From NCBI GenBank assembly GCA_026874595.1, contig CM049311.1, forward strand, positions 34,327,176 through 34,391,175: DNA of 64,000 nucleotides. Direction: 5' to 3'. This stretch comes from Sipunculus nudus. Taxonomy: Eukaryota > Annelida > Sipuncula > Golfingiida > Sipunculidae. Shown piece by piece: positions 1 through 64,000 of this stretch. The notes beneath the pieces are model-generated. The model was not told the DNA's origin. It saw only the letters and a list, made by a program, of their open reading frames with translations, and searched no databases. Position 1 is the stretch's first letter. Each line of letters starts with the position of its first letter. Both the position numbers and the translations under genes were made by a program.

Positions 1-1126
1 AATGATCAGCGAACGATTTGCACATTTTGGGGGCGGCATTTATTGGATTTAGTACATAATCAGTGGCATAAGGAGTTCCTCAAAAAGTACTAATTTGCCC
101 TTTTTGTCCCATTTTCAAGAGTTTCAGGATTAAAAACTGGGCTCTGGAACCAACCAAATTATTTCTGGAAGGTCTCTATAAAGGCAAAATATACGCAAAA
201 AAAGAACATATCTGTAGTTATTCTTTGTTAGATCTGTGGTCTTGCAATGTCGGAACGCCATCAATTAACTGACCAATCATGCAAAGGCCAGCATTTCAGG
301 GCGGTCGTCGTTTACAGAAATCCCTGGCAGCAGCTGGTAATCACCAGGGAAAAACCCTGCCAGAAGACCAATGGCCCCCTGTGGTGGGGGTGGGGTGTCT
401 GTCGTCCACATTGTGCGAACAATATTTTGACGAATTTTGTTGTGTCATTCCTTGGAAAGTATAAAGAATTTCCATTCTTGGGCCCTAGAATTTCCGAAAT
501 TCCATGATATTTAAACGGTCTGAAACAACCTGAAGTGCCCTTTTCAATGATTCTGCCTACTCTCACACCAGTCTCGTTGAAATACAGACATTTACACTAT
601 CATGTTTATCATGAGTACTACCTAAATTCCTGTCTTTTGATTACCCAACATGACCTGCATGATCTTTTATGTAACGTGAAAAAACACAAAGAACACCCAG
701 ACCTATGTAGGAATTATTTTAACTTTAAGATATAATTCTATTATAACTGTCCGACGGGATGAATTCCCCTTGCCGCTTAGCCACATATTCAATATACGTA
801 TCAAGCATCAGTTTTATTTTTAGAGTTCAAAACTTAAATTAAAGACAATTGTCGTATATTGTGACAAATTATTTAAAATTAAAATATAATATGTATTTAA
901 ATGATATAATTACTTGAAATTTATTTAAATACTTTATTGAATAACAAATAGTCATAAGTTAATAAATAAAACCTCGAGTTAAAGTGTTCATAATCACTAT
1001 AATTCTAAAATGATTTTGATGTAGCCTTGAATTAAGGTATGCTTTTAACTTTGAGGAAATTTTGTTAAACCAAGTCAGTTTTTCCAAACATTTGATTTTT
1101 TATGTGAAAATATTAAACATGCCCTG

Positions 1127-1128
<2 letters not shown>
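1..1128. other. Intergenic, nothing recognised
   Basis: AT-rich unique-looking sequence with only short open frames. No gene, RNA or repeat was recognised. Confidence 0.6.

Positions 1129-1201
<73 letters not shown>
1129..1201. repeat. (TA)n microsatellite
   Basis: About 36 uninterrupted TA dinucleotides. Confidence 0.98.
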
Positions 1202-1202
<1 letters not shown>

Positions 1203-1724
1203 CCTAACTCATGAAACGCGTTTTTAGTAAAGACTATAAAGTGCCTTGCAATCAGCAATACCATGCATATCTCAGTAGCTCTATTAGGTATACCTGCTGT
1301 CATATGCGATAACAAGAGGTGATATTATAGATGTGACAAGGTATTTGTATGCGTTGAGAATGGAATAACACCGAATAAAGTTTTTTTCCCCAAGTTGAGT
1401 ATAAAGTAATCATGAATTGTGTTTACATGAATGATGAAAGATCACATTATATGTGTATCCTGCAGTTTAATCTGTTTTAGTTACAATATATTCGTTTTAT
1501 TCCTTTTTGTTCACTTCATAATGAAATATACTTGTTTGAACTTCGAGCGATCTGTTGATTTACAGAAGCTAAGAGATGTTTGCTCTTTAATATGTGGAGG
1601 AAGAATTCCCTGCCAGTGAATCCATCCATATAATTGCGTTGCTGTCAAATACAAACCTGTAACAAGGATATTGGACATGATATGTTTCAATATGTTATCC
1701 AGTTTTGTATAATGTTTTGTTAGA

Positions 1725-1782
1725 GGGGCGGCAATTTCTAAGACCGCCCCGGGCGGCAATGAGGCTAGGTACGCCGCTGCTT
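1725..1782. repeat. GC-rich transposon-end fragment
   Basis: A short GC-rich block in AT-rich DNA. It ends in a sequence that, on the minus strand, reads CAGCGGCGTACCTAGCCTC, the style of 'CAG'-starting terminal repeats of hAT-like elements. Its partner end was not found, so it is a fragment at best. Confidence 0.35.
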
Positions 1783-2386
1783 TTATCATTTTAGAAATGG
1801 AAAGGCCGGACTTAAACTACAAAATACAATATGTTGTCGTACAAAAATGGGTTGTTTATCTCATAAGAACACTGGTTACCAACATGTTTATAAGTGTATA
1901 ATTTGGCTTAAGAAGAGGGAGATTCGGCTCCATGAAACACAGTCTATTCAATAGGTACCTTGAGGTTCCTGTCACGTGTCACATACGAGGGTGTTATATA
2001 AAAGTGTGTGTACTTTGTTAGGTCTTCAGAAGCCACGAAGTGAGATACGTGCTTTAAAATTAGTGGGTTTGTACATTGCCCTCGCTGAAGGATCAATATC
2101 AATCAAAATAAATAAATAAACGAATAAACGAGAAGAAATTAGACAATGTTGGTACGTTCACCTGAATGATGTAAGCGAGGGTTTGGGCGTTCTCAAAATA
2201 TTTCTCTATTAAGTATTACGGTAATCATTGTTCCTGGAGCGTCGCGCCATCTCGTATTCATTCAGTGTGACACATGGCGTGTGAGCAAGACAATTTAATT
2301 ATAATTCCTTTGTGTATATCTGAGTTGTAGGATAGATTACAAACATGAATTCCAAAAAAGAAGAACATGGTTCATACTAACGTTAA

Positions 2387-2630
2387 AGCCGCGTGTCCAC
2401 TTGTACGGATGCGGTGCGTGTGCGGTGCGGATACGTATGCGGATATTTTTGTGTCCATTAGATACGTTTTTCAGTCCGATTTTAGGTCTTTCACTCTCTT
2501 TCACCTCTACAAAATGGCACTTTCCATTCCGCACCACATATTGGACACACTCCTTCTTCATTCCATATGCGCGATTTAAAACGCGTCCGCATCCGCATCC
2601 GCATCCGTACCGCATAAGTGAACACGCAAC
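2387..2630. mobile_element. piggyBac-like MITE with TTAA flanks
   Basis: A 244-bp sequence flanked on both sides by TTAA (2383-2386 and 2631-2634). The ends are imperfect inverted repeats: GCCGCGTGTCCACTTGTACG on the left, and GCGTGTTCACTTATGCGG when the right end is read inward. Both ends carry GATGCGG-type subterminal repeats. The TTAA target suggests piggyBac mobilisation. It has no coding capacity. A PIF/Harbinger origin with a 3-bp TTA/TAA duplication is the alternative. Confidence 0.6.
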
Positions 2631-3211
2631 TTAAGTCGGACGAAAATTATCTAAAACATAAATTGTTCAAAGTTTGATTGCTAGATGGCGCTGAGGAGCA
2701 AAATTAGTCAATTGGAACACCTCGGCCGCATCCGCGTTGGTGCAAAAGTAGTATTACCGTAAATAACAATAATCGTGTTTAAATGTACCTTATTGAATCG
2801 AGCTCGTTCTATCAGTGTTTCACATACTGCAACGTCATTTGAAAAAGAAAATCGTATGATTGCCTGTATACTTGACTGGTTAATTTCGACAAGGCACCAA
2901 GTCCCGGGTGTCAGCATTTTACCGTAATTATCATCTACTGGTATGTACGTATTTCTGGCAAGCTCTGGTTGGGTCAGTGGCCGTTACTGCGGACAACGTG
3001 TAGCAGCTACCACTATTCACTTTACATTTATGTACAGTGACTTTTTATCAGCTATTTTAAGCCGGGCCGAGTCATATGTAAACAGTTTTCAATTACCTGG
3101 TTTGAAAAAAAAAAACTGATTTTACATTGAATTGCTAGCGATTGAATACCTTCTTTTATGTCACTCGTCATTTTTAATGTTAAAACAGCTCCCTTTCGCA
3201 GATCCCGTGTT

Positions 3212-3234
3212 CCCCCCCCCCCCCTTTTTTTTTT
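3212..3234. repeat. C13-T10 homopolymer tract
   Basis: Thirteen C followed directly by ten T. Confidence 0.95.
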
Positions 3235-3613
3235 AAGTTCTGTGAAACGATATGTACAAAACAACTAAATTTAGACACAAAGAACCAGGACCCCCAGTGG
3301 CAAACCCCGGATATTTTTTCTTTGACATCACAAAGTGTTCAATTTACCGGTGGTTTAAAAAAAAAATATGACATTTCAGTCAACGTGGTTATGCCGAAAA
3401 TACAAGCATATAATACACTGCCAAAGCAAAAACCTGATGTGCTGCCCGTTTGCAGCTCCATCTGTCAGTAATTCTTAACACTAGTCATTCATCTGTTTCA
3501 TAACGTGTTTTTTTTTTTGTTGTTGTTGTTTTTTTTTACATAGTACCAGCAATAGTGATTTCTTACATATTTCAAGCTGGATAACGTCCTATTTTCAAAC
3601 AAAGGGTTCCTTT

Positions 3614-3747
<134 letters not shown>

Positions 3748-3781
3748 ATGTTCAATATTTATTTATTTATATGTTCAATAT

Positions 3782-6084
3782 TAATCTACCATGATAACTT
3801 ACAGAATAGTTTCACAAAAGTCATCATTTCTTGTCTCGCAGATATAAGTTGAAATAATCAACAAAGCACCACGTCTATTGTCTTCTCAAAATTTATAGTC
3901 TAAAGAGACAATCGGGGCGGTGATCCCAGATTACTTCAACCGTGTCTGTCTAATGACTTTAAAAACTAGATCCTAGTCCAAAAGCACATCTAACAAACAC
4001 GCACGTTAATTTAAATTAAAACCAGCTTTAGTGTATCGCATTATGTTGTGAAAGAGACTAATTTCTCTCTCCCTTGAACCTAATTAAATACATGCGATGT
4101 TGCAAAACCGTGACCACACGTGACCACCGTAACTAAGTTAGAGAAAGCGGGGCTGACTCTGTGCATCACCTGGTCTCTCCTCCGGCAGGTTCCCCGCTGT
4201 TTCGCCTGTCCATGCCGGCTGCATCCTAACCATCTACAGATGCTGTCGGATGCTGCGTGCTGCCAAACTCAAGCTGGCTATGTATATTTCAAGGAAATTT
4301 TAGAACTGCACAAACCTGTAATTAACGATCCCATTCATATAAAATGAAGATTATAGCCTATATAGGACTATATAATATAGGACTCCATTCTAAAGCTTGT
4401 AATTGACGGCTTTATGAATATTATCAGTGAATTATAATTGAAAATATCACAACATATCGAAAAGTATTCGCAAACTCAAACCCAAACTCATATTCATATA
4501 GGAGTACTCCATTAAATAGAATTACATACTCGTGGACATAAAACTGGTTTTTAATCCGTGACTAGAAAAAATACAAAATTACAATGGACAGTTCCCGTTT
4601 ATATCAACACAAATTGGGTTCAACCGCATGTTTAAATATACCCTGTTTTCTGTCGAGTTATGTGGCTTAATACCAGCTGTTATAGGCTATCTATGACATG
4701 TGTTCAACACCAAGGCTGAAACGAAGGGGCGGATTTAATTGGGGCACCCCCTTGTTCAGCCTAAAATAATTGGGGAATGGAATACATTGGAGAGTTGGAA
4801 CATTTGTTTATAAATTCAGTTCCGAATTCAATTCCAGTCTGAATAAAATTCATTTCCTTTTTATTCATTTCAGTTCAAGCATATTTATAACTAATGCCTT
4901 ATTTTCAAATTCATCCTAGAATCCACGACAAGTCTTCAGAAATACAGAGTGTTTATTTACTTATTCTTAAGCTCTCACCTTGTTCTGATTCAGTTACATA
5001 ATGATTTGTATTGAATTTATAATCACTGAGCAGACACTACCATTTCTTTTGTGTCTGCGGAACTCTTTATGTGGCAGTGACATTTGTCTAGATGAATATT
5101 AATCCCAAGATCCCTGCGTGGTCTTGGTAACGTCAGTCTATAGGAAAATCGATATAAGCAAAGCAGAACAACTACTCCTTTATTTTATATGGTGTCAACT
5201 GTGTTATATAATCTTAGTGATATGTATAGGTTTTACTAACTGGCCACGTCAGGTCTTATCAAACTGACAAAATCAAACCTTTTTTTCTGGAAACTCCAGT
5301 CTTGCTAGCGTGACTGAAGATAAACGTCTATAGATCTTCGCTCGAATATTGTCCTTTGACAGTTATATGCACGGATTTTAATTATAAGTAAACGATTAGT
5401 ATAATACAAATGGACGAACTTTTTTTACAAGATGTAGCCATGTCATGCATAGTGGCCACACAGACAAACCATGGTGGTCACAGTCGCAGACTTCAAACCC
5501 TCGCCAGAATGATCTTTGATGTGTGTGTCTGCACACCTGTCAACAACTCCGCCCCAGGTTACATCCAGAATACAAACACCCTCTAATACCGACCAATAGC
5601 TCTGTTATAATGAAATTGCCATACCAATGGGACATAATTGGCAATAGGGTTCTAGCACATGTGGGCCATGCATGAAAAAATTACCAGGTTTGAGGTCCGT
5701 GCTCTCTGGCATCTCCGAGAAAATTTTGAGACAAACAAACACACGAACAGTCGGACAGGGCGGTCAGACATTAGTCAAGAGTGATCTATCGTTAGTCACT
5801 TTAATAAAACAAGCAGTGGCGTCTGCGAGTTAAATATATTTACATACAACGATATTTATTTAATAATATATAGTAATCTCTGCTTCTGATGTTTGCAGGG
5901 GTCAAATTTCCCTGCCCTCAGAACGTTTTTCTAATGCTTTGAGAAGAATTGTCATCCTTATAATACTTAGTGCGAGATAAGTATATAATTAAAAACAGAA
6001 TGTAGCTCTGTGCTCACTAGACCTGGTTCACCTTAGGGTTTGTTTCCAGGCCCGTGACGTTTATCCTAATCTGCTATCCCATAA
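3782..6084. other. Intergenic, little recognised
   Basis: No gene recognised. A GC-rich patch lies at about 4150-4270. A solitary AGGGGCGGATTTAATTGGGG-type element end at about 4725-4760 resembles the ends near 16.4 kb. Nothing else could be supported. Confidence 0.5.
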
Positions 6085-6122
6085 CCCCCCCCCCCACACA
6101 CACACACACACACACACACACA
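6085..6122. repeat. C11 followed by (CA)n
   Basis: An 11-base C run followed by about 13 CA repeats, immediately beside the 3' end of the Helentron-like copy that starts at 6127. Confidence 0.95.
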
Positions 6123-6126
6123 ATAA

Positions 6127-6865
6127 CCAGAATACGGGTAGTCGACAAGCGACTATGTGTATCCGCCGAAATCAGATTGGTAAGACTGAAGTGAGGCATG
6201 AATTGAGTGGTGAGGGGAAAAGGAGTGAGATGTGATGCATATTAGCACGGTTGTCTGCCGTGTAAACATGTTTATAGATGGCGCCACCTGCCAACACAAC
6301 GAAAAATCTATCTCAGATGTATACACATTCAAAATTTCAGGCGGATAAGTCAAGATATGAGTGATTTTGACCCTAGACAGATAAACAGATGAACATCATG
6401 CAAAAATAGTTGCAGGTGGTGCCACCACTTTGTGTATGATATATATATATAAGATCTAAACACATGCAAAATTTCAGACCGATACGTCAAACCAGTCCTG
6501 GGATATTAGCATGGATGTCTGAAGCATAAACGTAATTGTAGGTGGTGCCACCTGTCACATAAACGAGAAACCTATTACAGATGTATATATACACATGCAA
6601 AATTTCAGTTGGATAAGTCCAACCATTGCAGAGATATGAGTGATTTTAACCCAAGGCAGACGAACAGATGGACGCATTGCAAAAATGTTTGCAGGTAGCG
6701 CCACCAGTTTTGCATATGATAAAGAGCTATTAGTATGGATGTGTGAAGCGTTAAATTCATAAAATTCCGTCCGGTGGTTACGGAGGAGTTCTCCGGAAAC
6801 CCATGCGGCGGCAGTGGCATCCGGCTAAAAACATACTATTCGCAAATCTCTGTTTTGGCGTATAC
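6127..6865 (-). mobile_element. Helentron/Helitron2-like non-autonomous element, family I
   Basis: Same family as the 49716-51462 element, in reverse orientation. Read on the minus strand it starts GTATACGCCAAAAC, passes a degenerate hairpin and a CCG-rich stretch, carries about two core units with GGTGGCGCCACC-like palindromes (near 6279, 6413, 6538, 6693), then a subterminal GGCGGATAC (the inverted copy of the family 5' motif), a hairpin TAGTCG-CTTGT-CGACTA and a terminal CTGG next to T. A CTRR end after a hairpin with a subterminal inverted repeat fits Helitron2/Helentron relatives. No replicase or helicase is encoded. Confidence 0.75.
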
Positions 6866-7521
6866 AGTTATGTTGTAAATACCTTACAAAGCACCATGGG
6901 TTTTTATAAATCGGGTATTAAAGAGTATGTATCAATCTGATAACAGTTTTTTTTTTCAAAATCATTCATAGACTTCACAGTGCGACATCTGGTATCTAAA
7001 CTTTGAACTGAAGATTTATTTCACGGGTGGCACCTTTTCTTCTTATATTCATTTATTTTATAGCCTGATCTAAATAAATCGATAAAAGAAATGTTACCAA
7101 GTTAATTTAACTTAAAAATTAACTTTGGCTACAATAACATGCACACCACACAGCATCATATTATGCTCAACCTTATACGAGGATATTATTCTACGGAAAT
7201 AAATGAGACAGATATTGCAAAGCGACGAACATCATTGTTAAAATTATTTATTCAAAATATATTAAACACTAATATTCAAGGAAGAATATAATGATTTTTT
7301 ATTGCGTAGTCGTATTTACGCAATCTGTATATGTAGGCAGGTATAATTCATTATATATACTCAATGTATATATAAATTATAAAACCCGATGGTGATGAGA
7401 CAAAAGAGTTATAAAAATCTTCCTGTAGCAGGCCAGCCGTAAAGTGACATTTTGTTTTTATGTGTGAATATGTGTCTCTTTATGATCATATGGTTACAAC
7501 CTTTGTAGACATTTGGATATA
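6866..7521. other. Intergenic, nothing recognised
   Basis: AT-rich sequence without recognisable features. Confidence 0.5.
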
Positions 7522-7680
7522 CATTGTCACCACAACTTACGACCACCCCACAATTACGACCATTTTTCTTCGTCCTTAATATATGATCCAGGTAACTTAG
7601 AAATTCACTAATACGACCATCCCCTAATTATGACCACTTTAGGCCCTCCCCAAGGTGGTCGTATTTGTTGGGTTTCATTG
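7522..7680. mobile_element. pogo/Tigger-like MITE (TA target)
   Basis: A 159-bp element between TA dinucleotides, with imperfect inverted ends. The left end reads CATTGTCACCACAACTTACG and the right end, read inward, CAATGAAACCCAACAAATAC, each followed by ACGACCACC or GACCACC. The interior repeats the (T)ACGACCA motif on both strands. The TA target and CA-rich ends fit Tc1/mariner-pogo relatives. Confidence 0.6.
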
Positions 7681-8080
7681 TATACTTTAATAAGTTGCAC
7701 GAATTTAGTGTTGATCCTGTGAACTTTATATTCTAGAGTACAAAACAGAGAGCCAGTATATATATGAAGACACTAAAGGGCTAAAAAGAGTATAAAGACA
7801 CATCCCGACCGGGGAAGTCGGAAGGGTCTTAGGGATAGTGATGAGTTTTTTTATAATTTTCTGGGGCGGTTTTCAAAGGGGAAAAGGGAAAGATAGGATG
7901 GAATTCTGGGGTTTTGTAGTTTGCCTTTTTACCAAGCGAAGTGGATACCAAGCGGCCAACCAGCGTGTGATCAGCCGGTCCCGGTGATGGTCAGATAAGT
8001 CCGAAAAGCACCAACACCCACACAAACCCGGCGCAAAAAAAAAAACGACACACCAACAAAGCTGACAACAGCAACTCACC

Positions 8081-8684
8081 GTGCCCACTCGAAAATTTGA
8101 AATTGGTTTCGGTTTCCGCCACTTCCGGGAAACCGTTCACTTAATAAGAGCGAAACTGAAATGGTGTTGGTGTAACTGCGAAACCATCTCCGGAGATGAT
8201 TTAGGTTTCTGCGAAACCGTCCACTCAATAATTATACTGGAATGATGGCGGCGGTGGACCAATGTAGTGTAATTTTGTTAATTATTTTATTATTGGATAC
8301 TGTTGATGCCTAGATGTTAGAGTTAAATAAAAAAATGATTGAGGTATAGGCCTAAGCATTCTTTCGGAAGTGTTTTGAATTCAAAATTCCCTACTTTAGC
8401 CCTGAATAGCTAAAGATGGTCGAGACGCACGTATCCTGTATGTCTATGTCGTTTGGCACGTGCATGGGTATATCATAGTCTACAGAAAACAGTTTGTTTT
8501 AATCATAATTGCAATATAAATTGGCCAGTCACAATATATAATGCTCTCACTTGAGATTAACTTATGAGGTCATCATATTTTTTCTATTAAAACCGAAACC
8601 GTCCACTTATAAATACAAGCCGAAACCAAACAGAACCGGTTTTCGCGGAACCGAAACCAGTTTAGAATTTCCAAGTGGGCCCTT
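8081..8684. mobile_element. Long-TIR MITE of unknown superfamily
   Basis: The left end reads GTGCCCACTCGAAAATTTGA. The right end read inward is GGGCCCACTTGGAAATTCTA. Both continue into GGTTTCGGTT and AAACCGTCCACTTA-type subterminal repeats, giving imperfect inverted repeats of about 90 bp. No coding capacity. A right-hand TTAA is present without a clear left partner, so the superfamily is left open. Confidence 0.5.
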
Positions 8685-8755
8685 AAAAGAACCCCTTGCT
8701 AGAAAACTTGAAGCTAATTTTATCATTAGGATACGGAATCTGTTCACACCTGTAT

Positions 8756-9046
8756 CAGGGCCGTAGCCTCCAGGGGGGGAGGGGGGCAGTTGCCCCCCCG
8801 GGGATTTGAGGTGCAAAAAAATTTTGCAACGTTTATATTCTCTTTTTTTTTTTTTTTATTCTATAAATGACCAGAAAAAAAATGCACCAAAAAGTATAAA
8901 CACATTTTTTTTTCATTTTCCACAACTAAAGGGAGGGGACCCCCCCCCCCCCCCCAACAAAGAAAAAAAAACTTCCTCCTTGGGAACTTTGCACCTCGCG
9001 TCCGCTTAGTGCCACCCCTTGCCATTTGGGGTAGGCTACGGCCCTA
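8756..9046. mobile_element. Short TIR element (CAGGGCCGTAGCC ends)
   Basis: The ends are inverted: CAGGGCCGTAGCC at the left and, read inward, AGGGCCGTAGCC at the right, with TGTAT repeated on both flanks (8751-8755 and 9047-9051). The interior has C/G homopolymers, including a 16-base C run at 8940-8955. The 'CAGGGCCGTAGCC' end style is common in non-autonomous hAT-like elements; the duplication seen is shorter than the usual 8 bp of hATs, so the superfamily is uncertain. Confidence 0.55.
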
Positions 9047-9051
9047 TGTAT

Positions 9052-11349
9052 TATAACTGACGGTGTTCCAATTCGACTTTTGTTACGGAACTCTTGTCTG
9101 ATGAAGCCTCAATTTTTCATGCCAATTAAGTGTATATTTGGAATGAAACTAAACTGTCTTCAAGTGCAATATAATGAACGGGTAATAAACCATTATATAT
9201 GAACAACATTAGGAATATTAAATTCCCCGGGCATGATGAATGATTAATATTTCAAATATAGAGACATGATAGATCAAATTCATCATATCTCCTTTTTGAA
9301 AGCAGTTGCATTCTATTAAGCATACAATCAATTGCTAAACCATCCAATTTTTTTTAGTTAAAATTTCGGAAAGAGGAAAGACGATAAATGAACAAAATTT
9401 CTGTAGATGTTTGAATGTATTTTAAGATGATGTTATTCTTAAATGCACACTTTGTGTCTGATGCGAGATATATCGCGTGTTTTGAAAACAAAATAAAATT
9501 TTGCTGTTAACTTTTTTTAAACCGACAAAAAAACTTTATTCATATATGACAAATATAGCCCAGAATATTTTTCGAATGAGTATGTATCATAGCAGCTAAA
9601 GTTATTATAACGCAGATTTTAGAGCAAATTTGAAGCAGGCTAGTTCAGCAATAATTAGGCCTTGCATGAAGAGGCACTATTTGCTGGTCGGTTTTATTGA
9701 TTACATTTGATCTCAGGCTATTGGGATTGTGGAAGGTTTAGGTATCCCAATGCATTGAAGAAAAAAGAGTCATATAACAAATGGGCACATCAAGGTAGGT
9801 GCACTTGCGATTAGCACTGGGGCCGATTTGACATGATGGCAGAAAAAAAACTCAACAAATCGGGAACTTAGCAAACTCGGCAAAATCATCTTGAATATCG
9901 GGCGGCTATAGCAGGAGAACATTTGTATTCCATATTATCTGCACTCTGTGTGTCTGTATTAATTTTAGATCAAGAAACCAGGAGTATTTTATCGATAACT
10001 AAGGAAATTAAGATTAATGCCAAAATTAGGCCGCACCACGATCAATAATTTGATATTGATCCTTTGTAAACTCCTGCGAGCCGTGCGTTAGGCGGGAAGG
10101 GACTCGGTGGATATATATCAACACTGATACATTAATGCTCTATTCATAATAGCTTTTGTAAATTGGTCACAAACTTTTATCATAAGAAACCAGATTGAAC
10201 AAATTGGTTGTAGCAAGTTCATAGCAGGCGTCTCATTAACCTGTTAACCAGGCACGACGGTGAAGTGTCGTCTGCTCTGGGGTGGTGACGTCTGCTGGAT
10301 GAAAAGTGTTATTTGCCCGCGGGGAACGATGATAGCTCGCAGTTCACATGTCAGTAATATTGGTATTCTGGTAACGGCAGTCCTGAAAACATTATGACAC
10401 AAATGCACTGAGCCACGATTCGGTGAATATAAAAAATAACAAAAAAACTAAACTTAGACTATTAATCAAAATTGCCTTTTTGAAACATATGAGCCCTCTT
10501 GGCAACTGCCGCCGCATGTGAATTTAATTACTGAGAACGACGCTGCGTTATGAGAAGTAGAGAGCACGACTGCCGGGCTAAGCCCGCTAAGCGCTCCGAC
10601 TCTGTCCGGTATTGAAGACACTAGTGAATTAATAACGATTTCAGCAATGCCGTTGTCATTTCTGCTTTCATTGGCTCGAATCTCCCGCTAACTCCATCAT
10701 GTCTCATCAGCCGGGCCAGATGTGCCGCGCCTAACGGCATTCAATATAATCGGTATAATTCTTCGTGTCATATCATTCGGTCCATATGTATAGGGTTATT
10801 TATCTTTCATTCTAATGAAAGACTAATTGGATTTCCTAAAGTCTGTGTGTGCGCGTGCTTGTCGTGTTTGTTGGGCTGTTTGTTCGTGTTTTGAAATTGC
10901 AGCTAAAAAAATAAACATACACATAATACGACTTAACAGAAAACTCGGTCAACCCGAATACCAAGGACACACGGACCAGACTAAATATACTATATATTAA
11001 TTACTTGTAAGCCATGGACAGAATAATGCCACAGTAAATGTAATTGCTTACAATCTTTTCTGTTGGTGATTGACCTTTAAACAAAAGACGGGTCATGGAA
11101 GTGCATCGTGCTTTAATATAAACTCTATATCACATAAGATGCAAAAAGCTTTATATCGCCATTTTTTCATACTTGCTCTCAGAATGAGTAATATATTGCA
11201 AGCTGGGGCGGATAAAGGGTTTTAGAAATGGGGTGTAGGGGGGGGGGGGTTGAGGCAGTATTGTTATGAGCGAAATACCGCTGTGGGAGGGTATAGGAAT
11301 GGTATATCGACCCATACCATATATTTTAGATTGACCAAGATTAGTTTAA
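9052..11349. other. Intergenic, nothing firmly recognised
   Basis: AT-rich DNA with a more GC-balanced patch at about 10,220-10,740 of unknown meaning. A solitary GGGGCGGATAAAGGG element end and a 12-base G run (11238-11249) lie near 11.2 kb. No gene seen. Confidence 0.5.
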
Positions 11350-11360
11350 ATATATATATA

Positions 11361-11413
<53 letters not shown>
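11350..11413. repeat. (TA)n microsatellite
   Basis: About 32 TA units with a single interruption near 11361. Confidence 0.97.
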
Positions 11414-11415
<2 letters not shown>

Positions 11416-12448
11416 TATATTGCTTAATCTAACCCTAGCATGCGGCTGGCTATTTGTATATGACCTTATCCGCTCAGGCATTGTCTGTCGCTGTGAGTAT
11501 TAAGGTGGCATTTATGGAAAAATCCCCTTCAAACAAAATCAACCGAGAAGTCATTTCAACTTAATATTAGATACCCCTTAAATTTAAAATTTCAAACCTG
11601 GTGCAGTTTTCTTTCTGACGGAATGTGCATTTATGAAATTCAATTTTTCGTATCTGTTTTCTTGTTTATAAATGAAATTTCATTTTTTTTCATGGAAATT
11701 TTAAAATCAATTTTTCAGTAATAAACAAACATGGTTTGAGCAAAAGAGGGTTTTGAGATATTTTCCTGTAATTTGATATTAGCACACGAAAAATGATTTG
11801 CTGTTACTTTTAAATTTAAAATTTTCAAAAATATTAAAATATCATATGGATGTGATTTTTATAATTAAAAATACTACCAGAAAGAACGTTACACCAGGTT
11901 AAAATATATACTTCATGGGGAATGATATATATCTGGGGAAAAAAACTAACTTTTGGATTGATTTTAATAGAAGGGGGCGGGGTTGTCAAAGACGCTACCA
12001 ATAATGAATTACAGCTATCATGAGTATATGCATAGGTTCAGTGTATATATGAGCTTATCAGCTGTCATCGGCACCATCGCCAAGCGCGCCATGCCATCTA
12101 CCGGTTAAAGTCGTAACTACCAAAGGTATCAAAATAAGGAAACCTCTTTATATGCTGCATCATGAAATATGTTTTCAGTCTACTTCCGTCATCTCCTGCT
12201 ATTATTGTCTGAAAACACCCCTCACGTCAATATGCCATAAATACATGGTATATAAGTCCTCAGGATTCTTTGGCTTCACTTATTATTATCTAATGTTACA
12301 CCCACGTGCAGAAATGCTTTATTTTGAAATACAAGGGAAGATCTGATTGATTAAATTTTAAAATAAACGCCAGTACTGTAGAATGGCCTTATATTCAAGG
12401 AAAATATGTACCTCGGTTCTTTATAAGCGACATCTATCTTCTATATAT
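11414..12448. other. Intergenic, nothing recognised
   Basis: AT-rich sequence with no supported feature. Confidence 0.5.
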
Positions 12449-12846
12449 TTGTCAAGCCCAGATCGCGATCTAGACGGATCTTAGATCCGTCCAGTCAAGA
12501 TTGTGATCTCAGTTTAGTCCGGCCAAAATTGCGATCCATGCTTTTTCTATCACAGGAGTGAAACACTGGATTTTTTTTTCGAGCTCATTTGGTATTGCAT
12601 GGTACGATTTCCCCATAATAAATACAATTATAATAAAAAAAGGCACTTTTCACTCCTTCCTATCACAGGAGTGAAAAAACTGGATGTTTCCCCAACTCAT
12701 ATAGTATTGTATGGTACCATTTCTCATAATAAATACAATTATAATACAAATTTAAAAAAAAGCTGCTTGCCGAAAAAGGTAAAATAAGTAGCACAACAAG
12801 GCAGTTGATAAAATGCAAAGCCCATGTAAGTCATCAATCCCAAGTA

Positions 12847-14585
12847 CAGTAGCATGTCGAATATCCGAAGACCGTTTATCCGAAATAAAAAACCGGAGTA
12901 CCGAAGATTAAACCATTTATCCGAAATCTGAATCATAACAAAAAATCCAGAATAAATTGTTATTAAAGATCGTCTGATTCAAAACAAAAGTAGCCAGATC
13001 AGCGGTGATTCATAGTGTCGACTCATTAGTGCACCCGAGCGTAGGCAGTAGGTGTGAAAACACCGCCCCACCGACCGGGGTTGTCCTCGGCTCGCTTTAA
13101 TCAGAAGGCCAAGGCCGGGGTAATTAACCTGTACAAACAAAATATTACAACAACATACCATAACTGAGTAACCGATCGCAGGTTGTAGGTGTGATAAACT
13201 CAGCCTCACTAAGTCTATTGGCCAGATTATTTCTGCCAAAAATATGGGAATTTTGATTGGCTAAAATCGCCACTTGCCACTGCAGTTGAGGAAGTCTGAG
13301 CTTTTCATAAACCATGCTATGAAGCTGATTGAACCATTGTGATAGTCAATGTCAACACCATTTCCTGCTCATCCTGTTTATTTTCCACACGAATTTTTTC
13401 ATACTGTTAACTCTCATTCGTCAATGGAGTCAAGTAAGCGCAAGCACCATGTCCTGTCAGTTGGTGACAAGCTGTCGATCGACTCTTGCAAGACTTGACA
13501 CGGGTTCCAAGTCAGTAGACCACGCCAGACAATTCATAGTCGCCAGATCTACGATCAGCGACATTGACCTTATGTTTCATTTATCTGAAATAAACATGTG
13601 TACATAAACTTCTTTACCTGTGTATTCAACCGATCAACCTTGTAATTTCAGAAAAATACAGTACACGTATAAAAGTTCCCGTAGTTAACCTATCTGCTGA
13701 GAGATGGCAGCACTTTCGAGGTCATGGCAGGTCATTTCAGGTACCATGGCAGCGCGTGACATGATGTAAGTTCGATTACAGGCGCTTGAATCGCTATTGG
13801 TGTAGATTTCGGTTAAATTTGTTGCTTTTCTTGGTTATTTCCTTATAACTATTACTTATCTGACATTTTCCTAGTGTTTTTCACATTAAATGGTCCTTCT
13901 CTTTATTATTTACTTAATATTTGAGATTGGCAGGCATAAGCCCTTGTCGTTAGGCATAGCTACCGAGGACGCGCAGTCTGATTGGTTGATTTGTCTGCTG
14001 CTGGAGTCTTCAGATAGTGACACCGCTGAAGTAACAGTGGTTCAGCCAGTCACGCATGTACATCAAATTTAGCCTGAAACCGATGTGCCATGGCTGTCGG
14101 GCCTTACAACGGGGGTTTCTTGCCTGCTTATCTAAAATATTAGGCCCTAAGTAAATAATAAAGAGATGGACCATATAGTGCGAAAAAAAGCTAGAAAAAG
14201 GTCAGATTAGTAATAGTTATATTGAAATGACCCAGAAAAGTAACAAATTTAACCAAAATCTACACTTATGGCAATTCAAGCGCCTGTGATTCAATACCGA
14301 TTGTTTCCAGTGCAGGGATGTTCACCAATAATTATATTATCATATAATAATGTTTTCTAAATGATACATTAATTAAATCGATCGAAAATGTTACAACATA
14401 TTGTCACACGTTTATTATCGGCTAGCCTAATCAATTTTGGGTCAGTCAGTATCCGTTAATGTCCGAACTCTACGGTAATCACAGTGATTCCCAGGGCAAT
14501 TTCATGTGAAATCGTTCAGCCGAACGATCGTCATCCGAACAAAAAGCTTGGCCCCCGAGGATTTCGGATAAACGACGCTCTACTG
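12847..14585. mobile_element. pogo/Tigger-like element nested in the foldback element
   Basis: Flanked by TA (12845-12846 and 14586-14587). The left end reads CAGTAGCATGTCGAATATCC and the right end, read inward, CAGTAGAGCGTCGTTTATCC; both continue to TATCCGAA-type subterminal repeats. It is about 1.74 kb, large enough for a decayed transposase gene, but no DDE motif or long frame was recognised and part of the length is a further insertion at 13776-14290. Confidence 0.6.
13776..14290. mobile_element. MITE with 67-bp inverted arms, nested in the pogo-like element
   Basis: The left arm (13776-13842) begins TTACAGGCGCTTGAA. The right arm (14223-14289), read inward, begins TCACAGGCGCTTGAA. The two arms match over about 67 bp with few differences, through GGTTAAATTTGTT, leaving about 380 bp between them. 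A TTCGA/TTCAA pair at the outer edges may be a diverged 5-bp target duplication. Confidence 0.65.
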
Positions 14586-15340
14586 TAATTATTATGAACT
14601 TAACCTTGAGGCTATCATCTAGATATTATACTTTCCGCCATCATGTATCTTTTAAAAAATCAATATATTTTTTATAAACCTTAATAATATGTATTATATA
14701 TTTGTTACCAGTAGCTGTTCTGTTTGACTCATTATTGAATTTGGTTTGATTTATTAGTTACCTATTCATGGTGCCTGAAACCTGTGATCTTTCCATGTGC
14801 TTGAATAAACTGACTGATCGATACCATATTTACTATTGTTGTTTGTTCAAACAGCTTAATTAACAGCTTTATCCCTTTTGATAGCAATAATATCAAAGAT
14901 AGAGTGCATAACCATGTAATTTTATAAGTGCATTGGATAATATACAATCAATGGGTTACATGCAACAAAGTAGCCAAATTTTGTAACGTACTCTTGAAAG
15001 GTTATAGACCATTTCATGATCTTTAATGGGCAAATGGTGCCATGCAATACCAAATGAGTTGGTAAAACATCCGATGTTTCACTCCTGTGATAGTAAAACA
15101 TCGATCGCAATATGGGTGCTGGTCAAGTTTAGGATCCTAATCACGGCTGGTTAAACTTGATCTGTCTAGCCCAGATTGCGATCCTGAAACAAGAAAAAAC
15201 AGGATTGCAATCTGGGCCGCACTAAACTGCGAATGCAGTCTGGGCTGGACGGATCTAAGATCTGGCCCGCCTGAACTGCGATCGCCATTTTGGCTGGACA
15301 GATCTTATATCCATCCGGATCGCGATCTGGGCCTTGACAT

Positions 15341-15367
15341 ATACATACATACACACACACACACACA

Positions 15368-15408
<41 letters not shown>
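15341..15408. repeat. Compound (CA)n(TA)n microsatellite
   Basis: TACA, then CA, then TA repeats immediately right of the foldback element. Confidence 0.95.
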
Positions 15409-15411
<3 letters not shown>

Positions 15412-15849
15412 TGCCTTGTTGCTGGGAAAATTTGAGATTGACAATCAAAGGAATTAACCCTCATCCCCCCCCCCTCCCGAAGCTGGAAATAAGGAAATCA
15501 GCTAAAAACCTCCCGGCAACTCCCTCCTCCCTTATGACAAGCAGGTGCCCTCTTCCAGAACATCAACATTTTCTGCATTCTCCAAATCCGACCACATGTT
15601 ATATGCTCAAAATTTAACATTATAGTTTTGATAAATAATACCTGCATGATCTGTATTGATCTGAAGCATACGATAAAGGCTAACATTTACGACAGTGCAG
15701 TCGACTGACGTCTTATCATTAATTTTCTCTCTGAGGTTAATATGACGAAATTTAACTAAAACAAACTAATAGACGGTATTATCTTAAAATGTAAAACTTA
15801 TTTTTTATTCCCCTAAATACTGAGCGGAGCTTTTTGTCCAATATTTTAA

Positions 15850-16013
15850 ATATTGTAAGGGGGTCAAGTCTTCCTCCCCCCCCCCCCAAAAAAAAAAATA
15901 AAAAGCTATTACTACAAAACTCCTTGTACACTTGTTTACTTAGATGCCAGCTTGGGCAGTGAGCCCTCAACCTAAAACAAATGCACCTTCTCTAAGATCC
16001 GTGATGCCCCTGC
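15850..16013. mobile_element. Fragment of 'CAGGGGCGG' hAT-like family (copy A)
   Basis: Shares with the 16431-16690 copy an ACACTTGTTTACTTAGATGC-like stretch, a GAGCCC segment and a terminal TCTAAGATCC...GCCCCTG. A C12-A11 tract lies inside. The left end is eroded. Confidence 0.5.
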
Positions 16014-16430
16014 AACGAAATGAAAAACAATATACATATCTATATGGTCTTCCCTGCATGTAAATGTATGGTAAACGGTCTTAGTGTGTAAAAAAACTAT
16101 TTGTCTATATCTGTATATAAATTGACTTGATGCGGATTTAGCTACCATTCCCTAGATCTGTATAAAAAGGTAAACCTTAATAAAAATACAATTTAGATGA
16201 CATTCAACTAAAATCAGGCATTGTTACACTTTACATTCACATATCATATCTTATTGACAAGACCATGGGTTCACTCCATGAAACAACCAGTTGATTTGAA
16301 CTGTTTAATAACCTTATTTATAAGATAAATAATTAATGCAACACAGAATCTAAAATGACAGGTCAAACTTTCTCTCGCTGCTTTAAGGAAAACATCAACC
16401 GATCAATGTCATAGTGAGGTGCATGTATTA

Positions 16431-16690
16431 CAGAGGGGCGGATTAGAGGGGTCAGGGGTCGCGCCCCCTCTTTCTTCCGACCGAAAAAAAAATCTGAAAA
16501 ATAATATAACATATACTTGTAAATAAAACATAACCATGCAGTGCCGGCTTTGCGTCTCGTTGTAATTTCTTCCATCTATACTCTACATGCAAAAGTTATG
16601 TGTAGTCTGTTAACACTCACAGCACACTTGTTGACTTATATGCCAGATTGTTGAGCCCCCCTTTTCTAAGATCCTATATACCCGCCCCTG
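16431..16690. mobile_element. hAT-like MITE with CAGAGGGGCGG ends (copy B)
   Basis: A 260-bp element. The left end is CAGAGGGGCGGATTAGAGGG and the right end, read inward, is CAGGGGCGGGTATATAGGAT. The GGGGTCGCGCCCCC interior is typical of 'CAGGGGCGGA' elements. The flanks are only loosely alike (GTATTA and TATTTT), so the target duplication is not certain. Confidence 0.55.
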
Positions 16691-17330
16691 TATTTTGGCA
16701 TATATTATAAGCATCACCAGACATGTTTCAGGTTTACTGCTTATTTATGTCATTGAAATAAATTTTAACACTCTTATTTTCGTTTAAAATTGGTTTACAT
16801 TTTATTTAAGGTAGTAATAAGGTAGTATTATACTCACGAGATCTAAAAATAGAAGAAAACACACACCACAGCAGATGGATAGCATGTGCCATTGAGAGTG
16901 CAACGACCGCTGTGCCTGATTCCCCTCTATTATGGCTCCAGTTCATTGCCCGGGCAGTTGTATCAGCGGTAGCCAAACAAAGCAAATGCAGAGATCCAGG
17001 GTGCGGTTGCTGTTTTTTTTTTTTTTGTCTGTGTAATAGTAAAACAACGGACATTTAATACATGGGTCCAGTTATAAAATAAATTATTTAATTTGCCAAC
17101 CGTGTTAAGGCTCGAATCTTTGGCCCTATAAATCATGGGATTAAATAGTGAAATATATCAGAATTCCGATTCACCTTTAATTGTCATGTAACAACTTACT
17201 ATAGTACTTTATAGTGGTATATATAGTGGTGTTATATAGGGTATAACATCGTAATTTGGTCCTCTGGCCGAAGAGAAGTGGGCTTGCGTTCTTGCCTGGC
17301 CGCTCTAAAGGAATACATGTATATGTATAT
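16691..17330. other. Intergenic, nothing recognised
   Basis: AT-rich, no supported feature. Confidence 0.5.
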
Positions 17331-17337
17331 ATGTCAC

Positions 17338-17446
17338 GCGCCATCGGTCGATCTAACCCATCGGCCGATGGGCTTGCGCAAGCGTTAGATCCACTTATGG
17401 GCCGCCCATCGGCCGATCGGCAACCCGTCGGCCGATGGGCTTGCGC
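17338..17446. repeat. Cluster of CCCATCGGCCGATGGG palindromes
   Basis: A perfect 16-bp palindrome at 17357-17372, with three variants of the CATCGGCCGATG core nearby (about 17340, 17404 and 17424), interleaved with GGGCTTGCGC twice and a CTTGCGCAAG palindrome. The block is GC-rich in AT-rich surroundings. Its nature is unknown; an element end with clustered protein-binding sites is possible. Confidence 0.7.
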
Positions 17447-18444
17447 CAAAAGTCGATTTAATTTTTAATAACTTCCGTGAGAAATATACAATAAAAGACG
17501 CAATATTTTAATTTTCAAGTGCAAACCTTCTAACCTTGTGATTGATAAGGGTTTAATTCCTCTGAACCTTCCCACCGTGGTAATGCCTATTTATAAGGTG
17601 TCATGCATTATTAGGTGGTGCAGGATAGAGCTAAGAGCGCAAAAGGGTTTCATTCCATATTTAGGGGTTTCAATGCTGATAATGGATATCATTTATAGTT
17701 TAAGTGGATACAACACGTTTTAAATAGGACAAAGGTAAAGTCAGATAACTCCTACAGAAAATATCTGTAGGAAACACTACAGATCATGATTTTGATCGGT
17801 GTGGGATATTTATATGCATCTTATGTATACATATCTATATTTCTCCTGTAAAAACTGCTGCTTATATAAAACTTATATTTACAAAAAAATAAGAGATTTT
17901 TAATTTATCGGAATCATGGTTTCCTGTAGACATGTCTAAACTCTTTATACATGTATACTCTAAAAGGAGATGCTCAGAGCAGTTCAGTGTAAAGATATTC
18001 ATGCTCTAGATCGAAAAATCAAAATTTTATCATGTCCGATTTTATATTTGATAATAACAAAAGCTAGTCGGTTTCATAAACTGTACAAGATCTTTGACAT
18101 AATATATATATGAATATAATTCATATATATGAATAAATGGGGGGGGGGGATATAATGGTCATTATAGTGGGGATGGAAGGGGGGGTCACATTGTTATTTT
18201 AGTATTAAATTGACATTTGACTCGCTGCTTATTCATCTGTTAAGTTTTTATCTAAAAAATCATTATATAACTGATTCATTCATTTCCTGCGACTACTAAA
18301 CACACGCATGTACACGCAGATTTTGTTTCTGAAATCACATTGCATGCAGACAACCTGATTATATTTGTATAGAAGGGGTTTTATATTTTCAAAATAAAAG
18401 CAATCCTTTAAGAGAGAGAGACAGACATACAGAACTTTGAGAGA
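17447..18444. other. Intergenic, little recognised
   Basis: AT-rich DNA with an 11-base G run (18139-18149) and a short GA run near 18,412. No gene seen. Confidence 0.5.
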
Positions 18445-18670
18445 TTATTGTTAAATCAATATTGATTCAATATTTACAACTTGTTGAAAATTAAGATTGA
18501 ATTGCTAGTGGAAAATCAACATTTATTCAATGTTGAAACCTAGTTGATCATCAACATTGATCCATCAATATTAAATCAGCATTGAGTTAATTTTAAAAAT
18601 GAGTTGAAAACATCTCAACCTCATATCAATTTGTTTTCAATATTGAAACAACGTTGAGTGCCTACTGGAA
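18445..18670. repeat. Array of TCAATGTTGAA-type palindromic motifs (MITE-like)
   Basis: About ten TCAAYATTGA / TCAACGTTGA-like near-palindromes occur in about 220 bp. The right end reads inward as CCAGTAGGCACTCAACGTTG, and CTAGTGGAAAATCAACATT near 18,497 is a weak inverted partner. This looks like a small element with repeated binding motifs; superfamily unknown. Confidence 0.5.
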
Positions 18671-19795
18671 TACGTCAGATATCGGAATAGACCCCTAAAG
18701 ATTAAAATGGTATCGAGCTGTTAATCTGTACAGTAAACAATCCGCGCACCCGCATCCCAAATTATTCAGCCAGAAGGAAGTTGTGGTACGGTGTTCTATA
18801 TATAACGCTATTACAATAGGCAGTGCCCTGTTTATCAATCACTGTGCCATGCAGTGAGTGGTTATATGATACATACATATATATCTATACAAACGCATAC
18901 ACGTATAAGATGTGTACCGTGGTGACGGTGGCGTCACATGCTCGCTGGCCTGGTGTGGTGAGATAAATGACTGAGAGAGCAATTAATACAGGGCACCCGT
19001 CCGGGAAACAAGACAGGTGACCCGGTGACTGGTGAAACGTCATTAGTTTATCCCGGGTTCCATTCAGTTATTATTTTGGTCATTATAACAGAGCCAGTCA
19101 CTGCGCGTGGCATGATGGGTAATGGCTCTAGCGTACGCTGCGCTACTACTACGCTAAACGCCCCGGCCGGTAAAAAGCGGCCAGTTACATTATTTCTCCT
19201 GCTTTACTATAAATAAATTATGGACGCTATATTCAAGTCAATAAATAGGTCGGTGCACTGCATCGTATAATAGACAAACTGGGTACGTTACAAATAGTCT
19301 AATTGTATTCTTGATTACAGACGATATTTTCGGCGTTGGTTATTACATACATTGCCCTATATTTACAATATCTGCCCCAAGCCAGTTGGTTGTATTTTTT
19401 TTCTGTCAGAGTCAAAAAGACTCCATATTAAAGGTCTTAATCTGGTCACACTGGTGTCTCAAACGATTTTTATGTCAGTGTCCCAGTTGTCTGGCATTTC
19501 CTTTAAAAAAGATTTAGATTTACACGTGAATTGTGAATAAAATATCATTTTCATTATGAATCTTTGTCTTGTATATACTTGTAAATGCAAAGGCTTTCTA
19601 TATCACAAATGTTTATACACTTAGAGATCGCTGTTCTGTAATCATAACGCAAGATTACTCAGAAATGCTGTGTAGTTTAATCATTTGCACGCTTAAAGTC
19701 AATTCATTACGCTATAACACGCAAAACGCGGGAGCAAGCACACACGAGTATGCAACGATGTGTCTAACGCGGATTGCAAGTGAAATAGAAGAATA
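18671..19795. other. Intergenic, nothing recognised
   Basis: Partly GC-balanced (18,900-19,170) but with no supported gene, RNA or element. Confidence 0.5.
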
Positions 19796-20019
19796 CATTG
19801 AAACCTGTGTGATATAAGACCACCTGTGGGATAAGCCAAAAGACGTCTTAATTCATAGGTGGTCTTATCAGATAGGCTATAGTAATAACCTGTGTGATTG
19901 TTTATCAGATAGGCTATAGTAATAACCTGGGTGATTGTTTTCGGTGCACCGAAGGATGGTCTTATGATAGACAGGTGCATGGTTTATCAGACAGGTGGTC
20001 TTTCAGACAGGTTCCACTG
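19796..20019. mobile_element. pogo/Tigger-like MITE (TA target) with internal duplication
   Basis: Flanked by TA. The left end is CATTGAAACCTGTGTGATA and the right end, read inward, CAGTGGAACCTGTCTGAAAG, each followed by AAGACCACCTG-type sequence. The CAGTGGAACC end is typical of Tigger-like elements. Inside, a segment of about 37 bp (TTATCAGATAGGCTATAGTA onward) is tandemly duplicated. Confidence 0.65.
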
Positions 20020-20087
20020 TATATATAAAGTAGTCATAATATTGTGGGCCTGCATGTTCAGTTGCATTGTTTAAGTCTCTTCCAATA

Positions 20088-20090
<3 letters not shown>

Positions 20091-20142
<52 letters not shown>
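20091..20142. repeat. (AT)n microsatellite, left border of a dispersed repeat
   Basis: About 26 AT units directly abutting the repeat copy at 20143. Confidence 0.97.
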
Positions 20143-20145
<3 letters not shown>

Positions 20146-20549
20146 GTAGGGATGGCTTTAAAGTCATGATCGATGACTGAAAAATAAAAATTATTGATTA
20201 TTTAATGTACTTCTATATTACCTGTATCTTTTGTATACTAGTACATATACCTTAAATATTGATCCCAGTAAATAGTCTGACATTTACATCGATATTCATA
20301 ACGAAACCATCCATGCACCACCGGCATCGACTTCCGGATGGCTCCGCAAGGTACCTGTTCGTTACTTTGTGTTCGTATATCTCAGACATGATAAGATTTC
20401 ATTGCATGTGCATACATAATCGTTATTTAATAGAAATGCAAAAATGCAATCGATTTCATCGATTTTAAGAGAAAACGGCCTATCATCTATGTAATCGATT
20501 TTGAAGGACAGCCTCCAATCATCGATTTAATCGACTAATCGGTACACCG

Positions 20550-20551
<2 letters not shown>
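20143..20551. mobile_element. Dispersed ATCGATTAATCG repeat, copy 1
   Basis: Homologous along its length to 24813-25135. Shared landmarks are GATCGATGACTGAAAAATAA, TCTGACATTTACATCGATAT, CCGTTACTTTGTGTTCG-like sequence and a right end ATCGATTTAATCGACTAATC. Both sides are (AT)n tracts. No coding sequence. Superfamily not recognised. Confidence 0.6.

Positions 20552-20603
<52 letters not shown>
20552..20603. repeat. (AT)n microsatellite, right border of a dispersed repeat
   Basis: About 26 AT units directly after the repeat copy. Confidence 0.97.
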
Positions 20604-20610
<7 letters not shown>

Positions 20611-21096
20611 TGTATTTATGTGTATGTGTGCTGAAATTTCCCGTGAAAAGATCAAAATTATGCATTTATGTGTGATTGTGTATTGTGGATGTAAATGCGA
20701 AATATGGATGTGAAATTATGTCATTATAAGACCTGAAATTAATAATGAAAATACCAAATAAAAAATACTCATAACATATAAATTATGATTATGATGATCG
20801 ATAGCAAAACATCATTTAAAAATAAGAGCTTTTATTCACATATTAGGAAAGGACAAGGATGCAAAAAAAGAACATAAAATACGAATTTTAGCATTTCTAT
20901 CATCACGATTGTGAGAAAAGATGCGCTACAGAGAATATATTCAACTCACGATGTTATTCCAGTATATATGTGTATTTTTATGGTCCGGTCTTCCTACCTT
21001 GCACCAGTAACCGTCTCGTGTTTGTGTTATGTGACTTCACAAACAGCGCGGTCTGCCACGCCCGTCAGCACTTAAGATATCATGTATCTACTATCT

Positions 21097-21098
<2 letters not shown>
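20604..21098. other. Intergenic, nothing recognised
   Basis: AT-rich sequence, no supported feature. Confidence 0.5.

Positions 21099-21176
<78 letters not shown>
21099..21176. repeat. (TA)n microsatellite
   Basis: Two TA runs separated by AAAA. Confidence 0.97.
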
Positions 21177-21178
<2 letters not shown>

Positions 21179-21336
21179 AACTCACTCATTACGTGAACAC
21201 TGAAACACATTGTCACCATTCCAGGGAGTAATCAGTCATTAAACTAGTACAGACAAATACAAGTATCACGAGATACACTACCAATTGATTTTTATAAATA
21301 AATGTTTTACTTGAATAAATTTGTTATTATTGTTAT

Positions 21337-21346
21337 AATATATATA

Positions 21347-21421
<75 letters not shown>
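21337..21421. repeat. Compound (TA)n(GA)n microsatellite
   Basis: About 20 TA then about 22 GA units. Confidence 0.96.
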
Positions 21422-21423
<2 letters not shown>

Positions 21424-21439
21424 GAATGTATGAATGAAT

Positions 21440-21600
21440 GACGGATGACCTTGACAGGTCATGATAACCAATAGGTTGTCACGGCAAACATATGACAACC
21501 CTGTTGACAGAGGGTTGTCAAATTGCTATTTTGACAACCTGGGTTGTTGTTTTAGGCACACCCATTTGACAACCCTAAAGTTGTCGATTTGACAAGCCTA
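21440..21600. repeat. Array of alternating GGTTGTCAAA / TTTGACAACC motifs
   Basis: At least seven copies of GTTGTC or its complement GACAAC, in both orientations, within 160 bp, right beside the (GA)n tract. This looks like a small element with multiple inverted binding motifs; ends and superfamily not determined. Confidence 0.5.
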
Positions 21601-22867
21601 TGTTTTCAGTGCGAGTAAAAATCTTCAGAAGTATATAGACCACGCTACTTATGCAAGTGCCCAGTGCATATATGTGCGTTTTTTGAGCGTTAATTGTGTT
21701 TTTGAATTCTGACGTGATTTGTTGCTGGTCGCCGGCGTACCCACGTACATGCACACTCGCACACATGAACCTATATACACGGTATCTTTATACTTCTATG
21801 AGAAGCCATTAAAGGAAGTACAAGATTAATAAAATGGATCTTGGCCATTAAGGCAACGCTACGTCATCGATACGCAAAAAGATATCATCACCTGAAAGCC
21901 TCCCTTGCGGGGTATATATTATATATATATTGGGTTAAAAGATCTAAAGAAACGATGTTTCCGCCGTGTCGAAGGTGTGGGCGGAAAGAGCATAACATGA
22001 ATATACATAAAATCTTAGACAAAAAACAGAAGAAACAAATAAAGGATGGCGTATACCTAATTATACTCAATTATATCTATGTTTTACAAAGAGGGTGTCA
22101 AACATTACCGCTGTCTTGATATATATATATATACCAAAGTCTGTATAGAGTCAGGGGTTTTAGGTGCATGATATATGATGACGACAACGATACATAATGA
22201 TTAGTGTATGTTTATAAGCCTCCTGAGTTCCATGTTCATTTTAATACAGAGCTAGAATAGTTGATTTCTAATTATATAAAAAAAAACATTTTTGGTGTAT
22301 ATTTCTTTAAATTTACAATCTATATTATAACTGATGTTGACATTAAATATTTGTCTCGCAACTTCTCTGTGGCCACGCGTCGGAAATGCTTGATTTTTGC
22401 TCTTGAAGTGTCTGGGATGATACACTAAGTTTGTCATAAAGGAGTCATTTTCCCATAAATCCTGGTGAATTAATTATTTGAGAAAAATCGGGGTCTAGCC
22501 AAGCGCCATCTATCGGAAACTGCGCAAGAGTAGCCAGTAAATGAACTAGGCGTATTTAAAACACACCGGGACAAACCCGAGTCGATCTGCCCTAACTCAT
22601 AACAACGGTAAAAAAAAATCAGCTATGCAAAAAACAATGATTCGTCTGACATGACACCAGATGTTCTCATTGAATGTGTTTGGATTATTTTGCCTCCCCA
22701 TGTTATAAACACGTGGATATAAACAAAATTAACAGCCTGCACATGTGGGCGGTGAGATCGGTGTTTGCTGGCCTATTTTTATCAAAGGTCTAAGGGATTA
22801 TCTTTAGTCAAAAGAAGTCAGTTATCAGAACAGGTCCCTTAAGAGCATAAATAACCATAATTATAAC
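21601..22867. other. Intergenic, nothing recognised
   Basis: AT-rich DNA with short TA runs; no supported gene or element. Confidence 0.5.
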
Positions 22868-24345
22868 ATGGGTAGTCGACAAGCGAAAACTGGATTTTCG
22901 CCTCACCGCTTCATGAAGTTTGGACCAAGTTGGGCAAGAAAAGTCTTTTGCACCTGTTAGCCCTCGAAATCTGTATAGCATTTGTATTCCCACACTTTGG
23001 CAATACCACCTTTTAAATAGACCTTGCCTTGTTACCCCGATCTATATTGACATGCATGCTACATGACTGGCTCCATACCTCGTCGCCAATCGAAACAAAA
23101 AATTATTTGTAGGTGGCGCGACAAATACAAATGGGGGTGCAATGTGGCAGTGAAGCAGATCAAGAGAAATAAGATATCTATATTCATATAAATCAAACCA
23201 AAATGTGACCAGTATGATGCATTGGTCACTTTTTTAGTTTCATTCATGACAGAAATTTGCCTCAGATAACCTCGGATATACTTCATATATATATATATTA
23301 AATTGTAGCAGGACCTCACTGAAAAAACCGTGTTTGCTTATTGAGTAAATATATTGTAATGAAAACATATTTAATAAATATATCTGTGTAGATGTGTAAA
23401 TTGAGAGAAATCAGTCGAGTGGACAAGGGAGTTAAATAGCTTATCATATTGTTATTAAGGTCAAGTGATAGGGATTTAACCTGCACAATGGCGGAGAAAA
23501 TATTGTATGTGGCGCTAGCAGTCTAGATAAAGCTATTCGAGATGCCTGAACTTATCAGGCTAATTCAGCATGGCAATCTTGAATACCTAAAGATTTGTGC
23601 AATTTTCACCATGAATGGAAGTTTTCAAGGTCAAGGTCAAACACATAGTAAATGTCATTACTCAAATTATTTTTTTATTACCTTTAGATCGCTGATGTCT
23701 GCATGAGCATATGAATACTTTGACAGATTACTTCGAGTAGTGTTTGCATGAGATAAAGAGCTTATATATGATTATCACTACCAGAGTCGGGGAGATAAAT
23801 GGCACAAAACGGATAAACGATTTTAGATTTTGCCATATACCAGACTTGTGTATGAGATAATTAAAGTTATTTCCAATATTTTTGACATAAATATGTCACA
23901 GAAAAAAAATTGAACCACTAGCTCCTGAGACATGTATCATATGAGATATGTTCACCCAAACTAGACACGTGGATGGGCAGCGCAAAAACGATTTTATGAG
24001 GAACAACCAGTCTTTTGTACAAGATAAAGCTATCCAACATGATTGGGCAGGCCAATTCATCCAACCCCTCCTCGATATGTATGATTTTCACCCAAAATAG
24101 ATGCACGGTTGGAGGACACTCAGGAATCAGAAAGGTAAGAGATGACGCTCAAACAGTGGGCACCATACCACGTGACCCTCCATATAACGATGCGAAATTT
24201 CAGAAGATTCTGGGGTTCTAGAAGTTTGATACGCTCTTTACACAGCGCTTCAGAAGCGCAAGATTTCCGCTACCTCGGGAGCGTAGAAGTTCGATCGCGG
24301 TGGCGGAGTAATCCGGCTAAAACACAGAAACCGCGAAACTCTATT
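22868..24345 (-). mobile_element. Degenerate Helentron-like element, family I, reverse orientation
   Basis: The 3' landmark is GGTAGTCGACAAGCG at 22870, the same hairpin segment as at 6140 and 51433. The 5' landmark at about 24295-24345 (GCGGTGGCGGAGTAATCCGG then CTAAAACA) matches the 5' region of the 6127-6865 copy. Between them are diverged core units with GGTGGCGC-like and GATAAAGCTA-like segments. It is older and more decayed than the other copies, and its exact ends are uncertain. Confidence 0.5.
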
Positions 24346-24397
24346 TCTCAATTATTCTATATCCTTCACGTAATCCACCAAACTTTGCGATACTCTA

Positions 24398-24482
24398 CAG
24401 TGGCGGATCCAGAGGGGAGCGCATCAACCGCTAATCCAGAATTAGCCCCCCCCCCGTTCTCGAATTTCTGGATCCGCCACTG
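24398..24482. mobile_element. 85-bp MITE with perfect 15-bp TIRs
   Basis: Starts CAGTGGCGGATCCAG and ends with its exact complement CTGGATCCGCCACTG. The interior has a CTAATCCAGAATTAG near-palindrome and a C10 run. 'CAGTGGCGGA' is a common end of hAT-like MITEs. The flanking CTCTA/CTCTT may be a diverged target duplication. Confidence 0.7.
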
Positions 24483-24766
24483 CTCTTACATATACTCGAA
24501 ACTTAAATGCATTGTACAACGTTCTACCTTAATATCTTCTACCTGTCTTTATACTTCCCTAGGCTATAAACCCTGTATTCCACCCTGATATAAATAATTT
24601 AATATACATCTTGCATAAATAATCAATACTGTACAAGCACTATATCATTCTTTCTCGTTGGCTTATTTTAATAATGCGAGTTAATACGTGCCACGAATAA
24701 AAATAAACATAAAAATTGTAATAATAATTATTAACACCATCAGCATCTACGAATTTAATGCCAGAA

Positions 24767-24768
<2 letters not shown>

Positions 24769-24812
<44 letters not shown>
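24769..24812. repeat. (AT)n microsatellite bordering a dispersed repeat
   Basis: About 22 AT units, directly abutting the repeat copy at 24813. Confidence 0.96.
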
Positions 24813-24815
<3 letters not shown>

Positions 24816-25135
24816 TGGTAGCAATTGGTTTTTAAATCATAATCGATGATTGAAAAATAAAATCGACCGATGATCGATTATGGATCGATTTTTTTTTTTT
24901 TTGTATTTTTCCACATTACCGGTAACTAAAATATTTACCCTAGTGAAGAGTGTGACATGTACATTGGTATTCATAATGAAACAATCAATCCACCCGCATC
25001 CAAGGTCGACCTGCCGATTGTTGGCTTCGCAAGAGTCCGATCTGATGTTGTCCGTTACTTTGTGTTCGTTTTTCGCAATCTATTTAATCGATTTTCAAAG
25101 AAAATGACCAATCATCGATTTAATCGATTAATAGC
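24813..25135. mobile_element. Dispersed ATCGATTAATCG repeat, copy 2
   Basis: Homologous to 20143-20551, including GATTGAAAAATAAAAT, the TGTGACATGTACATTGGTAT region, CCGTTACTTTGTGTTCG and ATCATCGATTTAATCGATTA near the right end. A T15 run lies inside. A further end fragment (CTAATCGATTAATCGACAT) is at about 25,707-25,728, again next to TA-rich DNA. Confidence 0.6.
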
Positions 25136-26759
25136 CATGACAACCCGACTCAGTATAGGCAATCGGATAATTGGGCTGGTAAGCCTACTCGAGTCGTGAT
25201 ACAAGTTATATTTAGGAATGTATCGCAGTGGTCTTGCATCAGGTTGCATTAATATCGTGGTAAACGGCCCATAATCTCAATATTATGCTAAAGATAATGA
25301 ATTTACACAATAGTATACATGTGGGCTCACAACCCAAACTGAAACACCGTCTCCATGGACGGGTCATTTCCTGTATCGCCTTCAAGCTGCCTGCATGCGT
25401 CCTGTAACCCGTGCGAGCCATGGTTGTGTTCATAGGGTCATAAATTCAACAAACACGCCGAAGGGTTTGCCAATATGCTGGGTTAAAACGGAACTTTTCT
25501 CGCTCATGTTTGCTATTATTAGAAAGTACACAAAAAATGTTAACGATTGGTCTGGTTTATGTTGATTGACAGTTTACCTGTAGGCCATGAAGCATTGTCA
25601 GGAATGACGGAAATATTTGCATCTTCATTAATGCGTTCCTGAGACATAGATGTAATGACACTCTGGCGCTAGTAATCTGGTCGTAATGCCAGAGGGTCGA
25701 TATGACGCTAATCGATTAATCGACATACCATATATACATATATATATAGATATGTTTATTTTATTAATAATAAAGTAGCCAAGTCTGTCCTAGATATAGT
25801 ATGCGTTGCTTTGTTGAATTAGCCACATTACACAAAATATATCAATTGCTGCACGGGGGTCATTCATATAATCCCATCATGTTATATTATTCCTGTATAT
25901 GTGGTACCGGGTTCATGTATATGTACTATTTGAATATAAAATACCTTTAAAAGCAACGTAACATTATGTACCGGTACCATTCATAGTCAGATGGTAAAAG
26001 CTCATAACCACTCAATGCATGTACAGATATTTCTCAACGGGCTTGTTACCGAAGCCAGTCTATGAAATAGACTTGTCTTCACCTCTGAAAATTGGGTCAA
26101 ACTTGAGATATGCACAATTTGCATCAGTAAAGGGTGTATATTTGGCTTCATTGTTCAGTTCATATGAAATAAATGTATTTTTTTTTCGTTTCTTAGAGCT
26201 ATAGAAAATGCTATAACAAATTTCAAAATGGTAATTTCATTCTTGTGAAATTTATATTTACACTTGGCAGAGAGATTACACATAGTAATAAATCTACATA
26301 TAAATCAATCACAGTTTACTTAGCGTACTCACGAAGTACAAGTTCACATCCATTAATCAATTTTCATCATTTATCATTAGATGATTAGAGTAATATTCAA
26401 GGAAATGCGTTTCCATGGCAACTGATGGATAATCTAGTTTTCCCTTTCTGTTCAATAGTGTAACTATCCTAGAAGATCCAATACGAATAAAATATTGCGG
26501 CCATGACAACTAATTCTGGTGTAAGCACGATGATTTTGACGGCTGGAGAGGTCTATCAAATTCCCCGTGGTGATATTGACTGAGCTGACGACACTCCTCG
26601 GTTTTATCACTGATCATCCTCCCGGTGCGACGTTTTCAAAGATTTATGATTTTGTTAGGCGACATGAACGTGCATGCCTTATTCAACCGGCACAGGGAAA
26701 CACTTTCCGCATAACTTTATTTTTTGCCAACTCCCGTTAAAATTTACGGGCTTGAGGGT
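25136..26759. other. Intergenic, nothing recognised except a repeat-end fragment
   Basis: No gene seen. The fragment at about 25,707-25,728 belongs to the repeat family described at 24813. Confidence 0.5.
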
Positions 26760-26768
26760 TGACCTATT

Positions 26769-26782
26769 CCGCCATCTGGTGG
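26769..26782 (-). promoter_or_regulatory. CTCF-type core motif
   Basis: The minus strand reads CCACCAGATGGCGG, matching the bilaterian CTCF core CCASYAGRKGGCRS at all 14 positions. It lies about 1.17 kb upstream of the ARID1 start, close to where repeat-dense intergenic DNA gives way to the gene. Binding is inferred only; a motif this short can occur by chance. Confidence 0.4.
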
Positions 26783-27107
26783 AAGCTAGCGGAGTCTGTT
26801 TTTCAGTCCAAGTTGGCGCAGCGCGTTGAACTTACTGAACCCACAAAACCTGTGGAACGAGTGAAGGGATGGTGTTTTATAACGGGAACAGCGGAAAGGA
26901 ATATTTTGCGTCCCCTTTCTTGTTTATTTCACTTTGTTTAGAATTATATTCCCCAAAATTTTCATCTGTAATCTCATGCTGGCCAGTGACAAACGCTGGT
27001 TGCCTTGCCGCTGTGGGAAATAGCCGGTCGCGGGACCTATCGAAAAACGGGCACTAAAAACCCACAAATACATCTGCGTGCTCAATAATATTAGATTGTC
27101 CTTGGTA

Positions 27108-27115
27108 TGACGTCA
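27108..27115. promoter_or_regulatory. Palindromic CRE (TGACGTCA)
   Basis: A perfect 8-bp cAMP-response element, the CREB/ATF binding site, about 820 bp upstream of the ARID1 ATG. It is the full palindrome rather than a half site. Function is not shown by sequence alone. Confidence 0.35.
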
Positions 27116-27900
27116 GTGTATGGGCCCGCTGGCAAATGGTCGCCGATCCGCCTGTCGCCCGATCCTTTACCATTGCTTTCACTCATTTGCGTTGGAGATG
27201 GACGGACTGCCGTCTATGTAAAATAAAACATATCAGACTATGAACTTATCTTTGCCCACGTTTAAAACAGTAAAAAATTCCCAGATTTATATATCAGCGA
27301 ATGAGAGAAAATTAAATATCTGTTTTGGGGAGGTGTCCGGAACAGCTAATTGGAGAGCACGGCTTGAAAAGAATGCCTTAGACGCATCACAACCGAAAAT
27401 TTTTGGTCCTCCGCGTTCTCGCCGGAGAAGAAAAAGAATCCCCAAATTTATTCCAGTCATTATCTTGTGCTGATTGTAAGTGTTTGTACGAAAGGAAGGA
27501 TTTAATATGTGGCGGGAGATCGGCTTAAAGTACTGTAAGAGACTGATTTAGGTCTGGGGATAGTCAAGAGCGCAGCGTCAAAGTGCGCAATGATTTGGTC
27601 TGTAATCCCCCGATATTCCCGCTATTGATGTGTTGCATATAATGGTTTAGTGTGTATGATAAGAACATGCTGCCATCCAACTAAGTTTTGCCTTACTTTA
27701 GCGTGGGTCATCTCAAAACACGTGTGTACAAAGTGTAGGATATACATTGGCGGACCCCAGGATGAAGTTTTGGACAGTCTAGGAAGGCTGCGTGGATGGA
27801 CAAAGTGGTGTTTCGTTGAGGGTGTGTTCGCTGAATAACGTCACCTCGACATGTCATTTTGAACAAAAAGCACTGGCGGAGGGCAGTGAAGCAACATTGA

Positions 27901-27978
27901 ATGCACTGCCAAGTTGGTATCCGGGAGGGCTTCGGACTATGGATAGTAAGAGCGCCGAAGAAGGTCCGGACAATTTAG
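27901..27978 (+). other. Upstream ORF overlapping the ARID1 start
   Basis: An ATG at 27901 opens a 25-codon reading frame in a different frame from ARID1, running past the ARID1 ATG at 27939 to a TAG at 27976-27978. A second, 3-codon upstream ORF (ATG TCA TTT TGA) starts at 27850. If the transcript begins upstream of these, ribosomes would need leaky scanning to reach the ARID1 start, which itself has a strong context. Confidence 0.4.
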
Positions 27979-28739
27979 TTGGGAATAGTAAACTGAAATC
28001 CCCCAACTCTGGTTCCGACTCGAACACAATGGACTCGGGCTTCCAAGATGGTGGACCTCCGACCATGAACACAGATAGAAACAGAAACGACGCTTTTCCT
28101 CCAAATGTGGACGGTTCGCAGGTTTGTTCAGAAAGCAACAATATACCACAGGATGGGCCTAACCCATCCATGAACAGTGATGCTTTTGGTAGAATGAGTG
28201 AAAATGGAAACCCGGGCCAAATGCAAGGCTACGGGAGCTTTCCAAACAACCGGCCCAACATGGCTATGAACGATCAACATGGCGGACCTACAAATAACAC
28301 AGGAAGCCATGAATTTGCTGGTTCTAATGGCCAGTTTGGACAATATGGACCTCAAAATATGAGAGGAGTTTACCCCCAATCTTCTCGAGCCCCAGGGATG
28401 GGTATGAGACCCCCTGGGGGTCCCGGTGGGGTACCAATGATGGGAGGAAACTACCCACACGGGGGACAAAGATTGCCTATGTCAGGGGCTACCATACAAC
28501 AACAAGGGGGGCCTACACCCACTCTGAATCAGTTACTACAAAATTCTGGTTCAAGTCATCGAATGCAAGGAAATTATGGTGAACAAAGTATGGGATATGG
28601 ACACAGACCACCGAGTGATATGCCCCCAGGAATGTCCAGTAACTACATGCAGCATGGCAACTGGAATCAGCAAGGCCCACGACAGCCCTCTGTAAACCCG
28701 TATCAACAAACCGGTGTAAACCCCAACTATCGAGGCCAG
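27939..28739 (+). CDS. ARID1: ARID1 (BAF250/Osa) coding exon 1, N-terminus
   Basis: Encodes residues 1-267 of an ARID1A/ARID1B/Osa orthologue, the large nuclear subunit of the BAF SWI/SNF remodeller. The protein is rich in G, P, N, Q, M and S and looks disordered, as the N-terminus of this family is. Residues 192-200 read PTPTLNQLL, the conserved short motif of ARID1 N-termini, which contains an LXXLL box (L196-L200). The start is the first in-frame ATG after an in-frame TAG at 27780-27782; it has a strong context (A at -3, G at +4). The exon ends in a CAG codon followed by a GT donor at 28740, phase 0. Reading through the donor adds nine codons and a stop, so splicing is expected. The exon is shorter than the alanine/glycine-expanded first exon of vertebrate ARID1A. 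ARID1A and ARID1B arose by vertebrate duplication, so the neutral symbol is used. Confidence 0.9.
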
Positions 28740-30741
28740 GTATTGCCTTGTAATTTATTTCACATCTGAATTGTGGATATTTTTCATCAAATGTTGCTAT
28801 TTATATGTTTGATTTGGTTTGTATGATTTTTTTACATGCTGATCACCAGAAATGCCTGGGCTTTGGCATTGGAGTAAGTGGTTTTGCACCAGAGCAATTG
28901 GTGATGCCATTTTGACAGATGGGATAGGAGTGAATGTACCTGAAGGATGCAGTGATTGTGGCTTGTATGTAAACAGGGGAATATTCTAACATTACTCTTG
29001 GACCACATGTTCTGGTCCTGCTAGCTGTGCCTGGGGTATTTTAAATTTGGAGGCAAAATGAGAACTGCGCTCACAGCTGGCTGACTCAGTTAATGCCCGG
29101 ACATGATTGGTCGCTGGGCTTTGTCAAGTAATCAATTTATCATGTGGCATGTTCTGATACCTAGAAGAGCTTTCCATCTGATCTGCCAGCAGCCTCCGCT
29201 CGGCCCATGTGCTTATGTTTTTATCAGTAAATTACTTGAGGGTTTTTTATGGGAGACGTTTAAGTATGATATAGTGTGCCCTGATTTGTTCTATTATACT
29301 TGTTTATTGTGTTGCTCAATGGGTCGCCAGGGTTTGACCCTTACCATAGGAATTTTTTATATGCCTTCTTTCTAAAGCATCTATGACTAGTATGAGTGAA
29401 TTCAGTCCATTTAAATCTCATCTGTGTCCTTTTAACATTCTTATTTCAGATCCAGTGCACAATTTTGGATAATTTGTCAAGGTTATATATGAATGGACTA
29501 AAAAAATAAGCTGACCAGCAAGACACAGTCCATGATCAGGGAGGATAAAAAAAAGTGTGATACTTTCCTGTATTCTTGTATAATATTATTGGGAATTCTT
29601 TTCAGGCTAATTTGTACACCAAAGTGGGTACTAAGCACTGATGTATACAAAATTCTTTTATTCTTGTGGAGGGCGATTTTTTTTAAAGAAAATATATAAA
29701 ATTTAAATTTTACATACAGGATCAAAAGATATCAAGACCACACCCCTAATTTCTCATAAGAAGTACTGGGACAACACCTAATTGTGCATGGCAGCTTGTT
29801 TAATTTATCTATGGTTCAGATATAGAATATTCAAGGATGTTTTAGAGGGTTTTTTTTATGACCTTGCCATCAGGATTTAGTTACAGCTGTTTTACTTCAT
29901 GACACCATGATAATGATCATTGGCTAATTTCTGTGGATTTTAACCACTCTCAGGCCTGTTTAATTTCTCTGTAAAACAGAAATTTGATTAACCTTATCTT
30001 TGTTGAATTTATATTATTTAAAGCAGTCTTTCCCTTCTAGGGGTGGATCTTCTTAGATAAGTGAATGCCTATGTGAATTTTTTATTATGTACATATAGGT
30101 TTAATTAAAAAAAGCTATTAAATTATGATTAAAGATGAATATGAAATTTTGTAATTTAGTCAACCAGAACAGGCTTGGGGCTCAAACGGATGTATCTAAC
30201 AAAATGACTCATTGTGAATCAAGTGAATTCAGCTAACAGCAGATCATTGCATTTCTTGAAGGTACTTTGTAGAATCTCAGGGTTTCTCTCCAAGTGGGTC
30301 GTATAAAGATATTTAGAAAATTTCTTGTCATTTATGAAGAATTCACTGATTCATGGTTATATCCTCATTCTTTCTGAAGCATTCCAGGTTTACCAGGATT
30401 AGTGGAAGATCTCTCAAAGTCTGCATTCTTTAGAAGTTGTTGCTAGTATTTCTCTATGGTCTTTCTTCAGAAAAAAATGAATTTTCCTCCAGGTCTTCCT
30501 TGGTTTGAAATTCCTTAGAAAAAAATATTGTAAGGCTTAACAAAATAAGTAGGGCTCTCAGGCATTGTATTTCAGAAACCAGTGTGGGCAGGAGATTTTT
30601 TATTTTTTGAGCAGTGAATATCATAAAAATGACAATGTTTTTGCTGTACAGGTATAAGCACTGCATAACAAAGGAAATCTTATCAAAATTGTATTATTTT
30701 ATCTTCTTGAAAGTTAAAAATGAAAAAAAATCTGAATAGGT

Positions 30742-31585
30742 GGGGGGGGGGGGGGTAAAATTGACAAGGGCAGTGCCTGAGAACCTTACCTTTTATTTTT
30801 TTTGTCCTAGTAGGAGGTATTGAGACCGTAGTCTGTTATTGTATATATGTGAAAATGTAAATTTACAGTTTCAAACTAATAGGGTTGTTGCGCATTGCAG
30901 ATTTTAACTGTCTTTGGCTTTTGTAGCTTCAATAGGTGAGCTCTTAATTTGTAGAGGTGTTCATTTAAGAGATGCAGTCATACAAGTACAACCATCTAAA
31001 CCAATTCAACCTTAAGAAGTTACTGGAGTATGGAGGGTCATGCTAAATGAGTGAACATATCAAGATAGTGCAATGAAAAATACTATATTTTCCCTAAAAT
31101 TTTTTTGCAGAAAGTTCCATATTATAAATCATATTTTGTACCAAGCCCAGTAATATTCCTGTAATTTTTCAGGAGCCTGGTGGGACCCCTGATCCAGCTG
31201 CAAATCCAGCCTTTCTGCTGGTTCCATCTTCAGTTGTGTAATCTAGGTGTGAACCCTTCTAGACACCAAGTGCCAGCCTTGCATCTTGAATTTCTTTATT
31301 CCTGACCTATCTTAATCTGGTCATTATTGAACCAGTGAGAGCTCAGATTATTACAACATCTTTCATGGTTTGACATGCTGGTGTCGGGTCATTTGAGGTC
31401 GCGGGGGGGGGGGGGGTAAATGGTGGAATTTGTTGGAGCTAGAACAATCCTTTTGCATTTTAGGCAGTATACTTTTGTGTTAGAAGGCCTCAGAATCGAT
31501 TTTCATAGTTAATGAAGGGTGTTACATATTTCTGCTGAGATTTTGTCCAGATCTTTGTAACATAATCGAGAGGGGGGGGGGGGGG
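30742..31585 (+). repeat. Three G14 runs on the sense strand of intron 1
   Basis: G14 at 30742-30755, 31403-31416 and 31572-31585, in otherwise T-rich intron. Confidence 0.95.
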
Positions 31586-34109
31586 TGCTTGGTGTACATT
31601 CATGCAGGGATACATCAGAGTAAACCTAATGGGGTGCATTTTTTTGAGGTTTTTACTCAGCTAAGCAGTAGATAGTTATGTACTGAGGCTGTTATTGGCT
31701 TCACAATCATATAATTGCGAGGCGGAAATTTTGCAATGCCTTCATTTGGTACTTTTCACGAGGGTTTTATTTTTCATGAGCATACCAGAAAAAAAATAAA
31801 TCTTAGTACACCATAATTTGTTGTTTATTAAATGATATGAATAAATCCCACACTATCTCTGAGATAGTATCTCATTTATTTCCAATACAGTCTTTTAATT
31901 ATTATAATAATGTGTTTGCATGGACCTCACAATACCATATAGTACAGATTATGTTGCTGATTAAGGAACCATGTTTCCCCAGGTGTGATAACATCATCCA
32001 CCTCTTCATAATAAGTGTTTGAGGCATCTTATTCCAGATGGTTTCATATTCCCGGTTATTTACTGATCGAAAATATCGCGAAATTAAAACTTGCGAACAA
32101 AAATGCAACCACAGTATTTCCACTTATGGATACAGAGCAGTGGTCTAGGTCCTAGAAGCTGTCTAAAGAATAAGACCAGGTTGAGACTTGAGACCAATAT
32201 TTGCTGGTCTTGTTCCATGCTTTAGTCCCTATAAGAAACCCAGGAAGTAATCAAGGTTTTCTAATTTGTTTTGTTGAATACAGTGACCTTGGCAGATTCA
32301 TTAAAATAAAGCCTGTCATATCCTACTGAATTTTAATAAATCACAATCTTTATAAAAGTTAACACCTATTGTCTCAGGATACCACTATTTGAATTCCATG
32401 AATGTGACACCCTGGATATTCAGACATTTTGCTGGTAAAACTCATATTGGTCAAATTGGGATGCGATACCACTTATTTCGAGGGCTGTCAAAGAAGGGGA
32501 AATTTGTTTCCCATCAGGCTCGAAGCATGATGTTTCAATGAAACAAAATCCTAAAATTTAGTGACATGGGCCTGGTGGTTTTTCCACGGCTGTTATGTGT
32601 TCATGCATCAGTATGTCTTTGCAGATAGATTCACACCTTTAGACTAAGCCTTTTTCAAACCCTGATTCATTTCTGGCCAACATTTTTGGTGTGCTGATGT
32701 CTGCTGCTTTTCATTCATTCAGATTGAAACCTGATTGTAGAAGTCCAAGTTTCATTTCCTGTAGGACCCTTAAGTTAATGCACATTGACCTGTGCATGTT
32801 GCTTTTTTTTAATACATGTACTTTATATTTGTGTGAGAGATGCTGCTTTATGAATACTTATTCATGATAGCCAGAATGAGAAAAATATTGTGATGGACAT
32901 TCACCATGTTGTGCTGCATTGACATTAAAGTTGCATGCAGAGCTAATGTATCTTATGATACATGTAAAATTCCTCAACATGGTATATGATACATTTAATG
33001 AATTTTATACATAATTTTTGGTAACAGATATACACAGTTTAGATTCTAAGCCAATATTGTCATGTTTTCATTGAAAAAGTAGCCACCTGGTGTCCATTGA
33101 AAGGTGCCTTCTTGTATTGTTGTGTATCACTTTTCTGTCGGCGGATCAGGTGTCATCTTTTATTGATACAGGGACAATTGACCAAGTTGAAGTATTATGG
33201 TATTTTGATAGACTAGTCTTTTGTTACATCCCCAGTCACACAGCACCAAAACTAGATATCCAGTGTACATTAAAATCCTGAATATTGCATATCATGCCGC
33301 TTCATCCATTTAAAAAAAAAAATTTAACTAAGGTTGTGCACACAAGAGATGAAAATGCTGAATTTTAGCAAACATCAGCTGGAGGGTTCATAAATTTGTT
33401 AATATATGTGTATTATTTCATGCTATTCATTTTAGCTGAATACATCAGTTTCCCAGCAGAATCAATCCAGCTCAGTCCACCTGTTTTATAAGTTATGGTT
33501 CTGTGTGTAAGTCTGTAAGTAAAACTTAATTTGCAGAGTTATGCAGTACAACCACCAGATGGGGTGCACGTCATGTTTTTGTGCCATTGATTGCACCTTG
33601 TGCAATTTCATTTCCAATATCACAGGAGTACGCAAACTGTTTAGGAATGAAATAATGCAGATGCCAAAACATATTGAGGAGTAAACACCAAACTTATTTA
33701 GTATGTGGAAAGTCTTCTGAATCCATTGCTTGTGATGATTACGCACAGTCATTTATATTTAGATAAATAAAAGTCTATCAAAAAGTCATGTTAATGGTCT
33801 TTAGCTTTCAGTACTGGAGCAATACGGAGTAGTAGCCACATAATAAATTGAAAGCTTTCTTTGGCTTTTCAATGGATGGTTCAAATATCACCCATATATA
33901 TTATAGCAATAGCATTTTACTGTAATTCATTTGACTCGTATTGTGATGTATCTTTTCAGGCCCAGATCCCTAATAAAACAGTAGGCTGGGGAAGGCGCCA
34001 GTGTTGACTTTCTCTTTCAGTCCTGTGCTGTGATGCCTTGTTGCAGTTTCATGAATCAACTTTAATATAAGCAAGCCCTTGTTCATGTACACATTTTGTT
34101 GAATATAAA

Positions 34110-34410
34110 ATTCACAGAGTTAACAAATAAGTTTACATTGGCAACATGCCATGCAATGTGATGATCTTTAATTCTGTATCAGTAAAATGTTCACGGAGTT
34201 ATCAATTAAGTTTGCCTTGGCAACATGCAGAGCAATAGTGATGATCTGTAATTCTGTATCAGTAAAATGTTTACAGAGTTAACAATTAAGTTTACATTGG
34301 CAACATGCAGAGCAATAGTGATGATCTGTAATTCTGTATCAGTAAAATGTTCACGGAGTTAACAAATAAGTTTAGGTTGGCAACATGGTGTGCAACAGTG
34401 ATGATCCGTA
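34110..34410. repeat. 80-bp tandem repeat, about 3.7 copies
   Basis: The GAGTTAACAA-type landmark recurs at 34117, 34196, 34276 and 34356, and each unit contains TTGGCAACATGC and CTGTATCAGTAAAATGTT. The two central units are nearly identical. Confidence 0.9.
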
Positions 34411-36540
34411 TCAGACAGTGTTCATTTTCCTGTACATCTCTGCACTTTAGGTCCATTTACATAATAGTCAAGATTTTCTTTAGTTTGTCTTTAAATACAG
34501 GTGTGTTTTGCTGGATGTGGCTGCTGATGGCATCCTTTATATTCATATGTTCATCTTTCACTTACCTTTGCATTTCCCTTAATGAGTGGATCTAGTGCTA
34601 GTGGAACGCAAAAAATGCTTTCTGATTTGTACCTGGTATATGTTAGTGGTTCATTGTTATTCATAGAAATTAGTAGCTCCTATGACACAAACTGCAAATT
34701 TATTGTGGGAAACTTATGTGGTGCTTCGTAAGTGATTTGAAGCAAACCCATATGATTCTTAGTGGATTAGAACTTGTCATATCATCAGGGCCGCATTGCC
34801 CAGAATTTTGTAACTTTGGATATCTTTCCTCTCTCTAGTGCATCTGGAGATCAAATCATGGAAGTAGGAAAGCCCCTATATTGGTAAAATTATAATCTAA
34901 TTTGTGTACCAGAACACTATATGATTGTATGGAGCTCTAGGAATATAAGTATTTTTGTATCTTATGTTTGTCTGTGAAGGATGAAACCTTGTGATTAACA
35001 ACAGTCACATGTATAATTTCATATCTGTCAAATTAAGCATTGCTTTGACCATGACTTCCACTGAGCCAGATGGAGGATACATGTATGTCAACAATACTGA
35101 ATTAATGACAGCTGCTGGGTGGACATTAGGTACACATCAAATGAAGGTCATACCACATCTTTATTGGAGGGGTTTTCCCAATGTGTTGGTAGTCCTTGAT
35201 TTATTATTGAAGCCCACTTGCAAAATCAGCTCACAATCAATGGAGGAGACCCAGCAACATAAATATTAACAAATGTACACCAGATTATGTACACTGCACT
35301 TGGCCTGTGAATTGCCAAGGGTCTTCTTTCAAATTAGGTTATTGGTAATTGCCTTTTGATTCTTAATTTATTTTTGCAAATTAATTTGGCATATCCTTTC
35401 AGAGAGGTATTAAGTTTTATACCCAGTGGATGCCAAGATGGATATTTTAACTACCCTTTGCATTTAGGTATGGAGATAATAATTTAGGTCTATCCATTTT
35501 ACATAACTGAAGTATCTTATGTAGAATGTAGGTGACTTTTAATGTCAAACAGAAGTGCTAGATAAACCATGTGTATTTTTTATATGTATGACCTACAGGT
35601 AAAAAAGTTATCAATATGGCTGTAAGTGAAAAAAATCTAATTGAAATTATATAATTTAGGTTCAGTGATAAACGGAAGACTTGCTTCAGTTCAGTGCATC
35701 ATTTATTTGATGCAATGTTCCAGCCCTGTTCAGCGTTGCTGTACTGTTAATTTATTTTTGTGACCAGTATTTTTTTTCTGGATAATTACAACAAGCTCAA
35801 ACTGGCTATCTTGTTTTTGTTGAAAACTTTTGACTGATTTGATTGATTGGCTTTAGCTTGTTACATTGATTATCTTGGATACAAGGTCGGAGAAAAACAG
35901 ATGCAAGTCATCAGCTGAGGTTTTAGCCACAAGGTCCCAATTATTTGACGTTTAAAAGGAGTCCCATGTATTATGAAGTTGGAGTTGTCATCCCCAAAAA
36001 ATATAGCATGAACATCATTCTTTTGTCATATTACTGCATCAATTCATGATTATTGCACTTAAGAAAAAAGCAGATCTGTGCCATTAGAAAAGGGGAAATT
36101 ACCATGGCTGGTCAGTTGTAATACTGGTCTGCCTTTTTTGGTTTTGGGCTGTATGGATTTTAAGCTTTACATAAGTTCACCAGATAAGCAAATGTCATTT
36201 ATGATCAAAAAGTCATGATTGAGTGTCATTAATATATATAAAATATCACAAATGACAGTCTGTGATAAATTGATTTGTTCTTATGTGTTTTTCACAAGCT
36301 TAAAATCATTCAAAATCTGTTTAAGGCCTTGAATGAGCTTGAATTTAGGTAATTCAAGAAATTTCTGTAAAAAATTTAAAGGGCTGAATTATTTCACTCC
36401 AGATTAATAATTTTGGTATGGCAGGCTAAGAGGTGGATCCTCAGGGTCATCAATTGTATTTCATTATTTATTTTGTGCATATATGACCTTTTTTGCCCCT
36501 CTCTTCAGCTGTCTTATCCTCAGGAGATATATATCCTTTT

Positions 36541-37196
36541 TATGCCCCCGCCACAAAGTGGCCGGGGCATATCGTTTTACCCATGTCCGTCATTCCGAAA
36601 TCAAACAGTTGTACAGACATTTTTTCGCAATGCCTGCAGATATTGGCCTGATTTTTGGTGTGTGGGCAGATAATGACCAGTTACAGTTACAGATCAAGTT
36701 GGCCTTTTTTCCGGTTGACCTACTTTTGACCGTTTTACGGCTCCTAAACTAAAAAAGATTCATGAAAAATAGAAATTTTCATGACAAATACACATGTACG
36801 GACTTTTTTTCGCAATGCCTGCAGATACTGGCCTAATGTTTGGTCTGTGTGCGCATAATGACCACTGTTACAGTTACAGATCGAGTTCGCGTTTCGTCCC
36901 GGTTGACCTACTTTTGACCGTTTTACGGCTCCTAAACTTAGAAAATTTCATGAAAAGTAGAAATTTTCATGACAAATACACATGTACGGACTTTTTTTCG
37001 CAATGCCTGCAGACACCGGCCTGATTTTTGGTGTGTTGCTTGATAATGACCCTTTACAGATTGAGTTTGCATTTTTCCCTTGTTGACCTACTTTTGACCA
37101 TACAACACTTCCTGAACTTAAAAAATTTTACAAAATTTAACAAATGTTTCTAATTTGCCCCAGGCGGGGGCATTCCTGTCGTTCCGACACATCTAG
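36541..37196 (+). mobile_element. Helentron/Helitron2-like non-autonomous element, family II
   Basis: A 656-bp element in intron 1. The 5' end is a 31-bp hairpin: TATGCCCCCGCCAC-AAA-GTGGCCGGGGCATA, 13 of 14 pairs. The body is about three core units of 185-188 bp (TTCGCAATGCCTGCAGA at 36624, 36809, 36997). Near the 3' end GGCGGGGGCAT (37163-37173) is the exact inverted copy of the 5' ATGCCCCCGCC, followed by a TGTCG-TTC-CGACA hairpin and terminal CTAG next to TT. No protein is encoded. Confidence 0.8.
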
Positions 37197-40100
37197 TTTT
37201 CTACCACATTTTGTGTGCAAGTCTAGTTTACAATAAGCAGATATATATGAAGTAATCTTTGTTAATTGGTAAATGTATGCCTTTCTGGAAAACAAATTGG
37301 AACACTATTAAAATCATTTCAGCCTTTTATTGTGAAAATCTTCATGGTCATATTATCTGTCATAATCAGGGGGTATTAGTATATATGAATAATATTTTTT
37401 GACCTGCTACTGCAAAATAGATTTTATGCAATGTCCAGGTATACTCCCAAATTGTTTAAAGTGGACCAACAGTATTTTTGTGCTTAAGTGAATATGTTGG
37501 TGTTAATTTATGAATATTATTAATATTCATCATTCATGGTATTTTAAATGTACAGGTTCATGTGTTTTGAATGTGGTTCACATATTTTGTTGGAAGCAGT
37601 TGTATGAAAAATGCTTCTTGCGTGAGTAGGGATTTTCAAGACTCACACTTAATCCTTAAAAAATTCTATTTTAAAATGACATTGTAATTAATAAAGGTAA
37701 AATGCATTATTGCTGACAGATAAGATACAGAGATTCAAGCAATATAGAGATGATATGTAGTGGATTTGACCAACAATTATTGTCCAGTTAGGAGTGTGTT
37801 TGAGGTACCTTGTTTCTTGTGGTGTGGTTTAACCCAAGAATAAACCCTATAAAACAGTCTGTGCTGTCAGAGACTTGCTCCCATGAGGTCTTGTTGACTG
37901 CCAGCGCATGTCTCAGGCCTTTGTGGCTCCCCAGGGCCTACCTTAATAGTACTATAATATGAAAATTCTAGGACATGATAGTATAGAACAAAGGGAACAT
38001 AAGACGTGAAAGTGTCTGCAAACCATCTTGATAAATGATCCATCAGGGGGGGTCAGCAAGCCATTAGTGAGATGAGCTTTCAGGCTGACTTGATCTGGGT
38101 TGACAGAGTGGGAGTAATTGATAGCTGAATCATCCAGAGAAATGCCACAAGTGTTGCCCCTGCAGGTCCTATATTATGTTGATTAGCCATGTGGGCTTTT
38201 GACAGATTTCATTCATAAGATTGCACCAACCTTGTCTGTGTACAAACAATGTGGCTTTTCAAAACACAGCTGGGTCAAGGGTCGCCCAGGTGCTAGTCAG
38301 GGGGCCAGACCCTGGTATGTATGTCATAGTGCTACTGATATTTATACTGTGATGTTGCCACATGTGGCCTTCAAGCAGGGCTACCTGGCATTCCTTAAGG
38401 TTAACCTTGACCTCAGAGCACCTGCCAGATACCATAAAGACCCTAAAGATCCTTTCCCCCATTTAACTATTTTTTTTGTCTTTGCTCCCCACTTGATGGA
38501 TCGAGTTAAAATGACAAATTATCTGGAATTAGGGACCTGGGTCTTCTTGAGGCTGTCACATTTGATTTACCGGAGCCGGCTTTTTTAATGCTTTTCAAAT
38601 GGCTGATTATTTTCTTCCAGTCTGGCTCAGAAAGCCCGATGGCTATATTTGGAGGAGTTAACTGATTGTCACATGAGACTTTTATCAGAGCCAGGGGATC
38701 CTTGGTGTATTGTCCTTGTTCACCCTTGGCCCACGCAATTGAACTCAAATCCACTAGTAGAAAAAAAAGTTAACCAGGATAGAAAAAGTTCATGTGTCAG
38801 ATGAGAATAGCTGCACAGCAAATTTCCTTTCATCATTTGAGACGGTTGTTCATTCTTTGTAATCGATTATGCATGCCTGCAGCTTAATGAAGGTTCCTGC
38901 AGATGCTGTGACAGGGTACGTTAGATCACAGAGATGTCTGTTTAAAAAAAGATAGACTTCGGTGCTTTTTTATGGGTCATTCAGTAATGCTTTTATTGTT
39001 CACAGGTGTTACTACTTACTCTCAGTATAGTATTTCCTGGAAAGCATATTGTAATATTATATCTGTAGATGTTCTGGCGACTATGGATATTATATAACAT
39101 GAGTCTCAGAAAATGGGACTTCTACATTAATGATACTTTTATGTTACATTAAGAGTTTTGTTGCATTTCATTACATTTGAAATAACTGATAAATACTTAA
39201 TTAACATCCCAAAGACCTCAGATTGAGTCTGCTGGAGACTAGCGCAGGCGCAGTTGCAACATCAGCTCTGGACTAATTGATCAGACTGTAGGGCTGGCAG
39301 ACGGACAAAATGGAAGCTCTCTACCAAATCAGTGCTCTCTCATAGGACAGATTTGTTCGTCATTATCTGGGTTGATCAGAGTTTTGTGTGGGCCTGTTTA
39401 ATTGTTTTTGATGTTTTGTTAGAGGTTTGGGTTAAATTTAATCACCATCAGGCCTGGTAGTGGTGGTCTGTGATAGAGAACATGGACCTTTTAAGCGGTC
39501 ACTTCGTTATCAACACGACTTTGGTAGAACCAATCTGCCCTTGTTTTTCTTTAATTTTATAAACGTCTGCAACAACCTGGCTTTGTTCCTTGGGTCTTCA
39601 TTAGAACAAGGAGAGCATTAAAGCATTTGATCTTTTTATGTAACATAGGATCAGATAATGGAGAGAATATTTGAAACTCAGTCCAGACCTCAAATATAGC
39701 TACTGTGATGCCTGCATCAGTTTCCTCCCAGGTTTTCAGTGCATTAGCTATTTAGGGGCAGACCAGTATTCAGGCTATGCCAAATTTAACACCCCCATAC
39801 ATGTGTAAGTTGTCATAATATTCCTGAGTATTTGCACCAACTTTGATTAAAACTGTACATTTTCTAATAATACTTAACTTGTAATTTCATAATGCCATCA
39901 GCTTGTCCAGCTGTAGTGCATTTCCAAATTTTTTTGTTTCTTTCAGGACCATTTTTCTCAAAACACCTACATTTTCTTTCTCTTTTGGTTATGCAAATGC
40001 AGCTTAGTGAATTACCTTTAAAATGTAAATGTGGCATTGTAAATGAACAATTATTGGCAATAACTTTTTATTAGGTCACTTTGTGATCACAAAAGCATGT

Positions 40101-40844
40101 ACTGAGTACATTAAAAAAATTTTCAATTTATACATTCTCAGTAAAATCATTTAGGATGTCACACTGGTTTTATCTAAGATCACCATGATTAATGTTATTT
40201 ATGGTTTCAGTCCTACTATTTTTCCTTCACGGTTTCTTACTTGAGCCATCCATTTCTGTATTTCCATCAAACATCTTTCTTTATGGTGTACTAGACAGAG
40301 TTTGCTGTAATTTCTGCTTAATAAATGTTTTCTGGAGCCCACCTCACTGCAAGGAGGGGCTGAAATTTGTATACTTGTACAATACTGATTCATTATCTAG
40401 ATGACATTAAAAATAATTAAATGAACATTGTTGAATCAGGAAGATTGAAGCTTGATACAATAAAATTCCATGTTTTCTAGGCATCACATTTTTATTGCAA
40501 ACTTCTTATTCTTCCACACAGTTTGCAATCCAGGCATAGTGAGTCATCTAACTTTAAAATTTGCTGTGAAAATAGCTGTTACCCCAGTACATCACAATAA
40601 TTCAAGTATACAACATAATGGGATACTGTTTATATTTGTGGCTTTGGAATTGTTCTTTGAGCTGTTGCTTGAATAAAACTTAGATATTCAGCATATTTTT
40701 GTAACCACTTCTATTTGTGATTCAAGCATCTGATTTGTCTGTAATTTATGCCATTCTCAAATTAATCACTTTGGATGGTTGAACACCTTTTGAGTTTCCC
40801 TTAGACATGTTGCTATTCATTGTGCATTGGTTTATATTTCACAG

Positions 40845-41039
40845 GGTGCCCAAATGATGCCAAATATGAGGCCTGGGGGTGGGGCGGTGGGACCAGGATA
40901 CAACCAGCAGGGTGGGGCACCATTTGGGGGTCACCAGTACCCTCCTACCTCACAACGTTTCCCCATGGGCCAGTCCCCGGGTCCTGGGCGACACACCCCA
41001 GGCTCGATTCCTGGTCAACCACCCTTCAACCAACAGCAG
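40845..41039 (+). CDS. ARID1: ARID1 coding exon 2
   Basis: Continues the ARID1 N-terminal disordered region as residues 268-332. The composition is G/P/Q-rich, with a TSQRFPMGQSPGPGR stretch that resembles the TPQRYPMTMQGR segment of vertebrate ARID1A just after the first intron. The acceptor is a pyrimidine-rich tract ending in ttcACAG at 40844, and the donor is CAG|GTAAGC at 41039/41040. Both junctions are phase 0, so the 195-nt exon is symmetric and could be skipped without a frame change. The reading frame is open and in register with exon 1. The flanking frame closes shortly after the donor, which supports these limits. Confidence 0.87.
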
Positions 41040-42010
41040 GTAAGCTGCCAGGTCAAACCTATGTAAAACTTAGCTACAAATAAAAACTGTTAAACCACTT
41101 AACCTATATTCTTGTTTCATTGATTAAAGATGAGTATATTGTAAGAAGCATTTCTACAGTCTGTCCAGTAGAGAGAATCAGTGTTCTTTTCAAGCTTCTG
41201 AATTTCTTTGGAGACCCTTGATGTAGAAATCTTTCCTTTGAAGTCTTGACAAAAAGACCTTGAATTTCATTGCAGAGCTACTGCCCATATTTCAGTTCAT
41301 CACATAAGCACATCAGATTGTTTTTGTGCATTAAGTAACATTTTGCACTTGTTTTAACCCATTTTAGTTGTGACCACAGCATCAGATCAGTCAGGAAATT
41401 CACTTATTTATGGTCCTTGAAATTTGTAAATGTTGACCTTGACAGTCCTTGAAAAGTCCTTGAAATCATTGTGTTTTCTTATTTAAAAAATACAGCACCA
41501 TTTCAGCCTATTCACATTAGTCTCTGACCAGCTTCAGAGTGCCATTACATGTTGGCACTGCATAATTTTGTAGTGTATACTCCTGCTTTATTCTCAGGAG
41601 TGATTTGACATATCAGCCTGAAATGATGCATGTCCTTACATCTTTGATGGCTTTATCGTACACAATACTGGTGGCACCAACTACAATCATTTTGTGTTGT
41701 GTACATCCATGCCAGTATTTCAGGAGTGACATTTGTGTAATTGGTCCTTATACTCGGGTCAAAATGTTAAGTACTCGCATTGTACATTACATGTAACACA
41801 TGTACTTGAAAATTAATGATCCAGCATGGAAACATTATACCTGATGTGTATCCCATTGCACAGGGTTGCATCAGGCCTGTAGGCCTTGTTGAATTTCTGG
41901 CCACATTAATACAAACATAGCACAGGTTACTGGATGATAGTCAGCTTGTACACGACACAGGAAATGACTTGTTACCATTGAGAATCATTTTCACTTTCAT
42001 TTGGGAATTT

Positions 42011-42262
42011 ACAAGTATTCTTTTGGGCTTTATCCCGCACTTGTAGTGTAATGTTAAGATTATCAGCTCTTAACCATGATACCAATGCAACAAGATGGCT
42101 GTGGCAGTGCATTCCCCCCTGGTGGCTTGTGAATATACAAGTATTCTTTTGGGCTTATTCCTCACTTGTAGTCTAATGTTAAGATTATCAGCCCTTAACC
42201 ATGATACCAATGAAACAGGATGGCTGTTGCAGTGAATTCCCCCTGATGGCTTGTGTCATGAC
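42011..42262. repeat. 126-bp tandem duplication
   Basis: Two copies beginning ACAAGTATTCTTTTGGGCTT (42011 and 42137), with shared TTAACCATGATACCAATG and GATGGCTGT segments. Confidence 0.9.
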
Positions 42263-42539
42263 TAAAGTAAGCTTACCAGTCTAGTATGAATTCCCACTTA
42301 GTTGTGCATTCATGGCTATTAAAAATCATATGGAGTTGTATGCAGACTTGCAATTGACATGATTTATGTAGCCTCAGATCTTGAGCATAATAATTTTGAA
42401 GATAAAAATGTTGTCAGCACCATGATATGATATGATCCTAACAATGCATGTTTCTCACAGTTATTTCCAGAGGTTAAATATGATAATAATTTCCAAAATT
42501 TTGGTATATGTTAGTCTCAATAAAAAGTTTCATGTCATG

Positions 42540-42990
42540 GCCAGGGTGGTGATCTTCCCTTAACTTTGAGTGTCGGCGTGATAACTTACCAGAGCTTTGA
42601 TGTATTTCCAGGAAACTATTTAGCAATTGATTATATTGCCAAGATTGATTCTCAACAAAAAAAGTGCATATATTATGAGGTCAGAGGTCACCATGCTTCT
42701 TTATGGTGTCACTGTGATAACATACTAGAAAAATAACAGATTTTGATGGAACTCCTCAGAAGTATTATCTTATATAGTATCTGCTGAGTTTGATTCTTAT
42801 CAAAACCACATATTTAATGAGGCTAGAGGTCACCAGACTTTGACGGGGCCATGATTACTTACTAATATTGATGAAATTTCATTAAAGATTTAAACTTTAA
42901 AGAGTGTTGCTCATCTTAATTCAATTCTCGGCAGAATTCGCAGATATTTAATGAGGTCAGAGGTCAAAAGACTTAGGACAGGCATATTAT
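42540..42990. repeat. Degenerate ~140-bp tandem repeat with AGGTCA motifs
   Basis: Three units, each with TGAGG(T/C)(C/T)AGAGGTCA at about 42678, 42819 and 42954. Two of them read AGGTCAGAGGTCA, a direct repeat with 1-bp spacing. Confidence 0.65.
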
Positions 42991-43438
42991 TGCACTCTTG
43001 CAGTGCTAGGTTCTTACAAGTTTGACATGATGGCTGACCACTATGAAACAATGTATTAATCATCGATAATTACATTTTTCACAGTAAAGACACCTTATGT
43101 AATTTGTAAAAGTATATTTTGTATCATGATTGAGAAACAACATCTCCAATATTTAATATTTGAATGTTTTTAATAATCCAGTGATATAATGGCACTTCAC
43201 TGAGGAACAGAGTCAAATTTTAACACTTAAGCTGCTGAGTTATGTTACATTCAAATTTTAACAGCCACATTTATTGTTACTAACCTTCAATATGCTGCTT
43301 CTTAAAAGTATATCATTTGCAGCCATTCAGTTTTATACAAAGTGCTGTCAGCTACAGGCAGTTGTCCCAACCTTTGTATAAATTTTAACAAAACCAAGCC
43401 ATTTTCATCTATTGTTATCCCTCTTTTTTCCTGTAAAG

Positions 43439-43678
43439 ATGCAGGGCCAATATCCACCCAGCAGCCAATCAGGGTTTAGCCGAGGACAGCCTGGACAGCA
43501 AGGGTTTATGGGTAACCAATCAGCATCCAGCCCAGGCTACATGACAAGCCCTCAGTCCAGTCCCAGCATGCACCAGCCACAAACCCCAGGTCAGGGGTCA
43601 CATGGGCCATCATCGCAAGGTCCTTCCCAAATGCCTGTACCTACTCGGCCCCAGTCAAATCAGTCTATTAGTTCACAG
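43439..43678 (+). CDS. ARID1: ARID1 coding exon 3
   Basis: Encodes residues 333-412, a P/Q/S/G-rich stretch with MTSPQSSPSMHQPQTPGQ and a serine-proline-rich tail, typical of the low-complexity region before the ARID domain. The acceptor is a strong pyrimidine tract ending TGTAAAG at 43438. A second AG lies 6 nt downstream at 43443-43444, also phase 0, so the first two residues (MQ) may be optional. The donor is CAG|GTATGT at 43678/43679. Length is 240 nt, phase 0 at both ends. No further ARID1 exon was recognised to the right edge, so intron 3 seems to exceed 20.3 kb and the gene is cut by the window. Confidence 0.87.
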
Positions 43679-44479
43679 GTATGTGCCACTTTTATGTTGT
43701 GACAATTTGGGCTGTAATGATACATATTTGCAAAGATACATCAAGGTATAATAAAAAAAGTTGATCACTCCGAATTCAAAATGAAGCTTTAAGGTAATGT
43801 GTCATTAATTGTAAACAAGTTTAAGAATATTTTATTTATAAACTGTTAGAAAATAAAATTATGCATGGTATGAAAATCAAATTTATAAGAGGTTTCTATA
43901 AACAAGTGAGAAAATTGTTTGGATTCAAAGCTATAATTTACAATATAATATGGCCAAGTGTCATATATGGAGAATTGCAGTTTGTATCATATTGTGAGAT
44001 ATTGTATAATTAGAGCCCTAATGATATATCAGAAGATCTGGCAATTGTAAATTGTTCAAAATCTGTTTATATCAAATTTGTATCAAGTATCTCATATATA
44101 CTGTAGATTCAGAAATATTAGTTGGGATTTTATTTTCGTGGTTTTCATTGATCAAGATATTCCATGAATTCATTATTCCAACGATCAAAAAATCACACGG
44201 TCAGAGGATATACGGTATCTCAACAGCAGCTGGTCGTCGACTTTATATTTATAATTGTTACTGCTGGCTGAATTTTCAATAATGATACAAAAATTGTTTA
44301 TTACTTTTCTATGATTGTTTTTGATACAATCATTAAATGCACTGAATTGCTTTTCGTAAATTACTATAAATATACGGGATTTATAAATATTCTTTTGTCA
44401 ATTAAATTATTTCCCCATATATCGTACAAACACGGCCACCTGATATCTTTACAATAAAACAATATCAAAGTATAATTTA

Positions 44480-45130
44480 AACTGAAAAAGGTATTTTCCT
44501 CTTATCAGCATTTCGGATGAAAAAATCAAGAACAATACCACATTTCTGTCGAGCAAAGAGGTAGTTCTGACACGCCAAGAACGGTACACAAGTTCCAATG
44601 TTCATAACCATAGCTACCGAGGCACAGCTTTCTCGGAACCGGCCTTTTCAACCTTCTTTCAATAGATATTAAGCGAGACTTACGTTACCTTTTGGTCTAA
44701 AAGACAAGGGCCGTGTAAACTCATTTGCATTTGCGATTACCGCGGGACGCGAAAGAGCACTTATTCCGAATAAGGCGGTACTTTTTCCGAATATTGCCGA
44801 TAGTGGTACATATATATGTTAGCGTAAGTAAGCGCCACCGAATACTATTAGGCAAATTATTTCTTTTTAATCTCCAAATATAGCTGACGTGATGAATGAA
44901 GAACGAACCGTGTCTCGTCTCACCGCCCCTTCAGGGATTTACAGGCGCCACATGTGACTACCGTCTAGATAAAAAAAAAGTTAAAAACCTTCATGTTGAC
45001 AGTCCCGTTTATTTTTTTCCTCCGGTCAAGTGATGATTTACGCTTTCTGTTAACGTGGTGTGATCGGGTGTTATAACTGATAGCCGATGTATCGGGTGTT
45101 ACAACTAACAGCCGATGTATCGCCCGGCAC
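44480..45130. other. GC-balanced island in intron 3
   Basis: Base composition differs from the surrounding intron and looks like the intergenic DNA on the left of the window. Two 28-bp tandem units (CGGGTGTTATAACTGATAGC onward) lie at 45066-45121. It may be an insertion, but no ends were found. Confidence 0.35.
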
Positions 45131-45413
45131 ATGTCGGTCACGGCTGATTAATTCTTTGTTAGGCTCGGGTCGGGTGGAGCATGTTTGTTCAACACTGACC
45201 TGATTGACTTCGGTACAGATGCACCGTGCGATAAGCATCTGAGCCAAACCACCTGTGTACATCGGGCTCCTCTTCCTTGCACACATGGAGGTATTAATAA
45301 CCATAATTTTCTAGTGTTTTCTTTGTCTTTCCACAAATTCAAATACCCCACGATATGCGTTTTGTACAAAAACCACGAAATTTTAAGCCCACAATATTAT
45401 CTGAATCTACAGT

Positions 45414-45600
45414 ATGTCAAGGCCCAGATCCAGATAGGGATTTATGCTGGATTTGGTCTTGACCAATTCTCGATTGGTCCAGACCTGATCCCAAGCTTTA
45501 TTCAGTCTGGACTAAACCCTGATAATCTATTAATATAAAAATAGATGACTTTCTGTCCAATCGTTGAAGATTATGACTACCCAGACCCCTGATCCAGCTT
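45414..45600. mobile_element. Possible end of the foldback family
   Basis: TATGTCAAGGCCCAGATCC here matches the terminal TATGTCAAGGCCCAGATCG of the 12449-15340 foldback element. A matching inverted end was not clearly found; CCCTGATCCAGC near 45,590 is a weak candidate. Confidence 0.4.
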
Positions 45601-45644
45601 ATAACTGTATCTGCTTGCTTACTTCATGTCAACAAGGCTCTTTT

Positions 45645-47287
45645 TAGCTCAGCTGACTGTAAGTCATCTGAGCTTTAGTGTTCACCTTTTGTCCGTAGTT
45701 AGATTGTCTGGCTTGCAGGCCATGAACAGGGCACAAAATGTAACTTTTAGACCGAGGAACTTCTCACTGTGCATCCAGGGAGGTCATAGACAAATCTCCT
45801 GGTAAACCTGAATTTAGGTCCTGTTGACATAGTTTGTGACCTATTGGCAGAAAAATGGTTTTGGGCACCAGGACAAACTCGGCACAAATTTGTTTACATA
45901 AGACTTAGAATCCTCCAGTGTAAGATTCAGGAAGGGCTGAGGAAAATGTCCATGGAAACCTAAAATTAGGTCACATTGATTTACATTCTGCGACCTATAG
46001 GAAAAAAGATGTCATATGAGCACATTGAATGTCAGATTGGCACAAATTGTGTCGATTAGGTGTAGAATCTTCTAACGCAACATCCAGGGAGGTTCTAGGC
46101 AAATCTCATAGAAAACCTGATATTAGGTCATGGTGACCAATATTTTGCATCTGTCAACCGAAAACATGATTTTGAGAACCCAAACAGTCAGACAAGGCAC
46201 AAATTGTATAATCCATTAGGCCTAGAATCTTCTTACATAATATTCTGTGACATCCTGGGCAAATGTACTTGGAATACTGAAATTTGGTCACCATGACCAT
46301 GACTTATATTCTGTGACCTACAGGAAAAAGTGTCACATAAGCACCCAGAAGGTCAGACAGGGCTCAAATTGTATCTATTAGGCCTAGAATCTTCTAATGT
46401 TACATTCTGAGACGTCCTAGGCAATGTCCTTGGAAACATGAAATTTGGTCACCGTGACCTTTGTTTTGCAACCATAGGAGAAGATGACAAATGAGCACCC
46501 TGAATGTCAGATTAGCACAAATCATATCTTTTAAGCCCAGAATCTTCCAACGCAATATCCAGGGAGGTTCTAGGCAAGTCTCTTTGTAAACTTGAAATAA
46601 GGTCATGGTGATCTATATTTTGCTATTGGCTTAAAAACATGATTTTGAGCACCAAGACAGGGCACAAATTGTAATGTATCCTTAAGCCCTTAAATCTTCT
46701 AACACAACATCCAGGGACATCTTGGCAAATCCTACTGGAAACCTCAAAAAAACATGATTTGAGCACCATTAAAGTCAGATGGGTAAAAATTGTAAGCACA
46801 AGGCCTATGTCCCGGGCATATCTCCTTTGAAATTTTAATTTAAGTCATGGTGACCTAACTCTGCAAGCTACTGGTCAGAAGCATGATTTTGAACAGTTAG
46901 ACAGGGCAAAAATTGTATCCATTAGCCCTAGACTTTTCTAACATAACTATTCAGGAAGGTCCTTGTCAATTATCCTTTGAAACCTGAAATAGGTCATGGT
47001 GACCTATAGATATTCTGCATGTTATGGACTAGAAACATGATTTTGAGCACCAAAACAGACAGTGTACTAATTGTATCCATTTTCCTTGGAAACGTTCTAT
47101 TGAAAAATCCAGGGGGGTCCTTCGAGAGTCTCCTTTTGAATTATGATTTTTTTTTCTGTCCATTTTACAACAAAGTAAAATAAGCCATGGGCTTTTCTCA
47201 CAGATGATATATAACAAAAATTACTTTAATTAAAGAAATTAGCACCCAGTTAAATTCAGCTGAGCATAATGGCCCATTGGCCAATTG
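45645..47287 (+). mobile_element. Helentron/Helitron2-like non-autonomous element, family III
   Basis: The 5' end is a hairpin (TAGCTCAGCTGACT-GTA-AGTCATCTGAGC). The body is about seven core units of roughly 153-162 bp, marked by TAGAATCTTCTAA-like sequence at 45906, 46063, 46223, 46385, 46538, 46691 and further. Near the 3' end TCAGCTGAGC (47256-47265) is the exact inverted copy of the 5' GCTCAGCTGA, followed by a TGGCC-CATT-GGCCA hairpin and then ATTG next to TT, a plausible decayed CTTG/CTRR end. A core of about 160 bp recalls the 'pearl' elements and BIV160-type satellites of bivalves, a comparison not tested here. Confidence 0.75.
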
Positions 47288-48230
47288 TTAATAACAAAAT
47301 CCTTGTAAAATTATTTATATTTATAAATTTTTTTTTATGTTTGATACAGAATTTAATTCTCTTGATTCATACATGCATGATGCATGTAGATAATACAAGC
47401 CAAAAAAAACAAAATTCATAAAGTTTAACCTATTTCAAATTTTTACAAAGGTTAAAATGAGCCAGAAAAGTTGTAGTTTTATTTTATTCCATTGATAAAT
47501 TCATGTCATGTATCAGTCCTACTAATATTCACTTGTTCAACTATCTCTATGTATTTAAAGTTTGGCATGGCAGTGATGGCATAAATAAATTTTGTCATGA
47601 CAATATAAGATATAAGTATACGGGTAGGCTTAACCAAGTTTAATTGTATCCCCAGACAAAGTCGGGGGATACTATGTTTTCATACTGGTCCCGCCGCCGC
47701 CGCATATAAATCTTGTTGGCGCGATAACTCAAAAAATATTTCACGGATCTTTACCAAACTTGGTATATGTATAGATATGGGTTAGAGGACGACGCCTATT
47801 TAAAATGAGGTCATGACCTTGACTAGGAGAGTGTCCTTAAACTTGAATAAGTCCAATTTTGGGGAAAATCACACAAATTCTTAAATATCTCAAGAAATCT
47901 TGCATGGATTGATCCCAAAATCAAGTTGATGGAAGATAATGGGTAGGGTTGTCATTTTCCAGAAAGTGGTGGCACCACCTATTATTCTTTACTTGTTTTC
48001 ATGCCGTTTAATACCCCCAAAATTGCTACTTGACAGTACTGTGAGCATTATAAGTCAAAAACTAATGGACAGTTTTCTTTTATATTGTGCATATACATAG
48101 ATATGGGTTACAAGATGATGTTTATTTAAGATGGGGTCATGACCTTTTCTATGAGAGTGGCCTTGACCTTTAATGTGTCCATATTTGGTGAAAAGCACAC
48201 ACCTTATATCTCCAGTGTTGATAGCAATAT

Positions 48231-49715
48231 GGATTTCAAACATGACTTATGTATGGCCCACCACTAAAGTAAGAACCCTATAGGTTCTAGAGTCATGAGG
48301 TCAAAGGTCAAGGTCACTGGACTCGCATCTTAAAAGATACTGTGGATGCATTTTAAGCCAAACTTTCATCCCAGGTCTTCCATCTTGAATATATTGCTCA
48401 CTTCCCAATAGTGGATGATCCATATCAATTTTGGGGTCACAAGGTCAAAGGTCAAGGCCGCAGGAGCTATCTGTCAAAAAATTAGTTTCTGGATGATAAT
48501 TCCAGCTTTTATTGATGTATTGATTTCAAACTTGACTTATATATGTCCCATTGAAAAAGCAAGACCCCAATTGATTTTGAGGTCAAAGGTCAAGGTCACA
48601 GGACACATCTGTAAAAATATTGTGGATGCATTTTCAGCCAAACATTTCATCTCAGACCTTTCATCTTGCACATATAGTTCATCTGCCAATAGAGGATGAC
48701 CCCTAACAATTTTGAGGTCACAAGGTCAAAGGTGAAGGTCACAGGAGCCATCTGTCCAAAAGTTAGTTTCTGGATGATGATTCCTGCTTTTATTGATGTA
48801 TGGATTTCAAACTTGACTTGTATATGACCCATTTGAAAGCAAGACCTGAATTGATTTTGGGGGTCATGAGGTCAAAGGTCAAGGTCACAGGACACATCTT
48901 TAAAAAGATTGTGGATGCATTTTCAGCCAAACAATTCATCTTATATCTTTCATCTTGCACATATGGTTCACCTGCCAAGAGTGGAAGACCCCTATTAATT
49001 TTGAGGTCACAAGGTCAAAGGAGAAAGTCACAGGAGCCATCTGTCCAAAAATTAGTTTCTGGATGATAATTCCTGCTTTTATTGATGTCTGGATTTCAAA
49101 CTTGACTTGTATATGTCCCATTGTAAAAGCAAGACCCGAATTGATTTTGGGGTCATGAGGTCAAAGGTCAAGGTCACATGACTCATCTTTAAAAAGATGT
49201 GGATGGATTTTAAGCCAAACATTTTATCTCAGTTCTTTCATCTTGCACATATAGTTCACCTGCTAAGAGAGGAAGAACCCTATCAATTTTGAGGTCAAAG
49301 GTGAAGGTCACAGGAGCCATCTGTCCAAAAATTAGTTTCTGGATGATAATTCCTGTTTTTATTGATGTATAGATTTCAAACTTGACTTGTATATGTTCCA
49401 TTGGAAAAGCAAGACCCAATTGATTTTGGGGTCACGAGGTCAAAGGTCAAGGTCACAGGACACATCTTTAAAAAGATTGTGGATGCATTTTCAGCCAAAC
49501 ATTTCATCTCAGACATTTCATCTTGCTCATACAGTTCCCCTGCCAATAGAAGAAGACGCCTGTTAATTGTGAGGTCACAAGGTCAAAGGTAAATGTCACA
49601 GGAGCCATCTGTCCAAAAATTAGTTCCTGAGATGATAATTCAAGCTTTGATTAATATTTGGATTTCAAACCTGACTCATATATGGCCCATCAATAAATCT
49701 AGACCTCTATTGATT
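48231..49715 (+). repeat. Core array of 280-290-bp units carrying AGGTCA cassettes
   Basis: Each unit has two halves, each with an AGGTCA cluster. Five exact copies of AGGTCAAAGGTCAAGGTCA start at 48298, 48580, 48869, 49158 and 49437; near-matches start near 48442, 48720, 49010, 49292 and 49578, with two more at about 51505 and 51655 after the nested element. Periods alternate around 281 and 289 bp. Confidence 0.85.
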
Positions 49716-51462
49716 GTATCCGCCAAAACGAAGTTTTGCGGATACTATGTTTTTGACCGGGTTCCGCCGCCGCCGCCGCCGCGTTCGTTTCCGGAGAACT
49801 CCTCTGAGACTACTGGACAGATTTTTCCGAAACTTACAAAAATTATCGGGTCACATGTGAACTGGTGCCTAACCAAGTGACCTTGACCTCTGACCTTTCG
49901 TCTCTGCCCAGCGTCCGTTTGTGCGTCTGTTTCCACACATAAACCCATATATCTCAGGAACCGTTTGACCGATCCGGAAAAAAATTTTACACAAATGTAG
50001 CCCTGGGAAAGCTTTATAACATACACAACAAAAGGTGGCGCCACCTGCAACCATGTTTGCACAGTGTCCATCTGTTCATCTGCCTGGGGTTAAAATCACT
50101 CATATCTCTGCAGTGATTTGACTAATTCACCTAAAATTCGGCATGCATATACATCCTAGATAGCTTTCTCGATTTTGTGACAGGTGGCGCCACCTACATT
50201 CACGTTAACGCTCCACACATAATCCCATATATCTTGGGAACCGTTTGACCAATCCGGAAAAAAATTTTACACAAATGTAGCCCTGGGATAGCTTTATAAC
50301 ATACACAACAAAAGGTGGCGCCACCTGCAACCATGATTGCACAGTGTCCATCTGTTCATCTGCCTGGGGTTAAAATCACTCATATTTCTGCAGTGGTTTG
50401 ACTAATTCACCTAAAATTCAGCATGCATATACATCCTAGATAGCTTTCTCGAATTTGTGACAGGTGGCGCCACCTACATTCACGTTAACGCTCCACACAT
50501 AATCCCATATATCTCGGGAACCGTTTGACCGATCCGGAAAAAAATTTTACACAAATGTAGCCCTGGGATAGCTTTATTACATACACAACAAAAGGTGGCG
50601 CCACCTGCAACCATGTTTGCACAGTGTCCATTTGTTCATCTGCCTGGGGTTAAAATCACTCATATCTCTGCAGTGGTTTGACTAATTCACCTAAAATTCG
50701 GCATGTGTATACATCCTAGATAGCTTTCTTGATTTTATGACAGGTGGCGCCACCTACATTCACGTTAACACTCCACACATAAATCCATATATCTCAGGAA
50801 CCATTTGACTGATCCGGAAAAATTTTTTACACAAATGTAGCCCTTGGATAGCTTTATAACATACACAACAAAAGGTGGCGCCACCTGCAACCATGATTGC
50901 ACAGTGTCCATCTGTTCATCTGCCTGGGGTTAAAATCACTCATATCTCTGCAGTGGTTTGACTAATTCACCTAAAATTCAGCATGCATATACATCCTAGA
51001 TAGCTTTCTCGAATTTGTGACAGGTGGCGCCACCTACATTCACGTTTATGCTGCAGACATCCAAGCTCATATCTCAGGAACTGTTTGACCAATCAGGAAA
51101 AAAAACTTTACACAAATGTAGCCCTTGGATAGCTTTATAACATGAACAAAAATGGTGGCGCCACCTGCAGCCATTTTTGCACAGCGTCCATCTGTTTGTC
51201 TGCTGTGGGATAAAATTACTCATATCTCTGCAGTGGTTTGACTTTTCCACATGAAATTTTGCATGTGTATATATCTTGGATAGTTTCTCGTTCAAATAAC
51301 AGGTGGCGCCACCTACAATCATGTTTATGTAGCAGAGATCCATTCTAATATTTAACACATGTAACTCTATATCCCCTTGCCACTCAATCAGTGCTCACTT
51401 CACCCGTCCTTCTCTGATTTTGGGGGATACACGTAGTCGCTTGTCGACTACCCGTATTCTAG
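49716..51462 (+). mobile_element. Helentron/Helitron2-like element, family I, nested in the family IV element
   Basis: The 5' hairpin is GTATCCGCCAAAAC-GAA-GTTTTGCGGATAC, then (CCG)6. A core array of 280-bp units follows. The 3' end has GGGGGATAC (8 of 9 bases of the inverted 5' motif), a GTAGTCG-CTTGT-CGACTAC hairpin (51433-51451) and CTAG (51459-51462) next to TT. It lies inside the family IV array: the left flank ends in an ACCTCTATTGATT unit and the right flank resumes in a different part of a unit. No protein is encoded. Confidence 0.8.
49931..51340 (+). repeat. Five exact-period 280-bp tandem units with AGGTGGCGCCACCT palindromes
   Basis: Unit starts are at 49931, 50211, 50491, 50771 and 51051, exactly 280 bp apart. 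Every unit contains two copies of the 14-bp palindrome: at 50033, 50182, 50313, 50462, 50593, 50742, 50873, 51022, 51153 (one end base changed) and 51302, spaced alternately 149 and 131 bp. The middle units are nearly identical, suggesting recent amplification or homogenisation. Confidence 0.93.
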
Positions 51463-52595
51463 TTTATATATAAAAGTGGATGATCAATATCAATTTTGGG
51501 GTCACAAGGTCAAAGGTCAAGGCCACAGGAGCCATCTGTCAAAAAATTAGTTACTGGAGGATAATTCCTGCTTTTATTGATGTATAGATTTCAAACTTGA
51601 CTTATATATGGCACATCAATAAATCTAGACCTCTATTGATTTTGGGGTCATGAAGTCAAAGGTCAAGGTCACAGGACCAACATCTTCAAAAAGATTGTGG
51701 ATTGATAGATGGAAGAAACAATAATTGCTTGCCAAGTGTCAGTATATGCTGCTAAAAAATGGGGGCCTATTCTTAAAGGGGGGGGGGGGGGGGGTCTTAC
51801 AATGTCTGGGGATACTCTGGCACAAGAAATGTCTAGTTATCCTTAATTTAATTAGAAGTATATGCTGAAGGCATTATTGAGTATTATGTCAACTCACAGT
51901 CTGAATCAGGATTTCTTTTATTATATATCATTAGAAACTCATTAGTACCTTATTTGACTTGAAGAAATCTGTTCAAGTGTACCATATGATTGGTAATAAT
52001 ATTAAGACAGCCATAAAAATGGTATTCTGCTATTGCCAGTACACGGATGAAAGTAAAGATCTGCAGGTGTGTACTTGGGAAAAATTATGGAAATTCCCTG
52101 TTTTGTACACTCCTTACATCATCCTGTGATGTTAATGAGCTGTATTTCAGAGATATTGTTAAAGAGATAAATGCTGGTGTCGGGCCTGGTAAGCTGTGTA
52201 ATTATACTGGCTTTGAGTCACCATTGTTATAGGAACTTGTGAAGAATGGAGGCTATTAATTCCCTATCAGGTAATATTGCATTAGAGGTAAAAACGTTAG
52301 GCATACTTTAAAATTTACATCAGTATTTCAGTAGGACTAATCAGAAATGACATTGGCCAGTTGCATCTGTTCAGGAATGTTGCAAATCAATTACAGGATT
52401 TTATATGTAAAAACGAACCGTGAGAGAAAAAACTAGATGATGAATTCAATGCAAAGCCCAGGGTCTTATTGTAGTGTCAGAAAAATGAACTGATGCTGCC
52501 AGTCAACACCTCTGGAATAGGATCATCCTGTACATGTTAGTTTTGTTTAAAAAAAAATGTGTTTATAATGACAAAAGGGGAATTCCAAGTAACAG

Positions 52596-52616
52596 CCCCC
52601 CCCCCCCCCCCCCCCC
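52596..52616. repeat. C21 homopolymer
   Basis: Twenty-one C on the sense strand of intron 3. Confidence 0.95.
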
Positions 52617-53184
52617 ATTGCCATTATGCATATATTGCATGCAGATAGAATAAATTAGTTTTATATGAGGTTTTACTTGGCATTAAAGGGGCTTATCTAT
52701 TCCTAGTACAGAGGCTATGTTGTAGACTGATAAATCAGCTGTTTGAATAAAATAAAGGATGCATGTTAACCTCTGTACCGTAAGCACTTTGACAGCCTTT
52801 GTTTTTCCTTCTGAACAAGGTGGCATAGACAAAGTGTGTTTATGTTTTGTTGGTGAGCCACAAAAATGGGTTACTTTAAATATGCTTGCCCTTATATTCT
52901 CCACTATTGCATGTTTATCTCAATCATACAACTTAGAGCCAGTTGTGTAAGATCATATTATTATGATTCCATGTATGAAAGTAGTAGTCAATTTTGTTGA
53001 GTGTAAAAAAAATATAAAGGTTGGACTGATCAAACTTGTGCATGAAATTATGTTAAACTTTATATAACTGAAGAGATTCAGAATTTAGTTGATTATAAAG
53101 TTATTAAAATTGTCCATGCACATCATAATGATATCAAATGATAAAGAAATTGGTTATTATAAAAATTTATTGAACTTTGTGCAC

Positions 53185-53203
53185 GGGGGGGGGGGGGGGG
53201 GGG
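53185..53203. repeat. G19 homopolymer
   Basis: Nineteen G on the sense strand of intron 3. Confidence 0.95.
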
Positions 53204-53837
53204 AGTGATTCACATAATAAAGTTATTGTCCAAATTATCTGGCAGCCAAGGTGACAAATACTTCAATCTCGTTAAACCAAATGATAAATTTGTTTATAGA
53301 CTTTAGTCCAAGGTGATATAAAACAAATATCAGGTTATCATTGTCATAATAGACCTTGGCCTTAGGCCAGGGTGTTGAACCTGATGCTTAAACATTAAAG
53401 ATAAGCCTGTAAAAAAATAACCATTTGAATTAAATGATAAAAATCTGGTATAAAAATATAGGAAATATTAATAAGCTGTTTTTGTTTATATCAAAAGTCA
53501 ATGTAACAGACAGTTGTACTTTAATATATCTAGCATTACTCTGAAGTTCAACATAAACAGGTTAATTAATAACTTTAAGTAACTGAATCAGTCTTCAAAA
53601 AAGGTGTCCTGTGCATCGAACTGAAATATCTTCATTTTACTTTGAGAGTCTTTGGTGAGGAAAGATATTTCTTTTGTAGCTTGCATGTAAACATTTCCTA
53701 CCAACAAGTCAGAAATGTTTCATTTTACAGTGGAATAATTATTTTGGTTTTTGGGTACATAATTTTGTGTGTATAAATGACACCAGTAACAAAATTCTTG
53801 CTTTAAAAAATGTAATAAATTTTATTTCTAATTTTCA

Positions 53838-54130
53838 GCCGACTGTAAGTCATCTGAGCTTCAGCAATCACCCTTTGTCTGTCAGGACATGTGGGCATTC
53901 TGTTGTTTGTTAACAGGGCACTGATCAGAACTGTTAAACCTACATACTTCTATCTTAACATCCTGGCAGATCCAGCAATTAGGTCATTGTGTGACCTATA
54001 TTCTACAAACCATGGGCTACAACATGATTGCTCATTGCTTCACAGTGTTAAAAGTTGCTTTAAAGAATTAAGATTTCCCCATGTTAAACCTAAATTTTTT
54101 TTGGAAACCATACTTTTCAACCCCTGTTAA
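53838..54130 (+). mobile_element. 5' fragment of a family III Helentron-like element
   Basis: Begins CAGCCGACTGTAAGTCATCT, the 5' hairpin region of the 45645 element (GACTGTAAGTCATCTGAGCT in both), then continues through TTTGTCTGTCAGG, AACAGGGCAC and ATTAGGTCATTGTGTGACCT into the core. No 3' end was found, so it is truncated or decayed. Confidence 0.65.
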
Positions 54131-57100
54131 ATTAAATACATTGAGTTAGGGAGTGGCTCGATGGTGGGGTTTCTTTGCATAGGATACATGGAACAGAGGA
54201 AGAGTTGGTAGTCATCAATTTTCATTATTAGCCCAGATATGGACATATTATTAAAGTGGGAGACAATACACATAAGTAGTAAAAAGAAATCAATGATTGG
54301 TGCAGAACAGTATGTTTTAAACCTAAGACTCATAGTTTGAAGTTTCAAATTAACAAAAGAATGCTGCAAAAAAATTAATGGATGATACATTGCAGGTAAT
54401 TCACTGTGCCATGGATTAAAAAACCATTAATGGGTTTGGAAGCTTTTATCGGAATGTCAGCATCTATCATTGTGCACTGTGTTGGTTTAGTGCAGGGGGA
54501 ATAACCAGCCTGCTCTGTGCAGAACTCACAGATATTGTTGGGTATCAGATCCTCTTGGGCCATGTGACCATTGTCATGTGAGTGCACCAATATGTTTTAT
54601 GCATACAGGACTTATATTATATCAGGAGTATAGATATCTGAACCAGATTAACTGTTACTCAGTAACGGCTAACAAGTCAGATGCATACTATATGATTGGA
54701 AAGTTAATCCAAATATCCCCAGGGCACATGGAGAACCTGGTGAATTGTCATTGCCCAGCAAAAGTTTATATCTAAATATGGATGATGACAGAGAATACAT
54801 CCAGCAGCTATGGAAGATATAATCAGTGTAGATTTTATTTTCTTATATCTTTGTAAAATGGGTGTTTGTATGTTTTTAATCTGCAGAGAATGAGTAAACC
54901 AGGCAAGTCCTGGTGAGAAGGAATATTATACTGCGTGATGATACCCTGGACTGATGGCTATTTTATGCAGTAAGCTGCTTGACCTGTAACGCCCCCTGTA
55001 GTCAGCTGAGGGTTTTCTCGGAACACATTCACAAGACTAAAGTAATAAACATCATGGAGCCAAAGTGACGAAGAAACCCGTCCCCATTCATAAGAGACCA
55101 CAAGACGAGACCCTTGGAATTCATTCTTAACTGTTTCAGGCCACTTCGGGGAGTACTTCTCTCACATGATTCACAAATGCCCCGCTATTATTTTGTATGG
55201 ATGGTATCTCCCACTGTTACTATGGTAACCTGGGTCAGGTCATGCCCCTGAAGGTTATTGATGTTAAAGAGTGCAAGATGGAGATGGGTGGTCACTGGGT
55301 GCTGTAGTTGCAGGCTTTGTTTTATGTGGCCGTAGCTCAGCCCGACGTGGGATCGGGAGAAGGACACAGAATCAATAGTAATGTTCTAGGATGGAGAGCT
55401 TGCAAATGATAGCTAGGACCACGTGGAATGGAGTAGCATCTCTTAGACATTTTGTTATCAGCCAAGTTAGCTGGAAAGTCTGCTTGTGGACCAACATCAG
55501 ATGATGTTAAAGTGATGTTCATCCAAATCCTGGCATCACGCAGTCCCCGGCTGCAGCATCAAATCATTATAGATGCACATATTGACTAAATGACACTAAT
55601 GATTTTGATGACTTGCAGGGTACCCAGTATGCTGCAGCTTAGATGCTGCTTAAAGGTAATTGAAATGTGAGCAGGTTTTTACATCCTCTGATGCTCCAGG
55701 ATTCACATCTTGCAATGGGTGTGGCCGCTCCATGTGCCAGAAATGACAGACAGCTGTCTGTGAAGCTTACAGCTTAGTAAGGTGAAAATGAAGAAGTCTG
55801 GAGTTACCATGGCAACTGGAAGCACCTGAAGAAAGATGAGCCTGGGTATACACTACAACTTGGCTGTGTTGGGGCAGGGGCCGGTCACACACCAGTTGTG
55901 GTCAGCCAGATGTCCAGTAATGGATGAGGCCTTGACACTCATTGATTACCCAGGTTCTCCCACCTGACCCAGTCAGCACACGGACCTAGCAGTGTTTTGA
56001 CCCAGTGATAGTAGGTTTAAGTACATGAAGGTCATCACACCATATTGCCTGCTCCTGGCTGAGCTGCCTCTTGAACTGCTACCAGTACATGTATGTTGCT
56101 GCCACCACATACAGCCAGAGATGCTGGGCCTAGCTTTTGTTTATGTTACAGTTCTGACTGCAGAAAACAGCACCTGTCCCCCATACAGTCCTTACTCCTA
56201 CAGTATGCACACAGAGATGCATGTATCTTAGACAATGTAAACTTGCACGTACACCTTACTCATGCAGTATGCTCAGAGAAACAGTATCTTAGGCAGTGTT
56301 CACTCACTCATACACCTTGCGCATAAGCAAAAGATACTAAAGACTAATCTGTTCCTTATAGCATGCAGAACACTCATAATAGTGCAAGCATTACTTGTTT
56401 TTTAATAGAAATAATTTTGCATTTACTGAAGAAAAAAAGTGAAAGTGGTGTGGTATCAAGAGAAAGGTACAGGAGTTCAGGGAGATGAAAACTTGTCTTC
56501 ATCACACAGCACTGTGCTGTGTTCTGTAAATAATTATCCTGAAGGAATTTTCTACCTCCATTCTGTTTAAATGGGCTTTATATACAATGGTTTAACTGGT
56601 CATATCCTGTGAAAGAATTCTGTCCAACACAGAAATGATAATACCCAAAAATGAATTACAGAAAATTAAAATATTTTATTCATGAGCATTAGCAATATCA
56701 TGTCACATGTTGGAGGAAATTTCACCAGCTTCAACTTTGATTGGAATTTTATACTTTAAAATGGTAACTGTATGTTCATTAGGTCATACTGTCAAGTCAA
56801 GAGATGTTCTTACTGTGGGTTACGATCCATAAGCAGCTGTATAGCTATGCTCATCTATTAGCTCTACTGTAACCGCTGCATAAAACCGCAGTTGTCAGGT
56901 TTGACCACCAGGCGGTGCTGTCTCTGTGGAATTCCCTCCTGTGTAATATTTAACCAATTACACTGCAGTACAAACTTGGAGGTTCCGGGCACTGCCGTCG
57001 AAAGTGCATGGTAGTAGAAGACTTTTTCAACCCCCCCCCCCCCCAACCGCTCCTTTGGAAAAGACACGATGCAGTTGTCACCTTTCAGGACAGTCTCTAT

Positions 57101-57510
57101 ACTCACTTGCTGGTGTGGCCTGAGGTCAGTTTTCCCCCACTGTTTGCAAATTTCTTCTCTTGCAGTGCTGTACAACTAGCTCCGCATAGGCACACCCATC
57201 TTTGTTTACAGCCTGAGCCAATCAGATTTTGTTTTATGGATGGTTCCGTCTGCTGGATGTTTCCCGATAAGCCCCTGGTGGCCGGACCAATAAAATCCTT
57301 CCATTGCTCACAGCATGTGAATGGAAGGTCCTGGGAAGTCACATGCTGTGTTCAGATTGTAACTGTGGGTCATAAAGAAGGAATAGGGTGATATAATTAT
57401 TCAGTTCAAGAGTAACTTGTCATTTTTAAGGAAAAAATCCTTTTCATAAAAATTAAATTCTTGCACATCAATTAAAAAAAATAATAGAAGGGCTGCAAGG
57501 CTTTAATGCG
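54131..57510 (+). other. Intron 3 interior, nothing firmly recognised
   Basis: Mostly unique sequence, more GC-balanced at 54.9-56.3 kb. Two or three loose units of about 63 bp sit at 56,180-56,330 (CAGTATGC...TATCTTAG landmark) and a C14 run at 57031-57044. No exon recognised. Confidence 0.5.
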
Positions 57511-57511
57511 A

Positions 57512-57757
57512 GATCCTGCAGGGTTGACCAAGGCATTGAATCCTGCAGTGTTCACCAAGGCATTGTATCCGGCAGGGTCCACCAAGGCATTGTGTTCTTG
57601 CAATATTCCAAAACAATTAAATCCTGCCAGGTCTGACATGGAATTAAATCCTGCTGGGTCCACCACAGAATTCCATCATGCCAGGTTCAACACAGTATTC
57701 AGTCCTGCTTGTACCACCATTCTTCCAGATCCACCTGTCGGGACTACCAAGGAGCTC
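57512..57757. repeat. 27-bp degenerate minisatellite, about nine units
   Basis: Units start at 57512, 57539, 57566, 57593, 57620, 57647, 57674 and 57701 with consensus AATCCTGCAGGGTCCACCAA then GGCATTG. As 27 is a multiple of three, one frame stays open on each strand; the minus strand shows a 9-residue DPAGFNALV-like repeat. This is a repeat artefact rather than a gene. Confidence 0.88.
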
Positions 57758-60700
57758 ATTTCTGTCAGGTATACCTAAAGTATAAATCCTGAAAGACAGA
57801 TTGTAGAGTTGAATGAGGCTTTAGTGGTACTATCGTAAATGTTGATTCCTGGATTATTTCCCAGTTGAATATATATGGAAAACCCGAAATCCACATGGAT
57901 ATGCTGTAACCCAGATTTCTGTATCATACTGTGGTCTTCATAGTTGAGCAGGTTAATTTAATGTGGTATTTCCTGCTTACTTATAGGATGAGTAAGATAT
58001 TAAAAGAAGTGTTCCATATGGAATTCAACCAATGGATAGAAAAATTAAAAATAAACTTAAGTTAACGTGGAAGAGGGCATTATTTTCTTAAACCAGTAGG
58101 AGGCTTTCTCTCCCATGAATAAGTTGCTGCAGCGAAGTGAAGGCATCACTGCACTCAGTTGATCCGTAAAGATGTGCGAGATTGATAATCAATATATTGG
58201 TGACAAAAACTTTGAATGTCTTGACACCATTCTTGAACTTGGATATTTTATACTGCCAGTGGTAACTGTTAAGGAAACTTAGAAAATAGTGATATAATTT
58301 ATTTATTCTTCACATGAGACTTTCAATGTACTGAGATAGAAAAAAGTGTAAAGTAAATTTTTGTACAAAATCACATCCCCAGCATTTTGTTCTCTCATAT
58401 GCAGGATACAAAAAAGGCAACAACCTTCCCTGATCACTGAGATAGAGATTGTTGTGCTTGCCAGCCCGTTAACTCATGGCAGGGCTTGAAAATATTTCCC
58501 TGTGACACTGGCAAGGATATTTATTAATTTAATCGGTTTCTGTTTGGGCAAGTAAATTTTAAATTGTATTAATGTCATGCTAATTTTGTATATTTTTAAA
58601 GCTGTTTTATTAGAGAATGACTATGGAAGGGGGTGCAACTTCATCAGCAAAAAGCTAGATATCATTGGTCTGGTTGATGTATGTTCTTATATATATAAGA
58701 AAATTCATCACCCTTAAAGTAAATATTAGTTATATTTCATAAAATGACACATCTGTCACAATACTTAAAATATATTGTAACATTGCTTGACAAAGTGCAG
58801 AGAAAAAGCAGGCCTTGGACATGAAAATCTACCTGGAAAGCTGGTATTGGTAATGAACAATGACTGTCCAGTGTACCAGTGTATTTAATAAAATATTTAA
58901 ATCCCTGTAAAAGTAAATAAGTATGTATTGACATGTGTATTTATCATGGTGTAAGCAAAGCTGATCATGAAATATTTACGTAACTGCCAACTGGGCTAGC
59001 GCTTAAAGTGAGTTTTAGAACCCTGTGTCACTGAATATATAATAAGTATTGACATATATACATACTGAGGAGCTGAAAATTAAGGGACAAAATGACTCAC
59101 TAAACCAGTGCTTTTCATTAAATTTTTACAACCCTGTGCAAGTAAATATATATGTATTGACGTGTGTATGTATTGTTTTGTAAGACAAGCTGATAATGAA
59201 TAAACAAACTGGGAGGAAGCAGGGTTGATTAGGTCAGGCTGTGTGTGGTGAGTCATGTATGTGAGTGCGTGCTACACTGGGTCCCTATCTCTTTCCAGTC
59301 ACCCTGGAGTCACCAAGTTTTGTTACTAACTTGATACAATTCTGGCACATGCTCTGCAGAGTGACTTCCTGTGAAATATTTAGACTTTGGTCTGTGGGTT
59401 AAAAATCAAAAGCCTTATCCCTTGGAGTATTTTTTTTTCCAACATTATAGTGGATTCACTGCAAGACGCTTTGTACACAGACACTGAGATAAATAAAACT
59501 GCATATCAGGACTTTTGATAAAGGCTTGAGCCAGGTGGTTTGATAAGGCAGTTAGGCCACAGTGTTCAATATTAGTCTGGAGTGTATGCATACTTGTACT
59601 GTATGCATGCTCACCAAGGCATTTTAACACAGAATAGGCCAAAAGTAGGAACAGGTTCGTTTCACACACATATGCTGCTAAACTTACCTAAAGGTATAGG
59701 GAACGTTAATTATGTGTTATGATCAACATTTGTCAGGGACTTCCTGTGTACAGGGATACTGTGGTGTACAAAAATGTTTTATGAATATAAATGTAAGTTT
59801 TACAAATACATTTGTACCTTTTCAGGTGTCAGCTTGCAGGTATTTGTTCAGTGACTAATTCTACTGTAGTTAAAAAATTCCTTGGTGGGTTGTCTTTGTG
59901 ACACTCACTAGCCTGTCACTTATAAAAGAATAAACTGAGAAACTAAGAAAAAGAAACCAGTTTTTATGTCCAATTTTACTAGGTAGGGTAATGTGTAATT
60001 GGACGGTGCTATATGTATCTCATGTGGTTTATATCCATGTCTGTTAAATAACATTAAAGATACTTTACAATATTTATTATAAGTATTATCAAAGATACCA
60101 TCATCAAATTTCTGAAAATTTATTTTTTATTATCTTTGTCAGTTCGTTACTTGATAAATGATGAGTGAAGCCATCAGGAGCTATCGTCATGTGTACCAGA
60201 GTTAATGGTCATTCATACAACATGACCATAAAAAAATCATGAAATAACACCTGTTTAAATGAAAATATTAGGCTTCCACTGTGCAAGTAGTCATTATGTC
60301 TTTATCTTGCTCTCAAAAGTGATGATTTTGCATGCTGAACATTCTGACAATATGTAAAATGTAGCAGTGTGTAGAAGAACCTGAGCAGTGTGTATTGACT
60401 GTAGTTTTACTTTCACCTGCACAGTGATCTTGTTTCATGTGAATGGAAGCTTTCACTTTCCAGATTTCAGGTGGTCATGTTGCTTTCTCGGACTGCTTCC
60501 TGCTGATCTTCTCAGTATGCATGTTACTATGATGTATTTCTTATATTTGTTTCATGTTAACTACAGGAGGACATAGTGAGAAATTTGTGTTTGTTTAAGT
60601 CACAGTTTTGTTCATATCACTGCCTGATAAGTTCAGACATAATGTACACTAGAGCCATGGTGCATTTAAATCATATAATATTTAGGAAAATATCAAATTT

Positions 60701-63700
60701 AAAAAAAGGACAATGTTATAATAATAAGAAATATGTTAAACAGTTGTTGAAGATATCATAACCGACATAAATTTAGATAGCTGCTAAGCAGGTATTTTAT
60801 GTTCATTTAATACTAAAGAAATCTGTGAGGACCAATATTAAATTTTGTAGATTTTGTTTCAGCTTAAAGGGATAGAGGAACAATGCAAACTTTCTGAAAA
60901 TTTAATAAATCATTATATTACTCAGTTATTATTTTATCATTTACGGAAGTTAATTTATCATTAATCACCGAAATCAATTAAAAGTGGCTCCGTAATTACC
61001 GGCACTGCCTTGGTAACCTCTTCACTAAGAGAAATGTAGAAATTAGTGGGGCAAGACCTTGGACATTGCATGGTAAATTCCTTGGAAATAATGAAAATTA
61101 TTACAGGAAATTAAATATAGTTCATTTGTAATGTTCATTTAATTGAACTCTGATGAAGTGTACTTCATGAAACATTAGATATGGGTTTTTTTGTGTGGGG
61201 TGCAAACATTGGCTTTCTAAAAATAAATAAAGAGAACAAGTAAATAGATAGAATGCTGGAAGTCATAAGTTACTGTATTAATGGTTAAAGCTAGCGTCAG
61301 AAAGGATACTTAATTCATGAGAATCTCACAGTTTGATTTATGGAGTTAACACATGCTGTAAATTCACCAAATGCAGAGATTTTTTTAATGTGACATTCGA
61401 GGTGGATCTAGCTTTGATAAAAAGGTGTCTGGACCAAACATCAGTGAATGGGATTATTTTATTTCATAAAATGTGCCACAAAATATCACATACATTTTCA
61501 TTTACATTTAATTAGCTTGGGTTGTGTTTACATTTCTCTTGATGACTGGTTTACAGAACATTAATTCATTCCTGAGGATTTATTTATAAATATGTGTCAT
61601 TCACATGGCCATAAAAAAATCCCCGCTGTTCGCAAGAATGTAATTTTATCCTTCCACTGACACGTGCCAGTGTTTACTTTGATGTGCCGGCTTATTGTCA
61701 TTGGTTAAAAAAGAGCTGCGAGTGCGCATCGGTTATTACAATACTACAGAAATTACTATCTTGGCTGTGTGCATTGTTGAGATTTAAATGGCAGGTAACG
61801 GTGCAGTCAGGCTCTTTCTACCATTCACCCCACTAAAGTATTAACCTAATCGTTCTCAAATCCTCAGGGAGCTTAAATATTACTGTCATTCCACTGACTG
61901 TTAATTACATGTCTTCTTGTAATATTATTGCCGTTAGTGAAACTGGGTCTGTTTATATTAATTTTAATTGTGAGTGTAATCAGGTCTTTTGTAAATTTGT
62001 TTTATGATTAAATAAGCCTCGGCAGCGAATGCAGTCGATTGACTGCAGCTGAGGGCTTTTATAGCTGGATTTTTTTTTTTTTCCATCCTCACCAGGCAGG
62101 GAGAGAAATGAGCTGATTTAATTTTAGCCATCCAGATATACCATCTAAAGAAACAACAGGTCATGTTTTATTCATATGTTGTTTATTCTAAATAAGTGGG
62201 AGTTGGCATAGTATAACGTGGTAATGAAATAGGGACGTGAAAAGTGGCCTGTAGCCCGTATTAAATTGTTACAGGCCCAGCTGTGTGCATAATGCAGTAT
62301 CTTGTTGATGTAGTGTTTCACAGGCTTCATGCACACTTGTTTTTGTCGAGCCTTAGCCAGGCCTGTGGCTTGAGTCATGAAGTTGGGGAATCAGGGAAGG
62401 GTGTTTAGTCACCCAAATTTATAGCCTTTGTGCAGGGCTGAACCCCAGTAAGAACTAAAGATACACATCAACAGTCTTCAGTTGATGATAATTTTTAGAG
62501 TATTCCAAGCTAAGGATAGAAGTGTATGCAGAACATGTAGTTCTGCCCTGTCCCAAGGTTTGGTGTGACCAGCCAGGGCACAAAGAAATATAATATTTTG
62601 CCGTTGGGAATGAAACACAATCTCCTATTTGAGTGGCCTATTGGGCCTGGGTTGCCGCTCCACCGCTCCCACACATGCAAGGAACCCTTCACTGAGCAGG
62701 GGCCCTTTGTGACTACGCCATTATCAGCCAAGCCGAGCGGCCGCACTACTTTATGCAAATAGGCCAAGCCTTATAAATAATCCATTATGTGTACCAGGCA
62801 AATGGAACTCCTGAACAATATCCATGGCACTGGTGAAGCCAATTCAATTACCCACGCGGTCCAATGCCGCTTTGGCTTCCCTGTGGCATATGTGAAAACA
62901 CCGAATATTCCCAACATGCTGGAATTCCAATTAAACATCAAAATTTTGTGCCAGGGCCCGAAAAGTGCGTGGTTGTTAGCAGGGGAGTTGGTTAGCTGGG
63001 CATGTTAATATGGAATCCAGGTTTAGGCGCCCATAGTGTAGTTCAGAGCTACACTGAACAGGCATGGACCTGTGCACAGTACAGCCATCTGTCGTGGTAT
63101 AAATGGGTCAAACTTGCTTTGTGACATAGCCTGTCAGTGTGGACTGTGTAGAATATGTACATTGTATAGCCCCCAGTGTTTGTTGAGAGCTACATGGGGC
63201 CTTTACTGAGAGAGGCCCATGTGATGCATGCTTGGCTATGCTCACTAAAGGGAAGTTTTAACCATTGGTGGGGGCTCCATGTGGGTGAGCCAGATAAGTG
63301 CCTGACTACCATGTGAGAGGTTAGTGGTGGTTTTTGCAGGGATTTTCTCACATGTTCATTCAGTCGGAAACTTTTTTTATAGTTTCCACTGAGTGACTCT
63401 CTAAAGCCTATTGGCCACACTGAAGCGTTCCTTTGTGTGTGTGTGGGAGAGATACATATATTGCGGTGCATATGTCTAGTGCGTATTCAGAACAGGTGAT
63501 AATCAACTTGAGCTGTCACAGGTAGTGGCAGGCTCCATGGAGCTTATCAGGGCAGTAAAATAGCAAACATAGCACAGTGTTTACTCGGTGGGACTGAGTG
63601 GGACAGAACTGTACATTTACCTGGAGTGGAGTGAAGAAAAAGAAAGAGAGCCAAACAGCCCAACATTTCATTATTGAATACTCCGAGAACATGAATTGTT

Positions 63701-64000
63701 AAAAACATTTCTGTCATTCATTAAAACCTTTTAAATTAATTTTCATTTACTTATATTTATTAGTGGGAGCATTATCATGTTTAATAAAATTTAAGTGTCC
63801 TTTTATTTTTATTATATGCAGATATATAATTGTGATATTTTAACCTCATGGTTTTAATACCAGAATTGTTATGGATTTTTTAGTGGCACCTACATTTTGA
63901 CTTTGATTTGTATTAAAAAAGTTAAAAAAGATATCCCCACATACTTCTGCAGTATAGATTATTTATCTATTCAATGAAAGATTGTTGTATTTGATTTTAA
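57758..64000 (+). other. Intron 3 distal part
   Basis: T-rich unique-looking intron. Three loose units of about 115 bp lie at 58,890-59,205 (CCCTGT...AGTAAATA...GTATTGACATGTGTAT landmark). Nothing else supported; no exon recognised up to the window edge. Confidence 0.5.

Follow-up and report, generated by a model that had tools for sequence, protein, structure and literature searches.

We propose, with a probability of about 0.7, that the four repeat families (I, II, III and IV) of the window (a 64,000-nucleotide stretch of Sipunculus nudus contig CM049311.1, positions 34,327,176 to 34,391,175) are HINEs, i.e. non-autonomous Helentrons of the HINE/DINE-1 type, whose ends would be read by a Rep protein. 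The HINE identity of all four families is, taken by itself, very probable. As judged from sequence, their end plan is already known, since it matches the published HINE anatomy of fly and oyster. The sequence-only reading had called these families Helentron-like, which was right so far, as they have the HINE/DINE-1 anatomy and the host genome contains Helentron-type stop-free frames. It had also called the end design unusual, a view that must be abandoned because this plan is described in the available parts of the HINE literature (PMC7492417 for oyster; PMC2374699 for fly).

The HINE identity rests on the following lines of evidence. First, all four families possess a 5' subTIR with an inverted counterpart close to the 3' end, a 5' IR complementary to the subTIR (as in the DINE-1/oyster type) with one interruption per family, a palindrome between the 3' subTIR and the terminus (degenerate in the window copy of family I), and TT flanks at the element ends. 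Second, tandem arrays were found in families I, II and IV, none being reported in family III at the default score. Third, the window copies were non-coding, those of families II and III having no ORF of at least 90 aa and the longest ORF of families I/IV being 108 aa. Fourth, the genome (1.43 Gb) contains 3,021 5' ends of family I (1491+1530), 4,463 of family II (2232+2231), 71,038 matches of family III counting both strands (i.e. ~35,500 copies) and, by 5' end, ~7,400 copies of family IV, while the reversed-pattern controls gave 0, 0, 0 and 3+3, respectively; similarly, 4,154 and 4,087 3' ends were counted for families I and II (controls, 0). Fifth, stop-free Rep-helicase-endonuclease frames are present in the same genome, one of them (2,250 aa) harboring OTU, Helitron_like_N, PIF1 and Exo_endo_phos domains; no I-IV ends occurred in the Helentron stretches read, which fall short of the ends of those Helentrons.

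Features of the four HINE families in the window (position 1 is the first letter of the window)
Feature	Positions	Strand	Remarks
Family II HINE, whole copy	36542..37196	+	TTTTT before the copy; CATCTAG end beside TT
II 5' hairpin	36542..36570	+	outer arm 36542-36554 (ATGCCCCCGCC), AAA loop, inner arm 36558-36570, C.C at stem position 8
II tandem core	36610..37059	+	period 188
II 3' arm	37163..37173	+	GGCGGGGGCAT
II 3' hairpin	37177..37189	+	TGTCG-TTC-CGACA, then CATCTAG and TT
Family III HINE, whole copy	45647..47287	+	A at 45646 just before may also belong
III 5' hairpin	45647..45673	+	outer arm 45647-45658 (GCTCAGCTGA), GTA loop, inner arm 45662-45673, C.T at stem position 7
III 3' arm	47256..47265	+	TCAGCTGAGC
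III 3' palindrome	47271..47282	+	GGCC-CATT-GGCC
Family III 5'-end remnant	53836..53859	+	outer arm mostly lost
Family I HINE, whole copy	47646..51836	+	split by nested family IV
I 5' hairpin	47646..47672	+	outer arm 47646-47657 (GTATCCCCAGAC), AAA loop, inner arm 47661-47672, A.G at stem position 9
I tandem core	48228..49690	+	period 289
I 3' arm	51804..51815	+	GTCTGGGGATAC; 3' hairpin downstream largely deleted here
Family IV HINE, whole copy	49716..51462	+	nested inside family I
IV 5' hairpin	49716..49745	+	outer arm 49716-49729, GAA loop, inner arm 49733-49745, one bulged C
IV tandem core	49932..51325	+	period 280
IV 3' arm of the window + copy	51422..51430	+	GGGGGATAC
IV 3' hairpin	51433..51451	+	GTAGTCG-CTTGT-CGACTAC, then CCGTATTCTAG and TT
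Second family IV copy	6127..6865	-	3' arm GGCGGATAC, decayed 5' hairpin, CTGG end beside TT

The plan as first described, a 5' hairpin whose arm is reused, inverted, near the 3' end, stands for families I, II and III in the window, while the family IV copy at 49716 carries TTTTGGGGGATAC at 51418, with one mismatch to the arm claimed for it. That claimed arm, GGCGGATAC, is absent from the window + strand but present in the minus-strand copy and in 6/8 of the IV 3' ends examined. The 5' folds are present in all families, but each stem has one interruption, and the small 3' hairpin holds for families II, III and IV but is largely lost from the window copy of family I (intact forms, GGCACC-TGC-GGTGCC, are kept in several other copies). 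The III 3' palindrome GTGACCCATGGGTCAC folds only weakly better than shuffles (z -1.25), and GACCCATGGGTC, or a near form, occurs in most of eight other distinct III 3' ends. As for the CCG run said to occur often, it is found in I and IV, whereas II and III carry GTCC/TTCCG-type runs. TT adjoins the ends as described, but the CTRR-like terminus is replaced by AATTG in the window copy of family III (CTTG precedes T in 4/8 other distinct 3' ends). The family III remnant has no downstream 3' arm match among the matches listed.

The three-part design exceeds chance. In 80 records totaling 320,927 bases (chosen for families I-IV; overlapping records were left unmerged), a scan for a hairpin, an exact 3' 9-mer and CT[AGT]GT gave 25 matches, every one with I-IV arm strings, versus 1 in the reversed sequence, and no further family beyond I-IV in these 80 records. 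A scan of the window only with 10-mers (177 groups on both strands versus 27-85 in 20 shuffles) was set aside, AT-rich chance matches being dominant.

The 5' hairpin is interrupted once per family, by four types of lesion (A.G, C.C, C.T and a bulged C in I, II, III and IV, respectively), and this interruption is kept, together with a purine-N-A triloop, in 96-100% of the copies listed. The site is non-Watson-Crick in 96/100 (I), 99/100 (II) and 98/100 (III) of these copies, and 0/51 of the IV-type places listed have an uninterrupted stem (two family I variants being left out). For the same site, the 3' ends listed or examined in which the 3' arm fits the outer arm number 99/100 (I; N=T), 90/100 (II; N=G), 9/9 (III) and 6/8 (IV). 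Folded as DNA, the hairpins gave z values of -5.5 (I), -3.9 (II), -3.4 (III, with its GTA loop; 3/200 shuffles fold equally well) and -6.5 (IV). The loop was fixed in the search patterns of I and II and mostly fixed in that of III, so that loop counts there are not free. In IV, where only the loop length was set (to 3), all 51 loops are R-N-A (28 AGA, 19 GAA, 3 AAA and 1 ATA). Perfect-stem places do exist in family I (~35), and hence the lesion is not strictly required; the loop of this minority is 3 nt long in 35/39 cases, with 1-25 allowed. In D. melanogaster, the INE-1 5' end likewise has the form of an interrupted hairpin, its loop being GTA; neither INE-1 nor the family III pattern had a match in viral_contigs.

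The 3' arm had been thought able to pair with either 5' arm. Only the outer one is possible, because the 3' arm shares the sense of the inner 5' arm. Two partners, the 3' arm and the inner 5' arm, are thus open to the outer 5' arm and compete for it. In I, II, III and IV, respectively, 8, 7, 6 and 8 of its bases pair unbroken with the inner arm, as against 12, 11, 10 and 9 with the 3' arm. Between families the arms change together, over four families of which two are related. Indeed, the statement that the sequences differ completely was too strong, since, over the first 10 bases, 2-3 edits would make I fit the arms of IV and vice versa, and both families continue with TATGTTTT...CCG. I and IV are related, which leaves fewer than four independent cases. 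As a separate observation, five tandem family I copies (L012-L016) have a 60-base upstream flank in common, so that they look like a segmental duplication; this flank speaks against a rolling-circle concatemer.

Regarding the way in which such ends may be read, a Rep-helicase-endonuclease protein acting in trans would move the HINEs, and its Rep, a HUH nuclease, would act on the displaced single strand. The 5' end of this strand would fold into the interrupted hairpin with its purine-N-A triloop, starting at the junction between T and the element. As the interruption and the loop make the folded top strand unlike the bottom strand, Rep could choose the strand and the nick site. At the other end, the 3' arm and the small hairpin ahead of CTAG and T would signal termination and the second cleavage, and the complementarity of the 3' arm to the outer 5' arm would be kept to let the two ends be matched, by protein or by pairing, before joining. 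By analogy with TnpA-REP, a bacterial Y1 enzyme, a HUH nuclease could plausibly use such features to mark the strand, and we tentatively suggest, the odds being against it, that the conserved single interruption and the triloop together label one strand for the HUH Rep, in convergence with the bacterial REP/TnpA-REP system; no evolutionary link is claimed between that system and I-IV. Just as tentatively, the 5' ends of Helentrons would be recognized in the form of folded single strands, and the 3' arm would have to match the outer arm. The small difference in family IV (8 versus only 9 unbroken bases), the perfect-stem places of family I and the relatedness of I and IV count against such a mark. 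Neither biochemical work on a Helentron Rep nor an experiment on its end recognition was found in the literature searched, and the same holds for a fixed 5' hairpin interruption of Helentrons with a purine-N-A triloop and a 3' arm fitting the outer arm, the oyster and fly arm tables lying outside that literature.

Known systems, as described in the available parts of the sources, bear on this proposal both ways. The E. coli TnpA-REP, whose REP hairpins are likewise HUH nuclease substrates, depends on a conserved mismatch in mid-stem, and features of the single strand influence which strand is chosen, whereas a second TnpA-REP group has perfect palindromes; selection on bulge bases was only moderate (PMC8266576). 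In the Helraiser 3' hairpin, an altered loop and closing pair lowered the activity, while a swapped stem retained ~90%. The Pacific oyster Cg_HINE resembles I-IV in its anatomy, on which the comparison rests: an 11-12 bp subTIR, a nearby complementary IR (7-12 bp) separated from it by a variable 1-12 bp, a microsatellite, central tandem repeats, a 3' subTIR and a 3' palindrome, with no fixed interruption or loop rule mentioned in the text available (PMC7492417); another survey gives the IR in 33% of the oyster elements having subTIRs. Similarly, the Drosophila DINE-1/INE-1 elements share with I-IV the subTIR, a 5' IR termed "partial and/or interrupted" (PMC2374699), central repeats, a 3' stem-loop, a TT target and a GTCY microsatellite, and differ in their sequences and their 13-bp subTIR (PMC2374699, PMC4067079). 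The full INE-1 5' end was not found in the published text, PMC2374699 giving the subTIR alone in the part available. HINE-Mo of the mite has subTIRs, a 3' palindrome and T-rich targets as in I-IV, but its subTIR is palindromic, without a separate IR (PMC4067079). The Fusarium FoHeli/Helitron2 elements resemble I-IV in their asymmetric inverted repeats and their 5' hairpin (GAA loop in FoHeli1 and FoHeli2), but this hairpin is printed uninterrupted and the insertion occurs between TNAT and T (PMC5148889). The uninterrupted FoHeli hairpins, the palindromic mite subTIRs, the 1-12 bp oyster gaps, the 33% figure, the perfect-palindrome TnpA-REP group and the moderate selection on the bulge bases all count against a strand-marking explanation.

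A founder effect, in which one master copy per family had a mutated inner arm and the interruption has no role, is a serious rival, which we regard as somewhat likelier than the strand mark itself though still short of an even chance. It fits the dominance of a single state within each family, the relatedness of I and IV and the existence of perfect-stem family I copies. Against it, the dominant defect lies in the inner 5' arm in 4/4 families, in four kinds and at stem position ~7-9, never in the 3' arm; this is weak evidence, as its chance is ~1 in 16 if both arms are equally free. Less likely, at about one chance in four by our judgment of the arms, these would be ordinary duplex binding sites for Rep, their inverted spacing being incidental and no hairpin being formed. 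The subTIR sequences are indeed conserved inside families, and the oyster HINEs have, in the text available, 1-12 bp between their two 5' arms; yet duplex sites have no need of the 3-nt R-N-A spacer that is standard in I-IV, nor of the GAA printed for Fusarium.

Still more doubtful is a partner switch, in which the outer 5' arm would first pair with the imperfect inner arm and then with the better-matched 3' arm, thereby joining the ends. The longer unbroken pairing with the 3' arm in I-IV and the cost of the defect (2.9-5.4 kcal/mol in the folding model) are in its favor. However, one base pair should not favor a spontaneous switch, because the triloop hairpin, being local, is spared the price of a 0.6-4 kb loop closure, and no compensatory change was found within a family. 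When some of the listed II 5' and 3' ends were matched by coordinate, by eye, one copy had 5' T with 3' A (C1:27724622/27725752), another 5' T with 3' G (C1:14140190/14139066), and 5' C occurred in some copies having 3' A, which looks like independent decay and gives no support for covariation.

Finally, an assignment to cut-and-paste transposons of the MITE type, bounded by terminal inverted repeats, is very improbable: the elements are short, non-coding and numerous with inverted arms, but the 3' arm sits 21-32 bases inward of the 3' end with a hairpin in between (II, III and IV), the termini are CTAG before TT or similar, and the genome encodes Helentron-type proteins. Canonical Helitrons (Helitron1; 5' TC, insertion between A and T, no inverted repeats) were rejected on the 5' ends (GTATCC, ATGCCC, GCTCAG), the TT flanks and the inverted arms.

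DINE-1/HINE elements are very abundant in flies and oysters. If the ends are read as we propose, a family-independent 5' structural rule, with thousands of natural copies, would offer a testable substrate design for the Helentron Rep, as well as an improved signature for annotation.

Families I–IV, the four non-coding repeat families of the window, are ordinary in kind and probably represent new HINE families (HINEs, or DINE-1 elements, being non-autonomous Helentrons). The sequence-only reading had called their end design unusual, but every element of it already figures in the HINE/DINE-1 plan, as set out in the consulted parts of the literature (PMC4067079, PMC7492417, PMC2374699, PMC7992393). 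Its arm positions for families I, II and III were confirmed in the window, and the predicted DNA folding of the four 5' ends lies well below that of shuffled sequences (z −3.4 to −6.5). The family IV copy, which is nested within the family I copy, was said to carry GGCGGATAC as its 3' arm and actually reads GGGGGATAC; GGCGGATAC is the commonest state of that arm (6 of the 8 ends examined), and also occurs in a second family IV copy that had been overlooked. In the window's family I copy, most of the 3' hairpin is gone; several other copies retain it.

Further features of the window
Feature	Positions	Strand	Remarks
Second family IV copy	6127-6865	minus	decayed 5' hairpin; CTGG|TT end
Tandem repeat	34111-34410		period 80; beyond the four elements
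Exon-like coding stretch	~40845-41040		G-, P-, Q-rich; surrounded by the four elements; presumably ARID1-like
Tandem repeat	42001-42255		period 125; beyond the four elements
Exon-like coding stretch	~43440-43680		G-, P-, Q-rich; surrounded by the four elements; presumably ARID1-like
Long G or C homopolymer run	51778-51794		within or near family I
Long G or C homopolymer run	52596-52616		within or near family I
Long G or C homopolymer run	53185-53203		within or near family I

The S. nudus assembly (1.43 Gb, 153 contigs) was searched with 5'-end patterns allowing up to two mismatches (none for family IV), which matched at 1491+1530 (I), 2232+2231 (II), 35551+35487 (III) and 7370+7378 (IV and kin) places. 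Since the mismatch limits used let the III and IV patterns also hit their own reverse complement, we took the copies to be about 35,500 (III; one kind of HINE 5' end within 1.43 Gb) and about 7,400 (IV), figures that are reasoned and not tool counts. The 3' ends gave 2092+2062 (I) and 2045+2042 (II) matches, while 9 (III) and 8 (IV) were seen within the fetched stretches. Thus, both ends of families I and II are similarly numerous, which goes against a refutation of the proposed design by copies lacking the 5' hairpin or the 3' arm. Five tandem family I copies with an identical upstream flank (contig C1:1407723-1418682) are probably a segmental duplication. At two of the eight family II loci, the 5' end lies a few bases past a family III 3' end, with a shared T run; these junctions, whose flanks are alike, may be one duplicated composite.

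The one regularity of these otherwise ordinary HINEs for which we found no published description is the single interruption of the 5' stem. It was counted by hand for families I–III in 100 listed places each (the first on contig 1, not a random sample, with no mismatch outside the free positions). At this site, the outer arm reads A 98, T 2 (I); C 89, T 8, A 2, G 1 (II); and C 96, T 2, A 2 (III), and the inner arm reads G 86, A 10, T 3, C 1 (I); C 94, T 6 (II); and T 95, A 4, C 1 (III; a listing almost entirely of + strand places, for an unexplained reason, minus copies being present), so that a Watson-Crick pair forms in 4, 1 and 2 places, respectively. With two variants belonging to family I left aside, the family IV stem is interrupted at all 51 of the places listed. 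The corresponding base of the 3' arm is T 99, A 1 (I) and G 90, A 8, C 1, T 1 (II) among 100 listed places each, and G in 9/9 distinct family III ends (repeats of a single locus counted once, the remnant at 53836 and 5' ends in reversed orientation excluded, and one end with a different palindrome included); in family IV, it matches the outer arm in 6/8. Hence, it is as a rule the inner 5' arm that fails to match the outer arm here, and the 3' arm generally stays matched, its advantage over the inner arm being small in family IV (9 versus 8 unbroken bases). The lesions are of four different kinds, with a modelled cost of 2.9–5.4 kcal/mol.

The standard loop is 3 nt in all four families. It was held fixed in the I and II patterns; in the listed family III places, its sole free base, the first, is A 82, G 17, C 1, and the three free bases of family IV read AGA (28), GAA (19), AAA (3) or ATA (1). 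The minority of perfect-stem family I places, scanned with loops of 1–25, have AAA on one strand in 34/39, ACA in one and longer loops in four. GNA triloops are very stable in DNA. The Fusarium elements FoHeli1 and FoHeli2 have a GAA loop as printed in the relevant part of PMC5148889.

The genome holds at least 143 Helitron_like_N matches (a lower bound, 150 of 195 candidates having been scored), as compared with none in 14 control genomes, probably all microbial. A stop-to-stop frame of 2,250 aa (contig C8:80136599-80143348) contains DUF6570, OTU and Helitron_like_N in its early portion and PIF1 helicase and Exo_endo_phos in its late portion; according to the portions consulted of PMC4067079 and PMC5148889, the Rep nuclease, helicase and C-terminal endonuclease are Helentron hallmarks, and OTU is a frequent companion. 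Several long stop-free Helitron_like_N frames occur (up to 2,426 aa; domains examined in one), which suggests that Helentrons were active recently. No family I–IV end was found in the 4.6–5 kb on each side of two such frames or in another 1.2 kb, and the two copies are homologous right up to the edges of the compared stretches.

The anatomy of the ends, its recurrence and the interruption are directly observed. As to their role, the strand would fold, the Rep would read the fold, and the interruption could mark the strand, by analogy with E. coli TnpA-REP, for which the sections consulted of PMC8266576 report that the substrate has a conserved mid-stem mismatch, that a regular stem abolishes activity, and that single-strand features are important for recognition. 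In the Helraiser 3' hairpin, as far as the published excerpts go, altering the loop and closing pair reduces activity to the deletion level, and swapping the stem retains about 90% of it. Several observations argue against a strand mark: the perfect stems of some family I copies, the relatedness of families I and IV, the uninterrupted FoHeli hairpins (PMC5148889, in part), the variable gaps (1–12 bp) of oyster HINEs (PMC7492417, in part) and the perfect palindromes used by a second TnpA-REP group (PMC8266576, in part). A founder effect behind the interruption is still a serious rival to the strand mark. The regularity itself is quickly testable, by a survey of families together with an in vitro assay.
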